Origin: Gammaproteobacteria bacterium
Lineage (GTDB): Bacteria; Pseudomonadota; Gammaproteobacteria; Pseudomonadales; Azotimanducaceae
Length of the DNA: 64,000 nucleotides
Direction: 5' to 3'
NCBI GenBank assembly: GCA_005799745.1
Contig: SYFY01000187.1
Location: 25,678 to 89,677, forward strand
This document shows positions 1 to 64,000 of this stretch, piece after piece. Each line of letters starts with the position of its first letter. Position 1 is the first letter of the stretch. The notes under the pieces are model-generated. The model was not told where the DNA came from, ran no database searches, and saw nothing but the letters and a program-made list of their open reading frames with translations. A program made the translations under genes and the position numbers.

Positions 1-455
1 CGCGTGAAAAGTTCAGCATTCGCGTGACACCAGTCGAGGCCATGCGCCATAGAGTCTGTCTTCAGCAGAGGCTTCAGTTTTTCCAGTCGACCCTTCCAGT
101 CGCGGCCTGCAATGGAGGAAACGCAAACGATACCCGCACCCGGTTGGAGACGTGGTGTGAGTTGGCGAGTCAACTCTCGCATCCCGAGAAAGTTCACCGC
201 CAACACGGTGACCGGATCAGCGGCACGCGCCATTCCCGCGACGTTAGCAAGCCCGTCAATGCGGGCCGGCAGCCGATTGACGGCAAGAGAAATCTTGCCA
301 GGGTCACCCAGCTGGCATTCGATCCAGGTGCCAGACGAGCCGGCGACTGGGGCCCTGACATCGAGGTTGAAGACCGTGTGATTCGCTTCGGCAAGACGCG
401 CCACCAAGGCTGCACCTACACCCGACGATCCGCCCGTCACAATGAACTGTCCCAT
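1..455 (-). CDS. SDR-family oxidoreductase, partial (runs off left edge)
   Basis: Reverse-strand reading from ATG at 455: MGQFIVTGGSSGVGAALVARLAEANHTVFNLDVRAP..., with TGxxxGxG-type Rossmann motif; open to window edge. Not in the ORF track because it has no stop inside the window. Confidence 0.85.
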   Translation of the reverse strand, partial: MGQFIVTGGSSGVGAALVARLAEANHTVFNLDVRAPVAGSSGTWIECQLGDPGKISLAVNRLPARIDGLANVAGMARAADPVTVLAVNFLGMRELTRQLTPRLQPGAGIVCVSSIAGRDWKGRLEKLKPLLKTDSMAHGLDWCHANAELFT

Positions 456-690
456 CCTTTGCTCCACCAGTTTTGCCTTCAGGATAACTGCTGACACAGT
501 GCAGCATGAACGGTTGAACTGGACGGTCGGTGCGAAATTTCTTTGCGCATCAGAACCGGAGGCGTATAAACGGTCGTGGCGGTTGCTCTTCTTTTGGGAA
601 AAGAAGGGTGGTCGTAGCGAAGTCACACCTTTGCAGTACCTGCAGTCAAAGAGAGTGCGTGTTTCGCACCGCTGAAGTAAATCACCCGAT

Positions 691-3501
691 TTGAAGGTTC
701 CAGGCCATGAAATGGGGAGAACAATGAGTCAGCAGCATTTGCCTTTCTTTCGACTGAAAAAAGTCGTTCAAGCATCGAGTTCCAAATTCACAGGCTTTCG
801 TGAACTGCATCCACGGATCGCGCTGGCGATTCTTCTAGGTGGGTTCGGTCCACCGGTCGCGCTGGCTGCCGAAGACGAGGAGGGCTCGAGTTCAACCGCC
901 CTTGAAGAAATCGTGGTCACAGCAACACGACGTGAAGCCAGTGCTCAGGATGTTGCGGTGCCGGTGACCGCCGTTTCCGGGGAAGCACTCGAACGAGCCT
1001 TTGCCCAGGATCTACGAGACCTCACCGCTGCGGCGCCTAACGTGCAGCTCGAACCCGTGGGAATCTTCCAGAACTCGGCATCGTTTTTTATACGTGGCCA
1101 AGGCACGGGTGATATCGAATCTGCGTCCGATTCGAAGGTCACCATCTTTGTCGATGACGTAGTCCAAGCCCGTGTTTCCACGGCGCTGTCGGACTTCGTC
1201 GATATCAGCCTCGTAGAAATTCTGCGCGGCCCTCAAGGAACTTTGTTTGGGCGCAACACCATCGCTGGAGCGGTGCAGGTGCGCCACAACGCGCCAGAGC
1301 TCGATGAATGGGGCGCATCCGCATCAGCGCAGATTGGCGATTTCGGCCGGCGCGATATCAAGCTCATCGCCAACATGCCCATCGGCGACACGATGGCCGC
1401 GCGTCTGGCGGTGAAGGACACGCAACACGACGGTTATTGGAAAAACACCCATAACGGCAAGGACCGGGGGGGCACGGATCGCATTACGGTGTTGCCGTCG
1501 TTTCGTATTCAGCCAAATGAAGGTCTCGATATCGTGCTGCGCGGGGAATACAACAAGACCCGCGACGATACCTACATGACTCAACAGCACCATTATTGCC
1601 GCAACAATCCACGCAATCTTTTTCTCGGTGGGCCGCTGGACAACGACCTGGTGGTGACCACGCAGACGCTGTTCAACCTCATCGTTCTTGGCCAGGCACC
1701 GCTGACGGCGGCCGACAACGCCGCCAAAATCTGTGCGACACCGTTCGGGCGTGGCTCGGTGGATGACGAATACACGGCCAACGACAGTGAAGACCGTGGT
1801 CAGGGCGCGAACCTCGAGATATGGGGTGCCACCGCGCAAATCACCCAGGACATCGGCGATCTCGGTACATTGACCTACGTCGGCAACTACCGCGAAGTGC
1901 GTGAAGACATCATCTTCACCATTGATGCGGCGCCACATGACCTCTTCGCGGGTCGTCGTATTCAGGATCATTACCAGACCTCTCACGAGGTGCGATTCGC
2001 GTCAGACTTCTCTGACCGGTTTGATTTCGTGGCAGGTGCATATTACTTCGAGCAGGAATACACGATGAAGCAGGAATCCTTCGGGATTCTGTTTGCGCCG
2101 AACATCATCTTCGGGCCTTCGCCAGCACCCACGTTTACGAGCCCAGTGACGCAAGGACAGGCGGGGTTCAGCAATCAGGAGAACAGCGCGTGGGCGGTCT
2201 TCGCGCAGGCCAACTGGCACGCGACCGAAGACCTGACGTTTACGGTGGGCGGTCGATACACCTCCGAACGCAAGGACTTCAAGCACTGTGCAGTCGGCTC
2301 AGGAGATCCGACTCGCTCGGTGAAGCAACAAACCCGGGCCTGTCTCAACGTGCCGGCGTTTGTCGTCGATCTGACCCGCCCTCCGGTCCCGGGTACCCCC
2401 ACGCCGCTCTTTCAACTCAGGCCCGCCATTGGTCGTGACGCGAGTGGCGGTGTGATTGGGGGGTGTCGACCGGTGCTCGATCCGGCTGGAGGACCAATCC
2501 GCTGTAACAACCGCCTTGGTGGCTCAGAAGAGTGGACCGACTTTACGCCCATGGCCGGTGTGACCTATCAGTTCACGGACGACATCATGGCCTACCTCAC
2601 CTACACCGAAGGCTTTACCGCGGGTGGGTTCAATGGCCGTGGAGGTTCGATCTCAACCATCGGGCCGTATGAGCCGGAAAAGGCTGACAACTTCGAGCTG
2701 GGGCTCAAATCCGAGTGGTTTGATCGCCGGTTGCGAGCCAACATCACCGGCTTCATGACTGACGTGAAGGATTTCCAGAGCGCATTCATCCGGCCTGCGC
2801 CAGGAGGCGGAGGGCAGGAGACGATCCAGTCAAACCTCGGTGCCCTGGAGACCAAGGGGGTTGAACTTGAACTGTCAGCGGTGCCGACCGAAGGCCTGAC
2901 CCTCTGGTTCAGCACCTCCCACCTCAAAACTACCCGCAAAGGATTTTGCACCGATCCGGACGGTCCATCGGGTACCGACCCCAATACACCCCCCGCCCAG
3001 GGTGGCCCTTTCTCCCAGGGGCTGCCCATCTGCGATACGCCGGTTCGGATCAACGATGCCATTGGCAACTTCGTGGGCTGGCTGGTGCCCAATGATCTGG
3101 CTGACCTCAACCCTACGGGTCGTTCACCGAAGTGGACTTATTCCGCCGGTTTCGCTTATGAATTGCCTTGGAAAGATCTCGGCAGCTTCACTGTGAATGG
3201 TGACTGGTTGCACCAGGGAAAGCAGACGATCTCAGGCTCGCGGGTGAGTGAATTGGAAGGTGTGCGTCAGTTTAATGGAGACCTCATCAGCCACTTCCGC
3301 AAACCAACGGATATCTTCAACGCGTCGGTGGTCTGGCGCAGCCCGGAAACGCGCTACGAAGCATCGTTCTTCGTGAAGAACCTGACCAACGAGTTGTACG
3401 CTCAGGCGGTGACCAATGTTTCGGGTCTGCTCAATTTCCGGGTACCCAATATCCGCCGCCATTGGGGACTCGAAGTGCGGGTAAATCTCGGCGAGATTTG
3501 A
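691..3501 (+). CDS. TonB-dependent receptor (start may be 724)
   Basis: 936 aa; EEIVVTATRREASAQDVAVPVTAVSG TonB-box/plug, LRGPQGTLFGRNTIAGAV, C-terminal beta-barrel ending. Confidence 0.95.
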   Translation: MKVPGHEMGRTMSQQHLPFFRLKKVVQASSSKFTGFRELHPRIALAILLGGFGPPVALAAEDEEGSSSTALEEIVVTATRREASAQDVAVPVTAVSGEALERAFAQDLRDLTAAAPNVQLEPVGIFQNSASFFIRGQGTGDIESASDSKVTIFVDDVVQARVSTALSDFVDISLVEILRGPQGTLFGRNTIAGAVQVRHNAPELDEWGASASAQIGDFGRRDIKLIANMPIGDTMAARLAVKDTQHDGYWKNTHNGKDRGGTDRITVLPSFRIQPNEGLDIVLRGEYNKTRDDTYMTQQHHYCRNNPRNLFLGGPLDNDLVVTTQTLFNLIVLGQAPLTAADNAAKICATPFGRGSVDDEYTANDSEDRGQGANLEIWGATAQITQDIGDLGTLTYVGNYREVREDIIFTIDAAPHDLFAGRRIQDHYQTSHEVRFASDFSDRFDFVAGAYYFEQEYTMKQESFGILFAPNIIFGPSPAPTFTSPVTQGQAGFSNQENSAWAVFAQANWHATEDLTFTVGGRYTSERKDFKHCAVGSGDPTRSVKQQTRACLNVPAFVVDLTRPPVPGTPTPLFQLRPAIGRDASGGVIGGCRPVLDPAGGPIRCNNRLGGSEEWTDFTPMAGVTYQFTDDIMAYLTYTEGFTAGGFNGRGGSISTIGPYEPEKADNFELGLKSEWFDRRLRANITGFMTDVKDFQSAFIRPAPGGGGQETIQSNLGALETKGVELELSAVPTEGLTLWFSTSHLKTTRKGFCTDPDGPSGTDPNTPPAQGGPFSQGLPICDTPVRINDAIGNFVGWLVPNDLADLNPTGRSPKWTYSAGFAYELPWKDLGSFTVNGDWLHQGKQTISGSRVSELEGVRQFNGDLISHFRKPTDIFNASVVWRSPETRYEASFFVKNLTNELYAQAVTNVSGLLNFRVPNIRRHWGLEVRVNLGEI

Positions 3502-3515
3502 TCCTCCTGATGGGA

Positions 3516-3544
3516 GCGGCGGCGTTATGCCGCCGCCCCTTTCC
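3516..3544 (+). terminator. GC-rich hairpin after the TonB receptor
   Basis: GCGGCGGC-GTTAT-GCCGCCGC followed by CCCTTTCCCC; weak U-tract. Confidence 0.5.
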
Positions 3545-3635
3545 CCTGAAATCTGTCGAAAAACTCCCCGCCACCTTCTGCTGAAATTCGGGTATAGTTG
3601 CACGTAATACGCGTGTTAGCTGAAGGGGCCGATTC

Positions 3636-4835
3636 ATGGCGGATGTGGATTCATTTAGAACGGAAATCAGAGCGTGGTTGGCGGCCAATTGCCCGCCTAC
3701 TTGCCAAGGCAAGAGCAACGTGTTACCGGACATGGTCTGGGGGGGCCGTCGACAGACCTGGCCGCATCCCGATGCGAAGTTGTGGTTCGACCGTTTGGTT
3801 GAGAAGGGCTTTACGGTGCCGACCTGGCCGAAGGCATACGGCGGCGCCGGGATTTCTCCGGCTGAAAACAAAGTGCTGCAGGAAGAAATGGCTCGCATCG
3901 GCACCCGCTCGATGCTCTTCAATTTCGGCATCGGCATGCTTGCGCCAGCACTCATGGAGTTCGCCTCGGAAGATCAGAAGCGTCTGCATCTGAACCGAAC
4001 TGCCCGTGGCGAGATTCGTTGGTGTCAGGGTTATAGCGAACCGGGAGCCGGATCTGACCTGGCAAGTCTTCGTACCAGCGCGGTGCGTGATGGCGATGAC
4101 TATGTGATCAATGGTCAGAAGATCTGGACGTCGGATGCCAACGTTTCGGACTGGATTTTTTGTCTGGTGCGCACAGACCCGGAAGCACCGAAACACCTCG
4201 GCATCAGCTTTCTGTTGTTCGATATGGAATCGCCGGGCGTTTCCACCTCACCCATCGAACTCATCAGCGGCTCATCGCCGTTCTGTCAGACCTTCTTCGA
4301 CAACGTGCGTGTTCCTGTTACCCAGCGTGTGCATACGGAAAACCGCGGCTGGGATGTCGCCAAGGCGCTGCTCAATCATGAACGTACGATGCTCGCCGAT
4401 GGCGGGAGAGGCAGTGCAGCCGGCGCAGCGCGGAAGTCTCTCCTGCAAGTTGCGCGGCAGGCGATGGGCGCATCGGAAGGCCGTTTGCCCGATGCTGCGA
4501 TGCGTGAAGAACTCGTCCAATGGGAAATGGATCGACTCTGTTATGAAGCCACCCTCAAACGCACGATGGATGCGGCGAAAGCCGGTAAAGGCATGGGACC
4601 TGAAGGCTCCATGTTCAAACTCTATCTTTCCGAAATGAACCAACGGGGTGCGGACCTGCGGCAACGTATTGCGGGCCACGAAGCGCTGGTGTGGACGGGC
4701 GACGACTGCCCGGCCGATGAACGCCAGATCACCCGTGAGTGGTTGTACGGAAAGGCCTCGACGATTCTGGGGGGAACCTCCGAGATTCAGCTCAACATCA
4801 TTTCCAAGCGTGTGCTTGGCTTGCCAGGCGATTGA
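3636..4835 (+). CDS. acyl-CoA dehydrogenase
   Basis: 399 aa; WCQGYSEPGAGSDLASLRT, WTSDANVSDWIFCLVRT, GGTSEIQLNIISKRVLGLP. Confidence 0.93.
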   Translation: MADVDSFRTEIRAWLAANCPPTCQGKSNVLPDMVWGGRRQTWPHPDAKLWFDRLVEKGFTVPTWPKAYGGAGISPAENKVLQEEMARIGTRSMLFNFGIGMLAPALMEFASEDQKRLHLNRTARGEIRWCQGYSEPGAGSDLASLRTSAVRDGDDYVINGQKIWTSDANVSDWIFCLVRTDPEAPKHLGISFLLFDMESPGVSTSPIELISGSSPFCQTFFDNVRVPVTQRVHTENRGWDVAKALLNHERTMLADGGRGSAAGAARKSLLQVARQAMGASEGRLPDAAMREELVQWEMDRLCYEATLKRTMDAAKAGKGMGPEGSMFKLYLSEMNQRGADLRQRIAGHEALVWTGDDCPADERQITREWLYGKASTILGGTSEIQLNIISKRVLGLPGD

Positions 4836-4847
4836 GAGGTACACGCC

Positions 4848-5984
4848 ATGTCGTTGATTTTGACCGAAGAACAAGTCCAACTTCAGGACTCTGCGAATGC
4901 CTTTGTGGCCGACAATTGGACCGTGGGTGAACTGCGCAAACTGCGTAAGGACACCGGCAAGGGTTATCCCGAAGCACTCTGGCAAAAGGCCGCTGAACTC
5001 GGATGGCTCGCCATTCCATTTGCTGAAGAGTACGGCGGGCTCGGGCTTGGTTTTGCTGAACTGGGCGTTGTGCTCGAAGAGCTGGGCCGTGGGCTCGTCG
5101 TCTTGCCCATCGTCTCCTCGGTCGTACTTGGTGGTGGTGCCTTGCGCCTGGGTGGAACCGAAGACCAGAAAAAGGCCTGGTTACCTAAAGTCTGTGATGG
5201 CTCTGCGCTGTTGACACTGGCGTCCCAGGAAACCAGTCGCCACGACCCGTATGCCGTGCAGACGACAGCCACTCGCCAAGGCAACGGCTATGTCCTGAAA
5301 GGTCGCAAGGTACTGGTACCGGATGGCCATGCGGCTGATGCCATCGTGGTCGTGGCCAGGACTTCCGGCGCTCTAGGTGATCGTTCCGGATTGACGCTTT
5401 TCCTAGTTGATCCTTCCGCGCCAGACGTGAAAGTGCACCGCAACCTGCTGCTCGACAGTCGTGTTGCCGCAAACGTTGAACTGAACGATGTGCGAGTCGA
5501 CGCGAGTGCGGTGGTCGGTACCGTCGATCAGGGCGCGGATGTGCTTGATCAGGTGCTCGCAGAAGCAGCCGTCGCGCTATCCGCAGATATGCTGGGTGGC
5601 ATCCAACAGACCTTTGAGATCACGCTCGACTACCTCAAGGTGCGCGAGCAGTTTGGTGCCAAGATCGGATCGTTCCAGGGTTTGAAACATCGTGCGGCAC
5701 GCTGGTTCTGTGAAAAGGAACTGTCGAAGTCCATCGTGCTGCAGACGCTCAGGGCGCTGGATGAGAAGGCGGAAAACGCACTGCAACTGGCAAGTGTCTG
5801 CAAGGCGCGTGTGTCGGATACGGCAAGGCTTTCCGGCAAAGAAGGTGTGCAGATGCACGGAGGTATCGGTGTCACGGATGAACATGACATTGGCCTTTTT
5901 ATGAAGCGCGGCCGGGTTTCAGAGATGTTGTTCGGGGATGCGGCGTTCCACCGCAACCGGTTTGCACAGATGAAAGGTTACTGA
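4848..5984 (+). CDS. acyl-CoA dehydrogenase (second of adjacent pair)
   Basis: 378 aa; FAEEYGGLGLGFAELGVVLEELGRG, QFGAKIGSFQGLKHRAA, MHGGIGVTDEHDIGLFMKR. Confidence 0.92.
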   Translation: MSLILTEEQVQLQDSANAFVADNWTVGELRKLRKDTGKGYPEALWQKAAELGWLAIPFAEEYGGLGLGFAELGVVLEELGRGLVVLPIVSSVVLGGGALRLGGTEDQKKAWLPKVCDGSALLTLASQETSRHDPYAVQTTATRQGNGYVLKGRKVLVPDGHAADAIVVVARTSGALGDRSGLTLFLVDPSAPDVKVHRNLLLDSRVAANVELNDVRVDASAVVGTVDQGADVLDQVLAEAAVALSADMLGGIQQTFEITLDYLKVREQFGAKIGSFQGLKHRAARWFCEKELSKSIVLQTLRALDEKAENALQLASVCKARVSDTARLSGKEGVQMHGGIGVTDEHDIGLFMKRGRVSEMLFGDAAFHRNRFAQMKGY

Positions 5985-5996
5985 CAGCCACTTTGG

Positions 5997-7190
5997 ATGG
6001 CAGGAGAAACGATGGCACGTGATGCACTGATCGCGATGACGAAACGGGAAATCGAGAACCTCGAGAAGAACCGTATCGACCTCGCTCCGGACGTCATGAA
6101 GATCTCAACGAGCGCCTACAGTGACCCTGAGCGCTTCAAGCTGGAAGTCGACCGCATCTTCAGGCGTGTGCCGCTTGCCCTCGGTTTTTCCAGTGAATTC
6201 CGTAACCCCGGTGACTATCGCGCACTGACCGTTGCCGGTATGCCCGTGATCATCGTCCGTGGTGCGGATGGTGAACTGCGCGCCTTTGTGAACATGTGTA
6301 GCCATCGCGGCAACTTTGTCATCGAAGAAGGTTCGGGCAATACCCGTCGCTTCCGCTGCAACTACCATGCATGGACGTACACCACGGAAGGGCGCCTGTT
6401 TGGTGTATTTGAAGAGTCCAATTTTGGTTGTGTGAACAAGGCCGAACTCGGACTCACACCCTTGCCGATCGCCGAGCGTGCGGGGCTGGTCTGGGTGACC
6501 CTCAATCCTGAATCGACCCTCGATATCGACCTTTTTCTCGATGGCTATGGCGAAATTCTCGAACACCTGCGCATCGATGACGCGTTTCTGGCCGATCAAC
6601 ACTGTCTGAATGGTCCCAACTGGAAGGTCGCCTATGACGGTTATCGGGACTTCTATCATGTACCGATACTGCATCGACAATCCTTTGGTCCTGATGGTCC
6701 GTATCAACCCGACTTCTACGCCTGGGGACCGCATGTGCGTGTCGCAACCCCGAAAGGCCACGACATGTTTAAGGGGCGACCGGAAGCGGAGTGGACGAAT
6801 GATGAAATGATGCCGGGGGTGTGGACGATCTTCCCGAACGTTTCCATCGCGGGCGGTCCCGGATCGGGTTACATGTTCTCGATGATGTTTCCGGGTAAAA
6901 CCGTCGGCGAGTCGTTCACCATCCAGAACTTCCTGCGCTACGGCAAACGCGAAGAACTGAATCGTCAGGATCTCGATAACTTCATGGGGTTCATGCGCAC
7001 GGTCGTCGGCGAAGAGGATTACAAAACCGGCTTCCGGGTGCAGACATCACTCGCTACCGGTGCCAAAGCGTTTTCATACTTTGGTCGCAACGAAGGTGGC
7101 GGCCAGTTGTTTCACAAGTGGGTCGACGCGATGATCAATACGTCCGACGCCGATTTGCCCGAACTCTTCAGGCGTGGCGTGAAGCTTTGA
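5997..7190 (+). CDS. Rieske aromatic-ring-hydroxylating-type oxygenase alpha subunit (start may be 6012)
   Basis: 397 aa; CSHRGNFV...CNYHAWTYTTEGRL Rieske motif, DGYRDFYHVPILH iron site. Confidence 0.93.
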   Translation: MAGETMARDALIAMTKREIENLEKNRIDLAPDVMKISTSAYSDPERFKLEVDRIFRRVPLALGFSSEFRNPGDYRALTVAGMPVIIVRGADGELRAFVNMCSHRGNFVIEEGSGNTRRFRCNYHAWTYTTEGRLFGVFEESNFGCVNKAELGLTPLPIAERAGLVWVTLNPESTLDIDLFLDGYGEILEHLRIDDAFLADQHCLNGPNWKVAYDGYRDFYHVPILHRQSFGPDGPYQPDFYAWGPHVRVATPKGHDMFKGRPEAEWTNDEMMPGVWTIFPNVSIAGGPGSGYMFSMMFPGKTVGESFTIQNFLRYGKREELNRQDLDNFMGFMRTVVGEEDYKTGFRVQTSLATGAKAFSYFGRNEGGGQLFHKWVDAMINTSDADLPELFRRGVKL

Positions 7191-7234
7191 GCCACGCCCC
7201 CACCACTAACGTCTAACCAGCGGAGTCCATCAAC

Positions 7235-8584
7235 ATGGCGGAAGCGCCGATCACCAAAGACATCCAGCGTTGGCCGACACAACAACTGCGCGGCCACCGG
7301 ATAGAAGGCTGGCGGTACACCAACAAAGAATTTGCACGGAAAGAGTGGGAGGGCATGTGGACCAAGGTCTGGTTGCTGCTCGGTCGCGAATCAGAGCTGC
7401 CGAAACACGGCGATTGGCAGATGGAAGAAGTAGGGCCTGAACAGATTCTGATGGTTCGGCAGAAAGACGGATCGGTGAAGGCTTTCTACAACATCTGCCA
7501 GCACCGGGGTAACCCGCTCGTTACCGGCGAAAAGGGCTCGGTAAAACGTTTTGTGTGCAAGTACCACAGCTGGGCATTCATGCCTGACGGCGCCTTGAAC
7601 TTTGCGCCGGATGCCGAGGATTTTCCGGAAGGCAATCCCTGCCAGAACGTGCGTCTCGAAGAACTGCGCTGCGAGACCTTTGCCGGATTTGTCTGGGTCA
7701 ACATGGACCCGAACTGTGTTTCGTTGAAGGAGTACCTCGGTCCGATCTGGGACGACTGGAGCCGCTGGGAACTGCACAAGTGGAAGCGTTATGTGGGCCT
7801 TACCACGACGTTGCCCTGCAACTGGAAGGTGGTACTCGACAACTTCAATGAGTCCTATCACGTGCCGACGGTACACATGGGCGCGACCATCGAGACCAAC
7901 CGTCGCAAGGTCAACGGCAACATCAACACCAACATCTACGACACGTTGTTCGACCTTTCCAACGAAGGCCACAACCGCATGGTGATGCAGGGTGGTTTTG
8001 GTGTGGCCCAGTTTGAAAAAGATGGCACGCCGAAAGAGCCACTCAAGTCATTGTTGGCACATTGGGACATCGAGCCGACACTGGTTCGCGAGAACCCCGA
8101 AAACGGCCGCAAGATTCTCCAGGACGCGAAGCGTCGCGTGGGCCAGGAGCGGGGTTATACCCACTACGATAACCTGCCCGATGAAGCCCTGACGGATGCC
8201 TTCCACTACACGCTGTTCCCGAACTTCGCAGTGTCGGTGTGGGCGGACGGTTTTCACTTCCTGCGGGCGCGACCGCACTACAACGATCCCGAACAGTGTG
8301 TGTTCGACAACTGGTGGTACTGCTCCCAGCCCGAAGGCGAAACCCATCCGGTCTCAACCATGGTCGGGCCGTTTCCGCGAGATGCAGAAAACCCCCATGT
8401 GGTATTTAAAGTCGGTGAAGTCTCGATGGGCAAAACCATCGACGAAGACATTGCCGTGTTCGTGCGCCAGCAGACCGGTTTCCGGTCACGCGGGTTTAAA
8501 GGCGTTTACCTGGCGAATCAGGAAAACCGGGTACGTCGTTATCACGAACTGATTGACGACTATATTGAGGTGCGCCGGCCTTAA
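7235..8584 (+). CDS. Rieske aromatic-ring-hydroxylating-type oxygenase alpha subunit
   Basis: 449 aa; CQHRGNPLV...CKYHSWAFMPDG, NFNESYHVPTVH. Confidence 0.93.
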   Translation: MAEAPITKDIQRWPTQQLRGHRIEGWRYTNKEFARKEWEGMWTKVWLLLGRESELPKHGDWQMEEVGPEQILMVRQKDGSVKAFYNICQHRGNPLVTGEKGSVKRFVCKYHSWAFMPDGALNFAPDAEDFPEGNPCQNVRLEELRCETFAGFVWVNMDPNCVSLKEYLGPIWDDWSRWELHKWKRYVGLTTTLPCNWKVVLDNFNESYHVPTVHMGATIETNRRKVNGNINTNIYDTLFDLSNEGHNRMVMQGGFGVAQFEKDGTPKEPLKSLLAHWDIEPTLVRENPENGRKILQDAKRRVGQERGYTHYDNLPDEALTDAFHYTLFPNFAVSVWADGFHFLRARPHYNDPEQCVFDNWWYCSQPEGETHPVSTMVGPFPRDAENPHVVFKVGEVSMGKTIDEDIAVFVRQQTGFRSRGFKGVYLANQENRVRRYHELIDDYIEVRRP

Positions 8585-8594
8585 CCCACCGCTT

Positions 8595-8625
8595 CACTGC
8601 TGAGCGATGAATTCGTTCAGCAGTG
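8595..8625 (+). terminator. Hairpin just downstream of the Rieske CDS
   Basis: CACTGCTGA-N13-TCAGCAGTG perfect 9-bp stem, 11 nt after the stop codon; no U-tract. Confidence 0.35.
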
Positions 8626-8691
8626 ATCGCCTTGACCTTGAGCGAAGAATCTCGTGTTTAGAAAGCCCAGTGCCCTGCAGGCGTAGCTCGC

Positions 8692-9117
8692 TTAGAGCGT
8701 TGTCTGCGTTAACGATTTTTGAATGTCCAGATTTAGATTTCGAACCCAGATATTGTAGTTGCTATGAATCTTGCCGTCTTTGTACTTGAGATTCTGGCTG
8801 TCTTTGTAGGTAATTGAGTAGCCGGCGTCTGTCCACTTGATGTCCACCGTCGCGGAATGTTTGCGGACGTTGATGGTCGCTTCGAGGTGTCTGTCAGTAA
8901 CTTTTTTACTCAGCCATCCACGTTGCTTGCCACCCATAACGATGGCGTTTTCAATCTTGCCAGGATCAATCCCTTGCGGAATCGGTGCACTTTCGACGTT
9001 TTCAATGGGATGCGTGCGCGCGTGACCGAGCGTGGGTGCAATTGCACACAACGCGAATAGTGCGAGTACCAGGAACCGAAACGAGAACAATGAAGAATGA
9101 ACTGCTGCCGGGGCCAT
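8692..9117 (-). CDS. hypothetical exported protein
   Basis: 141 aa with N-terminal hydrophobic signal (FLVLALFALCAIAPTLGHA). Confidence 0.65.
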   Translation of the reverse strand: MAPAAVHSSLFSFRFLVLALFALCAIAPTLGHARTHPIENVESAPIPQGIDPGKIENAIVMGGKQRGWLSKKVTDRHLEATINVRKHSATVDIKWTDAGYSITYKDSQNLKYKDGKIHSNYNIWVRNLNLDIQKSLTQTTL

Positions 9118-9177
9118 AGGAACACTGGCTGCGAGGATTGGATGGATGATTCTAGTTTGCGATCAGGCCGATTGTCA

Positions 9178-9963
9178 TTAGCGAGGCGAGTGTCCATTCA
9201 CCAACCCAAGTCCTTCGCTTTTCCACGCCAGCAAAGTGAGAAGTTCGTCGGTAGCGTGTTCGAGTACCCAGGGACTTAGTGAGAGAAACCAGTTTTCTTG
9301 AGGACGATAAATCGGCCTGGAGTACCATCCGAAAAGCGCAGCGCGGGTTCGGTCGGTCGTATGGTTTTCTCCAGTTCGATGCCAAAGCCGGCTCTCGAAA
9401 ATCACCATAGTGCCTGCGGGAGCAGCGACTGCGATGGAGGCATCACCGTCCTCAGGCCGCGGTGAACGATTGAAGCGGTGACTTCCGGGTACGAATCGCG
9501 TGGCGCCGTTATCTTCGGTGAAATCATCGAGCAACCAGGTGACATTACATCCCTGAGGCGCTGCCGCCCACGGCTCCGGAACAAAGACCTGGTCAGCATG
9601 TAACACCCCTCCGGCACTTCCAGGGAGCGTGATGTTGGCCGAAAAATTTCCGAGGAGACACGGCCAACCTAGCGTCGCCTTCACCAATCGCAGAGCGAGT
9701 GGGTGTTGCACGAGATCCACGAACACCGGATCCCGTGAAAGGACATTCCAGACACGGTGGTTACCGTCACCATGATCGAGGGCGAAGCCTCGTTGTCGGG
9801 TTCCGCGAGACTCATCCAAACGAGCGGCACGATAGAGTGCTGCTCGTACCTCGGCGAGCAGTGGTGGTGACAAAATTTCCGACACAAAACAAATCCCCGC
9901 ACGGGCGAGGTCGGCTTCAGCTTGAGCTGGATCGTCGGTCAGCTTGGGCCACTCAGCGATCAT
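9178..9963 (-). CDS. phytanoyl-CoA dioxygenase-family protein
   Basis: 261 aa; HADQVFVPEPW, DDFTEDNGATRFVPGSHRF, WHRTGENHTTDRTRAALFGWYSR. Confidence 0.88.
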   Translation of the reverse strand: MIAEWPKLTDDPAQAEADLARAGICFVSEILSPPLLAEVRAALYRAARLDESRGTRQRGFALDHGDGNHRVWNVLSRDPVFVDLVQHPLALRLVKATLGWPCLLGNFSANITLPGSAGGVLHADQVFVPEPWAAAPQGCNVTWLLDDFTEDNGATRFVPGSHRFNRSPRPEDGDASIAVAAPAGTMVIFESRLWHRTGENHTTDRTRAALFGWYSRPIYRPQENWFLSLSPWVLEHATDELLTLLAWKSEGLGLVNGHSPR

Positions 9964-9980
9964 GAAATTCCGTTCAGGCT

Positions 9981-10391
9981 TTAGTTCGAAACTGGATCGA
10001 GCCGCAAGATCCTGCGCGGCGGGAATCCAGTGAGAAATCGAAATCCAAGCCCCAGAGGTCGAGCCGAATCCACCACCGTGTATTCGTCCATGTTGGTAAT
10101 TTCAACGGCGAGGTAAGGCGCGGTCTGTCCATCGACTTCGACTGTGACCTCAGGATTAGCGATCGTTTGTGAATACCAGGCCCTTGGCCAGTGATTAACC
10201 GCCACATAGAGTTTGTCATCGTGAGAAATGCGGGCGAGTACACGTGTGTGCGGCTTGCCATCATCCAGCGTGGTGATGCGCAGCGTGCCGTCATTGGTGG
10301 GTTGGTAATAGCCGAGCAGTGACTCAAAGACCGTGACGATACCGGCATACACGGCCAGCAGAATCAGCAGGATTTTCAGCAGCTTCATCAA
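9981..10391 (-). CDS. small deazaflavin-dependent nitroreductase-like protein with N-terminal TM segment
   Basis: 136 aa; ...GKPHTRVLARISHDDKLYVAVNHWPRAWYSQTIANPEVTVEVDGQ resembles this fold. Confidence 0.6.
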   Translation of the reverse strand: MMKLLKILLILLAVYAGIVTVFESLLGYYQPTNDGTLRITTLDDGKPHTRVLARISHDDKLYVAVNHWPRAWYSQTIANPEVTVEVDGQTAPYLAVEITNMDEYTVVDSARPLGLGFRFLTGFPPRRILRLDPVSN

Positions 10392-10540
10392 TAGTCCCCT
10401 CGTTATTCTGGGAAGGCTCCATGACCACGAGAGCGGCGTGGTGATGCTTCACCCGATCTTACCCGCCTTTACAACGTTCGCGCTTCGGACTTTAGGGCAT
10501 CGGGTGTACATTCCGACACAACACGGGTTGAGGAGGGGTT

Positions 10541-11929
10541 ATGGCTCGAGATTACGACGTGGTTGTGGTGGGTGCGGGTGCAGCAGGTCTCGCCGCAGCA
10601 CTCGGGGCGAGTCTCGCTGGCGCATCGGTGCTGGTCATGGAAGCCGACAAACAGGTGGGTGGGTCTTCGCGACTCTCGGGCGGCCACTTCTATGCAGCAG
10701 GCACCAGCGTGCAGAAAGCGGCAGGTATCCTGAATGACACCGCAGACGACATGTTCGAACACTACATGACGCTGAACCAGTGGTTGGTGGAACCGTCCGT
10801 GGTCCGCAGGTACTGCGATCTCTCAGCACCCACATTCGAGTGGCTGAAGGGTCTGGGCGTCGAATTCAAACCGGAAGGTGTGTACTGCTCCGGCGTGAGC
10901 TCCGTGGCGCGTGGCCATCGACCAGAAGGCGCCGGTGAACGGGTGGTTGAAGTACTGTACGGACACTGTGAGGGTCGCAACATCGACTTCGTGTTCAACA
11001 CCCGCGTAACGGGGCTGGTCACCGATGACGAGGGCCGTATCTGTGGAGTGCGCGCCGGTGATGACGTGGCGACCTGTGGTGCCGCGATTCTCTCTACCGG
11101 TGGATTTGGCGCCAACAAGGAGCTTCTGGGGCGGCACTATCCGCAGGCTGCGAAAGCGGACAACTGGTCATGGTACATCGGTACGCCGTACGCCCAGGGT
11201 GACGCGCTCGCCATGGCGAAGGCGCTGGATGCCGACATCGCCGGACATGACCGCGGGCTCTTGCTGGTAACACCGGGCTTCAGTCGCGACCTGGAGGTGC
11301 TCCTGCCAGGTTGGCTTGTCATGGTGAATTCATCGGGCCGACGTTTCGCCAATGAATCCTCACCGTACACGGTGCTCGGTGGATTGATCGAGAAGGAAGG
11401 CGGTCATGCATTCGCCGTGTTTGACGAAGCGGCGCGCGCCGCGGCCAAACCCAGCGCCATTTCGCGCGCCTATTGGGTCAACGATGTGCTCGCCAAACAA
11501 GCGGACGAAGGGCGAATTGCGCGTGCCGATTCGTTAGCGGAACTCGCGAAGAAGATTGGCGCTGATCCGAAGGTGCTAGAGGGCACCATCGCGCGTTACA
11601 ACGCCGACTGTGAACAGGGCGTGGACTCGGTGTACTTCAAGGATCCGACTGCAGGTATGCGGCCGGTGATCTCACCGCCGTTCTACGCAGCGGAACTTCG
11701 TCCAGCGATCATTTGTTGGACGGGCACCGGACTACGCATTGATTCGGACACCCGTGTCTTGCGGCGGGATGAGTCGATCATCGGTGGTCTGTATGCGGCG
11801 GGAGAGACGGTTGGCTCCCTACATGGCGACCGTTACATCGGCGGCGGTGGTTCTTATGGGCCTTGTGTGGTCTTCGGCAAACTTGCCGGCGAGCAAGCAG
11901 CAATCTTTGTTCAATCACTGACTGCCTGA
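10541..11929 (+). CDS. FAD-dependent oxidoreductase (fumarate reductase / 3-ketosteroid dehydrogenase-like flavoprotein)
   Basis: 462 aa; DVVVVGAGAAGLAAALGASLAGASVLVMEA, GGLYAAGETVGSLHGDRYIGGGGSYGPCVVFGKLAG. Confidence 0.88.
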   Translation: MARDYDVVVVGAGAAGLAAALGASLAGASVLVMEADKQVGGSSRLSGGHFYAAGTSVQKAAGILNDTADDMFEHYMTLNQWLVEPSVVRRYCDLSAPTFEWLKGLGVEFKPEGVYCSGVSSVARGHRPEGAGERVVEVLYGHCEGRNIDFVFNTRVTGLVTDDEGRICGVRAGDDVATCGAAILSTGGFGANKELLGRHYPQAAKADNWSWYIGTPYAQGDALAMAKALDADIAGHDRGLLLVTPGFSRDLEVLLPGWLVMVNSSGRRFANESSPYTVLGGLIEKEGGHAFAVFDEAARAAAKPSAISRAYWVNDVLAKQADEGRIARADSLAELAKKIGADPKVLEGTIARYNADCEQGVDSVYFKDPTAGMRPVISPPFYAAELRPAIICWTGTGLRIDSDTRVLRRDESIIGGLYAAGETVGSLHGDRYIGGGGSYGPCVVFGKLAGEQAAIFVQSLTA

Positions 11930-11937
11930 AAGCAAAA

Positions 11938-11968
11938 CGCCGGAACTCTCGTTCCGGCGTCTTTGTTT
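11938..11968. terminator. Intrinsic terminator between convergent genes
   Basis: ACGCCGGAA-CTCTCG-TTCCGGCGT followed by CTTTGTTT, with A-rich 5' flank. Confidence 0.8.
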
Positions 11969-12012
11969 CCCAACCGTTAAACGGTCGAGTGCAGGCTGTC
12001 AGTTTCCTCTTT

Positions 12013-14952
12013 TCAGTTTCCTTGGAAGGTGTACTGCACCTCGACGCCAAAGAGACGGCCTTGTGTAGTTTGCACACCATTACGGAACTGTGCGGATTCG
12101 CCGTTGCGGGCGATGAACAGCACACCGACGTCATCCGTAATGTTGTTAACAAAGCCACCCACGTTCCACGCTTCATCTTCACTGCGCCAGGTCGCACGAA
12201 GATCCACGCGGCCGAAGCTGTCACCGCTGATTTCCTTGTCTTCAAACGGCGTGAAGTAGACCCGATCGGTCCAGCTGTAGGTGCCGGATACATCGAGACT
12301 CGAGCCACCGGCCAACGGGAATCGGTAAGAGGCATAACCCACAAACTTCAACTCTGGTACCTGGAGCAGCTGCTTGCCCTTGATGTCTTCCGTCAACGCC
12401 TCGAAGTTCGGGAACAATGAAGGCGGGATCTCCGGGTTTGACGGGTCGGAGAGCAGGAAGCTCTTGGTGTACTCGCTGGGGGTAAAGCTGAAGTTGCCAC
12501 CGATGGTGAGGTTCTCGGTTGCGAGCCAAATGGCTTCAGCTTCGATACCCATGATGCGGGCACCGGGTGCTGCGAGTACGGATGTCGTCACACCACCGAT
12601 CTCAGACACTTCAGACGCGAAGGAGTGAATGGTCTCGTAGTCGTAGTAGTAGAACGAGCCGTTGACCTGCAGCGCGTTATCCAGCCACTGGGTCTTGTAA
12701 CCCACTTCGTAGGAGATGAGCTCTTCCGGGTCGTAGGTCGGGGTGCGGCTGAAGTACACGAGGCTGTACCCACCGGAGCGGTAACCGGACGTGGCCGAGA
12801 AGTACATCATGGCGTCGTCGGTAACATTCCAGTCGAGGTTGACCCGCCAGGTCCATTCTTTGTCAGTACGCTCGAAGGGTCGATACACTGACACTGCGAA
12901 CGGCACACCGTTGTTGGTCGCGATCGGGGTCGGCGTATAGGTTCCGTTAGCGTTTGCGATCAATCCACCGTTGGCAAGGTTAAGTCCAGCAACACCACCA
13001 TACAGCGCGACGAAACCGGGGTTGCCCACGCCATTCAATGCGCCTGTCTCTGAATATCGCCAGAGGTTTTCTTCGGCGATGACTTCGTCCTCTGCGTAGC
13101 GGGCACCGAGGGTCAACGTGAAGACATCATTGATGTCCCAGACGCCCTGGGTGTATGCCGCGAACGCATCACGCTTGGTCTGGGTGCTGTACAGCAGATC
13201 GCTGGCTACAGAGTTGATGCCGTGAGTGACGTCCAGGTTCGGGTTAGTCCCCTGGTCGCCATACCAGCGAGAGGTGTACACGTTGTTGTTTGGCAGGCTG
13301 ATGTTGTCCACGGAATAGTTTCGTGCACAGCTTGCTGCCGGTGTCGCCACCTGACAGCCCCGCTTGGCACTGTAGAGGTCGGCCATCGGGCGCGTACCAA
13401 AGGCCAGTGTCGACGCGCTGACAGTGCCGGCGCCGATCAGCGGGCTCGATGACCGGTCGTTGTAGGCATCACGGTACTTCGCCTGACCGACGCTGGAGTA
13501 GAAGTCCCCTCGTTGATCGATGGTCGCATCGTAGAAGAAGATCCCTGATGTGAAGGAAATCGTATCCGTCACATCGACAAATCCCTGGATTTCGTGGGAC
13601 TCGTAATCCGCTTCGTGGTTGACGTAGAACTGTCTGTCGTGGAACAGACTGCCCGTGTTGTCGTCATCGGTGATGCGCTGATAAGCCAAGGTGTTGTTGC
13701 CGTACAGGTACTTCAGCTGAATCCCGTCCGTCACGTCCCAGGAAATGTTGAACTGCGTGCCACGCTGTTTGAACGATTCCCAGTTCAGGCCGTTGGTCGC
13801 GGTACAGAGGTCATCACCCTTGGGCTTGCTGCCGTCGAAGATACAGTCGTTATAGGCGGCGGCATCTGCAGCTGACGTACTGTTGAAGGCGGTCAGAGAT
13901 GCGGCAGCGTTTTGGAAGCCGTTGAGGTTCGGCGCTGCAATCACGCCCGGATTTGCACCGTAGTGGTCAATACCCGCGCGCAACGCCTGAGCACTCCGCG
14001 AGGCACCAGTAACCGGATCGGTGAACTGGCGCACTGGGCGGGTGACGTCATGGAAGTCACGGGCCAGACGGTTCGTATTTTGACCCACAGTGATGAAGCG
14101 GTAGCCCGGTACCATTTCGGTGGTATCTCGTGCACGGACACCTTTTTCAGAAACTACCGACGAAATCGCGGCGTTGGCACCACCGAATACGCGGTCGTTG
14201 TCCATCCAGTTACGACGCAGGTTCACCTCAACGTTATCGAGCGGTGTCCAGCGGAACTGTACGGCGATGTTCTCGTCGCCGAGGCCATCCAGGTCTTTGC
14301 CGTTCGGCGCTATGTCTTTCACCCAGCCATCGCGTTCGCGGCTGCTGTAGGTGATGCGAGTCGACAGTCGGTCCTGGATGAGAGGGCCAGAAATGGCACC
14401 CATGTATTCCTGTGTGCCCTGGCTGCCGATCACGCTTTTAACGATGGCTTCGAACTCGTCGGTCGGCTCCTTGTACAGGATGTTAATCGCGCCGCCGACG
14501 GCGTTGCGACCATACAGGGTGCCCTGAGGACCACGCAGGACTTCGATACGCTCAACGTCAAAGAAGGACTGCGCCGTCGCGGTTAACAAGTCTTCGGAGT
14601 AGATGCCGTTCTGGTAGGTCGCCACACCCGGGTCACCCCCCAGCGCGCGGAAGTTTCGACCTACACCACGCACCGTGGCGTCATAGGGTTGGAAGGTCGT
14701 TGCAGGAATGTAGTTCTGCAGGTCTTCCTGGTTGCGGATACCGAAATCCTCAATGAATTCGCCGGTAAACGCAGAAATTGAAATGGATGTGTCCTGGATG
14801 GACGCTTCTTTACGCTCGGCGGTGACAATGACTTCCTCGATCTGACGGTTGCCGTCTGCGGCAATCGCTGTCGCTGGAAACATGGCCATACTGCCAAAGG
14901 CGCCGACTGCACTGGCCAATAGGCCCGCGCGCGTACGGGTACGCTTTCGCAT
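12013..14952 (-). CDS. TonB-dependent receptor
   Basis: 979 aa; IEEVIVTAERKEASIQDTSISISAF, LRGPQGTLYGRNAVGGAINI, C-terminal barrel. Confidence 0.95.
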   Translation of the reverse strand: MRKRTRTRAGLLASAVGAFGSMAMFPATAIAADGNRQIEEVIVTAERKEASIQDTSISISAFTGEFIEDFGIRNQEDLQNYIPATTFQPYDATVRGVGRNFRALGGDPGVATYQNGIYSEDLLTATAQSFFDVERIEVLRGPQGTLYGRNAVGGAINILYKEPTDEFEAIVKSVIGSQGTQEYMGAISGPLIQDRLSTRITYSSRERDGWVKDIAPNGKDLDGLGDENIAVQFRWTPLDNVEVNLRRNWMDNDRVFGGANAAISSVVSEKGVRARDTTEMVPGYRFITVGQNTNRLARDFHDVTRPVRQFTDPVTGASRSAQALRAGIDHYGANPGVIAAPNLNGFQNAAASLTAFNSTSAADAAAYNDCIFDGSKPKGDDLCTATNGLNWESFKQRGTQFNISWDVTDGIQLKYLYGNNTLAYQRITDDDNTGSLFHDRQFYVNHEADYESHEIQGFVDVTDTISFTSGIFFYDATIDQRGDFYSSVGQAKYRDAYNDRSSSPLIGAGTVSASTLAFGTRPMADLYSAKRGCQVATPAASCARNYSVDNISLPNNNVYTSRWYGDQGTNPNLDVTHGINSVASDLLYSTQTKRDAFAAYTQGVWDINDVFTLTLGARYAEDEVIAEENLWRYSETGALNGVGNPGFVALYGGVAGLNLANGGLIANANGTYTPTPIATNNGVPFAVSVYRPFERTDKEWTWRVNLDWNVTDDAMMYFSATSGYRSGGYSLVYFSRTPTYDPEELISYEVGYKTQWLDNALQVNGSFYYYDYETIHSFASEVSEIGGVTTSVLAAPGARIMGIEAEAIWLATENLTIGGNFSFTPSEYTKSFLLSDPSNPEIPPSLFPNFEALTEDIKGKQLLQVPELKFVGYASYRFPLAGGSSLDVSGTYSWTDRVYFTPFEDKEISGDSFGRVDLRATWRSEDEAWNVGGFVNNITDDVGVLFIARNGESAQFRNGVQTTQGRLFGVEVQYTFQGN

Positions 14953-15102
14953 GGGTTTTTCCCCTCAGTGAATGGAACGAATCTCTCCAAAGCCATAGCT
15001 CCCGCACCCTCCGTGGGAGAAATGGCTACCTGCGTTATACGAGTGGTGCACAAGGCATGTCAAATGGAAATAACGTTATTCTCTGGCGATCGCTCCTCCG
15101 GT

Positions 15103-15888
15103 TCACAGGTCCCGAAAGTCACCGTGGCGGCCTTTGCCCGATGCAAAACGAGCGGCGCCAGCGCGGGTTTCGCCGGATCGGATGACCTCAAGACCGAGTT
15201 CAGTTTCCCGGCTGAGGGCTGCGTCCAGCGACCTTTCCCACTGTTCGTAGGACGAACGCCGGTCCGCCCGCAGGCACAATTGCGGGAAGGCGCTGAGTTG
15301 ACGGGCAAGCGCCAGGGCAGCAGGAAGAGCCTGGCCTTTGGGGACGAGACGATTGGCTAGGCCCATCATGCGGGCCTCTTCCCCGTTGACACCTCGACCG
15401 GTCAAGATCAGATCCAGGGCGTGGCTGTGACCAATCAGGCGGGGCAACCGAATCGTTCCACCATCGATCAGCGGCACCCCCCAGCGCCGGCAATACACAC
15501 CGAACACCGCATCCTCTGCCGCCACACGCAGATCACACCACAGCGCGAGCTCCAGGCCGCCCGCAACAGCATGACCTTCGACCGCGGCGATCACCGGTTT
15601 GGAGAGCAACATCCTGCTCGGACCCATGGGACCATCCCCTTCGGCTTTGACACGATTGCCTTTGCCCGATGCGACCGCCTTGAGATCTGCGCCTGCACAG
15701 AAGGTGCCTTCGGCACCGGTGAGGATTGCGACATCTGCGCTTTGATCGGTATCGAAGGCGCGGAAGGCTTCGGCAAGCAGCGCCGCTGTTGGGCCATCGA
15801 CGGCGTTTCGCGCCTCCGGACGGTTGATCGTGATCACTGTGGTGCGACCGTGTTTCTCGATCAGGACTTCGTTCATGCTGAACTCCAC
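15103..15888 (-). CDS. enoyl-CoA hydratase/isomerase family (crotonase)
   Basis: 261 aa; GTFCAGADLKAVA, AVEGHAVAGGLELALWCDLRVAAE. Confidence 0.9.
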   Translation of the reverse strand: MEFSMNEVLIEKHGRTTVITINRPEARNAVDGPTAALLAEAFRAFDTDQSADVAILTGAEGTFCAGADLKAVASGKGNRVKAEGDGPMGPSRMLLSKPVIAAVEGHAVAGGLELALWCDLRVAAEDAVFGVYCRRWGVPLIDGGTIRLPRLIGHSHALDLILTGRGVNGEEARMMGLANRLVPKGQALPAALALARQLSAFPQLCLRADRRSSYEQWERSLDAALSRETELGLEVIRSGETRAGAARFASGKGRHGDFRDL

Positions 15889-15942
15889 TAAAATCGTTCT
15901 AGTTCAATTTGTTACAAATTTTTCCTAATCTATAGGTTCGGT

Positions 15943-17124
15943 TCAGAGGCCAAGTACCTCTTTGGCAATGATGTTCTTCTGCACTTCGGTCGCGCCACCC
16001 GCAATGGTAAAGCCACGATGGTGGAACGTCCCCGAAGCGGTGTATTCCGTCCACGCCGGTCCAACAGGATCGTTTTGATCACCGGAGTCCAGTGGTACGA
16101 GCCAATGCCCCGCAAGTTCGCTGAGCAGTTCATCCTGTGCCTGAACCAGCTGGCTCCCGCGGAGCTTGAGCATGGAAGGCTCGGCGCCGATGCGAATACC
16201 TTCGTCGGCGAGCATAAGAAGGCGCAGGCTGGTGGTTTCGAGAGCGGAGAGCCTTATCCGAAGTTGATCACGCTTGCCGTGCATGGCCTGAAGGTCGGTC
16301 TCCTTTCCCTGCGTGACCCGTACATCTGCGAGCGCTTCATTCACGAGTGTGTGAATGCGACGGTTTTCCGCTACACGAGACACCAACAGCCGTTCATCAC
16401 CGAGCAGAGTCTTGGCGACGGACCAGCCCTCGTTCTCGGCACCGAGGCGTTGTTCCACCGGCACTTCAACGTCACGAAAAAACACCTGATTCCACAAGCG
16501 CTTGCCGTTGAATGCGACCAGCGGCGTGACATCGATGCCGGGAGATTTTAGATCGACCAACAGGAACGAGATGCCTTTTTGGGGCTGAACGACTGGGTCG
16601 GTGCGGACAAGACAGAAAATCCAATCCGCGTCTTCGGCACCCGAGGTCCAGATCTTGCGACCGTTCACACGATAGTGATCACCATGACGCTCGGCCCGGG
16701 TTCGGAGTGATGCCAGGTCAGAACCCGCCTCGGGCTCGGAGTAGCCCTGGCACCACCAGAGTTCACCGCGTTTGATACGCGGCAGGTAGTTGGCTTTCTG
16801 TTCGGGTGTTCCGAAACGAATGATCGCAGGGCCGACCATGTTCACGCCGAAGCCGGGCAGGGTCGGCGCATGGGCTTCACGCATCGCGTTTTCGAACAAC
16901 TGGCGCTCCACCAACGACCATCCCGTACCGCCGTGTTCTTTCGGCCAATGGGGTACAGCCCAGCCTTGTCGATCGAGAACACCGACCCATCGCGTCAGTT
17001 CGTGCCGGCCGATGTGAACACCACGCTTTACCCGGGCTGACAGGTCCTCCGGCAATTGTTCCCGCAGGAACGAGGTGACTTCATCAACGAGCTGGGTCTG
17101 CGCGTGGCTCAACGAACTGATCAT
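15943..17124 (-). CDS. acyl-CoA dehydrogenase
   Basis: 393 aa; WCQGYSEPEAGSDLASLRTRAERHGDHYRVNGRKIWTSGAEDADWIFCLVRT, GGATEVQKNIIAKEVLGL. Confidence 0.93.
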   Translation of the reverse strand: MISSLSHAQTQLVDEVTSFLREQLPEDLSARVKRGVHIGRHELTRWVGVLDRQGWAVPHWPKEHGGTGWSLVERQLFENAMREAHAPTLPGFGVNMVGPAIIRFGTPEQKANYLPRIKRGELWWCQGYSEPEAGSDLASLRTRAERHGDHYRVNGRKIWTSGAEDADWIFCLVRTDPVVQPQKGISFLLVDLKSPGIDVTPLVAFNGKRLWNQVFFRDVEVPVEQRLGAENEGWSVAKTLLGDERLLVSRVAENRRIHTLVNEALADVRVTQGKETDLQAMHGKRDQLRIRLSALETTSLRLLMLADEGIRIGAEPSMLKLRGSQLVQAQDELLSELAGHWLVPLDSGDQNDPVGPAWTEYTASGTFHHRGFTIAGGATEVQKNIIAKEVLGL

Positions 17125-17150
17125 GGGCGCTCCGAAGGCAGATAAAGGCG

Positions 17151-17193
17151 GATAGAAGAGTGATAGTAGAGAGACAGAAGAGGGATAGCAGAG
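17151..17193. repeat. Four-copy 11-bp tandem repeat upstream of the minus-strand acyl-CoA dehydrogenase
   Basis: GATAGAAGAGt GATAGTAGAGa GACAGAAGAGg GATAGCAGAG; degenerate fifth copy GATAAAGGCG at 17141. Confidence 0.85.
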
Positions 17194-17225
17194 GTGAGCT
17201 TTATCGATACATCTCTAATCACGGT

Positions 17226-17969
17226 TCAGCGCGAAGGAGGTGGTGGCCGAACGGGTGTCGGATTCTGTCCGGTAAAACGATCAAACCACGCATCTGCGCC
17301 ATGATCGAGTCGGGCGCGCATACCAGACTTGATGCGAGTGAGGCCACCGGCGGGCCAACTCGCGAGCTCAAGGCAGGAAGTCCGCGCAACTGTGACCACC
17401 TCCGTGTCGGCGACCACACGATGTGCGATCCCGAGCCGATAAAGTTCTGGCCCAGGGATACGATCTGCCATGAAAACGAGTCGGGCAATCACCGACTCCG
17501 GCAATCGTAGGGTTGCCCACGCGAGATTGTAGGGAGCTGCCATCCCGAGACGCGCCTCTCCCACTTGTAGCCAAGCCGTCTCGCCAACGAAGAGAACATC
17601 TGCGGCGAGCGCCAGCGCTGCGCCACCATTGATCGCGAATCGCTCCAGCGCACAGACGATGGGCTTGCCACACTCATAGAGCGCTCGATGGGCACCCCGC
17701 CAGAGAGTTGGAAAATGGGGTACCCACTCGGGCAGGGGATCGGCGTTGAAGGCGTTGAGGTCAAGACCTGAGCAAAACGCGCCGCCTTCACCGCGGAGAA
17801 GGATGACCCGCACGTCGGGATCGGCGTTAGCGGCTTGGAGCGCGGTGGTGAGGTCACGGCCGAGCGGACCGTCAATGGCGTTCTTCCGTTCAGGGCGGGA
17901 GAGAATGACTTCAGCAACGCCCGCCTCAACGAGAAGACGAACGCACGGTGTGGGAGTGAAAGCCATCAA
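17226..17969 (-). CDS. enoyl-CoA hydratase/isomerase family (crotonase)
   Basis: 247 aa; LLRGEGGAFCSGLDLNAF, ALERFAINGGAALALAADVLFVGE. Confidence 0.9.
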   Translation of the reverse strand: MMAFTPTPCVRLLVEAGVAEVILSRPERKNAIDGPLGRDLTTALQAANADPDVRVILLRGEGGAFCSGLDLNAFNADPLPEWVPHFPTLWRGAHRALYECGKPIVCALERFAINGGAALALAADVLFVGETAWLQVGEARLGMAAPYNLAWATLRLPESVIARLVFMADRIPGPELYRLGIAHRVVADTEVVTVARTSCLELASWPAGGLTRIKSGMRARLDHGADAWFDRFTGQNPTPVRPPPPSR

Positions 17970-18242
17970 TTATCCCCGGTAACAAGATGCCACACGCTAG
18001 GAGTCTGCGCGGCAGAAGATCAACGGGCTATGGCGGTGCCACTTCGGCCCGATTTTCCGTTCGCTCTCGTCACATAGCCCCCACTATGCTCCTCAAGCGA
18101 GGGAAAAATCGTACTCGAATCGACACTCGCCTCGTTCCGCTGCCTTCTGACGCGCAGACTCCCAGGTGCGGGAACACATCATAAGCCGAGGATCGGCCGG
18201 AGCGCTCAGATAGAGAAGCGAGGGGATCGATGTAGCTAAAGT

Positions 18243-18266
18243 GTGTACGTAAGCGCGTACGTAAGC
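18243..18266. repeat. Two-copy 12-bp tandem repeat with palindromic TACGTA core
   Basis: GTGTACGTAAGC GCGTACGTAAGC. Confidence 0.7.
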
Positions 18267-18268
18267 AG

Positions 18269-19021
18269 TCAATGTTTCGAAGACTCGGCCGTCGTTCCTC
18301 GGAGCAAGTACTCGATCAATCGGCCTTCCGCAGTGCGGGACGACAATCCATACCAGGTGCCTGATTCGCCATGCCACACGTCGATATGGATGTCTTTGCC
18401 GCGGATGCCGAATACCTTCCCACCTGTCGTGTTGGACTGTCTGGGCGCAGGTCGAGAGGGCAGTGTTTCCATCGTCACGGGTTCAACTTTCCCGGTTTGA
18501 GCGTTCATCAACGTCGTGGACTCGTGCAGGTCAGGGTGCCAGTAGGCAAAGCTGCGAACGCAGCCGGGGTGTATTTGCGGGCCATCTTGGGTCTCGAGCT
18601 CAAGGCCATCCGCGGTCGCCTCGCCGTTGACATGGAATTCACGGCCGTTTTCATCGGTGATTGAGTCAATTGCACGAAGGCAGCCCTGCAACCACTCCTC
18701 CTCACTGCGATGTTTGTATCGCCACGCCGTGACGAACAGCACTTTCACGGTGTAGGACGCTTCGCTGACAACTTTCACCCGCTCACCGGACATGGACAAG
18801 GTGTAGCGGTGTGTACCCATGGGTTCACCGTCGAGAAACACGTCGAACTCGAAGGTGCGGGTGTTGGCCGCCGCGCAGTCCGACCACAGCAATAAGCTGG
18901 TGCTCAAAACCAGGGTCAAGGCCAGGGTCAAAGGAAGGGTGGTCATGCTCATCAAACGTCCGGCGTTTTCAAGGCCAATGGCACATAGATGGCGCATAGA
19001 GGGCCGGGTTGCCAAATCCAC
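18269..19021 (-). CDS. DUF6134-like exported protein
   Basis: TFEFDVFLDGEPMGTHRYTL...VLFVTAWRYKHRSEEEWLQGCLRAIDSITDENG; signal peptide from the internal Met MTTLPLTL. Confidence 0.75.
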   Translation of the reverse strand: MDLATRPSMRHLCAIGLENAGRLMSMTTLPLTLALTLVLSTSLLLWSDCAAANTRTFEFDVFLDGEPMGTHRYTLSMSGERVKVVSEASYTVKVLFVTAWRYKHRSEEEWLQGCLRAIDSITDENGREFHVNGEATADGLELETQDGPQIHPGCVRSFAYWHPDLHESTTLMNAQTGKVEPVTMETLPSRPAPRQSNTTGGKVFGIRGKDIHIDVWHGESGTWYGLSSRTAEGRLIEYLLRGTTAESSKH

Positions 19022-19676
19022 AGAGCCGATTACTCAGCGAGGCCAGAGCCGGTACAGCGATGCCCCAACCGACGACCAGCCACACCAACATCAAGTTTCG
19101 GTCCACCACAATCATCGCGCCTAGCCGCTCGCCGGCCAGATAGGCGAGAGGTCCTGAAATGGCGCCTGCTAACACGGCAACCCAAATTCGCGCCTTCAAC
19201 CAACTGAGACTCACGTTGAGGGTTGCGGCAAAGAGCATCCAGAGCACAATCATCCATTCGGGCGCGATATGGGAGCCTAAACCCCCGTCAGAAAATTTCG
19301 CAGCACCGCTAAAGATGAGCGAAGTATCGAAGGCCGCACCCATCAACCCTGCTGCAAACAGCAGGATAACTTCGGGGCGTCGATGGGGCGTCGCGGCCAG
19401 GTGCAGAAGCGCCAACAACAAGCCCACCAACGCACCGGTAGTTCCAAGGCCCCACGCACCACCCAATACACAGGCAAACCAACCCAACTGAAAACCAGTG
19501 AAGTTCAAGAGCCAAGTCCATCGTTCAGGCGTCATCGCGTTTTTTCCCGTAGAGCCTATTCCTGAAAAGATAGTGGGATACGCCCCAAATTCGCCCTTGA
19601 TCCGTTGCAAACATCTCCGCGCAGGCCATGAAAAAGATGCGCCATCGGACGAACCAGCGCTCGGCATCATCTCCAT
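18969..19676 (-). CDS. DUF2878-like membrane protein (probable start near 19535, MTPERW)
   Basis: Multiple TM segments: LNFTGFQLGWFACVLGGAWG...GLMGAAFDTSLIFSGAAKF. Confidence 0.75.
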   Translation of the reverse strand: MEMMPSAGSSDGASFSWPARRCLQRIKGEFGAYPTIFSGIGSTGKNAMTPERWTWLLNFTGFQLGWFACVLGGAWGLGTTGALVGLLLALLHLAATPHRRPEVILLFAAGLMGAAFDTSLIFSGAAKFSDGGLGSHIAPEWMIVLWMLFAATLNVSLSWLKARIWVAVLAGAISGPLAYLAGERLGAMIVVDRNLMLVWLVVGWGIAVPALASLSNRLCGFGNPALYAPSMCHWP

Positions 19677-20588
19677 AAACGTCGCGGAATATCCTTCGTA
19701 TCTCCGTGGCGTGAGCGTCCATGTGACTCAGCCAGGCGTTGGCGGTGAGGGTGTATGCGTTCCATCGATCCGCCACCGATTCTGAAGTTCCAGATCGGGA
19801 GGTGCAATCAACATGGCAAGGTCGTGGCTTGGCATCATGCCGCCGGAAAAAAAGAAGCGGCTCATCCAGTCACCTTCACCTCGGACGACGTACGGGTAGG
19901 GTGTGGTCAGATGCGTGAATACGTGCAGAAAGAACTGACCTTCGGGATTCAGCCAATCGGTGACGCGGGAAACTAGCCTCCGCCAGTTCCGCATGTGCTC
20001 AAACATCTCGATCGAAAGGATGCGGTCGAACCTTTCACCGGGATCAAACTGATTCATGTCGGCGGTGCGGATTTGAACACCCGAAAGGTCGCGTGTAGCT
20101 GCTTCTGCCCGAATGAACTCCGCCTGTGATGTAGAGTTCGACACACCGACAACACGTGCGTTCGGAAAAACTTCAGCGAGATAGAGCGTAAGCGAGCCCC
20201 AGCCACACCCCAGATCTAGCACCGTCATGCCATCTTCCACGCCGGCCCGTTGGACCACTTGTTGCAGCGCCAGTGCTTCCGCATCGGCCAGTGAAGTGGT
20301 GCGTTCGTCCCACAAACAGCAGCTGTACTTGCGTCTCGGACCGAGGACAAAGTCAAAAAAGGATGCTGGCAGCTCATAGTGTTGGTGGTTCGCGACTTCC
20401 GGAATGAGCGCGATGGGTGCCACATCCATTTCGCAGATAAATGATCGAGTCGCTGCGATTGAGTTCAACACCTCGATTTCGCGATTTCGAGCGGCAACGT
20501 TGTACCTAATGCCGGACCGTACGAGCGCGTCCGGAACCCAACCCGACTCCACCGCGCGGGTGAGTGCGCCTACGAGCGTTTCTTTCAT
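19525..20588 (-). pseudogene. cyclopropane-fatty-acyl-phospholipid synthase-like methyltransferase, frameshifted near 19757
   Basis: 19728..20588 carries VLDLGCGWGSLTLYLAE, IEMFEHMRNW; 19525..19776 carries the family C-terminus WLSHMDAHATEIRRIF...WRIFFMACAEMFATDQGRIWGVSHYLF in another frame. Confidence 0.8.
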
Positions 20589-20705
20589 TTCACGTCCTCA
20601 TTGTTGGGAGTATGCCAGTAGAACTCCCGCTTTCCGTGGCGAGCGCGCCAAGCGACACGTGGTAAGCTCCAAAACGAGACTAGCCAATCAGATAGGAGGC
20701 CGTGC

Positions 20706-21443
20706 ATGAGCGGCAAGTTCAGAGTCGACACTGACGCCGCGAGCGCATCCAGAGATACGACTGGGTCGGTCTCTGACCGCATTCGCAGCCGCCTACGGGC
20801 AGCTGGCAAGCGATTTCACGCCAATGACAACATCCACGAGTTTTTGGAAACGGGTGAACTGGATCAGCTCCAGGCCGATCTCGAGACCAAAGTTCGCGCT
20901 GTACTGGAAACGTTGGTGATCGATATCGAAAGTGATCACAACACCCAGGAAACAGCGCGCCGGGTGGCGAAGATGTACGTGAAAGAGATCTTTGCCGGGC
21001 GGTACGTTCCGATGCCGCCGGTGACAGAGTTCCCCAACGTCTCCTTGTTAAACGAGCTCATGATCATCGGGCCTGTGACGGTGCGTAGCGCTTGCTCCCA
21101 TCATCTGTGTCCCATCATGGGAAAGGTCTGGGTTGGCGTGTTACCCAACGAACAATCGGCACTGATTGGCCTCTCGAAGTACCTGAGGTTAATTGACTGG
21201 GTGATGTCACGTCCGCAAATTCAGGAAGAAGCCATCGCCCAACTGGCCGATCTTCTGGAAGAAAAGATTCAGCCCGATGGTCTGGCCATCGTGCTTGAGG
21301 CAGACCACTTCTGTATGCAGTGGCGGGGCGTGAAAGATATGGACTCAAAAATGACCAACAGCATCATGCGGGGATCGTTCCTGAAGGATTCGAGCCTACG
21401 GCGCGAATTCCTGTCGCTGATGCCAGGTAACGCTCAAAACTGA
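20706..21443 (+). CDS. folE: GTP cyclohydrolase I
   Basis: 245 aa; TQETARRVAKMYVKEIFAGRY, SACSHHLCPIMGKVWVGVLP, GLSKYLRLIDW. Confidence 0.92.
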   Translation: MSGKFRVDTDAASASRDTTGSVSDRIRSRLRAAGKRFHANDNIHEFLETGELDQLQADLETKVRAVLETLVIDIESDHNTQETARRVAKMYVKEIFAGRYVPMPPVTEFPNVSLLNELMIIGPVTVRSACSHHLCPIMGKVWVGVLPNEQSALIGLSKYLRLIDWVMSRPQIQEEAIAQLADLLEEKIQPDGLAIVLEADHFCMQWRGVKDMDSKMTNSIMRGSFLKDSSLRREFLSLMPGNAQN

Positions 21444-21493
21444 TTTCACACCAAACACGACTAGGACCCAATGATTAGTGGAGGGGGATTACG

Positions 21494-22888
21494 ATGACCC
21501 AAAACTCACGACAGAAGCCCGGCGAAGCGCGAGCACCGGGCCCGACCTATCAGGAAGCCGTTCTACTCGACAGCTCCAAAGCCCCGGAGCCGTTCCTTGA
21601 CTACAGCTATACGTTCATGGGCGATGAGGACATTCCTTACACCAACTACACCTCCAAGGAATTCGCCGAGGCCGAGTTCTCGAAGATGTGGCCGAAGGTT
21701 TGGCAGGTGGCGTGTCGAGAAGAGCACATCGCGGAAGCCGGGGACTATCACGTTTATGACATCGGCTACCTGTCAGCGATCGTGGTGCGCACCGACTCAG
21801 GTGAGATCAAAGCCTTTCGTAATGCGTGTATGCATCGCGGGACGGCACTCAAACCTTCGCAGTCCGAAGGCAACTGCGAGAACTTCCGCTGCCCGTTCCA
21901 TGCGTGGATCTACAACCTTGATGGAGAGCTGGTTGATCTGCCGGAAAATTGGGATTTCCCGCATGTAACAGCGGGTGGAGCTGATGCCACCCATAACCTC
22001 AAGCCGGTAAAGGTCGGGCTCTGGGGTGGGTTCGTATTTATCAACTTTGATCTGCAGGCCGAGTCCCTGGAAAAATGGCTGGGTGTGTTTCCAGCGCACC
22101 TTGATCGTTTCCATATTCAGGATCGTTACATCGAAACCGCAGTCACCAAACGTCTGCCGGTGAATTGGAAAGCGGCAGAAGAAGCCTTCATGGAGGCGTA
22201 CCACGTCAAAGAAACCCATGCGGGTGGCCGCGATTACTCCGAGCCCATCACGACTTACGATGTCTATCCCGACAACGTGAACCGCTTCATTCACACGACG
22301 GGGGCTGCCAATCCGCGAATGCCGAAACAGCCCACCCAGCAAGAGTTACTCGAACAGATGTGGGGGCGCCGTGGCTCTGCGGAGGGGTCTTGTCCCATCG
22401 TGCCGGAAGGCCAAACCGCACGAGACGTCTATGCGCGGATCATTCAGAAGCAGCTCGGCGAACAATACGATCAAGACTTCTCGCACTACTCAACGGCACA
22501 GACGCTCGACTCCATCGAGTACTTCCTGTTTCCGAATCTCTTTGTCTTTCCCGGCCTTTCGCTGCCTATGGTGTACCGATTCCGGCCTGATCCGGACAAC
22601 CCGGATTTCTCGTACTTCGATCTCTACATGCTGCGACCGAAACATCCCCAATTCCCGCCACCTCCACCTCCGGAACCCCTGTTTCTGGACGTTGAGGACA
22701 GCTACACGAAGTCGGAAGGGTTAGGGTTTCTTGGGCCTGTCTACGATCAGGACACCAACAACATGGCTGCGCAGACACGCGGGTTCAAAACCTGCGCCAA
22801 AGGTGGCCAGACACTCGGCAATTATCAGGAAATCCGCACGCGGCATGTGCACAAGCGTGTTAACGACTACGTAAAGGGGAGCTCATGA
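21494..22888 (+). CDS. Rieske aromatic-ring-hydroxylating-type oxygenase alpha subunit
   Basis: 464 aa; CMHRGTALK...CPFHAWIYNLDGEL, EAFMEAYHVKETH. Confidence 0.93.
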   Translation: MTQNSRQKPGEARAPGPTYQEAVLLDSSKAPEPFLDYSYTFMGDEDIPYTNYTSKEFAEAEFSKMWPKVWQVACREEHIAEAGDYHVYDIGYLSAIVVRTDSGEIKAFRNACMHRGTALKPSQSEGNCENFRCPFHAWIYNLDGELVDLPENWDFPHVTAGGADATHNLKPVKVGLWGGFVFINFDLQAESLEKWLGVFPAHLDRFHIQDRYIETAVTKRLPVNWKAAEEAFMEAYHVKETHAGGRDYSEPITTYDVYPDNVNRFIHTTGAANPRMPKQPTQQELLEQMWGRRGSAEGSCPIVPEGQTARDVYARIIQKQLGEQYDQDFSHYSTAQTLDSIEYFLFPNLFVFPGLSLPMVYRFRPDPDNPDFSYFDLYMLRPKHPQFPPPPPPEPLFLDVEDSYTKSEGLGFLGPVYDQDTNNMAAQTRGFKTCAKGGQTLGNYQEIRTRHVHKRVNDYVKGSS

Positions 22889-23319
22889 AGCTGAAAATTT
22901 GCGTCGGGATAGTACTGTTGACGCTCGCTCCCTGGAGTTTGGCGGATCACCTGGGTCTTACAGGAATGGGTGTGAAGGATCTCGAAGTCTCCAAGAAGTT
23001 CTACACCGAAGTGCTCGGCATGCAGGTTGCGCGTACCTACGAGTTGGGTTACCTCAACGAGATCGTGCTCGTTTATCCGGACGGTAAGGGTGGGGCGCTT
23101 GTGCTCATGAACTGGCCCAATGACAAGACCCGGGTTTATGACGGCAACAATATCAAGCTCGTCTTCGAAGTCGGTGATCCAGCGGCCATCGTTGAGAAGA
23201 TTCGAGCACGAGGACTCAAGATTGATCGGGAAGCGGGACCCATCGAAGCTCTACCGGGCGCAGTGGTGGCATTGGCTCGTGACCCTGACAACTATGTCGT
23301 CGAGTTGCTGAAGCGCTGA
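22885..23319 (+). CDS. VOC/glyoxalase-family protein with signal peptide
   Basis: 144 aa; MKLKICVGIVLLTLAPWSLA then GLTGMGVKDLEVSKKFYTEVLGMQVART...ARDPDNYVVELL; ATGA overlap with the upstream Rieske gene. Confidence 0.85.
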   Translation: MKLKICVGIVLLTLAPWSLADHLGLTGMGVKDLEVSKKFYTEVLGMQVARTYELGYLNEIVLVYPDGKGGALVLMNWPNDKTRVYDGNNIKLVFEVGDPAAIVEKIRARGLKIDREAGPIEALPGAVVALARDPDNYVVELLKR

Positions 23320-23344
23320 CGGCTTCCTGCTCCACTTGTCTTAT

Positions 23345-23812
23345 TCACTGATTTCGGCCGGGTAACCACACCGGCACCGGTAGAACCCGACCACCCAACA
23401 ACGTCCACAGCGCGAGAGGACCTTCCACGACGACGGTTATCCCCGCGAGCACGTAGGCGATGTCCCGCGTGAGCTCCGTTGAGGGGTGATTTTCGGACAA
23501 TCCCCATTTGAAAAAGACGACAAAAATCGCTGTCGCCAGAAAACCGGGCCACGACATGTGCAGGAACTGTCGTCGCGAATTGCCCTTGGCATCAAATTGA
23601 AAAAGAAAGGGTGACCACAATACCCGAGCGGGCATCATCACCGCGTTGACGTGGCGGCCACCGAACCAATGCCCCCACTCATGAAACTGAAAGGCGCAGA
23701 AGCCTGCGCCCACCGCAGCGGGAATTGCGAGGTCGGGAACTACGGACACAAACAACCAGGCGACCAACGTCAACCCCAGTATTACAAGGTCGCGCACCAA
23801 CAATCGGTTCAT
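23345..23812 (-). CDS. small membrane protein with HEWGH motif (M50-like putative metalloprotease)
   Basis: MNRLLVRDLVILGLTL...FHEWGHWFGGRHVN...; ORF extends to 23923, start chosen at the internal Met at 23812. Confidence 0.65.
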   Translation of the reverse strand: MNRLLVRDLVILGLTLVAWLFVSVVPDLAIPAAVGAGFCAFQFHEWGHWFGGRHVNAVMMPARVLWSPFLFQFDAKGNSRRQFLHMSWPGFLATAIFVVFFKWGLSENHPSTELTRDIAYVLAGITVVVEGPLALWTLLGGRVLPVPVWLPGRNQ

Positions 23813-23902
23813 CTTTTGATAGAGCCCAGGATGTGACTTGCAGTTTGCCCTCAACCCTGATGAATTGCCTTTGGAATCGCGGTGGGGCAATGAAGTGAGG
23901 GA

Positions 23903-24673
23903 GTGATCGTGGGTAGCAGTCAACGGCTTGAAGGCAAGACCTGCATCGTCACGGGTGGCAGCAGCGGTATTGGCGCGGCCATCGTGCGGCGATTTGTGGA
24001 TGAAGGCGCCAAAGTGTTAGTCGCTGATATCGCCATTGATGCCGCGAAGCAATTAGCCGCCCAACTCGGCAATGCGGTGAGCACGATCCGTTGTGACGTT
24101 CGCCTGGAGGCCGAAGTAAAGGCGGTGGCCGATACCGCGATGAGTCTGTGGGGTCGCGTCGATGTACTCGTCAACAATGCCGGTTCTGAACTCAATCGCA
24201 CCTACGATCAAACCACCGTCGAAGAATGGGACCGGGTGCTCGACACCGACCTCAAGGGACCCTGGCTTTTTTGCAAACACGTCGCTCCGCACATGGTGAA
24301 AGCGGGGCGTGGCAGCGTGATCAACATCTCGTCGCTCAATGGTCTCGTGGGCTTCCCACTCTCCACTGCCTATGGCAGTGCCAAGGGAGGGCTTGTCGTC
24401 TTTACCAAAGACCTCGCCATTGAGCTCGCGCCGAGTGGTGTGCGGATCAACTGTGTGTGTCCAGGTGTGATCTCCACGCCGATGATGGAACGCTGGACAG
24501 ACCTCATGCCGGACAAGGTGGAAGCCCAGAAGATGCTTCGCGGCGTCATGCCCATTGGGCGAATGGGCACGGCTAATGAGGTAGCGGGTGCTGTGTTCTT
24601 TTTTGCATCCGACGATTCAGCACTTTGCCAAGGCGCGGTGCTCTCGGTAGATGGAGGATTCGTCGCCCAGTAA
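23903..24673 (+). CDS. SDR-family oxidoreductase
   Basis: 256 aa; CIVTGGSSGIGAAIVRRF, LVNNAGSELNRT, YGSAKGGLVVFTK. Confidence 0.93.
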   Translation: MIVGSSQRLEGKTCIVTGGSSGIGAAIVRRFVDEGAKVLVADIAIDAAKQLAAQLGNAVSTIRCDVRLEAEVKAVADTAMSLWGRVDVLVNNAGSELNRTYDQTTVEEWDRVLDTDLKGPWLFCKHVAPHMVKAGRGSVINISSLNGLVGFPLSTAYGSAKGGLVVFTKDLAIELAPSGVRINCVCPGVISTPMMERWTDLMPDKVEAQKMLRGVMPIGRMGTANEVAGAVFFFASDDSALCQGAVLSVDGGFVAQ

Positions 24674-25803
24674 ACAACAACCTCAAAAAGCGAGGCTTTT
24701 TGAAAACGCCCACGCGGCTGACAATTCCCCAACACCGCCCCCTCACCGAGCCGTTGAGGCTCTTCGCTGTGCTCACTGTGGCATGCGCAGTGCTCCTTGG
24801 GATCGCGTGGTTGTTCGCGGGCGCGAGTTTTGAAGCCCTGCGTGATCCACTCGTTTGGCTCAGCGCGTATGAAGGCAGCCAGGCCCGCGATCTGCTGGCC
24901 AACAATGCCCAGGTGCTGGCCGCAGTTCTTGCTGTGGCAGTCACCGTCGTCGCCATTGTCGTGGAATTGGCAGCGAACCGTTACAGCCACGAGATCACGC
25001 GGCTCTTCCTCCGTGAACCGATCAACCTTGTGGTGCTGGGGCTATTGGTGGTCACCACGGTGGTGTGTATTTGGGTCGTGCTCAGCACAGGAGATGGTGC
25101 GGGCACGGGTCTGATCCCGCACGCGGGCTTTGTTCTGATCCTGGCAACGGCGAGCGTTTGTCTGCTCTTGCTCGTACCGTACATGTACTTTGTGTTCACA
25201 TTTTTGTCACTCATCAGTGTGATCGAACGCATCTGCCGGGATGCCTATCGCGCCATCGTTCGAACCCGGGCTAACCGGGTCGAACGGGATCAGGCGCGGG
25301 TCCTTGAAGCATTGGACAAGTTGCAGGATGTCGCGCGCAGTGCGCTGCAACAGGGAGACCGTGGCATCGCGTTCGCCGCCGTAAATGCGACAGCCGAGTT
25401 GCTGTTTGATTATTCGCGTGTTCGTGATCGGCTGCCTGCGCCTTGGTTTCTGGTTTCGGACGCCGTCCAGAGTGATGCGGATTTTCTGGCCCTCGCACCG
25501 GAGTACATCGACGAAGTAAAGGCGGGAGGGACATGGCTCGAGCAGAAGCTCCTTCGCCGCTATTACGCGCTGCTGGGGCAGGCTTCGCCTGGTTCTCGGG
25601 ACGTGGCTTATCTGATCGGCATCAACACGGCGCGAATCGCCACAGAGACTGGCCGTCAGCGACCAGATGTACTCGAACTCGCCATGCGCGCATTTAACAG
25701 CTACCTGCGCACCACCATCGGTACCCGTGATCTGCGCACAGCGTATTACCTCATGCACCTCTATCGACAAGTGGCAACGGCGTTGTTTCGCCCATTGGAT
25801 TGA
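24625..25803 (+). CDS. DUF2254-like integral membrane protein (start uncertain; probably downstream of 24673)
   Basis: 392 aa, TM-rich N-terminal half then soluble C-terminal half; resembles DUF2254 layout. Confidence 0.6.
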   Translation: MPRRGALGRWRIRRPVNNNLKKRGFLKTPTRLTIPQHRPLTEPLRLFAVLTVACAVLLGIAWLFAGASFEALRDPLVWLSAYEGSQARDLLANNAQVLAAVLAVAVTVVAIVVELAANRYSHEITRLFLREPINLVVLGLLVVTTVVCIWVVLSTGDGAGTGLIPHAGFVLILATASVCLLLLVPYMYFVFTFLSLISVIERICRDAYRAIVRTRANRVERDQARVLEALDKLQDVARSALQQGDRGIAFAAVNATAELLFDYSRVRDRLPAPWFLVSDAVQSDADFLALAPEYIDEVKAGGTWLEQKLLRRYYALLGQASPGSRDVAYLIGINTARIATETGRQRPDVLELAMRAFNSYLRTTIGTRDLRTAYYLMHLYRQVATALFRPLD

Positions 25804-26260
25804 GAAGGAAAGGAGGCGTCTCACAGATTGCGTAGGGCCGAATGAGCTGAGGTGTCAAATGGAAGCGATGCAGATGCAGGGCTTCTCGTCGTTCCCGCTC
25901 GAGTTGTTCCGACGCCGGCTTAAGGGCGACGCTATCGATGTCCTGCCAGATTGGATGCATTGGCATGAGACGCGTAAATCGACACGCGGAATCAAATCCA
26001 CCGAGTTGTTTGGCTAACACTTCCACTGAGGTGATAAAGCCGCAGTGTGTGAACGCGATGGTGTTGCCGTCCTGTACGGCGAAGAGCAGCGGCACACGCT
26101 GATCGAGTTCCTGAGCAGCCCGCCAGAGATCCTGAGCGACATACCAAGGGTGTTCGGATCGGTAAGTTCCGCCCTGGTCACCTTTGGTCAGCGTCTTAAT
26201 GGCTTTGGCGGAGGTCACGGTGGCGATACACCACGGATGAGTGTTCATAACACTGTGCAT
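25751..26260 (-). CDS. hypothetical protein, divergent from the nuclease operon (start may be 26248)
   Basis: 169 aa ORF, MNTHPWCIATVTSAKAIKTLTKGDQGGTYRSEHPWYVAQDLW...; no confident family. Confidence 0.5.
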   Translation of the reverse strand: MHSVMNTHPWCIATVTSAKAIKTLTKGDQGGTYRSEHPWYVAQDLWRAAQELDQRVPLLFAVQDGNTIAFTHCGFITSVEVLAKQLGGFDSACRFTRLMPMHPIWQDIDSVALKPASEQLERERREALHLHRFHLTPQLIRPYAICETPPFLLNPMGETTPLPLVDRGA

Positions 26261-26268
26261 CTATACAG
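26253..26268. promoter_or_regulatory. LexA/SOS-type box
   Basis: CTGT-GCATCTAT-ACAG, exact match to the gammaproteobacterial CTGT-N8-ACAG consensus; TATAAT -10-like hexamer at 26276-26281, 17 nt after a -35-like position inside the box. Confidence 0.75.
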
Positions 26269-26316
26269 ATACGCCTATAATCCGCGCACCTCGCCCACGC
26301 TTGCAAGCACTGCCCA

Positions 26317-27975
26317 GTGACTGTCCTCAAGCCTCGCACACCACCTCCCGCTGACTACTATCGCAATAACTTCCAGGCGGTCATCGATTTCATCCAGCTC
26401 CACCATCGATGTGCGCTCAGTGCTGAAGACACTCGATGGATCGATGCCTGGTCACGTTGCGACACGGCAGCACAGAGGCTCCTAATACGACTCTTGATGC
26501 GTAAAGGACCGTGGATTCGTGCTGACAAGCTTGTCTACGCGGAAATCCCAAATCTGCACCAAGCGGTGAACGAGCTGAAGGACGAGGGCCTGATCAGCGT
26601 TGATGAACCCGCACCCGCAGATCATCTGCTCGATCTTTTTACGCTTCCAGAGCTCGGCGCATCATTTCCCCATACTCGACGGCGCTTTCGTCCCCAAGGC
26701 AAAGCGGCCTGGGTGAACTGTCTGCTTTCCAACTATCCAGAAGACGTTCTGCGGCATCGGATTCAAGACCATCTGCACTGGCTCCGAGTCGCAGGTCAAG
26801 AAAGCCTGGCTAGAATGCAACTTCTGTACTTCGGTTCTCCCTCTGCAGACCTCACGGCCTTCGTGTTGCGTGATCTCGGGATGATTCGTTATGAGATCTA
26901 TCCAGTTGAAGAGTCCGCAACAGTATTGGTCGCACCGGGCGTACTCGACCGTTATCGAGAGCTGGTCGTTCTAGAAAAATGGTTCGACTTCCTGCCGGTG
27001 ATCGACGGCTTGACGAAAAGTCTCCATGCGAGATTGGTTAAACCGGTAACCCTCCGTGCTGCTGAGCGGCGTCGCAGCCGCCTGTTGAATACGCTTGGGC
27101 TGTGGCATGAACGGCGCGAAGACGTCGATCGTGCACTTGCTTGTTATGCGTGTAGCTCACGCCATCCCGCCAGAGAACGTCAAGTGCGTTTACTCACCCG
27201 AACCCATCGCGAATTCGAAGCGGAACTGCTTCTTGAAGCGATGGCAGCGCGTTCCTGGTGTGTCGAGGAGGAGATTTTTGCGGAACGCTTCAGCAAACAA
27301 CGTGGGCTGAAACAGCCAGACGAGTGTTTGATTCGCGAACGTCCTTTGTTCGAACCCGGACCTCCTCCGAACCCAGGCGCCATCGAGGCCCATGCGCTTG
27401 CTGAGCTCGAAACCGAAGGTGCCTGGGGACTGCATCTCGAAAACGTTTTGCCCCTGATGCTGACTGGCCTTGCCTTCTGGGATGTGATCTTTGGGCCAGC
27501 GCCGGGTGCGTTCACCCATCCGTTTCAGTCTGCACCCCACGATCTCTGGTGGGATGATTTTGCAAAAGCACGAGCGGCTCCACTGCAGCAGGCACGGGCG
27601 GCGTTTGCATCACACCGTGATCCACAGTCGATTATTCAGGCACGTTATCTCGAGAAGTATGGAACCGCTTGTGATCTTGTGAATTGGCGCGCAATCGATC
27701 CAGATCAGTTAGCACGTATTTTGAAGGTGATGCCGACGGAGACCCTCAAACGCCTGGTCGACGTTGTGATTCAGGCGCCTGGTCGGTGTCGGACCGGGTT
27801 TCCGGATCTTTTCGTTGCCTGGCCGGATGGCACCTGTGAGTTTGTTGAAGTCAAAGGCCCGAGCGATCAGCTCCAGCCGCAACAACGTGCATGGCTCAAA
27901 CGTCTCGGAGCGCTCGCGATACCCGCGTCGGTGCTGAAGTATCGTCGTCGCCGTGAGACCTCGTGCGCGACCTGA
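26317..27975 (+). CDS. VRR-NUC domain nuclease (FAN1-type)
   Basis: 552 aa; C-terminal GRCRTGFPDLFVAWPDGTCEFVEVKGPSDQLQPQQRAWLKRL (PD...ExK VRR-NUC core). Confidence 0.88.
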   Translation: MTVLKPRTPPPADYYRNNFQAVIDFIQLHHRCALSAEDTRWIDAWSRCDTAAQRLLIRLLMRKGPWIRADKLVYAEIPNLHQAVNELKDEGLISVDEPAPADHLLDLFTLPELGASFPHTRRRFRPQGKAAWVNCLLSNYPEDVLRHRIQDHLHWLRVAGQESLARMQLLYFGSPSADLTAFVLRDLGMIRYEIYPVEESATVLVAPGVLDRYRELVVLEKWFDFLPVIDGLTKSLHARLVKPVTLRAAERRRSRLLNTLGLWHERREDVDRALACYACSSRHPARERQVRLLTRTHREFEAELLLEAMAARSWCVEEEIFAERFSKQRGLKQPDECLIRERPLFEPGPPPNPGAIEAHALAELETEGAWGLHLENVLPLMLTGLAFWDVIFGPAPGAFTHPFQSAPHDLWWDDFAKARAAPLQQARAAFASHRDPQSIIQARYLEKYGTACDLVNWRAIDPDQLARILKVMPTETLKRLVDVVIQAPGRCRTGFPDLFVAWPDGTCEFVEVKGPSDQLQPQQRAWLKRLGALAIPASVLKYRRRRETSCAT

Positions 27976-30254
27976 CTTCAGTTTCCGTGAAAGACCTCGC
28001 CGCCTTTGTGCATCGCCGAGGTGATCTATTTGAACCAGGCGGACGAGTAACGGCTGATGAAGGGATCAAGGGACAGGCAGCATTGCAAAAACAGAAGGGC
28101 GAGTGTTACCAACGAGAAGTAGCGTTGAGTGAGTCTTTTAGTATCGCCGAATTCACGTTGACGCTAAAAGGGCGGGCCGACGGGGTAGATCGAAGCATCG
28201 GCCTGGTCGAGGAAATCAAAGCCTCGCGGAACTGGCCGGAAGTTCCTTTCGCCGAACATCATGCACAGGCGCTTCTCTACGCCGCGTTGTTATCCCGTCA
28301 GGAATCCGGCCGTGAAACGTGGCGGGTGCAAGTGACCTACGTCGAACCCGATTCCCTGACTTCGAGAAGTTTCACCGAAGAATCCACCGCTGCGAACCTC
28401 AACATCTTCCTGCAGCGTAGCCTGGATGAATGGGCGAACTGGATTCGCGAACGCATCGCCCATCGCCGACGACGTGATACCTGGCTCAATGAAAAGTCCT
28501 TCCCTATGACTACGCTACGCCCGTGGCAAGGCGCCATGATCCGCAGAACATCGGAAGCCATTCGCGAACGCCACCCATTGCTGTTGGAGGCACCCACGGG
28601 CAGCGGAAAAACACTGGCAGTTTCCTGGCCTGCCGCGCGAGCACTGCCTAATGCAAGTCGAGTCCTTTATCTCACCAGTCGAAACACAGGCGCAGCGGCA
28701 GCACTCCATGCACTCGAATTGATCGATGGTGGCACCGGGCAACTCAAACGCATCATGCTCACTGCGAAAGAAAAAATCTGTCCGATACCGGGTACACCCT
28801 GTGATCCTGAAGTGTGCCCCAACGCACGTGGGTACTACGACCGAAGTCGTGCTGCGATCAACGCATTACTTCAAATCCCTGAGGCAACGCGAGATCGGAT
28901 CACCGTGATCGCTCGTGAACATCAGGTATGTCCCTTTGAACTCTCACTGGATGCGAGTGTCTGGTTCGATGTGGTGATCGGTGATTACAACTATGTCCTT
29001 GATCCCGTTGTTCGTTTGCAACGGTTTGCCGGGGATACCGACGCCATCCTGCTGATTGACGAGGCGCATCAGCTTGCACCGCGGGCGTGCTCCGGACTGT
29101 CGCCGGTGTTGTCGCGCGCTGAGGTACGTGCAGCCATCCCGCTTGCGCCTGCTCCGATTGCTAAATCACTGCGGAGCATCGACAAGGTTCTGTTGAATTT
29201 CGGCAAATCCGTCGCAGCAGAAGGCCCAGCAAGCCGGTGTGTTCAAGACCCCAGTCCGCTCCTTATCCCCTTACAACGTCTCGGCGAAAGTTCCGCAGAG
29301 TGGCAGCGAAACCATCCATTGCCCTTGGCCGATGATGTATTGCACGTGTTGTTTGCTGCGTGGCGCTGGCTACGCCTCTCCGAGTGGTTTGCCACCTGTC
29401 CATACGTCTTTATCGTTGAAGGTACAGGTACAGCTTTGGTGTTACATGGTAAGTGCCTAGATGCATCACCCTATCTTCGGACACTCTGGAAGCAGAGTGG
29501 ACCTGTCATCAGGTTTTCAGCGACCGTTTCACCACCTGCGCTATATCAGGCTGTACACGGGATAAGTCCAGAGGAAGATCCAGCGTCGTTCGCTCGAGCC
29601 GGTTCACCCTTTGCGCCCGAGCAGCTCCAGGTACTCATTGTTCCCGACATCGACACCCGGTGGCGACGCCGCGGCGCGACACTGCCAGCTCTCGTGGACC
29701 TGCTACACACCGTATGCGCCGCAAAACCCGGGCGCTATCTGATGTGTTTTCCTTCTTATGGTTATTTGCAGCAGTTTGCAGATCAGTTTGTTTTAACAGG
29801 CGAAGCAGCGACACACTTTGTGGCCCAATCTGCCGGGCAAGATACGTCGCTTCTCCAGCTCTTGGGGGAGCACGAGCAGATTGTGCTCGGTATCGTCTTG
29901 GGTGGGACGCTCTCCGAATCGATCGATCTGATCGAAACTCCTCTCGCCGGTGTCATCGTGATCGGCGTTGCCCAGTCACCGCCATCGTTGGAACTGGAGC
30001 GAGCGGCAGCGCATTTCGACTCCCGTGGACTGAATGGACACCTCATGGCGTATATTCAACCAGGTATGAGTAAAATCGTGCAGGCCGCTGGCAGATTGAT
30101 CAGGACAGACGAACACCGTGGCGTACTACTTCTGGTTGACCACCGATTTCGCGAATCGACCTGGCAGCAGTTTTTTCCATCGATGTGGGAACCCCGCATC
30201 ACTCCAGCCCGGCTCGTGGGCGAGCTTGTCAATTCATTCTGGACGAACACATGA
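27963..30254 (+). CDS. XPD/DinG-family ATP-dependent helicase with N-terminal RecB/Cas4-like nuclease segment
   Basis: 763 aa; LLEAPTGSGKTLAVSW Walker A, LLIDEAHQLAPRA DEAH, FeS-type cysteines KEKICPIPGTPCDPEVCPNA...HQVCPFEL; N-terminal GRADGVD...VEEIKAS...HAQALLYA. Confidence 0.88.
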   Translation: MRDLTSVSVKDLAAFVHRRGDLFEPGGRVTADEGIKGQAALQKQKGECYQREVALSESFSIAEFTLTLKGRADGVDRSIGLVEEIKASRNWPEVPFAEHHAQALLYAALLSRQESGRETWRVQVTYVEPDSLTSRSFTEESTAANLNIFLQRSLDEWANWIRERIAHRRRRDTWLNEKSFPMTTLRPWQGAMIRRTSEAIRERHPLLLEAPTGSGKTLAVSWPAARALPNASRVLYLTSRNTGAAAALHALELIDGGTGQLKRIMLTAKEKICPIPGTPCDPEVCPNARGYYDRSRAAINALLQIPEATRDRITVIAREHQVCPFELSLDASVWFDVVIGDYNYVLDPVVRLQRFAGDTDAILLIDEAHQLAPRACSGLSPVLSRAEVRAAIPLAPAPIAKSLRSIDKVLLNFGKSVAAEGPASRCVQDPSPLLIPLQRLGESSAEWQRNHPLPLADDVLHVLFAAWRWLRLSEWFATCPYVFIVEGTGTALVLHGKCLDASPYLRTLWKQSGPVIRFSATVSPPALYQAVHGISPEEDPASFARAGSPFAPEQLQVLIVPDIDTRWRRRGATLPALVDLLHTVCAAKPGRYLMCFPSYGYLQQFADQFVLTGEAATHFVAQSAGQDTSLLQLLGEHEQIVLGIVLGGTLSESIDLIETPLAGVIVIGVAQSPPSLELERAAAHFDSRGLNGHLMAYIQPGMSKIVQAAGRLIRTDEHRGVLLLVDHRFRESTWQQFFPSMWEPRITPARLVGELVNSFWTNT

Positions 30255-30272
30255 CACTGAGATGGCGTTGAT

Positions 30273-31679
30273 ATGACACTGAGACGCACCAAGATTATCT
30301 GCACTATTGGCCCAGCCACGGCGAGCTTTAGCAAATTGAAGGCACTGTACGCGGCTGGCATGAACGTGGTCCGCATCAACATGTCCCACGCAGACCATGT
30401 CAGCGCCGGCAAGGTCATGCACTGGATCAAGACGCTGAACCGCCAGGTGCCTTACCCCATACCAGTCATGCTCGATACTCAAGGCCCGGAAATTCGGACA
30501 GGCGTGCTCACCAAGCCCATCGCACTCGTACCTGGGCAAATCGTGACGCTGTCTGTCCGAGGGGCAGCGGACGTTGAAACCACTTCGATTCAAGTGAACT
30601 ACCAGGAATTGGTCGACATCGTTAAACCGGGCAATCGGGTCACGGTCGACAATGGACTGATCAACTTTGAGGTGCTCCGTAAGCAGGATCAGGCACTGGT
30701 GTGCAAGGTGATCGACGGCGGAACCCTCGGCAGTCGAAGGCACGTTAATTTGCCGGGCGTATGGGTGAACCTGCCAGCCATCACCGACAAGGACCGGGAC
30801 GACATTCTCTTCGGGGTGGCAAACGACATTGATTTTGTTGCGCTGAGTTTCGTTCGCGATGTGGAAGACATCGATCAACTTCGGGCGTTGCTTGGCAAGA
30901 AGGCCGACAAGGTCAAGATCATCGCCAAAATTGAAGACCAGGAAGGCGTACGCAACGTTCACCGTATCGTACAAGCTGCAGACGGCGTCATGGTGGCTCG
31001 AGGCGACCTTGGTATCGAAACCAATATCGCTGACCTTCCGAATATCCAGCGGCGTATCGTTCACGCGGCTGCGGTGCAAGGAAAGCGCTGCATCGTCGCC
31101 ACACATCTGCTTGAAAGCATGATCGTCAACCCGATTCCAACACGCGCCGAAGTCACGGACGTGGCAAACGCCATTTACGAAGGTGCGGATGCAGTCATGT
31201 TAAGTGGTGAAACAAGCATAGGCGCTCATCCGGAACGCTGCGTCGCGCAGCTGCATGCCATTGCTGAACAATCTGAGCGTTGGCCTGGTTTGGGTTATGA
31301 GAAAGATCTTGAACCTCAATCCGACAAACAACACATGACCATTCACGCCGTAGCCCTGGCCGAGTCCTTACGCGCTGATGGCATTGTCGTCATCACACGG
31401 CGAGGGGTTACAGCGGATCTGGTCACTGCGGCTCGTCCTCATCGTGTGCCGATCTACGCGTTTACCAATAGCAGTCAAACCCGACGCCGCCTTGCACTGA
31501 ATCGGTCGGTTTACGCCCACCGTACCGCCTTTAGCAGTAACCCAGAGCGCACGCTTCAGACGGCCTTTAAAGTGCTTCGGCAGCGTGAAGGCCTACCGGA
31601 AAACGCCAAAGTGGTTGTGATCTCAGATGTGCTCGCTGGGCAAAACAGTGAAGCCATCCAGATCCGGTTCGTACCCTAA
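30273..31679 (+). CDS. pyk: pyruvate kinase
   Basis: 468 aa; RRTKIICTIGPAT, GMNVVRINMSHA, DTQGPEIRTG, VMVARGDLGIE, ADAVMLSGETSIGAHP. Confidence 0.95.
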   Translation: MTLRRTKIICTIGPATASFSKLKALYAAGMNVVRINMSHADHVSAGKVMHWIKTLNRQVPYPIPVMLDTQGPEIRTGVLTKPIALVPGQIVTLSVRGAADVETTSIQVNYQELVDIVKPGNRVTVDNGLINFEVLRKQDQALVCKVIDGGTLGSRRHVNLPGVWVNLPAITDKDRDDILFGVANDIDFVALSFVRDVEDIDQLRALLGKKADKVKIIAKIEDQEGVRNVHRIVQAADGVMVARGDLGIETNIADLPNIQRRIVHAAAVQGKRCIVATHLLESMIVNPIPTRAEVTDVANAIYEGADAVMLSGETSIGAHPERCVAQLHAIAEQSERWPGLGYEKDLEPQSDKQHMTIHAVALAESLRADGIVVITRRGVTADLVTAARPHRVPIYAFTNSSQTRRRLALNRSVYAHRTAFSSNPERTLQTAFKVLRQREGLPENAKVVVISDVLAGQNSEAIQIRFVP

Positions 31680-31683
31680 CGCG

Positions 31684-32688
31684 ATGGTCTTTCGACTCGA
31701 CTCGCTGCCGTTGCACCTGCGCGCTGCGTTGATCCGTTTGTTGCGTGTATTCCTGATCATTCTCTTGAGTTCGCCGGCCATAGCCGAAACTCGCAAGATT
31801 CAATTTGATAACGGCGACATCTACGAAGGTGAGGTTGATGATGATCGCCGTACCGGCACCGGTGTGTACATCTGGGCCAATGGCAATCGATACGAAGGTG
31901 ACTTTGCCAACAACGCTATGCACGGAAACGGCACCTATACCTGGAAAGACGGTCGCGTCTACACCGGCGATTTTGTACTCGACAAACGAGAAGGGCATGG
32001 CGAATTAGTGTGGCCCAACGGCGACCGCTACGTGGGTAGTTTCCGCGCGAGTCAGATCAACGGGGAAGGCCGCTTTGTCTGGGCCAATGGTGATGTTTAT
32101 GCCGGTGCATTCGTCGCCGGCGAACGAACGGGGCGAGGGACGTTCACCTGGGCTGGCGGCAACAACTATGCTGGCGATTTTCAGCGGGGTGTCTTACATG
32201 GAGTTGGCACGTTTGCCTGGTCCGATGAGCGTCGCTACGTGGGCGCCTTTGTTAACGGCTTGAAGAGTGGCCAAGGCCGGTTTGAATGGCCCAATGGCAA
32301 CCGCTACGAAGGAGAGTTTCGAAACGACCTGCGCGAAGGCATCGGCCGCTTCTTCTGGCGGGATGACACGGTGTATCAGGGGGAGTTTGCTGCCAACCGC
32401 ATGCATGGATTTGGCGTAAAAATAAGGCCTGACGGCGCGAAAGAACTCCAACGTTGGGAACAGGGTACTTTGCGTGACAGTGTGCAAGTGATCGCCAATC
32501 CACGTTGTCGACTGCAGATTCGTGGTGAATTGTGGATTTTTTCCAGTGACCGCTGCATCAACGGACTGGCCCATGGCAAAGGCCTCGCCGTGCATCCCTC
32601 CGGAGATCGCATGATTCGCGAAGGAAACTTTGTGCTCGGTCATCTGATCGATGGCGGAGTGTTCTCACTTCGTCCTCAACGTGGTTGA
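31684..32688 (+). CDS. MORN-repeat protein with signal peptide
   Basis: Repeated YxGxFxxxxxxGxGxxxWxxGxRYxG units; start set at ATG 31684 (MVFRLDSLPL). Confidence 0.9.
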   Translation: MVFRLDSLPLHLRAALIRLLRVFLIILLSSPAIAETRKIQFDNGDIYEGEVDDDRRTGTGVYIWANGNRYEGDFANNAMHGNGTYTWKDGRVYTGDFVLDKREGHGELVWPNGDRYVGSFRASQINGEGRFVWANGDVYAGAFVAGERTGRGTFTWAGGNNYAGDFQRGVLHGVGTFAWSDERRYVGAFVNGLKSGQGRFEWPNGNRYEGEFRNDLREGIGRFFWRDDTVYQGEFAANRMHGFGVKIRPDGAKELQRWEQGTLRDSVQVIANPRCRLQIRGELWIFSSDRCINGLAHGKGLAVHPSGDRMIREGNFVLGHLIDGGVFSLRPQRG

Positions 32689-34966
32689 GTATCAACCAGA
32701 GTTGATGTCGCCGTTGGCGCAGTGGCAATTCGACGCGCCACTTAACAAAGCTGGCGAAGACAAGGGTGGTATGGGCGAGGTGGTTCGTGTCATCCATCGG
32801 CGTTCAGGTCGGCGCGGTGTGCTCAAAAGAGTGCGTGCAGAGCTGGTTCAAGATCCCCTGTTCCGTAAGCGTTTCGAAGCGGAATGTCGGATCACCTCGA
32901 ATCTCATCCACCCTAACATCGTGCAGGTACTGGATATCGCCACGGAGGGTGCAGCAGCGGGTCTCGTGACCGAGTACCTTGAAGGTGGCAGCCTGGATGC
33001 GCGCCTGGCCCGGGGAATGCACCTTTCGTTCGCCGTCAAAGTGGTTAGTGATCTGGCACGAGCGCTCGACTTCGCTGCATCCGGCGGGGTTGTACACGGC
33101 GACGTGAAGCCCGGGAATGTGTTGTTTCGTGATGCGGACACTGCCGTCCTCATAGACTTTGGCGCGGCACGCCTGTCGTCCGCCGATAACCCTGATCGTC
33201 CCTTCGCGAGCCTAGCCTATGCGAGCCCTGAAGTGCTGCTGAGAGACCCCGTAGATGTCCGCACAGATCTATACAGTCTAGGCGTCATCCTCTTTCAGAT
33301 ACTGACCGGCGATGTACCATTCCCCGGCAAGGACGTTGATCAAGTTGTCAGCCAACAACACAATTCAGTGCCACGCCTTCCGATCCATCTAGCACCGTTC
33401 CAACCCATCATGGATCGCCTGCTGGCACGACGTCCCGAGCAGCGTTTCCAAACGGGCGAAGCTGTCGTGGCGGCACTCGACCAGCTTCGCCTTGAAGGCT
33501 CGCTTCCCGGGGTCACCATCCGCACCGGGGAAGTCACTTCTGCTGAGATACGCGCCGTCGCAGAAAGTGTTCTCGTCACGTTTAAGGATCCGCGTCGTGC
33601 TGAGGCACGTGGACGTCGTCGGCAGAGACGTCGCATCGTCGCCATGAGTCTCAGTCTCGTGGCAGCCTTGGTGGCAGTAAGCTCTGGTGCTTATTGGCTC
33701 GCAACCCACCCTGAAGACCTGCAATCACTGTTGGCTGAGGCTGGATTCGCTGAAAAACCAGGGTTGATCGATGCCTGGAACGAAGCACAATCGTTACGCC
33801 AGGATCCCAACCAGGGATTGCGTACCCTTGTAGCGGCCTACGAGCGAGTCCTGCAGATCGATCCTCAACATGCCAACGCACGGGAAGGTCTTGCGAGCAT
33901 CGCGGATGAGTGGAAGTCCACCATCGACGGCGCGTTGCGTGATGGAAACTTCAGCGCTGCCGACGCGCGTCTTCAGGAAGCGCGACTTGCGTTCCCGGAT
34001 GACGCTGAATTCTCGCGCCTCGTGGGGGAGGTCGAAGATCGCAGAAATGCCGAGGCCTTACTGGAAAGCACTCGCGCGCTTTTGGCAAGTCATGGACTTT
34101 CAGATGCCCCGTCCGCCACAGCCGCTATTCAGGCATTCAACGAGGTACAACGACTGGCACCGGGGCATCCCATCGCGATGCGAGAACTCGAGACCGTCGC
34201 TCGGCATTACGCTGGTCTCGCGAGCGAACGTGTCGCCGCAGGCGACGTGGAATCGGCTATCGGTCATCTTGATCGAGCCAGTACCGCAAGTCCGGATCTT
34301 CCGGAGATCGCGGCCATCCGACAGTCGATCCAGCAAGCCAATACGACCCGTGCGACGATCGGTCAGTTTTTGGAAGAGGCCCGTCAACATCGCGAATCTG
34401 GCGCGTTGGTAGCGCCCGCGGACAACAATGCGGCAGTGCTTTACCACCAGGTTCTGTCGATCGATCCCGGCAACACCATCGCCCGGCAGGGTCTCGATGA
34501 GGTAGTCGCGCAACTTCGCGAGGTCGTGGCGACCCGCTTAAGCGGCAGTGATTTTCCTGCCGTCGCCGATCTCATCACCCAATCCAGTGCCGTTAATCTC
34601 GATCCCGCTGCGGTCGAGGAGTTTCGCCGTCAACTGGTTTCTGAGCAAACCCGCATCGCCAACCTTACCCGACTACTCAGTGCGGCCCGACGATACATCG
34701 CCGACGGTTATCTCACCGCACCGGACAGTGGTAATGCGACTCAGTCACTTCGAGAAGTACAGCGTCTTGACCCTGGCAATACCGAGGCGGATACCTTACT
34801 TCGCGAGGTCGCACGCCGTCTCGCACAAGTGGCGCAAGAAGCATGGGATGCTGGTTTACGTCGAGAAGCCCAGGAGTATCTAGATTTAGCCTTAGCCATC
34901 GTGCCCGGGATCACGCGATGGCAGACTCTGCGTGAGGAATGGACCGAACTTGATGCACAGAGCTAA
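32651..34966 (+). CDS. Ser/Thr protein kinase with TM segment and C-terminal TPR-like repeats
   Basis: 771 aa; GGMGEVVRVIHRRSGRRGVLKRV, VVHGDVKPGNVLF, LIDFGAARL, TM ~IVAMSLSLVAALVAVSSGAYW, repeats ...LQIDPQHANAREGL / LSIDPGNTIARQGL / QRLDPGNTEADTLL. Confidence 0.9.
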   Translation: MAECSHFVLNVVEYQPELMSPLAQWQFDAPLNKAGEDKGGMGEVVRVIHRRSGRRGVLKRVRAELVQDPLFRKRFEAECRITSNLIHPNIVQVLDIATEGAAAGLVTEYLEGGSLDARLARGMHLSFAVKVVSDLARALDFAASGGVVHGDVKPGNVLFRDADTAVLIDFGAARLSSADNPDRPFASLAYASPEVLLRDPVDVRTDLYSLGVILFQILTGDVPFPGKDVDQVVSQQHNSVPRLPIHLAPFQPIMDRLLARRPEQRFQTGEAVVAALDQLRLEGSLPGVTIRTGEVTSAEIRAVAESVLVTFKDPRRAEARGRRRQRRRIVAMSLSLVAALVAVSSGAYWLATHPEDLQSLLAEAGFAEKPGLIDAWNEAQSLRQDPNQGLRTLVAAYERVLQIDPQHANAREGLASIADEWKSTIDGALRDGNFSAADARLQEARLAFPDDAEFSRLVGEVEDRRNAEALLESTRALLASHGLSDAPSATAAIQAFNEVQRLAPGHPIAMRELETVARHYAGLASERVAAGDVESAIGHLDRASTASPDLPEIAAIRQSIQQANTTRATIGQFLEEARQHRESGALVAPADNNAAVLYHQVLSIDPGNTIARQGLDEVVAQLREVVATRLSGSDFPAVADLITQSSAVNLDPAAVEEFRRQLVSEQTRIANLTRLLSAARRYIADGYLTAPDSGNATQSLREVQRLDPGNTEADTLLREVARRLAQVAQEAWDAGLRREAQEYLDLALAIVPGITRWQTLREEWTELDAQS

Positions 34967-34995
34967 CGCCTCCTGGAAGGGCCTTCAATCTCCCG

Positions 34996-35916
34996 ATGGA
35001 CACCGAGACGAACACTGAGATAAACGGTGAGACGACAGCCGACATTGCTTATTTACTAAAGATCGAGGGTGAAACCTTACTTGTGCAAGGCAATCTCACG
35101 ATAGGCCGGCACATCGACAACGATATAATCGTCGCCGGTGAAGACGTGCTCGACTTTCATCTTAGGTTGGAGCTCTGTGAGCGTGGACCGAACGTGATTC
35201 CACTCGGCAACGCGACCTTTGCGCTGAACGGCAATGAAGTTGAAGGCATCTGGAGCCTGATTCCGGGTGACGTATTGGGCATTGGTGTCGTGGCCGTACA
35301 CGTCGGAATCGAGAGGGAACAGGCAGATGGCATTCGAGCTTGGGTACTGGCTGAGCAGGACACCGAACGGATTCACGACATTGCCGATGACTTTTTGATA
35401 GGTCGGCATCCGGAGTGTGGTTTGCAGCTCGACAGCGAACACGTGTCCAGAAGGCATGCTCGCATCGTCCAGGTGGCCGGTGGCGTTTGGATACAAGACC
35501 TCGGCTCCGCCAATGGCACACAGTTGAATGGCCGGACGATTCGCGGTGGTTGCCGTCTCCTCCATGGCGACGAAGTGCGTTTTGATGAGCTGGCTTTCAG
35601 GGTAAGAGGCATCGGTGAGGATCTGACGGTCATGCGTCCCTTCCGGGATGAAGACCTTCGACCGATTCGAGTGCTTGACGGATCAACGTCGAATGAAACG
35701 TCCGAAGGCGGTCGTTCGTTGGTTGCTAACATTGAGTCGAGTATCAAAAAACGCGGGGTGAGCCAACAGCGCAACAACACCGCGACATCGGTGTCGTCAG
35801 TGGCAAGGCTCCAAGCCGCACCAAACGTTTCGACTCAGAGGAGGGCGACCCCTGCTCAAGATCAACATGTCCTGGAGGGGTTATCCGATTCCGGTAAGGT
35901 CAACACTTTCCGCTGA
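34996..35916 (+). CDS. FHA-domain protein
   Basis: FLIGRHPECGLQLDSEHVSRRHARIVQVAGGVWIQDLGSANGTQLNGRTI. Confidence 0.92.
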   Translation: MDTETNTEINGETTADIAYLLKIEGETLLVQGNLTIGRHIDNDIIVAGEDVLDFHLRLELCERGPNVIPLGNATFALNGNEVEGIWSLIPGDVLGIGVVAVHVGIEREQADGIRAWVLAEQDTERIHDIADDFLIGRHPECGLQLDSEHVSRRHARIVQVAGGVWIQDLGSANGTQLNGRTIRGGCRLLHGDEVRFDELAFRVRGIGEDLTVMRPFRDEDLRPIRVLDGSTSNETSEGGRSLVANIESSIKKRGVSQQRNNTATSVSSVARLQAAPNVSTQRRATPAQDQHVLEGLSDSGKVNTFR

Positions 35917-36242
35917 TGTACGGACGCTCGCGCATTGGCACTGCACCTGCTTGCGAAATCCGCATCGATCATCCGAGCCTCGCCGAAATCTACGTGGAAA
36001 TCGTGATTCGCCCTGAGCAGGCGACACTGACTGCCGTCGGGGGAATTGGAGCGACTTCAGTCAATCAGCAGGCGGCGGTAGTACGGGACCTGGCCGACGG
36101 CGACCACTTGCGCTTGGGGGATGTGGAGTTTGCGTATCACGCTGCGCGAACTTCACAAGGTGGAAGTCTGTGGGCACACCGATGGGTTCGCGTGGGAGGT
36201 GTGGTATTCCTGGTACTGCTCGCCAGTTTCCTCTTTCGCTGA
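35916..36242 (+). CDS. short FHA-like protein with C-terminal TM anchor
   Basis: MYGRSRIGTAPACEIRIDHPSLAEIYVEIVIRPE...VGGVVFLVLLASFLFR; TGATG overlap with upstream FHA gene. Confidence 0.75.
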   Translation: MYGRSRIGTAPACEIRIDHPSLAEIYVEIVIRPEQATLTAVGGIGATSVNQQAAVVRDLADGDHLRLGDVEFAYHAARTSQGGSLWAHRWVRVGGVVFLVLLASFLFR

Positions 36243-36331
36243 AGCGCTCGCAGATCCCGCACACACGCGTCGTTTCTCAACGGCGGTCGCTCCGGCTATC
36301 CTTGCCGCCCCCAAAGTTCCCGAGACAGTCC

Positions 36332-37234
36332 ATGGCGGTAAAGATTCCCTATCTGCGCGAGCTGAGTTTTGAATATGGTCATGTCGAGACCGTCGCCCCG
36401 GGAATTCGTCGGGTTATCGCCAAAAACCCTAGCCCTTTCACCTTTCACGGCACAGGAACCTACATTCTGGGTACGGGGAGTGTCGCGGTCATTGACCCCG
36501 GTCCGGCCGACGCTGAACACATCCGCAACGTCATGGCAGCGGTAGCTGGAGAGCGGATCAGTCACATCCTTATCACCCATACCCACATGGACCATTCTCC
36601 AGGCGCCGCGTTGATCAAGGCGGAAGTAGACGCGAACACCTACGGATTTGGTCCTCACGGCGCTGGCAAGGTGGCAGCCGGCATCGTGGTTGAAGAGGGT
36701 GGCGATATGGATTTCACACCCGACATCCAGGTCGGCCATCGCGACGTGATTCAAGGTGGGGACTGGAGTATCGAATGTGTCTATACGCCTGGGCACACGT
36801 CCAATCATCTGTGTTTTCAACTGCGTGAACAAAAGGCGTTGTTTACGGGGGACCACGTCATGGGTTGGTCCACCAGTATCATTTCTCCCCCCGATGGGGA
36901 CATGGCCGCCTATATGAAGAGTCTTGAGTTGTTGCTCGAGCGAGACGACTCCGTGTACTGGCCCACACACGGTCCCTGCATCCTCGATCCGAAAACCCAC
37001 GTCCGGGCCTTCATCGAACATCGCCTCGAGCGCCAACAGCAAATCATCGACTGTATGCGTCAGGGTGTTTCGAAGATCGCGGACATGGTGCCACGCATGT
37101 ACACCGACACACCGGAATTCATGTATCCCGCAGCAGGTCGGAGCGTGTTTGCAGCGCTCGAGTACATAATCGCCAAGGGTGTGGCTAGAACGGAGGGTTC
37201 GCCGACACTTGAAGGTGCGTACTTCCTCGTCTGA
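36332..37234 (+). CDS. MBL-fold metallo-hydrolase
   Basis: ILITHTHMDHSPGAALI, TPGHTSNHLCF, FTGDHVMGWST; start at ATG 36332. Confidence 0.93.
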   Translation: MAVKIPYLRELSFEYGHVETVAPGIRRVIAKNPSPFTFHGTGTYILGTGSVAVIDPGPADAEHIRNVMAAVAGERISHILITHTHMDHSPGAALIKAEVDANTYGFGPHGAGKVAAGIVVEEGGDMDFTPDIQVGHRDVIQGGDWSIECVYTPGHTSNHLCFQLREQKALFTGDHVMGWSTSIISPPDGDMAAYMKSLELLLERDDSVYWPTHGPCILDPKTHVRAFIEHRLERQQQIIDCMRQGVSKIADMVPRMYTDTPEFMYPAAGRSVFAALEYIIAKGVARTEGSPTLEGAYFLV

Positions 37235-37253
37235 TGCGGATGCCGCCCACCGC

Positions 37254-38465
37254 TTAAGCGCCGCGTTGGCCGAGAACCTCTTGGTAGGCAGTCTGCATTT
37301 CATCGAGCATGCGCGATTCTTCATAGTGCAGGAGGACCTGGTCACGGCCGAGACGACCGAGATCAACGAGACGATGGCGCTGGGTGTAAACGGTGGTCAG
37401 AACACTAACAAGGTGATCCACGTCACCGGACTGAAAGGTGCGAATCGTCGGACACAGTGAGGCGACCTCCCTGCAACCCGGCACATCCGCGACGATAGCG
37501 GGTACACCACACGCGATCGATTCCAGCACCACGTTCGGTGTGCCTTCGCAGAGCGAAGGTAACACCGTGACATCGCAGGCGCGATAGAGCGTTTCGGGAT
37601 CGTCGCGATGTCCGGTGGTGATCACTCGATCATCGAGCTTCAGCTCTGCAATCAACGATTCCAATCGTCCGAGCTCGAGTATTGAGCTTGCGCTGCCTCG
37701 CGCGACGGAGTCGCCGGCCAACAAGAGCTGCACATCGATTCCGCGTTGAATGAGTTGAGACGTCGCCTTCAGCAACACCGCATGGTTCTTGACCGGTTTA
37801 AAACTCGCAAACATGCCGATCAGTAACGTGTCCGGACCAACGCCGAGACCAGCGCGTACGGCTGTGCCTGAGCCCGGAGCGAATCGGCTCGAGTCGACAC
37901 CGTTGCGCACCACCCGATAACGTGCGCGCGCGCGGCGAAAGTGTGTGGAGTGTCAACGGAGACCTTCATCCGAATTGGCAATACAGGCCTTCATATTGGT
38001 AGTGCAGGACCGGTACAGAAAATCTTGCCACCACGCGTAATCGTGCCGGCTACTGCGTTCCGAACCGATCGCCACCGCACGAGGTAGAAGACGTACGGCG
38101 AGACAACAGAGAATTTCCGCATCGATCAAAAAACCATGCAAGACCTGCGTGTGGAGCCGTCGGGCGAGGCGGAAAAGGGCCCATGGAGATCGACCTGGCA
38201 ACAGATGAAGTCGACTCGGTTCGATGAGCGCTGAGGCGAGTGGAGCAAAGTTCGAAAAAATCGCGATGTGGACGTTATGTCCAAGCCGTGCCCATCCATT
38301 CGCCGGCATCAACACTTGGCGTTCAGCGCCACCAAAGCCGAGGTCACCGATCACAAGCAGCACATTGAGTGCGTCAGTGCGGTCAAAATTCTGATCGTTC
38401 GGCACACTTTCCGGCGTTTCCGGCTCGTTGGGTTGCACGTCAATCTGCAGCGTTGGGATACTCAC
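37254..38465 (-). pseudogene. glycosyltransferase family 4, interrupted by in-frame TGA at 37953-37955
   Basis: N-part LLVIGDLGFGGAERQVLMPANGWARLGHNVHI..., C-part MVRNGVDSSRF...LIGMFASFKPVKNHAVLL...SLCEGTPNVVLESIACGVPAIVADVPG; both in the same frame. Confidence 0.85.
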
Positions 38466-38493
38466 GGATTATCACGATTCGCGGAGCGACGAT

Positions 38494-38913
38494 ATGCCAG
38501 AGCGGCCATTGCCACAGCCCACACCCGAAACAGAACACTTCTGGGCGGGAACACGTAGCGGCGAATTGCGTTTGCAACGTTGCCAGACATGTGACACCAC
38601 TTATTTCCCACCACGACCGTTTTGCCCGGAGTGCAGCAGTCGCCATGTTGAGGTCTTTGTTGCGAGCGGTCGCGGAACGCTGGAAAGTTATGTCATCAAC
38701 CATCGGCCGCATCCTGCCTGGTCAGAGCCGTATGCCATTGCACTGATCAAACTCGAAGAAGGCCCTCGCATGATGAGCAATATCGTGGAGTGCCCACAAA
38801 CGCCTGAGTCGCTCGTTCTTGATATGCCACTGCAAGTGGTTTGGCAGAAACAGAACGAGCAGATCACCTTGCCGTTGTTTCGTCGTGTAGTGGCTTCCGG
38901 AGAACATCGATGA
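38494..38913 (+). CDS. DUF35 / Zn-ribbon OB-fold protein
   Basis: HFWAGTRSGELRLQRCQTCDTTYFPPRPFCPECSSRHVEVFVASGRGTLESYVINHR. Confidence 0.92.
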   Translation: MPERPLPQPTPETEHFWAGTRSGELRLQRCQTCDTTYFPPRPFCPECSSRHVEVFVASGRGTLESYVINHRPHPAWSEPYAIALIKLEEGPRMMSNIVECPQTPESLVLDMPLQVVWQKQNEQITLPLFRRVVASGEHR

Positions 38914-40049
38914 CCGGTATCGCGATTGTCGGAGCAGCTGAAACCACAGAACTCGGCGTGATTCCAGGCTTGTCAGAGATACAACTGCATGCCGACGCAG
39001 CGTTAAACGCGTTCGCTGACGCGGGCATTTCGGCGCGCGATATCGATGGCTTTGCAACCGCTGGCTTTCGACCAACTGAGGTGGCTCAGTATCTGGGCCT
39101 TAAACCACGTTGGGTCGACGGCACCTCCGTTGGCGGTTGTTCCTTCATGGTGCACGTACGCCACGCGGTGGCGGCGATCCTCGCGGGCCACTGTGAAACG
39201 GTGCTGATTACACACGGTGAAAGTGGCAAGTCTAGGGTCGGTAAATCCGGATTTGCACCCGCGCCCGCGTCGTTTGCCGGTCAGTTCGAAGCACCGTTCG
39301 GCGTCGTCGGGCCGCCGACGATGTTTACCGTGCCGGTGCTTCGGTACATGAAAGACTATGGACTCACCCATGAACAACTGGCCATGGTGGCTGTAGTGCA
39401 ACGCCAATGGGCGAGCCGTAATCCACGCGCGTTCATGCGTGATCTGATCACCGTGGAAGATGTCTTCCGCTCACGGATGATCGCTTATCCCTTTCATCTA
39501 CTGGAGTGTTGCCTCGTCACCGATGGGGGTGGTGCGCTCATTCTCACCAAGGCCGACCGAGCCAAGGACTTCCCCAAACCAGCGGCGCATATCTGGGGGA
39601 CCGGGGAAAGCTCTGAGACGCAGATCATCAGTCAGATGGAAAGCCTGACCAGCTCACGTGCGTTTCGGGTCGCCGGATCCGACGCGATGGGCGAAGCGGG
39701 AATCAACCACAGCGATGTGGACCACCTCATGATCTACGATGCCTTTGCCCATCTACCGATCTATGGTCTCGAAGACTTGGGTTTTTGCAAAAAAGGTGAG
39801 GCCGGCGCCTTCATCGCCGAAGGGAACACAGCCCCCGGAGGCAAACTTCCGACCAACACTAACGGCGGTGGTTTGTCTTACATGCACTCCGGCATGTATG
39901 GCATGTATGCACTGCAGGAAAGTGTTCGCCAAGTGAGAGGCGAGGCCGCGGCTCAAGTAGCCGGTGTCGAAGTTGCCCTGTGTCTTGGTGTTGGCGGGAT
40001 GTTTGGCGCGAGTGGCTGCGCCGTATTGGGACGCCAGCCGAAAGGCTGA
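38910..40049 (+). CDS. thiolase-family protein (lipid-transfer/aldolase-like), DUF35 partner
   Basis: 402-aa ORF; start 38910 by ATGA overlap; VDGTSVGGCSFMVHVRHAVAAILAGHCETVLITHGES, NTNGGGLSYMHSGMYGM. Confidence 0.9.
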   Translation: MTGIAIVGAAETTELGVIPGLSEIQLHADAALNAFADAGISARDIDGFATAGFRPTEVAQYLGLKPRWVDGTSVGGCSFMVHVRHAVAAILAGHCETVLITHGESGKSRVGKSGFAPAPASFAGQFEAPFGVVGPPTMFTVPVLRYMKDYGLTHEQLAMVAVVQRQWASRNPRAFMRDLITVEDVFRSRMIAYPFHLLECCLVTDGGGALILTKADRAKDFPKPAAHIWGTGESSETQIISQMESLTSSRAFRVAGSDAMGEAGINHSDVDHLMIYDAFAHLPIYGLEDLGFCKKGEAGAFIAEGNTAPGGKLPTNTNGGGLSYMHSGMYGMYALQESVRQVRGEAAAQVAGVEVALCLGVGGMFGASGCAVLGRQPKG

Positions 40050-40070
40050 CGTCCTAGGCGGAGGAATCCT

Positions 40071-41270
40071 CTACATGGCAGGTGCCGGTTCGGGTCTTGT
40101 TGTTTCGGGTCCTGCTGTTTCTGGAACGAGTGAATCCACTGGTGTTTCTACAGGCACCGTTGGTTGCGGTTGATCGGAAACCGCTCGCATGATGCGCCCA
40201 TCTTTGCCTTCCACAGTGAAGTAGAGCGCGCCGTCGGGACCGGTTCGTACATCGCGCACCCGTTCGCCGATTTCGCTGAAGAGTTTTTCTTCGATCAGTT
40301 TGCCATCCTCGCCCCGGTGTAACCGCCTCACTTCACGGTTGACCAGCGCACCCACAAAGAAGTCACCGCGCCATTCCGGGAACTGGTCGCCTTCGTAGAT
40401 AGCAAGCCCTGACGGACCAATGGAGGGGCGCCAATAAAATTCTGGTTGCTCCATGCCGGGCCACTCGGTATAGGGCGTGACATAGGCGCCGGTATAGTCC
40501 AGGCAATAACAGATCGCGGGCCAGCCAAAGTTCTTGCCCGGTTCAATGCGGTTGAGTTCATCGCCCCCTTGGGGACCGTGTTCGTTCAGCCATACCGTGC
40601 CGTCGGCTGCGATCGCAAGTCCCTGTGGATTACGATGGCCCCACGTCCACACATAAGGTGCATCTGGGAAAGGGTTGCCGGGTGCCGGCTTACCATCCGG
40701 AGTCAACCGCAGTGTTTTACCGAGTTGGCTCTTCACATCCTGGGATTCGTGCCTGAAGGAGAACCCATCACCCGTCGTCAGGAGCAGATTGCCGTCACCC
40801 AAAATCACCAACCGCCCGCCGTAATGAACAGGCGTGTTCTTGCGGCGTTCAACTCTGAAAATGACGCTGAGATTTTCCAGCTTTGCACCATCAGCGTTTT
40901 CAACCAGCGTCGCTCGCGCGATGGCGGTGCCGTTATCTCTAGGCATCCCTTCGGCGTAAGTGAGGAAGAGCTGTCCGTTGTTGACGAAATCCCGATCCAC
41001 AATAACGTCGAAGAGTCCACCTTGGCTCTTGAAATAGACCGGCGGAACGCCCCCGACAGGCCCGCTTACCGTACCGTCCGCAGCGACGATACGCAGTCGT
41101 CCTGGGTGCTCCGTAACCAGATAACGACCATCAGGCAGAAACGCAAGACCCCAGGGAATTTCCAGGCCGCTGGCCACAGTTTCCAATCGATAACCGGCCG
41201 TTGCCACCGACGCAAACATAATCTGTGACAACACGCCGACGCAGAAAAGGGTGGTCAATCGGGTTAGCAT
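40071..41270 (-). CDS. PQQ-dependent sugar dehydrogenase (soluble glucose dehydrogenase-like)
   Basis: 399 aa; signal peptide; ASGLEIPWGLAFLPDGRYLVTEHPGRLRIV, WTWGHRNPQGLA, WLNEHGPQGGDELNRIEPGKNFGWP. Confidence 0.93.
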   Translation of the reverse strand: MLTRLTTLFCVGVLSQIMFASVATAGYRLETVASGLEIPWGLAFLPDGRYLVTEHPGRLRIVAADGTVSGPVGGVPPVYFKSQGGLFDVIVDRDFVNNGQLFLTYAEGMPRDNGTAIARATLVENADGAKLENLSVIFRVERRKNTPVHYGGRLVILGDGNLLLTTGDGFSFRHESQDVKSQLGKTLRLTPDGKPAPGNPFPDAPYVWTWGHRNPQGLAIAADGTVWLNEHGPQGGDELNRIEPGKNFGWPAICYCLDYTGAYVTPYTEWPGMEQPEFYWRPSIGPSGLAIYEGDQFPEWRGDFFVGALVNREVRRLHRGEDGKLIEEKLFSEIGERVRDVRTGPDGALYFTVEGKDGRIMRAVSDQPQPTVPVETPVDSLVPETAGPETTRPEPAPAM

Positions 41271-41303
41271 TCAATGACTCCAGCAAAGACGGAAGAAGCA
41301 TAC

Positions 41304-41738
41304 ATGGGAAAACGAGCATTCGCGTTTGTGATCGCCTGGGTCGCGACGTACGTGCTGGCAGTCGCCGCAGCCACCCAGTCCATTCTGGCTTATCTCGAAG
41401 GTCTTGGCCGTGAAGTCACGTTTGCGGAGCGGCTCGAAGCGATCGGTCACGATATCGCCGGCATGGTAATTCCCTATGGCGCGATCATCGGGCTCGCCAT
41501 GGTCGTAGCCTATGGCGTAGTGGCGCTCATCGTTCGCAATCGACAAGGGCTCAGGCTCCCAGGTTATGTGCTGGGCGGATTCACCGCAGTGCTGGCGATA
41601 CATTTGGGACTCAGGCTCGCTTTCGACATGAATCCGGTGTGGGCCACGACGACACCACTGGGCCTGATCCTCCAAGGGCTTGCAGGCGCGGTAGGTGGTT
41701 ACGTGTTCTTTCGGCTCAATTCGCCCAAGCCCGCGTGA
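41304..41738 (+). CDS. hypothetical multi-TM membrane protein
   Basis: MGKRAFAFVIAWVATYVLAVAAATQS..., four hydrophobic segments. Confidence 0.7.
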   Translation: MGKRAFAFVIAWVATYVLAVAAATQSILAYLEGLGREVTFAERLEAIGHDIAGMVIPYGAIIGLAMVVAYGVVALIVRNRQGLRLPGYVLGGFTAVLAIHLGLRLAFDMNPVWATTTPLGLILQGLAGAVGGYVFFRLNSPKPA

Positions 41739-42055
41739 GAACGGCGCTGCTGTTCACCGGGATGTTGCTGTGCATGGAAGCCAACGCGCATCCGCTTTCA
41801 CCCGAAGCAGCATGCAACGAACCCTCACGTCCATCACGTAGCGACGTCGAAAAGTGGAACCGATTTGTTGCTGACGTCGATGTCTATCGCGCCTGTATCT
41901 CGACTTTCGTCGATGTAGAGTATTCCGCTGCAGATGTGCATCGCTCTGCTGCCGAAAGGGCGGCGGAACGATGGAATCACTTCGTCCGAAACAACCTCAA
42001 CGTGCCTGAGGATTTTCCTCACATTCCCCGTCGTGAACCGCGCGAAACCCCTTAA
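41735..42055 (+). CDS. small exported protein, GTG start overlapping the preceding stop
   Basis: (V/M)RTALLFTGMLLCMEANAHPLSPEAACNEPSRPSRSDVEKWNRFV...; stop codon lies inside the 5' terminal repeat of the MITE-like element. Confidence 0.6.
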   Translation: MRTALLFTGMLLCMEANAHPLSPEAACNEPSRPSRSDVEKWNRFVADVDVYRACISTFVDVEYSAADVHRSAAERAAERWNHFVRNNLNVPEDFPHIPRREPRETP

Positions 42056-42202
42056 GGAAACTCTGAACAATAGGATTTTTTCGTCAGAACAAGGCGGGCG
42101 GAGCGGAGGAAAATCGCGGATATGCAGTAAATCCGCGATTTTGTGGAGCGACGACCAACGCAGTTATGGCGGAAAAAGACATTAATCTGAGGTTCCTTAA
42201 GG
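42050..42202. mobile_element. MITE-like non-autonomous element, 153 bp
   Basis: Imperfect TIRs CCTTAAGGAAaCTCtGAacAAT / CCTTAAGGAAcCTCaGAttAAT (right end reverse-complemented); perfect 12-bp internal stem AAAATCGCGGAT/ATCCGCGATTTT at 42110-42121 / 42131-42142. Confidence 0.75.
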
Positions 42203-42242
42203 CGGATATCTACTTCGCAGCCCACTCGACCCGGAGATTCTC

Positions 42243-43163
42243 GTGAACGACACACCAAAGGCGCCTCCCGTTGCGGCGTCCCTTGATTGGCGGTTGGTCT
42301 TCAAAGGAAGCGTGAATCGTTGGGAGTGTGACGAGAACGACCATCTCAACGTCCGTTTTTATTCCCGGATGGCAAACGAAGCACTCACCAACGCCTTGGC
42401 GGAAGTTCTTCCAGCTGCCGTTTTCAGCAGACGAGGACGACTCGTTCTGCAGCATATGCGCTACCTGGCTGAAGCACGCCTGGCTACGCCCATCAGCGGA
42501 TTTGTTGCTCTGGCAGGCATCGAGGGTGAACGCCTGCGCCACGTGATCGAGCTGCGCCATTCCTTCAGCGAGACGGTGCTCGCGACGTTTTTGGCGGACA
42601 CTGAGGTGGAGGCTCACGGACTGGCGAACACATCGGATCTGGTGCTTCCACCGCACATCGGTCCTCGCGGGTTGCCGCTGGCGGATTCACCCTTCGGTCG
42701 CTTGCGCCGCACCGAGGCAAAGGCACTGGGCTTCACGTTGATCGGCAAAGGTGTGATTGATCGGGCGGAGTGCGACGAACGCGGCCAACTTCCCCCCCAT
42801 GCACTCATGGGCCGTATGTCTGATGCCATGCCCAACCTCTGGGCCGTGTTACAGACGGCGGATGAGCAGGCAGCCCGTGCCAACGGTTTTCAGGGCGGGG
42901 CTGTATTGGAATACCGTATGTGCCATCACCAGGTGCTCGCGGTCGGTGGCCGCTATGAAATCTGGTCAGGGGTGCGCAACGTGAGCGTGAAACTGCAGCA
43001 GTTCGTCCATCTGCTGTTTGATGCGGACGATGACACTTGTGTCATGAGTGGTGAAGCTGTCGCTGTGGTTCTGGACCTGCAGGCCCGCAAAGCCGTAGAA
43101 ATTTCTCCCGAACGTCGGACACGTATGCAGGCGTATCGAGTGACGGAGCCTGCCGTTCGCTGA
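42243..43163 (+). CDS. hot-dog-fold acyl-CoA thioesterase-like protein
   Basis: 306 aa; KGSVNRWECDENDHLNVRFYSRMANEA... typical hot-dog N-terminus. Confidence 0.75.
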   Translation: MNDTPKAPPVAASLDWRLVFKGSVNRWECDENDHLNVRFYSRMANEALTNALAEVLPAAVFSRRGRLVLQHMRYLAEARLATPISGFVALAGIEGERLRHVIELRHSFSETVLATFLADTEVEAHGLANTSDLVLPPHIGPRGLPLADSPFGRLRRTEAKALGFTLIGKGVIDRAECDERGQLPPHALMGRMSDAMPNLWAVLQTADEQAARANGFQGGAVLEYRMCHHQVLAVGGRYEIWSGVRNVSVKLQQFVHLLFDADDDTCVMSGEAVAVVLDLQARKAVEISPERRTRMQAYRVTEPAVR

Positions 43164-43294
43164 AGAAGTTTCCATCTAGTCGTCGGGTTCGATTCAGCGC
43201 AAGATCGCCCGTGTACGCCGTCTGAATACCCGCCTATAGAAGGGCAGCCGGGCATGATGGCGGATTAGCAAAGTGACGACAGAGGCTTGATTCA

Positions 43295-43999
43295 ATGAAC
43301 GTTTCGCGGGTGCAAATGATCTCCAAGAATTTTTTGATCGTGATCTTGGTGGTGTTTTCTTGGCTGTCGTCACCCGTAAGTGCAGCAGAAGCCTGGAGTC
43401 TGCTCGGTCTCGACAGTGTCGCGCCACTCGCCCGCGCTGAGCGCCTCGCGATTGCTGAAGATCTGATTCGTCGTCTCGATACGCTGCGCAAGCGCGTGCC
43501 CATGCAAAAACCCGATGATGCTGAGGCGGTGCGACAACAGCTCGATAGTCTCGATGACATGACGCTGTCGAGTGAACGTCGCGGTCGCTTCTTTCTGTCG
43601 TTGCCGTATCAGCACTATCAACTGCTCGAGCTGTTGAACAGCGCCCGTGAGGAACTGGAGTGTGTTAGGACCATGGAGTTGGTTGCTGTCGAACATGGAT
43701 GCTGGGCGCGGCTGGCTTCGATCTACCTTTCTGAAGAACGCCTCGAGCTGGGTATCGGTACCTTACGCGCAGTCCGCTTGTTACCAAAGGATGACGATAT
43801 GCCGCGCCCTGCTCAGGACCCGAGAGTGTGGTATGGCGAGTTTGGTCGAGGGATCGTTCGAAGAGTGTTGACGCCATGGATACAAACTTTAGGGATCGCA
43901 GAACAACAAGCGGTCGTGCCGGTACCATCCGAGCCGTTGTTGCCCGGTCCTGCTGGCGTCGAATCCGAGACCGTTGTGGAGGAGGGCGATGCACCATGA
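43295..43999 (+). CDS. hypothetical exported protein
   Basis: 234 aa with N-terminal signal-like segment (FLIVILVVFSWLSSPVSAAEA). Confidence 0.75.
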   Translation: MNVSRVQMISKNFLIVILVVFSWLSSPVSAAEAWSLLGLDSVAPLARAERLAIAEDLIRRLDTLRKRVPMQKPDDAEAVRQQLDSLDDMTLSSERRGRFFLSLPYQHYQLLELLNSAREELECVRTMELVAVEHGCWARLASIYLSEERLELGIGTLRAVRLLPKDDDMPRPAQDPRVWYGEFGRGIVRRVLTPWIQTLGIAEQQAVVPVPSEPLLPGPAGVESETVVEEGDAP

Positions 44000-44607
44000 G
44001 TAAGTTGAAAAGTGCTGGCTTACTTGCGCTTGCCTTGGTGACCGGCCCGGCGGCATTCGCTGCGGCCGTGACTGTTCTGCTGAACTCATCGCCCGCCCAC
44101 GAGTGTTTTTTGGAAGTTGAACGGGATCGCATGAATCCCGACTTTGAATCCTGTGATTCCGCCCTCGATATCCAGGCACTCGGGCGCAAAGAAGTGGCGG
44201 CAACACATGCCAATCGTGGCATCTTGTATGCCCGTGAAGGACGACTGCGAGCAGCCCTTCAGGATCACAACCGAGCGGTAAAACTGGCCGCGGAACTGTC
44301 GGCGACGTGGATCAACCGCGCTAACGTCTACATGCGAGCGCAGCGATTTCCAGAAGCGTTGAGTGACCTTGATGTCGCTATCCGCATCGCCGACGACCGA
44401 CTCGGTATTGCTCATTACAACCGCGCGCTGTTGTTTCAGCGTATTGGCGACATCGAGTCCGCACGCATCGATGCGGAAAAAGCCCTGCAGCTGCACCCGG
44501 ATTCGGAAGAGATTCTCGGTTTTGCCTGGGCACTTAACATCGTGGAGCTCCCCAAAGAAATTACGCCCTCAGAACCGGACGAAGTGAAACAGGGCGACGA
44601 GAAGTAG
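43996..44607 (+). CDS. TPR-repeat exported protein
   Basis: MSKLKSAGLLALALVTGPAAFA...ATHANRGILYAREGRLRAALQDHNRAVKLAAELSATWINRANVYMRAQRFPEALSDLDVAI; ATGA overlap with upstream gene. Confidence 0.85.
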   Translation: MSKLKSAGLLALALVTGPAAFAAAVTVLLNSSPAHECFLEVERDRMNPDFESCDSALDIQALGRKEVAATHANRGILYAREGRLRAALQDHNRAVKLAAELSATWINRANVYMRAQRFPEALSDLDVAIRIADDRLGIAHYNRALLFQRIGDIESARIDAEKALQLHPDSEEILGFAWALNIVELPKEITPSEPDEVKQGDEK

Positions 44608-44686
44608 CACGCGAGGGAATCAGGTACCGAGGGTAACGACGCCGGGCGGTGGTGCTGTGGAGAGGTCAAGACGAGCAAATCGCAGA

Positions 44687-44714
44687 CAAAAAAAACCGCC
44701 AGTGACTGGCGGTT
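44687..44714 (-). terminator. Intrinsic terminator oriented leftward
   Basis: Minus strand AACCGCCAG-TCA-CTGGCGGTT followed by T-run; no leftward gene directly upstream. Confidence 0.65.
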
Positions 44715-44945
44715 CAGCTTCCCATGTTTTTATTTTTTTACTGGGGGAATGACCAATGACGGTTCGTCGAGTTTCTGCTCCTGGTCTCCGCTTCTGGTTT
44801 TCAGAGGGGGGACAACTGATGCCGACGTAACTGTCTTCTGGTTCGATGCGTCCTCAAATCCTTGCGCAGTGGCGGCAGAGTACTCTCAGAAGTGTAACGA
44901 CGCAATGCTTTCATCTCTTCAAATCAATCAGTTAGCAGAACTATC

Positions 44946-46457
44946 TTGAATCACAATAAGGGCAGCTTTTTTCACAGGCTCAAGCACGCGGCGGCATTGG
45001 CCGAGGCAAAAGCCGCACTTTTCCTAGAGAACGGCGAAAAAGTGACATACCGGATGCTCTTCGAAGCGGCGGGCCGGTACGCGTCAGTATTACGCCGATT
45101 GAGCGTGGCGAAAGGTGATCGGGTGGTCGTGCAGGTCGAAAAGTCGGCGGCCAACCTCGCGCTCTACCTTGGAACATTGCAGTGTGGTGGCGTCTATGTG
45201 CCACTCAACACCGCTTATACGCGAGAAGAGGTGGCTTACTTCTTGTCGGATGCGGACGCCGCGGTGTTCGTGTGTGGAGATGCAGTGCTAGCCCTGCAAT
45301 CTCGGTTCCCTAAGATTCGCTTTATGACCCTCGACAGGCAGGGCAATGGCTCCATCGCAACGCTTGCCGAAGCAGCCGACACTGATTCGGCAATCGAAGT
45401 GATTACGAAAACCGACCTTGCGGCCATCGTCTATACGTCGGGAACCACAGGTCGATCCAAAGGCGCCATGCTCAGCCACGCCAACCTCTCGTCTAACGCC
45501 GATGCGTTAATCGAAGCTTGGGGTTGGCAACCCGATGACGTATTGCTACACGCGCTCCCGGTGTTCCATGTACATGGGCTCTTTATCGCCTTGCACTGCG
45601 CGCTGCTGACCGGTACTCCCATGATCTGGTTACCAAAGTTTGTGGCGGAGCAGACGCTCGATCGACTCAAAGATGCCACCGTGTTGATGGGGGTGCCGAC
45701 GTTCTATACGCGTCTACTCGCAGAGCGCGAGTTGAACCGAGCGAGCGTCCAGCACATGCGACTTTTTATCTCAGGCTCGGCGCCACTCACACCGCAGACC
45801 TTTGCTGAGTTCGAGTCGCGCACCGGTTATCGGATTCTCGAACGTTACGGGATGAGCGAAACCATCATCAACACCACCAACCCGTTACACGGCGAACGGG
45901 TTCCCGGCACCGTAGGTTTTGCGTTGCCGGGTGTGGATGTGCACATCGCCGATCAAACAGGTAACCCGCTGCCCCACGGCGAAGTGGGCATGATCGAAGT
46001 GCGTGGACCCAACGTCTTCTCTGGTTACTGGCGTATGCAGGAAAAAACTCGCGATGAAATTCGAGCTGCGGGTTGGTTTATCACCGGTGACCTTGGAACT
46101 CAAACAGCCGACGGGCGGGTGAGTATCGTCGGCCGCGGCAAAGACTTGGTAATCTCCGGGGGATACAACGTGTATCCAAAGGAAATTGAAGAGGTGCTCG
46201 ATACGTTGCCGGGGATTCAGGAATCCGCAGTCATCGGTGTGCCACATCCTGATTTTGGTGAAGCCGTGGTCGCAGTACTGGTTTCTTCAGGAGGCGAGAT
46301 CAGACTCGAAGATCTCTCGGTGCATCTGACTGAGCGGTTGGCGAAATTCAAAGAGCCCAAGGCCGTTTTTTGTGTTCCTGAATTGCCACGCAATACCATG
46401 GGGAAAGTGCAGAAAAACCTGTTGCGAGATCGTTTCGTTGACACCTTTGTGAGTTAA
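44946..46457 (+). CDS. matB: malonyl-CoA synthetase-like AMP-dependent CoA ligase
   Basis: 503 aa; IVYTSGTTGRSKGAMLSHANLSSN, LERYGMSETIINTTNPLHGERVPGTVGFALPGVDV, PRNTMGKVQKNLLR. Confidence 0.85.
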   Translation: MNHNKGSFFHRLKHAAALAEAKAALFLENGEKVTYRMLFEAAGRYASVLRRLSVAKGDRVVVQVEKSAANLALYLGTLQCGGVYVPLNTAYTREEVAYFLSDADAAVFVCGDAVLALQSRFPKIRFMTLDRQGNGSIATLAEAADTDSAIEVITKTDLAAIVYTSGTTGRSKGAMLSHANLSSNADALIEAWGWQPDDVLLHALPVFHVHGLFIALHCALLTGTPMIWLPKFVAEQTLDRLKDATVLMGVPTFYTRLLAERELNRASVQHMRLFISGSAPLTPQTFAEFESRTGYRILERYGMSETIINTTNPLHGERVPGTVGFALPGVDVHIADQTGNPLPHGEVGMIEVRGPNVFSGYWRMQEKTRDEIRAAGWFITGDLGTQTADGRVSIVGRGKDLVISGGYNVYPKEIEEVLDTLPGIQESAVIGVPHPDFGEAVVAVLVSSGGEIRLEDLSVHLTERLAKFKEPKAVFCVPELPRNTMGKVQKNLLRDRFVDTFVS

Positions 46458-46486
46458 CCCAGCCCAATCGCTTCGGCTGGGTTTTG
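46456..46486. terminator. Intrinsic terminator after matB-like gene
   Basis: AACCCAGCC-N10-GGCTGGGTT followed by TTG. Confidence 0.7.
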
Positions 46487-46550
46487 CCTCTACGGACGCC
46501 TCACCCACGGCGTATGTCCGCTGCCAAACTCTTGCGAACGTCCCGTCGCA

Positions 46551-49500
46551 CTAGGCCGCGGGATGCTCCTCGAGCGAAGTAATGAGCTCGGATGACACCC
46601 GGCCACGAAGCTCACGCCAATTCGCGTGATAGAACTCGAGTAAGGCTTCACGGATCGCTCCACTCGCGCTCGAATGTTGCTCGGACACTTGGCACGCAAC
46701 TCGATCTAAATGAGTCGGCAGTTCCATGATCTGCCGCCATGTACTGGAACCTGCTCCGGAGTGGAGCGCTGTGTTCGCGACTTCCGCGACCTTGTTGTGC
46801 AGCACAAGACCGTCTTCGGTCCCGCTCGTTACGACCCGGTAAATTTCGTCGGCAAGTGGATCGGGTTCTCCGTCCTGCATTTGCGCGAGAAGATCGCCGA
46901 AAGTGGACGATTTCTCGGCGAACAACTTTTGTAATCTGTTGATGTAAGGCTCTGGATTGATTCCTGCTTCGACGAGCCATCGCGTCGAGAAGGCGGCAAT
47001 AAATGCCATCTCTTCGAGCGACCCTCGATCATGCTCGAGGAACCACGTTCGGCGAGCACCCGCGCTACCACGGTGCTCCCGCTTCCAGCGCCATCGACCA
47101 TTGCAGACATGTTGAGCGAGTTTGAACGCTGCAAACAACTTCTCAATTTCGCCTGTGAGGTCCGCATAACCCATGCGTGGCATCGACTGAACGAATGAAC
47201 GAAACGCAGCAGGATTGTTCTGCGCTTGCAACAATCCAACGACGATATCCCGGAGCCTTCGATCCGTCGGGCGACGTTTTTCGATCCACGCGACCGTCGA
47301 ATTGACGTGACGATTGATCAACAGGGAGCCATCTCGCTAATGCGGATTACCCAGAGGGGTGCCGAGTTCGAGCAGGGCGTGCAGCACACGTGAGTCCAAC
47401 TGACGAGCATCCAGATCCGAGATCTGCTTGAGCCGCTCTTGGGCTGCTTGCTCCTGAAGTTCTCCGGACTCCGTGAGGTACACTCCGAATGCATGATAGA
47501 GCGAGAGGCAGCCGAGTACTTCTGAAGCAAAGTTTGAGAGTACAAGGTCATCGCGGGCGATGACCTTGGCAACAGCGCCTACTCTAACCAGATGTTCAAC
47601 CAGCCTGGGATCTTCTGCCTGCTTATGTACAAAAAGTTCGAAGTCAGAAGGCGCGAGCGAGGGTAACTGGTCGTTGGTAACTCTCTATCCATGACGTGTT
47701 CGTTCGATGCTCAGGGGCTCATCAAAGTTGTATGCAAACACCAAGCCGAAACCACAACGACTTCTGGTGTTAGGGCTGCGCTCGACAAACGTCGTTGGGC
47801 TTGAGTTGATGGCCCGCGGTCCACCCGCAACAAAAGCTTCATAGTCTTTCGATCCGAGGAAGAGTCTGTACAGACTCGGCAGGTGCGGCACATCGGCTAG
47901 CTTCATGATGACCGTCGTGTTGGTCACTGCGTTGTCGATGACTACAAAACCCTCAAGCCCATAGACCTCGACCGGCAGTTCATCAGAGATGATGAGATTG
48001 TTACCGCAGGCGACCAGCTTGACTTGCTCCGGCGTGCCGACACAGATGTTACTGTGCCCTCGGTCGTACAACGGGTGCCCACGGTAGAACTGCATCATGT
48101 TCTGCCCGGGAATCCCGAAGTCCTCGAATCGAACACCAGGGTCCATCAACGCGGTTGCGACCCGAACGCTGTCCTGGGTTTGTGCACCCCATGGTGCCGC
48201 CTTGCACAACAGGTGTTCCGCCAGGTTTCCGGATTCCGCTTCCATGGGAACGACGCTTCGAAAATACTGTTCCTTGAAGATCACGCACCCGGATTCCCAC
48301 GCTAGATCACCAGGTGACGCCATCAAGTCATCGAATGTCGCGACGTCGGGTTTTTCAGCGAACCGTTCAACTTCAAAAGTTCTGTAGCCATCGATCTGCC
48401 TTCGATACTTTGCATGCCCGAACCGTTCATCACGAGCCGTGCCCCAAGGCACTTGGCGCCCGACGCTGATGAGTACATCGTTTTCTCTGGCGGTAATCAG
48501 AGCGGACACCAGTGCGGACTGGAATCGGTGATAGGGTTCAACCACGTTGTCGGCCATGCTGACAACAACAAGGCGGTTTTCTGGTTTTCCGGCGATCGGC
48601 ATCCCTGCACAGGCGAGATTCACCGCTGGAACGGTGCCTTTTGGAACTAACTCAAGTACGCAGTTTTCTGCAGGGATTCCTTCTTGCGACGCCTGTTCGA
48701 TCACCTGGCTGAGTGCGTTTCGGCTGCAGAGAATATAAATACGTGAGGAGGGGACCAACAGGTCGTGGCGGAAACGTCGGATCGTCTCCTGCAAAAGTGA
48801 TCGATCGCCGAGCAGTGACATGGACACCGGCTTTGGGCGATTTTCACAAGAAATTGGCCAGACTCTCGATCCGATACCACCTGCAAGAATCGCCACACAG
48901 GAATTGCTGACAAGCCAGGACACGTAGTACTTATGTAAACCGCGCAAGCAGAACATCTGGGTCCAATAGCTTCGAGTATCAGCGACTTCTCTTCCTCCGA
49001 CTGGTTTTTCGAAGAAGCCGTACCTGTACCAACCTGGTGCACCTTCACGCTGTGCGAGAACTCTGCCTGCAAGGTCGTCCAGCAACCCATCGAGGGAAAA
49101 GTCGAGTTGCTCCAAATGTCTCAGATCTGATCCAAGGGCTAGAACTTGGGCTAGCGCGTCTGTTCGAAAACGGGATGACGGTTGACCTGACGGGAATTCG
49201 AAGCTCTGCGGTATCTCGCCATTGTTGCATTGACGGAGCGCCCATTCGGTCGCGCGCTTCGCAGCATCAACGAAACGCTGCTCGCCGGTCATTCTGCCAA
49301 CATGCAGGAATCCCTCCGTCGCGTAACAGTGCGGATGCAGCTCAGTACGCCCGTTAGACTTTTGAATCGCCCCGTTATCTCCCACAAACTTCAGCGCGGC
49401 ATCACAGATGCGGACTGCGTAATCGCGATATCGACCACTTCCTGCGACCTCATCGAGGTCCACAAACGCCTCGGCTACTTTGGTAAGAAACGTACCAAAG

Positions 49501-50039
49501 GCTCGCGACCAGACGTTAGTGTCTGCAGGTACAGGCGTTCCTTAGCGGGCATCAAAAATCGCGTGGACTTCACCGTTTGCATCGATCATCGAATCGATCA
49601 TGAACTCAGCCATTCGAACTGCCGAATCGAGATAGGACGCTGTACCCAGCGTTCGATACGCCGCGACCATTCCACGCACACAGATCCCCGTATCAAACGC
49701 GTAAATGCGGCGCCCGGAGAAGGAGGTGTAGGCCAGTTCAGGGCGAGTGTCGTGTTCGAAATAAAATCGGGTCAGTATTCCCCCAGTGCTGTCCTGTCCG
49801 TGATCACGGATCCAGTCGGCACTCCTGGCCATGAGCTGCAGATAGCGAGCATCTCCAGTCAATGAATGAAGGGTGAGAAAATCGAGAAGTGCATATCCGG
49901 TGACTTCGGTAAAAAGAAACCGTGGAGCACCGTCCTGCCTCCCGGGTTCGAGAACACCACCGGTTTCAGCGTCGAAAAACTGATCAAGTGCTGCTTCGTA
50001 GTCGACCAGCACGTCCTTTTGAAAATTGGTAATCAACAC
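46551..50039 (-). pseudogene. Long single-frame ORF with in-frame stops: alpha/alpha-barrel (AGE-like) domain, mannose-1-phosphate guanylyltransferase domain, uncharacterised C-terminal region
   Basis: ORFs 49542..50123, 47685..49463, a start-less segment 47340..47684 and 46551..47321 are all in one frame, separated only by TAA 49542-49544, TAG 47685-47687, TAG 47337-47339. GMP motif VAILAGGIGSRVWPISCENRPKPVSMSLLGDRSLLQETIRRF. Probable GTG start at 50039 after AAGGA-type RBS. Confidence 0.75.
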
Positions 50040-50077
50040 GTCGCAATTTCCTTCAGAAGATGGACTCTTAAAACGGC

Positions 50078-51202
50078 TTACAGACCGTGGTGTTCGCGTA
50101 TCAGCCGGACTATTCGTGGGCATGCCTAGCCATCGCCATAAGGATTGTGAGCAAGGCTCATCTCCTTGTAGGCGGCGCTGTCATCAAGCAGTTTGGTCGC
50201 TTCGTCACAAATTCGATCTTCATTCGTTCCTACCAGGCGGACGGTTCCAGCGTCGACTGCTTCTGGACGCTCGGTTGTATCCCGCATGACGAGAACGGGT
50301 TTCCCCAATGCCGGAGCTTCCTCTTGCACCCCACCTGAATCGGTGATCAGAAAGTGACAGCGTTTCATAAGGTAGACGAAGGGCAGGTAGTCCTGCGGGT
50401 CAATCAGAAAAACGTTCGATCGATTGCCAAGGATCTCCCGTACGGGAGCCTGCACATTGGGGTTAAGGTGTACTGGGTAGACGACCTACACATCACCGCG
50501 CTCTGCAATTCGGGCCAAAGCGTGACAAATCCGTTCGAACCCGCCGCCGAAACACTCTCGGCGATGACCCGTAACAAGAATCATCCGATGTTAGGCGTCG
50601 AGGAACGAAAACTGCTGGCTGAATTTCATTTGAGTTGCGAGATCTTCGTTCAGCCGAGTGGAAACCTGCAGTAGTGTGTCGATGACAGTGTTTCCGGTTA
50701 CATGGATCGAGTCGATACGCTTGCCTTCACGGAGCAGGTTCTGACGAGCCCCTTCAGTCGGGGCGAAATGTAGATCGGCGATCGATCCAGCGACCATACG
50801 ATTGATCTCTTCGGGCCACGGCGAATAGATGTTTCCAGTACGCAGACCGGCTTCGACATGCCCCACGGGAATTCGCTCAAAGTAGGCTGCGAGCGCGGTA
50901 GATAGCGTGGTCGCAGTATCGCCATGAACCAGGACTCGGTCGAGTCGATAATCGCGTAGTACGTCCCGTAAGCCACGCAAAACACCACAGGTGATGTCTG
51001 TTAAATCCTGCCCGGCAGACATCAGGTTTAGATCATAGTGCGGTTCGATGTGAAACAGTCGAAGCACCTAGTCGAGCATGTCCCGATGCTGGGCAGTCAC
51101 ACAAACTTTGGATTCAATACCGGGCGCTGCGTCGAATGCTTGTACCAGCGGAGCCATCTTGATTGCTTCAGGCCGCGTCCCGAATACCGTGAGGAGTTTC
51201 AT
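50078..51202 (-). pseudogene. wecB: UDP-N-acetylglucosamine 2-epimerase (non-hydrolysing) with four in-frame stops
   Basis: [60 protein letters not shown]...VLVHGDTATTLSTALAAYFERIPVGHVEAGLRTG...[16 protein letters not shown]...[16 protein letters not shown]...[30 protein letters not shown]...[23 protein letters not shown]. Confidence 0.92.
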
Positions 51203-52521
51203 GCTGTTACTCTTCTCTTCAGTGCATCCGCCAGCGTCGAAGCGATGTTTCTATTGCACTGTTCGATGTAGCGGATGGAGCCTTCAGTGACTGCGGTTCG
51301 GTGTGAGTCATCAACTAGAAGTCCAATACACCGCAAAGCGAAATCCGTCGGTGAATCAGCGGCTTCGAATGCCGTTCCAATGCCCGCTTCCATGCCTTCG
51401 GTGCCAACGGTCGCCGTCACCAGCGGCTTTCCGAAGCCAAGCGCTTCGAGGTTTTTGATGCTCAAACCCGTGTTAAACAGCACCGGATTGACTATGACTT
51501 GGGCATGCTGGTACGCGGACTGCAAATCATCGACACGGCCCAGCTTGATGACTCCGGAGTGCTCGTCGACCGCCTTGCAGATCGAGCCGGCCAAACAAAG
51601 ATAGGCACTCGGTACCTGGGCACGAATGAGAGGTAGTGCCTCCCGAATAAACGTTTGTATGCCATGCACGTTTATGGAGTTGTCCGAGGCCACAAACAAC
51701 ATCCGGCCCGGAATCGCAAGTTTGCCATCCAGGAAATTCAGCGGAGTCATGTGCGAGAGCGTCACCACCGGCGTACGGGTCATCCGGCTGAATACTTCGC
51801 GTTCCTTCTCCTGAATCGCAAAAACCAGATCTGCTCGATCAAACGCCATTTTTTCTCCTGCTTCCGAGGTCGAAAACCGGGCAGGTATTTCTCCGCGCGC
51901 AAGATATTGGCGGTACCTGTTTGCGAACGCGTCGTGAGTGTCAATGATCCGCAAGACGTCCGGACCGAAAAGCGTGAGCACTTGTGAGAAAAAAACGTAG
52001 CTACAAATGACTACGTCGAATCGATGTTCGCCCTGCAGCCGAGTAACAACGCCATCGAGGTTGGAGTCATACCACTCGTCGATATCGAGGCCATACCGGT
52101 GGTCCGAAGAGAAGTAACCCAAGAACTTTCTCTTCAATCGACGGTGCAATGGAACCCACGGCTCCTTCCAATCGACCGCGATGAATCGATCACCCCAACG
52201 TTTTCGCATTTCTGCTTCATCGCCGGCCTCCTGTCGAATAAACAAAAACCAGATGTCGTGACCTGATTCAGCGAGTGCTTCAAGCAACGATGCAACCCGG
52301 GTTCTATTGCCTGCCGTTTGAGGAACGGTTGGAATCGGGGAAACAAATAGAATGCGTTTGCTGGGCATGTCCCTATCGATGGAGTGAAGCCTGCGTAAAC
52401 GCAAGCGACCACCTTTGGGTAGGGGAACACATCGGTTCAGACCGGCGGTCGAATCTGAAAGGGTCTTGTTTGGCAGGCATCGCTGCGTCCGTGCTGGTTT
52501 TTTTCGATACAGGCCATCCAT
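51199..52521 (-). CDS. glycosyltransferase (GT4-like), intact; probable start MPSKR near 52371
   Basis: [39 protein letters not shown]...[40 protein letters not shown] overlap with wecB. Confidence 0.88.
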
Positions 52522-52807
52522 GGTATTTCAATTCGTCCCGTTCAGTCCGTGAGGCAATCGTGAATTGGCAACAGGCTTCGACTAGGGTGTCGTTAAGCGG
52601 CACACTCGCCCCGTATGAGGCGTACGGGATCCGATTCGAACGGACATCACATTTCAACCGAGAAAGTTCGGTAAGTTGTCCGGTACAGGGTGAACTTTTT
52701 TTTGGAATTCGTTGGGCGAACCGGTCGTCGACGGGTGATGCTGATGACATTGTGGGTGACAGTCACCACGCTGAACTTAATAAACAGTAAATTAACTAAT
52801 CTAGGGG

Positions 52808-54163
52808 ATGAGCTTGTCTTTTGAGTACGATCTCTTCGTGATAGGCGCGGGCAGCGGTGGGGTGCGTGCCAGCCGTATGTCAGCGCGTGCCGGTGCTCGC
52901 GTCGGTATTGCTGAATCAACGTTTCTGGGTGGGACGTGTGTGAACGTCGGTTGTGTACCCAAAAAACTCTTTGTTTATGGCGCTCAGTTTGCCGAAGAGT
53001 TTGATGACGCCGCGGGTTTTGGCTGGCTTGTCGGCGCACGTCAGTTCGATTGGGCGACGCTTCGGGACAACAAAACCAAAGAGATCGAACGTCTGAACGG
53101 TGTTTACCAAAACTTGTTGGTGAACGCAGGCGTCAAGATTCATCGAGGTGTCGCCCGGCTGTTGGACGCACACACCATCGAGATGGAAGGGCAGCGGATG
53201 ACTGCTGACAACATCCTCATCGCTACGGGATCAAGCCCTTACGCGCCTTCATTTCCTGGCGACGAACACACCATCACATCAACGGATGTGTTTTACCTCC
53301 CGAACTTTCCACGGCATGCGATCATCGTCGGCGGTGGCTATATCGCCGTGGAATTCGCCGGGATCTTCAACGGCCTCGGCGTTGAAAGCCATCTTCTCTA
53401 TCGTGGTCCGTTGTTTCTGCGTGGCTTCGATGAAAGCGTGCGTGGGTTTGTTAAGGATGAACTTGAGCGCAAAGGCATCCATTTGCATTTCAACACCGAG
53501 ATCGCTTCCATTGAAGTGAACAGCGGACGGAAGCGGGTGCACTTCAAGGACGGTCAATCACTGGAGTCTGATCTCGTGTTACAAGCGACCGGTCGGCGAC
53601 CCAATACCTCAGGACTTGGGTTGGATGCTGCAGGCGTTCACTTGGGTGACCGTGGCGAAGTGGTTGTGGATGAGTTTTTCCGAACGTCAGTGCCCAATAT
53701 CTATGCGATCGGTGATGTGATTGATCGCATGCAGCTCACCCCCGTCGCCATCGCCGAAGGCATGTGTATCGCTCACAACCTGTTCGGTTCAGGTCCAAAA
53801 CGGAGTCTCGATTATCGGGATATTCCGACGGCCGTGTTCTGCCAGCCCAACATCGGTACAGTCGGCTTAACCGAAGCCCAAGCCGCCGCGAAAGGTCCTA
53901 TCAGCGTTTTTGAAACCAGTTTCCGCGCCATGAAACACACCTTGAGCGGCCGAGGTGAACGTACGTTCATGAAACTGATCGTGCGCAAGGCGGATGATCG
54001 AGTGGTTGGGGCGCACATGGTAGGTCCTGAAGCAGGCGAGATCATTCAGGGCCTCGCCGTGGCTATCAAGGCGGGAGCGACCAAGGCACAGTTTGATGCG
54101 ACGGTCGGTATTCATCCAACAGCAGCTGAAGAATTCGTAACCATGCGGGAAGCGACACGATGA
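52808..54163 (+). CDS. gor: glutathione-disulfide reductase
   Basis: 451 aa; [56 protein letters not shown]. Confidence 0.92.
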
Positions 54164-55572
54164 AAAAGAAAGGTCTAACACAACTGCGCACAAGCACTCT
54201 GAGTATGGCGTTACTCACACTCATGGCTGCATTTCCGGTAAACGCCGGGCAAGTGGTGCTTTTCATTGGCGATGGCATGGGCGTCACCACCGTTTCGGCA
54301 GGCCGCATCCTTGCCGGTCAACTACAGGGTAAAACAGGTGAGGAACACGAGCTGACTTTCGAACAGTTCGAGAACGTTGCGTTGGTAAAAACCTACAACA
54401 CCGATATGCAGGTGCCTGATTCGGCAGGCACCATGACGGCAGTGATCACCGGGCAGAAAACACGATTCGGCGTCCTCTCACTGAATGCCGACGTGGAAAG
54501 GCGTAACTGCACGCAGGCGTTGCAAGGGACGCTACCCACGTTGTTGGAGCAGGCAGAAACCGCAGGCTATGCAACTGGGGTTGTCACTACGACACGCGTC
54601 ACCCACGCAACCCCGGCCGCTTCCTTTGCCCACAGTCCGGAACGGGATTGGGAAGACGATGCGGCGATGCCCGCAGAAGCGCTAACAGCAGGTTGTAGAG
54701 ACATCGCCCGCCAGTTCGTCGAGTTCGATAAAGGTGATGGTGTTGACGTGTTGCTCGGCGGCGGCCGTGCCAACTTCCTCCCCGAGACGGTAACGGATCC
54801 TGAGCACGACACACTTAAGGGGCGACGCAAGGATGGCAAGAACCTCATCGATCAGTGGCAAGCGTCTCGACCGGAGCGGACGTTTGTATGGAACACCGCA
54901 GGCTTCAAGAATTTAAGAGGCAAAGGTCAGGTGCTCGGTATCTTCGAAGCTTCGCACATGCAATGGGAGGTGGATCGCGCCAAGGACGTGGGTGGCGAAC
55001 CTTCGCTCGCGGAGATGACGACATTTGCGCTCGACCGACTCCAGGCGCGAAACAAGAACTTCTTGCTGATCGTTGAAGGGGGACGCATTGATCATGGCCA
55101 TCATGCGGGCAGTGCTCATAAAGCGCTCAACGATGTCGTGGCCCTGGATGCAGCGGTCGCCGTTGCGGCCAGACGAATTCATCCTCGCCGTGGACTGATC
55201 TTGGTCACCGCTGACCACAGCCATACCTTGAGTTTCGCTGGGTATCCTCCGCGAGGAAACCCCATTCTCGGCAAAGTACCGGTGATTCCAGGGGGTGGAG
55301 AGGGTGGAGCACCGACCTACACCTATCCGACGCTGGGTTATGCGAATGGTCCGGGAGCAGTTTCACCACTGCCCGATTACACAACCATCGACACCCAAGA
55401 TCCTGCGTTTCGCCAGCCTGCTACCCTCCCAATGATGTCTGAGACTCATGGCGGTGAAGATGTCGCCGCCTACGCACGCGGCGCGGCTGCGGATGGTGTA
55501 CGTGGTGTGATGGAGCAAAACGAGTTGTACGCGGTTCTCTACCGAGGTCTCTTTGGTCGGGCACCGCGCTGA
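54160..55572 (+). CDS. alkaline phosphatase
   Basis: 470 aa; signal peptide; [73 protein letters not shown]. Confidence 0.93.
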
Positions 55573-55614
55573 GCCCCCCTGGTTTTGATCTGAATAGTCC
55601 AACGACGGGGCAGG

Positions 55615-57426
55615 CTAGTTCAATGTCGTACACACTGTGCACAAAGCCCACGGCGCACCGAGGTTGTGTGCCATGGGCTCGAGCGCCTCGACTTTGTGTT
55701 CGAGGTCAGCAAGCACGGCCGCTGCGACACTGTTCGTAGGTGTGGGCGCAAGCGCCAGGAGCTCATGCAAGAGTTCATCTCGAAGATCCACGGACGGCGC
55801 GAACTCCCGAACCACGGGCGATTCAACGTTCGCGAGTTTTGCAGCGTGTGCAATGGCCGCATCGAGATCGCCGATCTCATTCACGAGACCCAGTGCTTTG
55901 GCTTTTGACCCGATCCACACACGGCCCTCGGCGATTTTTTGAACGTCCGCCAACTCGAGAGAGCGTCCACGTACGACGAGATTGAGAAAGTCGGTATAGG
56001 TGCGTTGGACGGACGCCTGGGCAATCCGAGCATAGGTTTCCGGCAATGGGCCGTACGGGTTTAACGCAGCTGACAGGGGGCCCGTGCCCACGCCATCACT
56101 TTGAACACCCACTTCTGCGAGCGCGTTTTCCACCGACGGCAGAATCGAAAACACGCCAATCGAACCAGTGATGGTCTGTGCATGTGCAAAGACGCTGTCG
56201 GCCGTCGCCGCGATCCAGTACCCACCTGAAGCGGCCACTTCACCCATGGACACGACCACCGGCTTTTTGGCCAATTGCACCAGCTCCAGTTCCCGACGAA
56301 TCAGCTCCGAAGCGAAAGCGCTGCCTCCAGGAGAGTCAATCCGAATCACAACGGCCTGAATCGTTTTATCCTGCTGAGCGGCTCGAATTTGTTCGCGAGC
56401 ACTGTCCGGGGTGATGGCATGAGTGCCATCGGGATTGTCGAGGATGGTTCCGGAGAGTCTGATCAGGGCGATGTTCGCATCGGGTTCGGCTGCGGATATC
56501 CCGCCTGTAGCCAACAGGTAGTCTTCGTAGCCAATGCCGTGAAAATCGCCGTTCGGATCGTCGCCGACTTTGTCGACAACCCGCGCGTTGAACTCATCAA
56601 AGGACAAAAGCTCGTCCACTAAACCCGCTTCGAGCGCGGCACGTGCAAGGTCTCCTCCGGCGACTTCGATCTTCTGGTCGATTTCCTGCACGAAAGATTC
56701 AAAGACACCTTCTTCAAGCTGACGATTGCGTGATACCGCAGCTGAATAATCGGCCCACAATCCCAGGATCAACTCACGGTTGGCCGTTTTGGCTTCTTCA
56801 GACATGCCGTTTTGGGTGAAGGGTTCAATCGCTGACTTAAACTCTCCCACGCGAAAAACGTGAACATTTACTTTCAGTTTTTCCAGTAAATCCTTGAAAT
56901 AAAGTGAATGTGAACCGAAGCCTTCGAACAAAAGACTACCCATGGGATGCATGTACAGCGCATCCGCGGAGGAGAGCAGCCGATAGTTGGCCTGACTCAT
57001 CCATGTTCCCCAACCGATCACCTCTTTTTCAGCATCACGAAATTTCTGTAGTGCCTTTTCCAGTGTTTCGGCGTGTACGAGGCTTAGCCCTTCCAGCTCG
57101 GAAAGATCGAGTACGAGGACCTTGATGCGTTCATCGTCCGTTGCGCGCTGAATACTCTCGGTCAACTCAGCAAGTAATACTTCTTGACGCTGGCCTGTGC
57201 CGCTCAAGAACTCTTCCAGCGGACTGCCGATGCTGTGTTGTTCAACGAGCAGACCTGAGGGCCGCAGTACCAGCGCAGGATTCCCTTCCACATCGATGCT
57301 TTGGCAGCTTCCGATCATCAGCCCAAACAAGAAGACCAGAACGATGAGGAAGGCCAGATTGCCCAGCACGGTGCGTGCCGTGAGCAAACCTCGATTCACT
57401 CGGGAAAACACAGAATCTTCGGCCAT
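55615..57426 (-). CDS. sppA: signal peptide peptidase SppA, 67K type
   Basis: 603 aa; VVIRIDSPGGSAFASELIRREL, KPVVVSMGEVAASGGYWIA, ITGSIGVFSILP. Confidence 0.92.
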   Translation of the reverse strand: MAEDSVFSRVNRGLLTARTVLGNLAFLIVLVFLFGLMIGSCQSIDVEGNPALVLRPSGLLVEQHSIGSPLEEFLSGTGQRQEVLLAELTESIQRATDDERIKVLVLDLSELEGLSLVHAETLEKALQKFRDAEKEVIGWGTWMSQANYRLLSSADALYMHPMGSLLFEGFGSHSLYFKDLLEKLKVNVHVFRVGEFKSAIEPFTQNGMSEEAKTANRELILGLWADYSAAVSRNRQLEEGVFESFVQEIDQKIEVAGGDLARAALEAGLVDELLSFDEFNARVVDKVGDDPNGDFHGIGYEDYLLATGGISAAEPDANIALIRLSGTILDNPDGTHAITPDSAREQIRAAQQDKTIQAVVIRIDSPGGSAFASELIRRELELVQLAKKPVVVSMGEVAASGGYWIAATADSVFAHAQTITGSIGVFSILPSVENALAEVGVQSDGVGTGPLSAALNPYGPLPETYARIAQASVQRTYTDFLNLVVRGRSLELADVQKIAEGRVWIGSKAKALGLVNEIGDLDAAIAHAAKLANVESPVVREFAPSVDLRDELLHELLALAPTPTNSVAAAVLADLEHKVEALEPMAHNLGAPWALCTVCTTLN

Positions 57427-57611
57427 CGCGGGTATCAGCCTAATGAAAGGGGGTGACAGGATCGCATAGCCATCCTGATCCCGGCGATGGCAAGTTGATC
57501 TCCTCTAGAGAATGGGGGGGCGATGCCAACATTTGAGTGGTCAGCCACTAAGCGTCAGACTCCCGCGCTCTTTGAGGCGATACCCGCCTGTGATCAAAGG
57601 AGCCCAGTTTC

Positions 57612-58964
57612 GTGGTGTGGTCTCGCGCAGAACTGATCGAAGCGACCGGCGGCCGAGCAGTGAGTGCGCTGCCGGAAAAATTTACCGGTGTATCCATCGA
57701 CACCCGAACCCTAAAGCCGGGAAATCTCTTCGTAGCGCTTCCCGGTGATCCAGGTCCTCGCTTCAAGACCGCAAGCCGGAGTGACCGGGATGGTCATGAC
57801 CACATCGCTGCTGCGATGCACGCCGGCGCCAGCGCCGCGTTGGTCCATCGAGACGTTCCCATAGGCAATGAGTTGGCGCTGCTTCGCGTCGATGACACCC
57901 TCGATGCGCTTTGGGCGATGGGAAAGTTCCGACGCCAACAGCTCGCGGCGAGGGTCGTCGCAGTCACCGGCAGCAGTGGCAAAACAACGACCAAGAGTTT
58001 TCTCGCTGCCGCACTGGCCGCGTATGCGGAAGCGGGCTCTCTCAACAATCATCTCGGCGTACCACTCTCGTTAGCTCGAACACCACGAGAAACGAAAGAT
58101 GCGGTTTACGAAATCGGCACGAGCAATCCTGGGGAGATCGGTCCACTTTCCCGGCTCGCCGCACCTGATGTCGCGATCGTTCTCAACGTGCAATCCGCTC
58201 ACATCGGTAACTTCGAGGATTGGGATGCGCTACGACGAGAGAAGTTTTCCATTGCTGAAGGACTACGCCCGGGCGGCACGCTCGTGTACGAGCAAGGTCT
58301 TGATCCGGGCGTCCAACGTGGCAAGAGCAGGTTGACCTTTGGGGAGGGTGAAGGCGCCGATGTGCAATTGGTTGGCATGGATGGTGGTCGCGCAATCTAT
58401 CGGATTCGAGGGGAGTTGCACTCTGCCCGTATTCCAGGCGGCGGTGCACATCGCGCCAGGTCTTTGGCTGCCGTGGTTGCCACACTGCTCGCACTGGAAC
58501 GACCTTTGGCAGGCGCATTCGAGCTGCCAGACGCCTTGATTCCCGGCGGGCGTGGGGAGGTTTCGGTGATCGGCGGGATCATGCTGCTCGATGACAGTTA
58601 CAACGCGAACCCTGACAGCATGCGAGCCGCGTTAGTCCAGCTGATTTCGACGCCAAGCGAGCGCCGATTGGCGGTGCTGGGTGAAATGTTGGAACTTGGC
58701 GCCACATCCACGGAGCGGCATCGTGCACTCGCGGACGTTGTTAGGCACCTCGACGGTTTTTGGGCTGTCGGCGAAGGCATGCGTGCTCTTTCTGATTTGC
58801 CTAACTGTTTCGGCTGGTGGGCTGAAGCAAACGAAGCGCTGCGCGATTCAGTGGGGAATTCGCTGCAAACCGGGGATGCCGTCCTCATCAAGGGCAGCAA
58901 CCGCGTGTTTTGGGTGAAGAATTTCGCTAAACACCTCGCCTCGAAGCTTGATTCAGCGACCTGA
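57612..58964 (+). CDS. murF: UDP-N-acetylmuramoyl-tripeptide--D-alanyl-D-alanine ligase
   Basis: 450 aa; VAVTGSSGKTTTKSFLAAAL, LNNHLGVPLSLART, MLLDDSYNANPDSMRAAL. Confidence 0.9.
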   Translation: MVWSRAELIEATGGRAVSALPEKFTGVSIDTRTLKPGNLFVALPGDPGPRFKTASRSDRDGHDHIAAAMHAGASAALVHRDVPIGNELALLRVDDTLDALWAMGKFRRQQLAARVVAVTGSSGKTTTKSFLAAALAAYAEAGSLNNHLGVPLSLARTPRETKDAVYEIGTSNPGEIGPLSRLAAPDVAIVLNVQSAHIGNFEDWDALRREKFSIAEGLRPGGTLVYEQGLDPGVQRGKSRLTFGEGEGADVQLVGMDGGRAIYRIRGELHSARIPGGGAHRARSLAAVVATLLALERPLAGAFELPDALIPGGRGEVSVIGGIMLLDDSYNANPDSMRAALVQLISTPSERRLAVLGEMLELGATSTERHRALADVVRHLDGFWAVGEGMRALSDLPNCFGWWAEANEALRDSVGNSLQTGDAVLIKGSNRVFWVKNFAKHLASKLDSAT

Positions 58965-58991
58965 CTTTCCTCGAGACCAGAAAAAAGAGAC

Positions 58992-59022
58992 AAAAAAAGC
59001 CCGGTGTGGGGGAACACCGGGC
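58992..59022 (-). terminator. Intrinsic terminator oriented leftward
   Basis: Minus strand GCCCGGTGT-TCCCCC-ACACCGGGC followed by TTTTTTT. Confidence 0.65.
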
Positions 59023-59043
59023 AACTACCATTAGGAGTCACAC

Positions 59044-59066
59044 AAAAAACGGGATTTGCGCCCCGT
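59044..59066 (-). terminator. Second leftward terminator-like hairpin
   Basis: Minus strand ACGGG-N8-CCCGT followed by TTTTTT. Confidence 0.45.
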
Positions 59067-59201
59067 ATCGCTGCAACCCATTGGGGGGAGAGAGTGTCGG
59101 CAGCGACATTTGCAGTTAAGCACAGCCCCCGAGTCCAACCAGGAACCCGTTCACATTTCCGCCAATTCAATTTCCCGCGCTGAAGCTGGCATACTCAATC
59201 C

Positions 59202-60167
59202 ATGATCACCGACGCCCATGGCAGAACGTTCAGGAACCTGCGAGTCAGTCTGACCGCAGCCTGCAACTATGCCTGCACCTACTGTGTGCCGGACGGCAAA
59301 CGTCTACTGCCGGCGAAACATGAATTGTCGGGCACAGAGCTGGTTCGGGCCGTGGAACTGCTGATACGCGTGGCCGGCATCGACAAGGTGAGAGTGACAG
59401 GAGGCGAGCCGCTGCTGTCACCGAAAATCGAGGAGTTTTTCCCTGCGGTAATGAAGCTTGGGCTCAAAGATGTGAGTCTGACGACCAATGGTCAGCTGCT
59501 TACGAGAAAAGCCGATATGTTGCTCGACGCGGGGATCCGCCGGATCAACATCAGCCTGGACACGCTGGATCCAACCGCCTTCCGCGAAATCGCGCGCTCC
59601 GGAGACTTAAGCACGGTGCTCGCCGGTATCGACCGTATGGCCGAAGCCGGGGTGCGGGTGAAGATCAACATGGTGCCGCTGCGTTCAGCAAATTTTGATC
59701 AGATCCTGCCACTGCTCGACTACTGCCTCGAACGGGGATATGAACTGCGGTTCATCGAGCTCATGAAGATGGGCCACCTCCGGGCCGGCAATCAATTCAG
59801 CCGCGACTTCATCGGTATGGACGAGCTGCTCGAAACTATCGCGACGCGGCATGAGTATGCGCGAACCGATGCCCCGTTTGATTCCACTGCGGTCAGATTC
59901 GAGATTCCGGGCAAAGGCACGTTTGGGATCATTGCCAACGAAACCGAACCATTTTGCGCGACCTGCACACGGCTGCGCTTGTCTTCCAACGGCAAACTGT
60001 ACGGGTGTCTTTCCAACACCAAGTCGCACTATCTGCCACCCATCCTCGCCTTGCCGGACGTCGAAGCTGAGGTTGAACTTGCAACGCTGCTCAGCCAGGC
60101 GTTGGCCGACAAACAACCCGTTCGATTCCAAGGCGAGTGGACGGTGATGAAGTTCATTGGGGGTTGA
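59202..60167 (+). CDS. moaA: GTP 3',8-cyclase
   Basis: 321 aa; TAACNYACTYCVPDGK radical-SAM CxxxCxxC, VRVTGGEPLL, CATCTRLRLSSNGKLYGCL, C-terminal GG. Confidence 0.9.
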   Translation: MITDAHGRTFRNLRVSLTAACNYACTYCVPDGKRLLPAKHELSGTELVRAVELLIRVAGIDKVRVTGGEPLLSPKIEEFFPAVMKLGLKDVSLTTNGQLLTRKADMLLDAGIRRINISLDTLDPTAFREIARSGDLSTVLAGIDRMAEAGVRVKINMVPLRSANFDQILPLLDYCLERGYELRFIELMKMGHLRAGNQFSRDFIGMDELLETIATRHEYARTDAPFDSTAVRFEIPGKGTFGIIANETEPFCATCTRLRLSSNGKLYGCLSNTKSHYLPPILALPDVEAEVELATLLSQALADKQPVRFQGEWTVMKFIGG

Positions 60168-60244
60168 CCCCGGCTGTCCAACGAATCTCCCCACCAGTTC
60201 TATACTTCGGCAGTCAAGGAAGAGAAGGGGAGGCACGACACCTC

Positions 60245-60847
60245 ATGCTGCGAAAACTCACCGGTATCGTCGTTAATTTTATTGTTGCGAGCGCGCTTTG
60301 TGCCTGCAGCATTGTTGAACCACACCCTGATCTAACCAACACACTCCGGACCGCACGCCTCACGGGTGGCGTGAGCATCGACAATCCTTCCCGATGGACC
60401 CTGCCACCGTTCGCCGCCATTACTGTAGAACACGCGGATGGTCGCATAGACCATGAGCGTCTCTTCGCTGCCCAGACCGGACTTGCTCCGTATTTCTCAA
60501 TTGCCTCAGGGGACGCCCCTTGGCAGATCAATGTGCACTGGCCAGACAGCGCTTATCCCGCCGTGGACCCGGTCTCCGTTTCGACGGAAGTCACCGACGA
60601 ACAAGGACATCGTGTCATTCAGCTCGCACAATCGGGTGGCGAGGCTCTCAAGAAAGCGGGGAGCTATCTCGTCCGGACTGCTGATCGCGACGTTCTCATT
60701 GTGGACGTGGTCCAAACCTCCACACGTACCTTGGTGACCCGGCTTGAAGTGGAAGTTGAACCCTGGTTGAGAGGACGTGATTGGCACGATCCTGTCGCAT
60801 TAACACGCACTTTCATGGCCGTGGGTGAAGCACTCAGCGGCACCTGA
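60245..60847 (+). CDS. putative lipoprotein
   Basis: MLRKLTGIVVNFIVASALCACSIVEPH lipobox-like signal; start at ATG 60245. Confidence 0.75.
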   Translation: MLRKLTGIVVNFIVASALCACSIVEPHPDLTNTLRTARLTGGVSIDNPSRWTLPPFAAITVEHADGRIDHERLFAAQTGLAPYFSIASGDAPWQINVHWPDSAYPAVDPVSVSTEVTDEQGHRVIQLAQSGGEALKKAGSYLVRTADRDVLIVDVVQTSTRTLVTRLEVEVEPWLRGRDWHDPVALTRTFMAVGEALSGT

Positions 60848-60901
60848 CCGTCGAATCAACAATCATCTGACTTGAGAGACGTCCTATACTGCCAGCGCAG
60901 A

Positions 60902-61465
60902 ATGAGTGGACGCTTGCAGATGCAGCTCGACGAATTGTTTTCTTCACTCGAAGCCGAAGGGCGAACCAGGCGGTTACCGCCAATAGAGCGCTGGCGTCCA
61001 GAACGTGTCGGCTCGATCGACATCCATATCTCCGCAGAGGGTACTTGGTTTCACGAAGGTACAGTGTTTCGTCGGCCTGCACTTGTGAAACTCTTGTCGA
61101 CCGTCTTGTTACGGGAAGACGATGCCTACTACCTCGTATCTCCCCACGAGAAGCTACGAATTTCGGTCGCCGACGTACCATTGCTCGCAGTGGATTTCGA
61201 AATTCGCGGCAAAGGCACGCAAACAGATCTTTTGTTCACGACGAATGGCGGCGACCATTTCATCGCCGACGTGGATCATCCGATTTTTATGAATGGATCG
61301 AGACCCTATGTCCACGTGCGCAATGGTCTGGAAGCGCTGATTGTCCGCTCGGCGTTTTATCGCCTGGTTGAGCAGGGTGAAGCCGTCGGGGAGTGCATCC
61401 ATGTTTGGAGTCGGGGCCGCGCTTTCATTCTCGGAACGGACGACCCAGGAAGAGGCGGGGCTTGA
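60902..61465 (+). CDS. DUF1285-family protein
   Basis: PPIERWRPERVGSIDIHISAEGTWFHEGTVFRRPALVKLLSTVLLREDDAYYLVSPHEKLRI. Confidence 0.85.
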   Translation: MSGRLQMQLDELFSSLEAEGRTRRLPPIERWRPERVGSIDIHISAEGTWFHEGTVFRRPALVKLLSTVLLREDDAYYLVSPHEKLRISVADVPLLAVDFEIRGKGTQTDLLFTTNGGDHFIADVDHPIFMNGSRPYVHVRNGLEALIVRSAFYRLVEQGEAVGECIHVWSRGRAFILGTDDPGRGGA

Positions 61466-61505
61466 AACATCGCCACTCTGCTAGCGAACTTTTTCGCGGC
61501 GGACT

Positions 61506-63170
61506 TCACATGTTGGGATAGTTCGGACCGCCAGCACCTTCAGGTACCACCCAAACGATGTTCTGCGATGGGTCTTTGATGTCGCAGGTTTTGCAATGAA
61601 CACAATTCTGAGCGTTGATCTGGAACCGCGGGCCTGCCGCCTCATGAACCACCTCATAAACTCCTGCTGGGCAATAACGCTGCGCCGGCTCGTCCCAGGT
61701 CGGCAAGTTTTTCGCGATGGGTACCGTCGCATCACGCAACGTAAGGTGACAGGGTTGGTCTTCGTCGTGGTTGGTATTGCTGAGGAAAACGGAAGAGAGT
61801 CGATCAAACGACAGGACGCCGTCCGGTTTTGGATAGTCGATCCGTTTGCTCGACGAAGCGGGTTTTAGCGTCGCGTGATCCGGTACTGGATCTTTAAGTG
61901 TCCAAGGTAGATTGCCGCTGAACCAGGAATCAACCAAAGCAGCGCCCGCGCCCAGTAGCGCTCCAAACTTGTGCAGACTTGGTGCCGCATTGCGGGAGCG
62001 GTGGAGTTCTTCGTAGAGCCACGAATCCTTGAAGCGCTCTTCGAACTCCACAAGTTCTGAGTATGCTTCGCCGCGCGCAAGTGCAGCCGCAATCGTCTCA
62101 GCGGCAATCATGCCGGACTTCATCGCCGCATGGCTGCCTTTGATTTTGATGACATTGAGAAAACCCGCGTCGTCACCGACAAGTACACCACCAGGAAAAA
62201 CGTTTTTAGGCAGTGCTTGAATGCCGCCTTTGACGATCGCGCGTGCGCCATATGACACGCGCTTGCCGCCTTTCAAGACGTCAGCGATCAGTGGATGGTG
62301 CTTCCATCGCTGGAATTCTTCGAACGGGGAGAGGTGTGGGTTGGAATAACACAGATCGACGATCAGTCCGAGAGACACCTGATTGTTTTCCAGGTGGTAT
62401 AAATAGGAGCCACCGGTGGCCTGGCCTGGGAGGTTACCTAACGGCCAGCCCAGTGAATGGAGAACCCGCCCCTTCACGTGATTGTCGGGATCGATGTCCC
62501 AGAGCTCTTTGAAGCCGATGCCGTAGTGTTGCGTGGAACGATTCGCAGCGAGCCCAAGCTTCTCGATAATCTGTTTGCCGAGATGACCTCGGCAGCCCTC
62601 CGCGAACACCGTGTATTTACCGAGCAGTTCGTAGCCTGGCGTAAATGACCCTTTCTGTTTACCTGCGTGATCCACGCCCATATCGCCAGTGGCAACACCG
62701 CGTACACTTCCGTCTTCGTTGAAGAGCACTTCCGAAGCTGCAAATCCCGGGAAGAGGTTGACGCCGAGCGCTTCGGCCTGGGTTCCTAGCCACCGACACA
62801 AGTTCCCGAGAGAAATGGCGTAGTTACCATGATTGTCGAGGTCTTTGGGAATGAAGTACTTGGGCACCTTGATTCGGTTCACTTCATTGACCATGTAGTA
62901 CACATCGTCTTCGGTAACCGGGTTATCCAGTGGGGCCCCGAGCGCTTTCCAATCCGGGATAAGCTCGTTCAAGGCGCGCGGCTCAAATACAGCTCCCGAC
63001 AAGATGTGAGCGCCGATTTCAGATCCTTTCTCAACGAGACACACGCTGATTTCCTGGCCGGTGTTCGCCCCGATCTGCATGAGCCGAATCGCCGTTGCAA
63101 GGCCGGAAGGGCCACCACCGACAATGACGACATCAAACTCCATAGACTCGCGAACCACCGCGTTATCCAT
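61506..63170 (-). CDS. electron transfer flavoprotein-ubiquinone oxidoreductase
   Basis: MEFDVVIVGGGPSGLATAIRLMQIG, GVLVGDDAGFLNVIKIKGSHAAMKSG, 4Fe-4S CVHCKTCDIKDPSQNI; start at ATG 63170. Confidence 0.95.
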   Translation of the reverse strand: MDNAVVRESMEFDVVIVGGGPSGLATAIRLMQIGANTGQEISVCLVEKGSEIGAHILSGAVFEPRALNELIPDWKALGAPLDNPVTEDDVYYMVNEVNRIKVPKYFIPKDLDNHGNYAISLGNLCRWLGTQAEALGVNLFPGFAASEVLFNEDGSVRGVATGDMGVDHAGKQKGSFTPGYELLGKYTVFAEGCRGHLGKQIIEKLGLAANRSTQHYGIGFKELWDIDPDNHVKGRVLHSLGWPLGNLPGQATGGSYLYHLENNQVSLGLIVDLCYSNPHLSPFEEFQRWKHHPLIADVLKGGKRVSYGARAIVKGGIQALPKNVFPGGVLVGDDAGFLNVIKIKGSHAAMKSGMIAAETIAAALARGEAYSELVEFEERFKDSWLYEELHRSRNAAPSLHKFGALLGAGAALVDSWFSGNLPWTLKDPVPDHATLKPASSSKRIDYPKPDGVLSFDRLSSVFLSNTNHDEDQPCHLTLRDATVPIAKNLPTWDEPAQRYCPAGVYEVVHEAAGPRFQINAQNCVHCKTCDIKDPSQNIVWVVPEGAGGPNYPNM

Positions 63171-63489
63171 TTGTAAGCACCAGGTAATCAGGAAGGCTGG
63201 CATTATACGCAGTTCGTTAAATCCGGCATGTGCCGAGTTGACCCCACAGGTACTGCCAGCCACAATGCCGCGCCTTTTTTCCGGCAAGCGACGCCTCGGA
63301 AACCTCTGGCGTTTGGTCCGGAATTGCGGAATCTAATGCTAAGGGGTCACAGTTTAAGAGACGTTGAGGGTGACCGTGTAGGCGACGGTCTAGACCTGAC
63401 GACAACGACGTCCGCATCCACGTGTCGACGGCGGTGGCTATGGCGCCGGTGGAAGATGCATATTCATCAAGACAACAGCAGAGGGCTAC

Positions 63490-64000
63490 ATGAAGGTACT
63501 GGTACCGGTCAAGCGTGTGGTCGACGCCAATGTGAAGGTCCGCGTCAAAGCGGATGGCACCGGGGTCGATCTCGCCAACGTGAAGATGGCGGTCAATCCA
63601 TTTTGCGAGATTGCCATCGAAGAAGCGGTGCGGCTTAAAGAAGCTGGTGTCGCCACGGAGGTGATTGCGGTATCTGTCGGTGGACAGGCTTGTCAGGAAC
63701 AACTTCGTACCTGTTTGGCTTTGGGTGCTGACCGAGCAGTGCTGGTGCAAACGGATGTTGAAGCACAACCGCTCGGAATTGCGAAAGCGCTGAAAGCCGT
63801 GCAAGACAAGGTAGGCGCGTCAATCGTGATCTTCGGCAAACAGAGCATTGATAGCGACAACAGCCAGACCGGCCAGATGTTCGCCGCGTTAACCGGCATG
63901 GCCCAAGCGACCTTCGCATCAAAAGTTTCTGTCGCCGATGGTCAACTCGAAGTGGTGCGCGAGATCGACGGCGGACTGCAGACCATTCGCGTCAAGCTAC
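63490..64000 (+). CDS. etfB: electron transfer flavoprotein beta subunit, partial (runs off right edge)
   Basis: [53 protein letters not shown]..., open to window end; not in ORF track. Confidence 0.93.

Follow-up and report, generated by a model that had tools for sequence, protein, structure and literature searches.

The wecB gene (UDP-GlcNAc 2-epimerase) of this uncultured bacterium and the operon to which it belongs very probably form a polysaccharide operon that is laterally variable and has been inactivated recently, i.e., a young pseudo-operon, located in the window (the whole stretch of 64,000 nucleotides of DNA that was analysed). In-frame stops cut wecB and spread over the operon, the corresponding site is empty in a sister species, and similar pseudogenes occur elsewhere in the genome; a young pseudo-operon explains the spread of the stops, the empty site, and the other pseudogenes, and it is therefore favoured. 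wecB appears to be an ordinary broken gene rather than a case of new stop reading because its neighbours are cut as well, all three stop types and frameshifts occur in the genome, and no suppressor tRNA was found. Among the four options listed by an earlier sequence-only reading, recent inactivation is the best supported. In the proposed course of events, a cluster of ~6 kb (glycosyltransferase, wecB, epimerase-like/nucleotidyltransferase gene, and an unknown gene) would reside in this species alone, flanked by two core genes, would have lost its function, and would then have gathered further point nonsense mutations; translation would halt at the first stop, with no read-through, and would reduce WecB to a 44-residue fragment.

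Four stops in the wecB frame

Frame reading confirms both the single frame with its four stops and the lack of frameshifts in wecB that the sequence-only reading had described (Table 1). Read through its stops, the product is assigned to WecB by NCBIfam TIGR00236 over the full length (518.8 bits; curated cut-off, 210.15 bits) and shares 60-67% identity with its intact relatives, in comparison with which the frame is disrupted. When the residues at the stop sites are scored against 86 relatives, the earlier claim that three of the stops lie at Gln sites stands for codon 45, which is invariant, and for codon 239, which is mostly Gln, and falls for the third site; as such, it would hold at most against single sequences.

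Table 1. Operon, internal stops, insertion, and flanking genes (positions in the window)
Feature	Positions	Strand	Remarks
Malonyl-CoA synthase (left flank)	44946..46457	plus	intact
Accessory insertion containing the operon	46458..52807		
Last operon gene	46551..47684	minus	one internal TAG; no Pfam or NCBIfam match
In-frame TAG in the last operon gene	47337..47339	minus	
Alpha/alpha-barrel plus nucleotidyltransferase gene, directly after wecB	47685..50039	minus	one internal TAA
TAG between the operon gene after wecB and the last gene	47685..47687	minus	one frame
In-frame TAA in the gene directly after wecB	49542..49544	minus	
wecB (UDP-GlcNAc 2-epimerase) frame	50078..51202	minus	single frame, ATG 51202 to TAA 50078, 374 codons, four internal stops; frame reading and TIGR00236
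In-frame TAG, wecB codon 359	50126..50128	minus	variable site: Lys 25, His 22, Gln 12 (86 relatives)
In-frame TAG, wecB codon 239	50486..50488	minus	Gln 57, Glu 25 (86 relatives)
In-frame TAA, wecB codon 204	50591..50593	minus	variable site: Asn 52, Gln 1 (86 relatives)
In-frame TAG, wecB codon 45	51068..51070	minus	Gln in 85/86 relatives
Glycosyltransferase, first operon gene	51199..52290	minus	no stops; start approximate
Glutathione reductase (right flank)	52808..54163	plus	intact

At 171 conserved columns, wecB departs from the family at 7, the same as intact WecB proteins of equal divergence; the motif HRRECFG, previously read as a hint of relaxed selection, is thus no such sign, and no missense excess is found at these columns. 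Four neutral nonsense changes predict ~40-48 missense changes at conserved columns, depending on the mutation spectrum, and the deficit has a nominal p of ~0.002-0.014 when the 4-7 observed deviations are counted as decay, a value weakened by the selection of wecB as the extreme case with the most stops. A missense excess may be lacking in a pseudogene that is very young, and the membership of wecB among pseudogenes is not thereby excluded. The missing missense load is an unexplained oddity and the sole feature that deserves a further look; it is not taken as evidence of read-through because the choice fell on wecB for its extremeness and because the majority of the other genes carry a single, possibly very recent change. 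In five other genes with stops, amino-acid change is no faster than in the sister (41 unique changes versus 56), and their single nonsense changes may simply be recent. A strand-specific burst of C-to-T changes was considered and rejected: if it had struck 4 of the 15 Gln codons, wecB should also carry many C-to-T missense changes, and such a load is not seen at its conserved columns; elsewhere, stops also derive from other substitutions (G to T, G to A, C to A, and C to G).

The same columns bear on two other sources of stacked stops. Sequencing or assembly error would be compatible with a metagenome-assembled genome of 218 contigs and 86% completeness and with the isolated nonsense changes of diverse types (G to T and C to A among them) scattered in it, but nonsense makes up ~3% of random changes, and four such errors in 374 codons should be accompanied by far more than a hundred others, a number incompatible with the conserved columns; moreover, the flanking genes are clean, and error would not place several nonsense changes in a single operon and leave conserved residues untouched, making this origin very unlikely. 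A mosaic of null alleles, in which different single inactivating mutations from different cells of the population (favoured, for instance, where a surface polysaccharide is selected against) were joined by recombination or by the assembler, would account for several nonsense changes unaccompanied by missense changes, yet assemblers normally call whichever base is commoner at a site; such a mosaic is improbable.

The operon and its site of insertion

The glycosyltransferase gene ends with a TGA that overlaps the wecB ATG, and wecB is followed by a gene that joins an N-terminal alpha/alpha-barrel part (mannanase/epimerase-like, resembling alpha-1,6-mannanases) to a GMP/PMI-type nucleotidyltransferase part. 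In 299 genomes of the phylum, the nucleotidyltransferase part alone of this gene is matched, and the search of plasmids and viral contigs returned no relatives of it. The TAG that separates it from the last gene is followed by 68 codons devoid of ATG, GTG, or TTG and is possibly either a further internal stop or the sign of a lost start. Stops are present in three consecutive genes of the operon, all of them TAR, and no frameshift occurs in it; the damage that had been described for wecB only is real but extends further, as the downstream genes also carry in-frame stops. No Rfam element was found in the operon region.

In the sister species (G001, locus L178), ~140 bp separate the end of the malonyl-CoA synthase gene from the start of the glutathione reductase gene, against ~6.3 kb here. 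A DNA search of the relatives returned no copy of the operon, except for the core stretch of wecB in one family member; a short match (query 6272-6317), considered as an upstream repeat, actually belongs to the malonyl-CoA synthase gene, at its 3' end. Neighbouring genes of the same unit are disrupted and the unit is dispensable, as indicated by the empty site in the sister, in keeping with a pseudo-operon. The genome also harbours, on contig C212, a second WecB-like gene that is intact, belongs to another subgroup (34% identity to wecB), and is nearer to the G001 gene (55%). The sequence-only reading had named a second intact wecB, together with a dN/dS near 1 for the present copy, as the mark of an ordinary pseudogene: the intact gene exists, but it is of a different subgroup, and the missense excess is lacking.

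In-frame stops across the genome and the reading of UAG and UAA

In-frame stops were sampled over ~0.75 Mb of the genome, where long frames end with TGA in 218 cases, TAA in 55, and TAG in 52 (TAA/TAG, 107/325). Such stops are confined to a few genes, since family scans find them inside none of the 104 short-chain dehydrogenase matches, none of the 42 ABC-ATPase matches, and 2 of the 30 acyl-CoA synthetase matches (one with three TAGs, the other with one TAA). Taken alone, codon-usage scans do not separate true internal stops from the natural ends of genes, and they served solely to suggest candidates.

The acyl-CoA synthetase gene with three TAGs (contig C117) looks like wecB and is proven to be a pseudogene because a mobile repeat of ~190 bp splits it; without the insert and the stops, it retains ~82% identity to its sister orthologue. 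The repeat (L180:7362-7551) contains palindromic parts, leaves the frame unbroken, and recalls the in-frame palindromic elements of Rickettsia; at least 10 other copies are present in the stretches read, and copies are 92-97% identical across the genome and weaker in G001.

Sister-species orthologues carry Gln, Glu, Trp, Tyr, Ser, or Asn at the positions of the stops, mostly encoded by sense codons one base away from a stop, and the same genes of G001 contain stops of their own at other positions, a TGA at Trp among them. Over ~32,000 residues aligned with G001 (mean identity 81%), TAG, TAA, and TGA all interrupt coding frames and frameshifts affect some of the stop-bearing genes, in contigs picked for such genes and, hence, with counts that do not give an unbiased rate. 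Examples are a histidine kinase gene with a TAA and a frameshift (L187), a gene with a TAG and a frameshift (L191:8167-10376), and a TGA at Trp (L191:16054).

Other broken or unusual frames were observed. A GGDEF-EAL gene has a TAG in this genome (L168:6063) and a TAA, a TAG, and a frameshift in G001 (L243), i.e., different nonsense codons. The sensor gene at L185:10342 (plus strand), in which a PAS-like part is joined directly to the last part of an EAL domain and a TAG is also present, is a relic with a large internal deletion. Within the window, a family-4 glycosyltransferase gene (37254-38465, minus strand) is interrupted between its two domains by a TGA in frame (37953) and is probably another pseudogene. 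In two thioredoxin-like genes (L162:6878, plus strand; L186:383, minus strand), a TGA immediately follows Trp in a redox motif of the W-TGA-xxC type, and these TGAs are possible selenocysteine codons.

In cellular bacteria, the known changes of the genetic code are reassignments of UGA or of arginine codons. Four relatives in the genus have an intact RF1, and the present assembly has a partial one at a contig end. A class-I tRNA pattern for CTA/TTA anticodons, which excludes tRNAs with a long variable arm (class II), has no match in five genomes of the genus, two of which are 99% complete, while the same pattern did recover the Lys-TTT and Arg-TCT tRNAs. The window contains no suppressor tRNA; the present assembly lacks most tRNAs (17 matches are detectable, none of them a tRNA-Gln), and absence from it alone would mean little. 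A survey of genetic codes reports no UAA/UAG reassignment in cellular bacteria (PMC8629427).

Leaky or efficient nonsense suppression would imply that UAG/UAA, perhaps as Gln, is translated in the lineage, with stops tolerated in lowly expressed genes and proteins still under selection. The four nonsense codons of wecB that come with no missense excess, the exclusive use of TAR in the operon, the other genes that do not accelerate, and the private stops of G001 in the same genes all agree with it, but the sister residues are mixed rather than Gln, TGA stops and frameshifts are present, TAA/TAG terminate 107 of the 325 long frames, RF1 is intact in the relatives, no class-I CTA/TTA tRNA is found within the limits given above, and the survey speaks against reassignment; taken together, suppression is hardly probable. 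A milder form, in which weak natural read-through lets the genus tolerate internal UAG/UAA and protein-level selection persists on genes such as wecB in spite of several stops, is very unlikely. Insertion of Gln in particular, as suggested by the sequence-only reading, is rejected by the sister residues and by the TGA stops, besides the frameshifts and the presence of RF1, and correction at the transcript level, also suggested, finds no support in view of the same mixture of residues, TGA stops, and frameshifts.

Relation to known systems

The wecB pseudo-operon is a kind of thing already known. If ordinary, it is a matter of annotation, concerning an uncultured bacterium whose accessory operon for a polysaccharide is broken, and it serves mainly as a caution, as in-frame stops at Gln sites mimic recoding for as long as frameshifts, the other types of stop, and the genomes of sister species are left out of account. 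Compared with the non-hydrolysing epimerases of the WecB family (TIGR00236), the product is a full-length match when read through, but its gene contains four stops. The UAR-to-Gln codes of ciliates and the UAG-to-Gln code of phages resemble the present case in having TAG and TAA within frames, one of them at an invariant Gln; here, however, TAA/TAG still end genes, RF1 is kept, the sister residues are mixed, no suppressor tRNA was found, and a single site out of four in wecB is an invariant Gln. Young (“near-complete”) bacterial pseudogenes have been described (PMC13345370), and wecB is like them in being a full-length gene that is cut by in-frame stops, close to intact homologues, and accompanied by other broken genes, while it stands at an unusual end of this class, with four nonsense codons and neither a frameshift nor a visible missense load.
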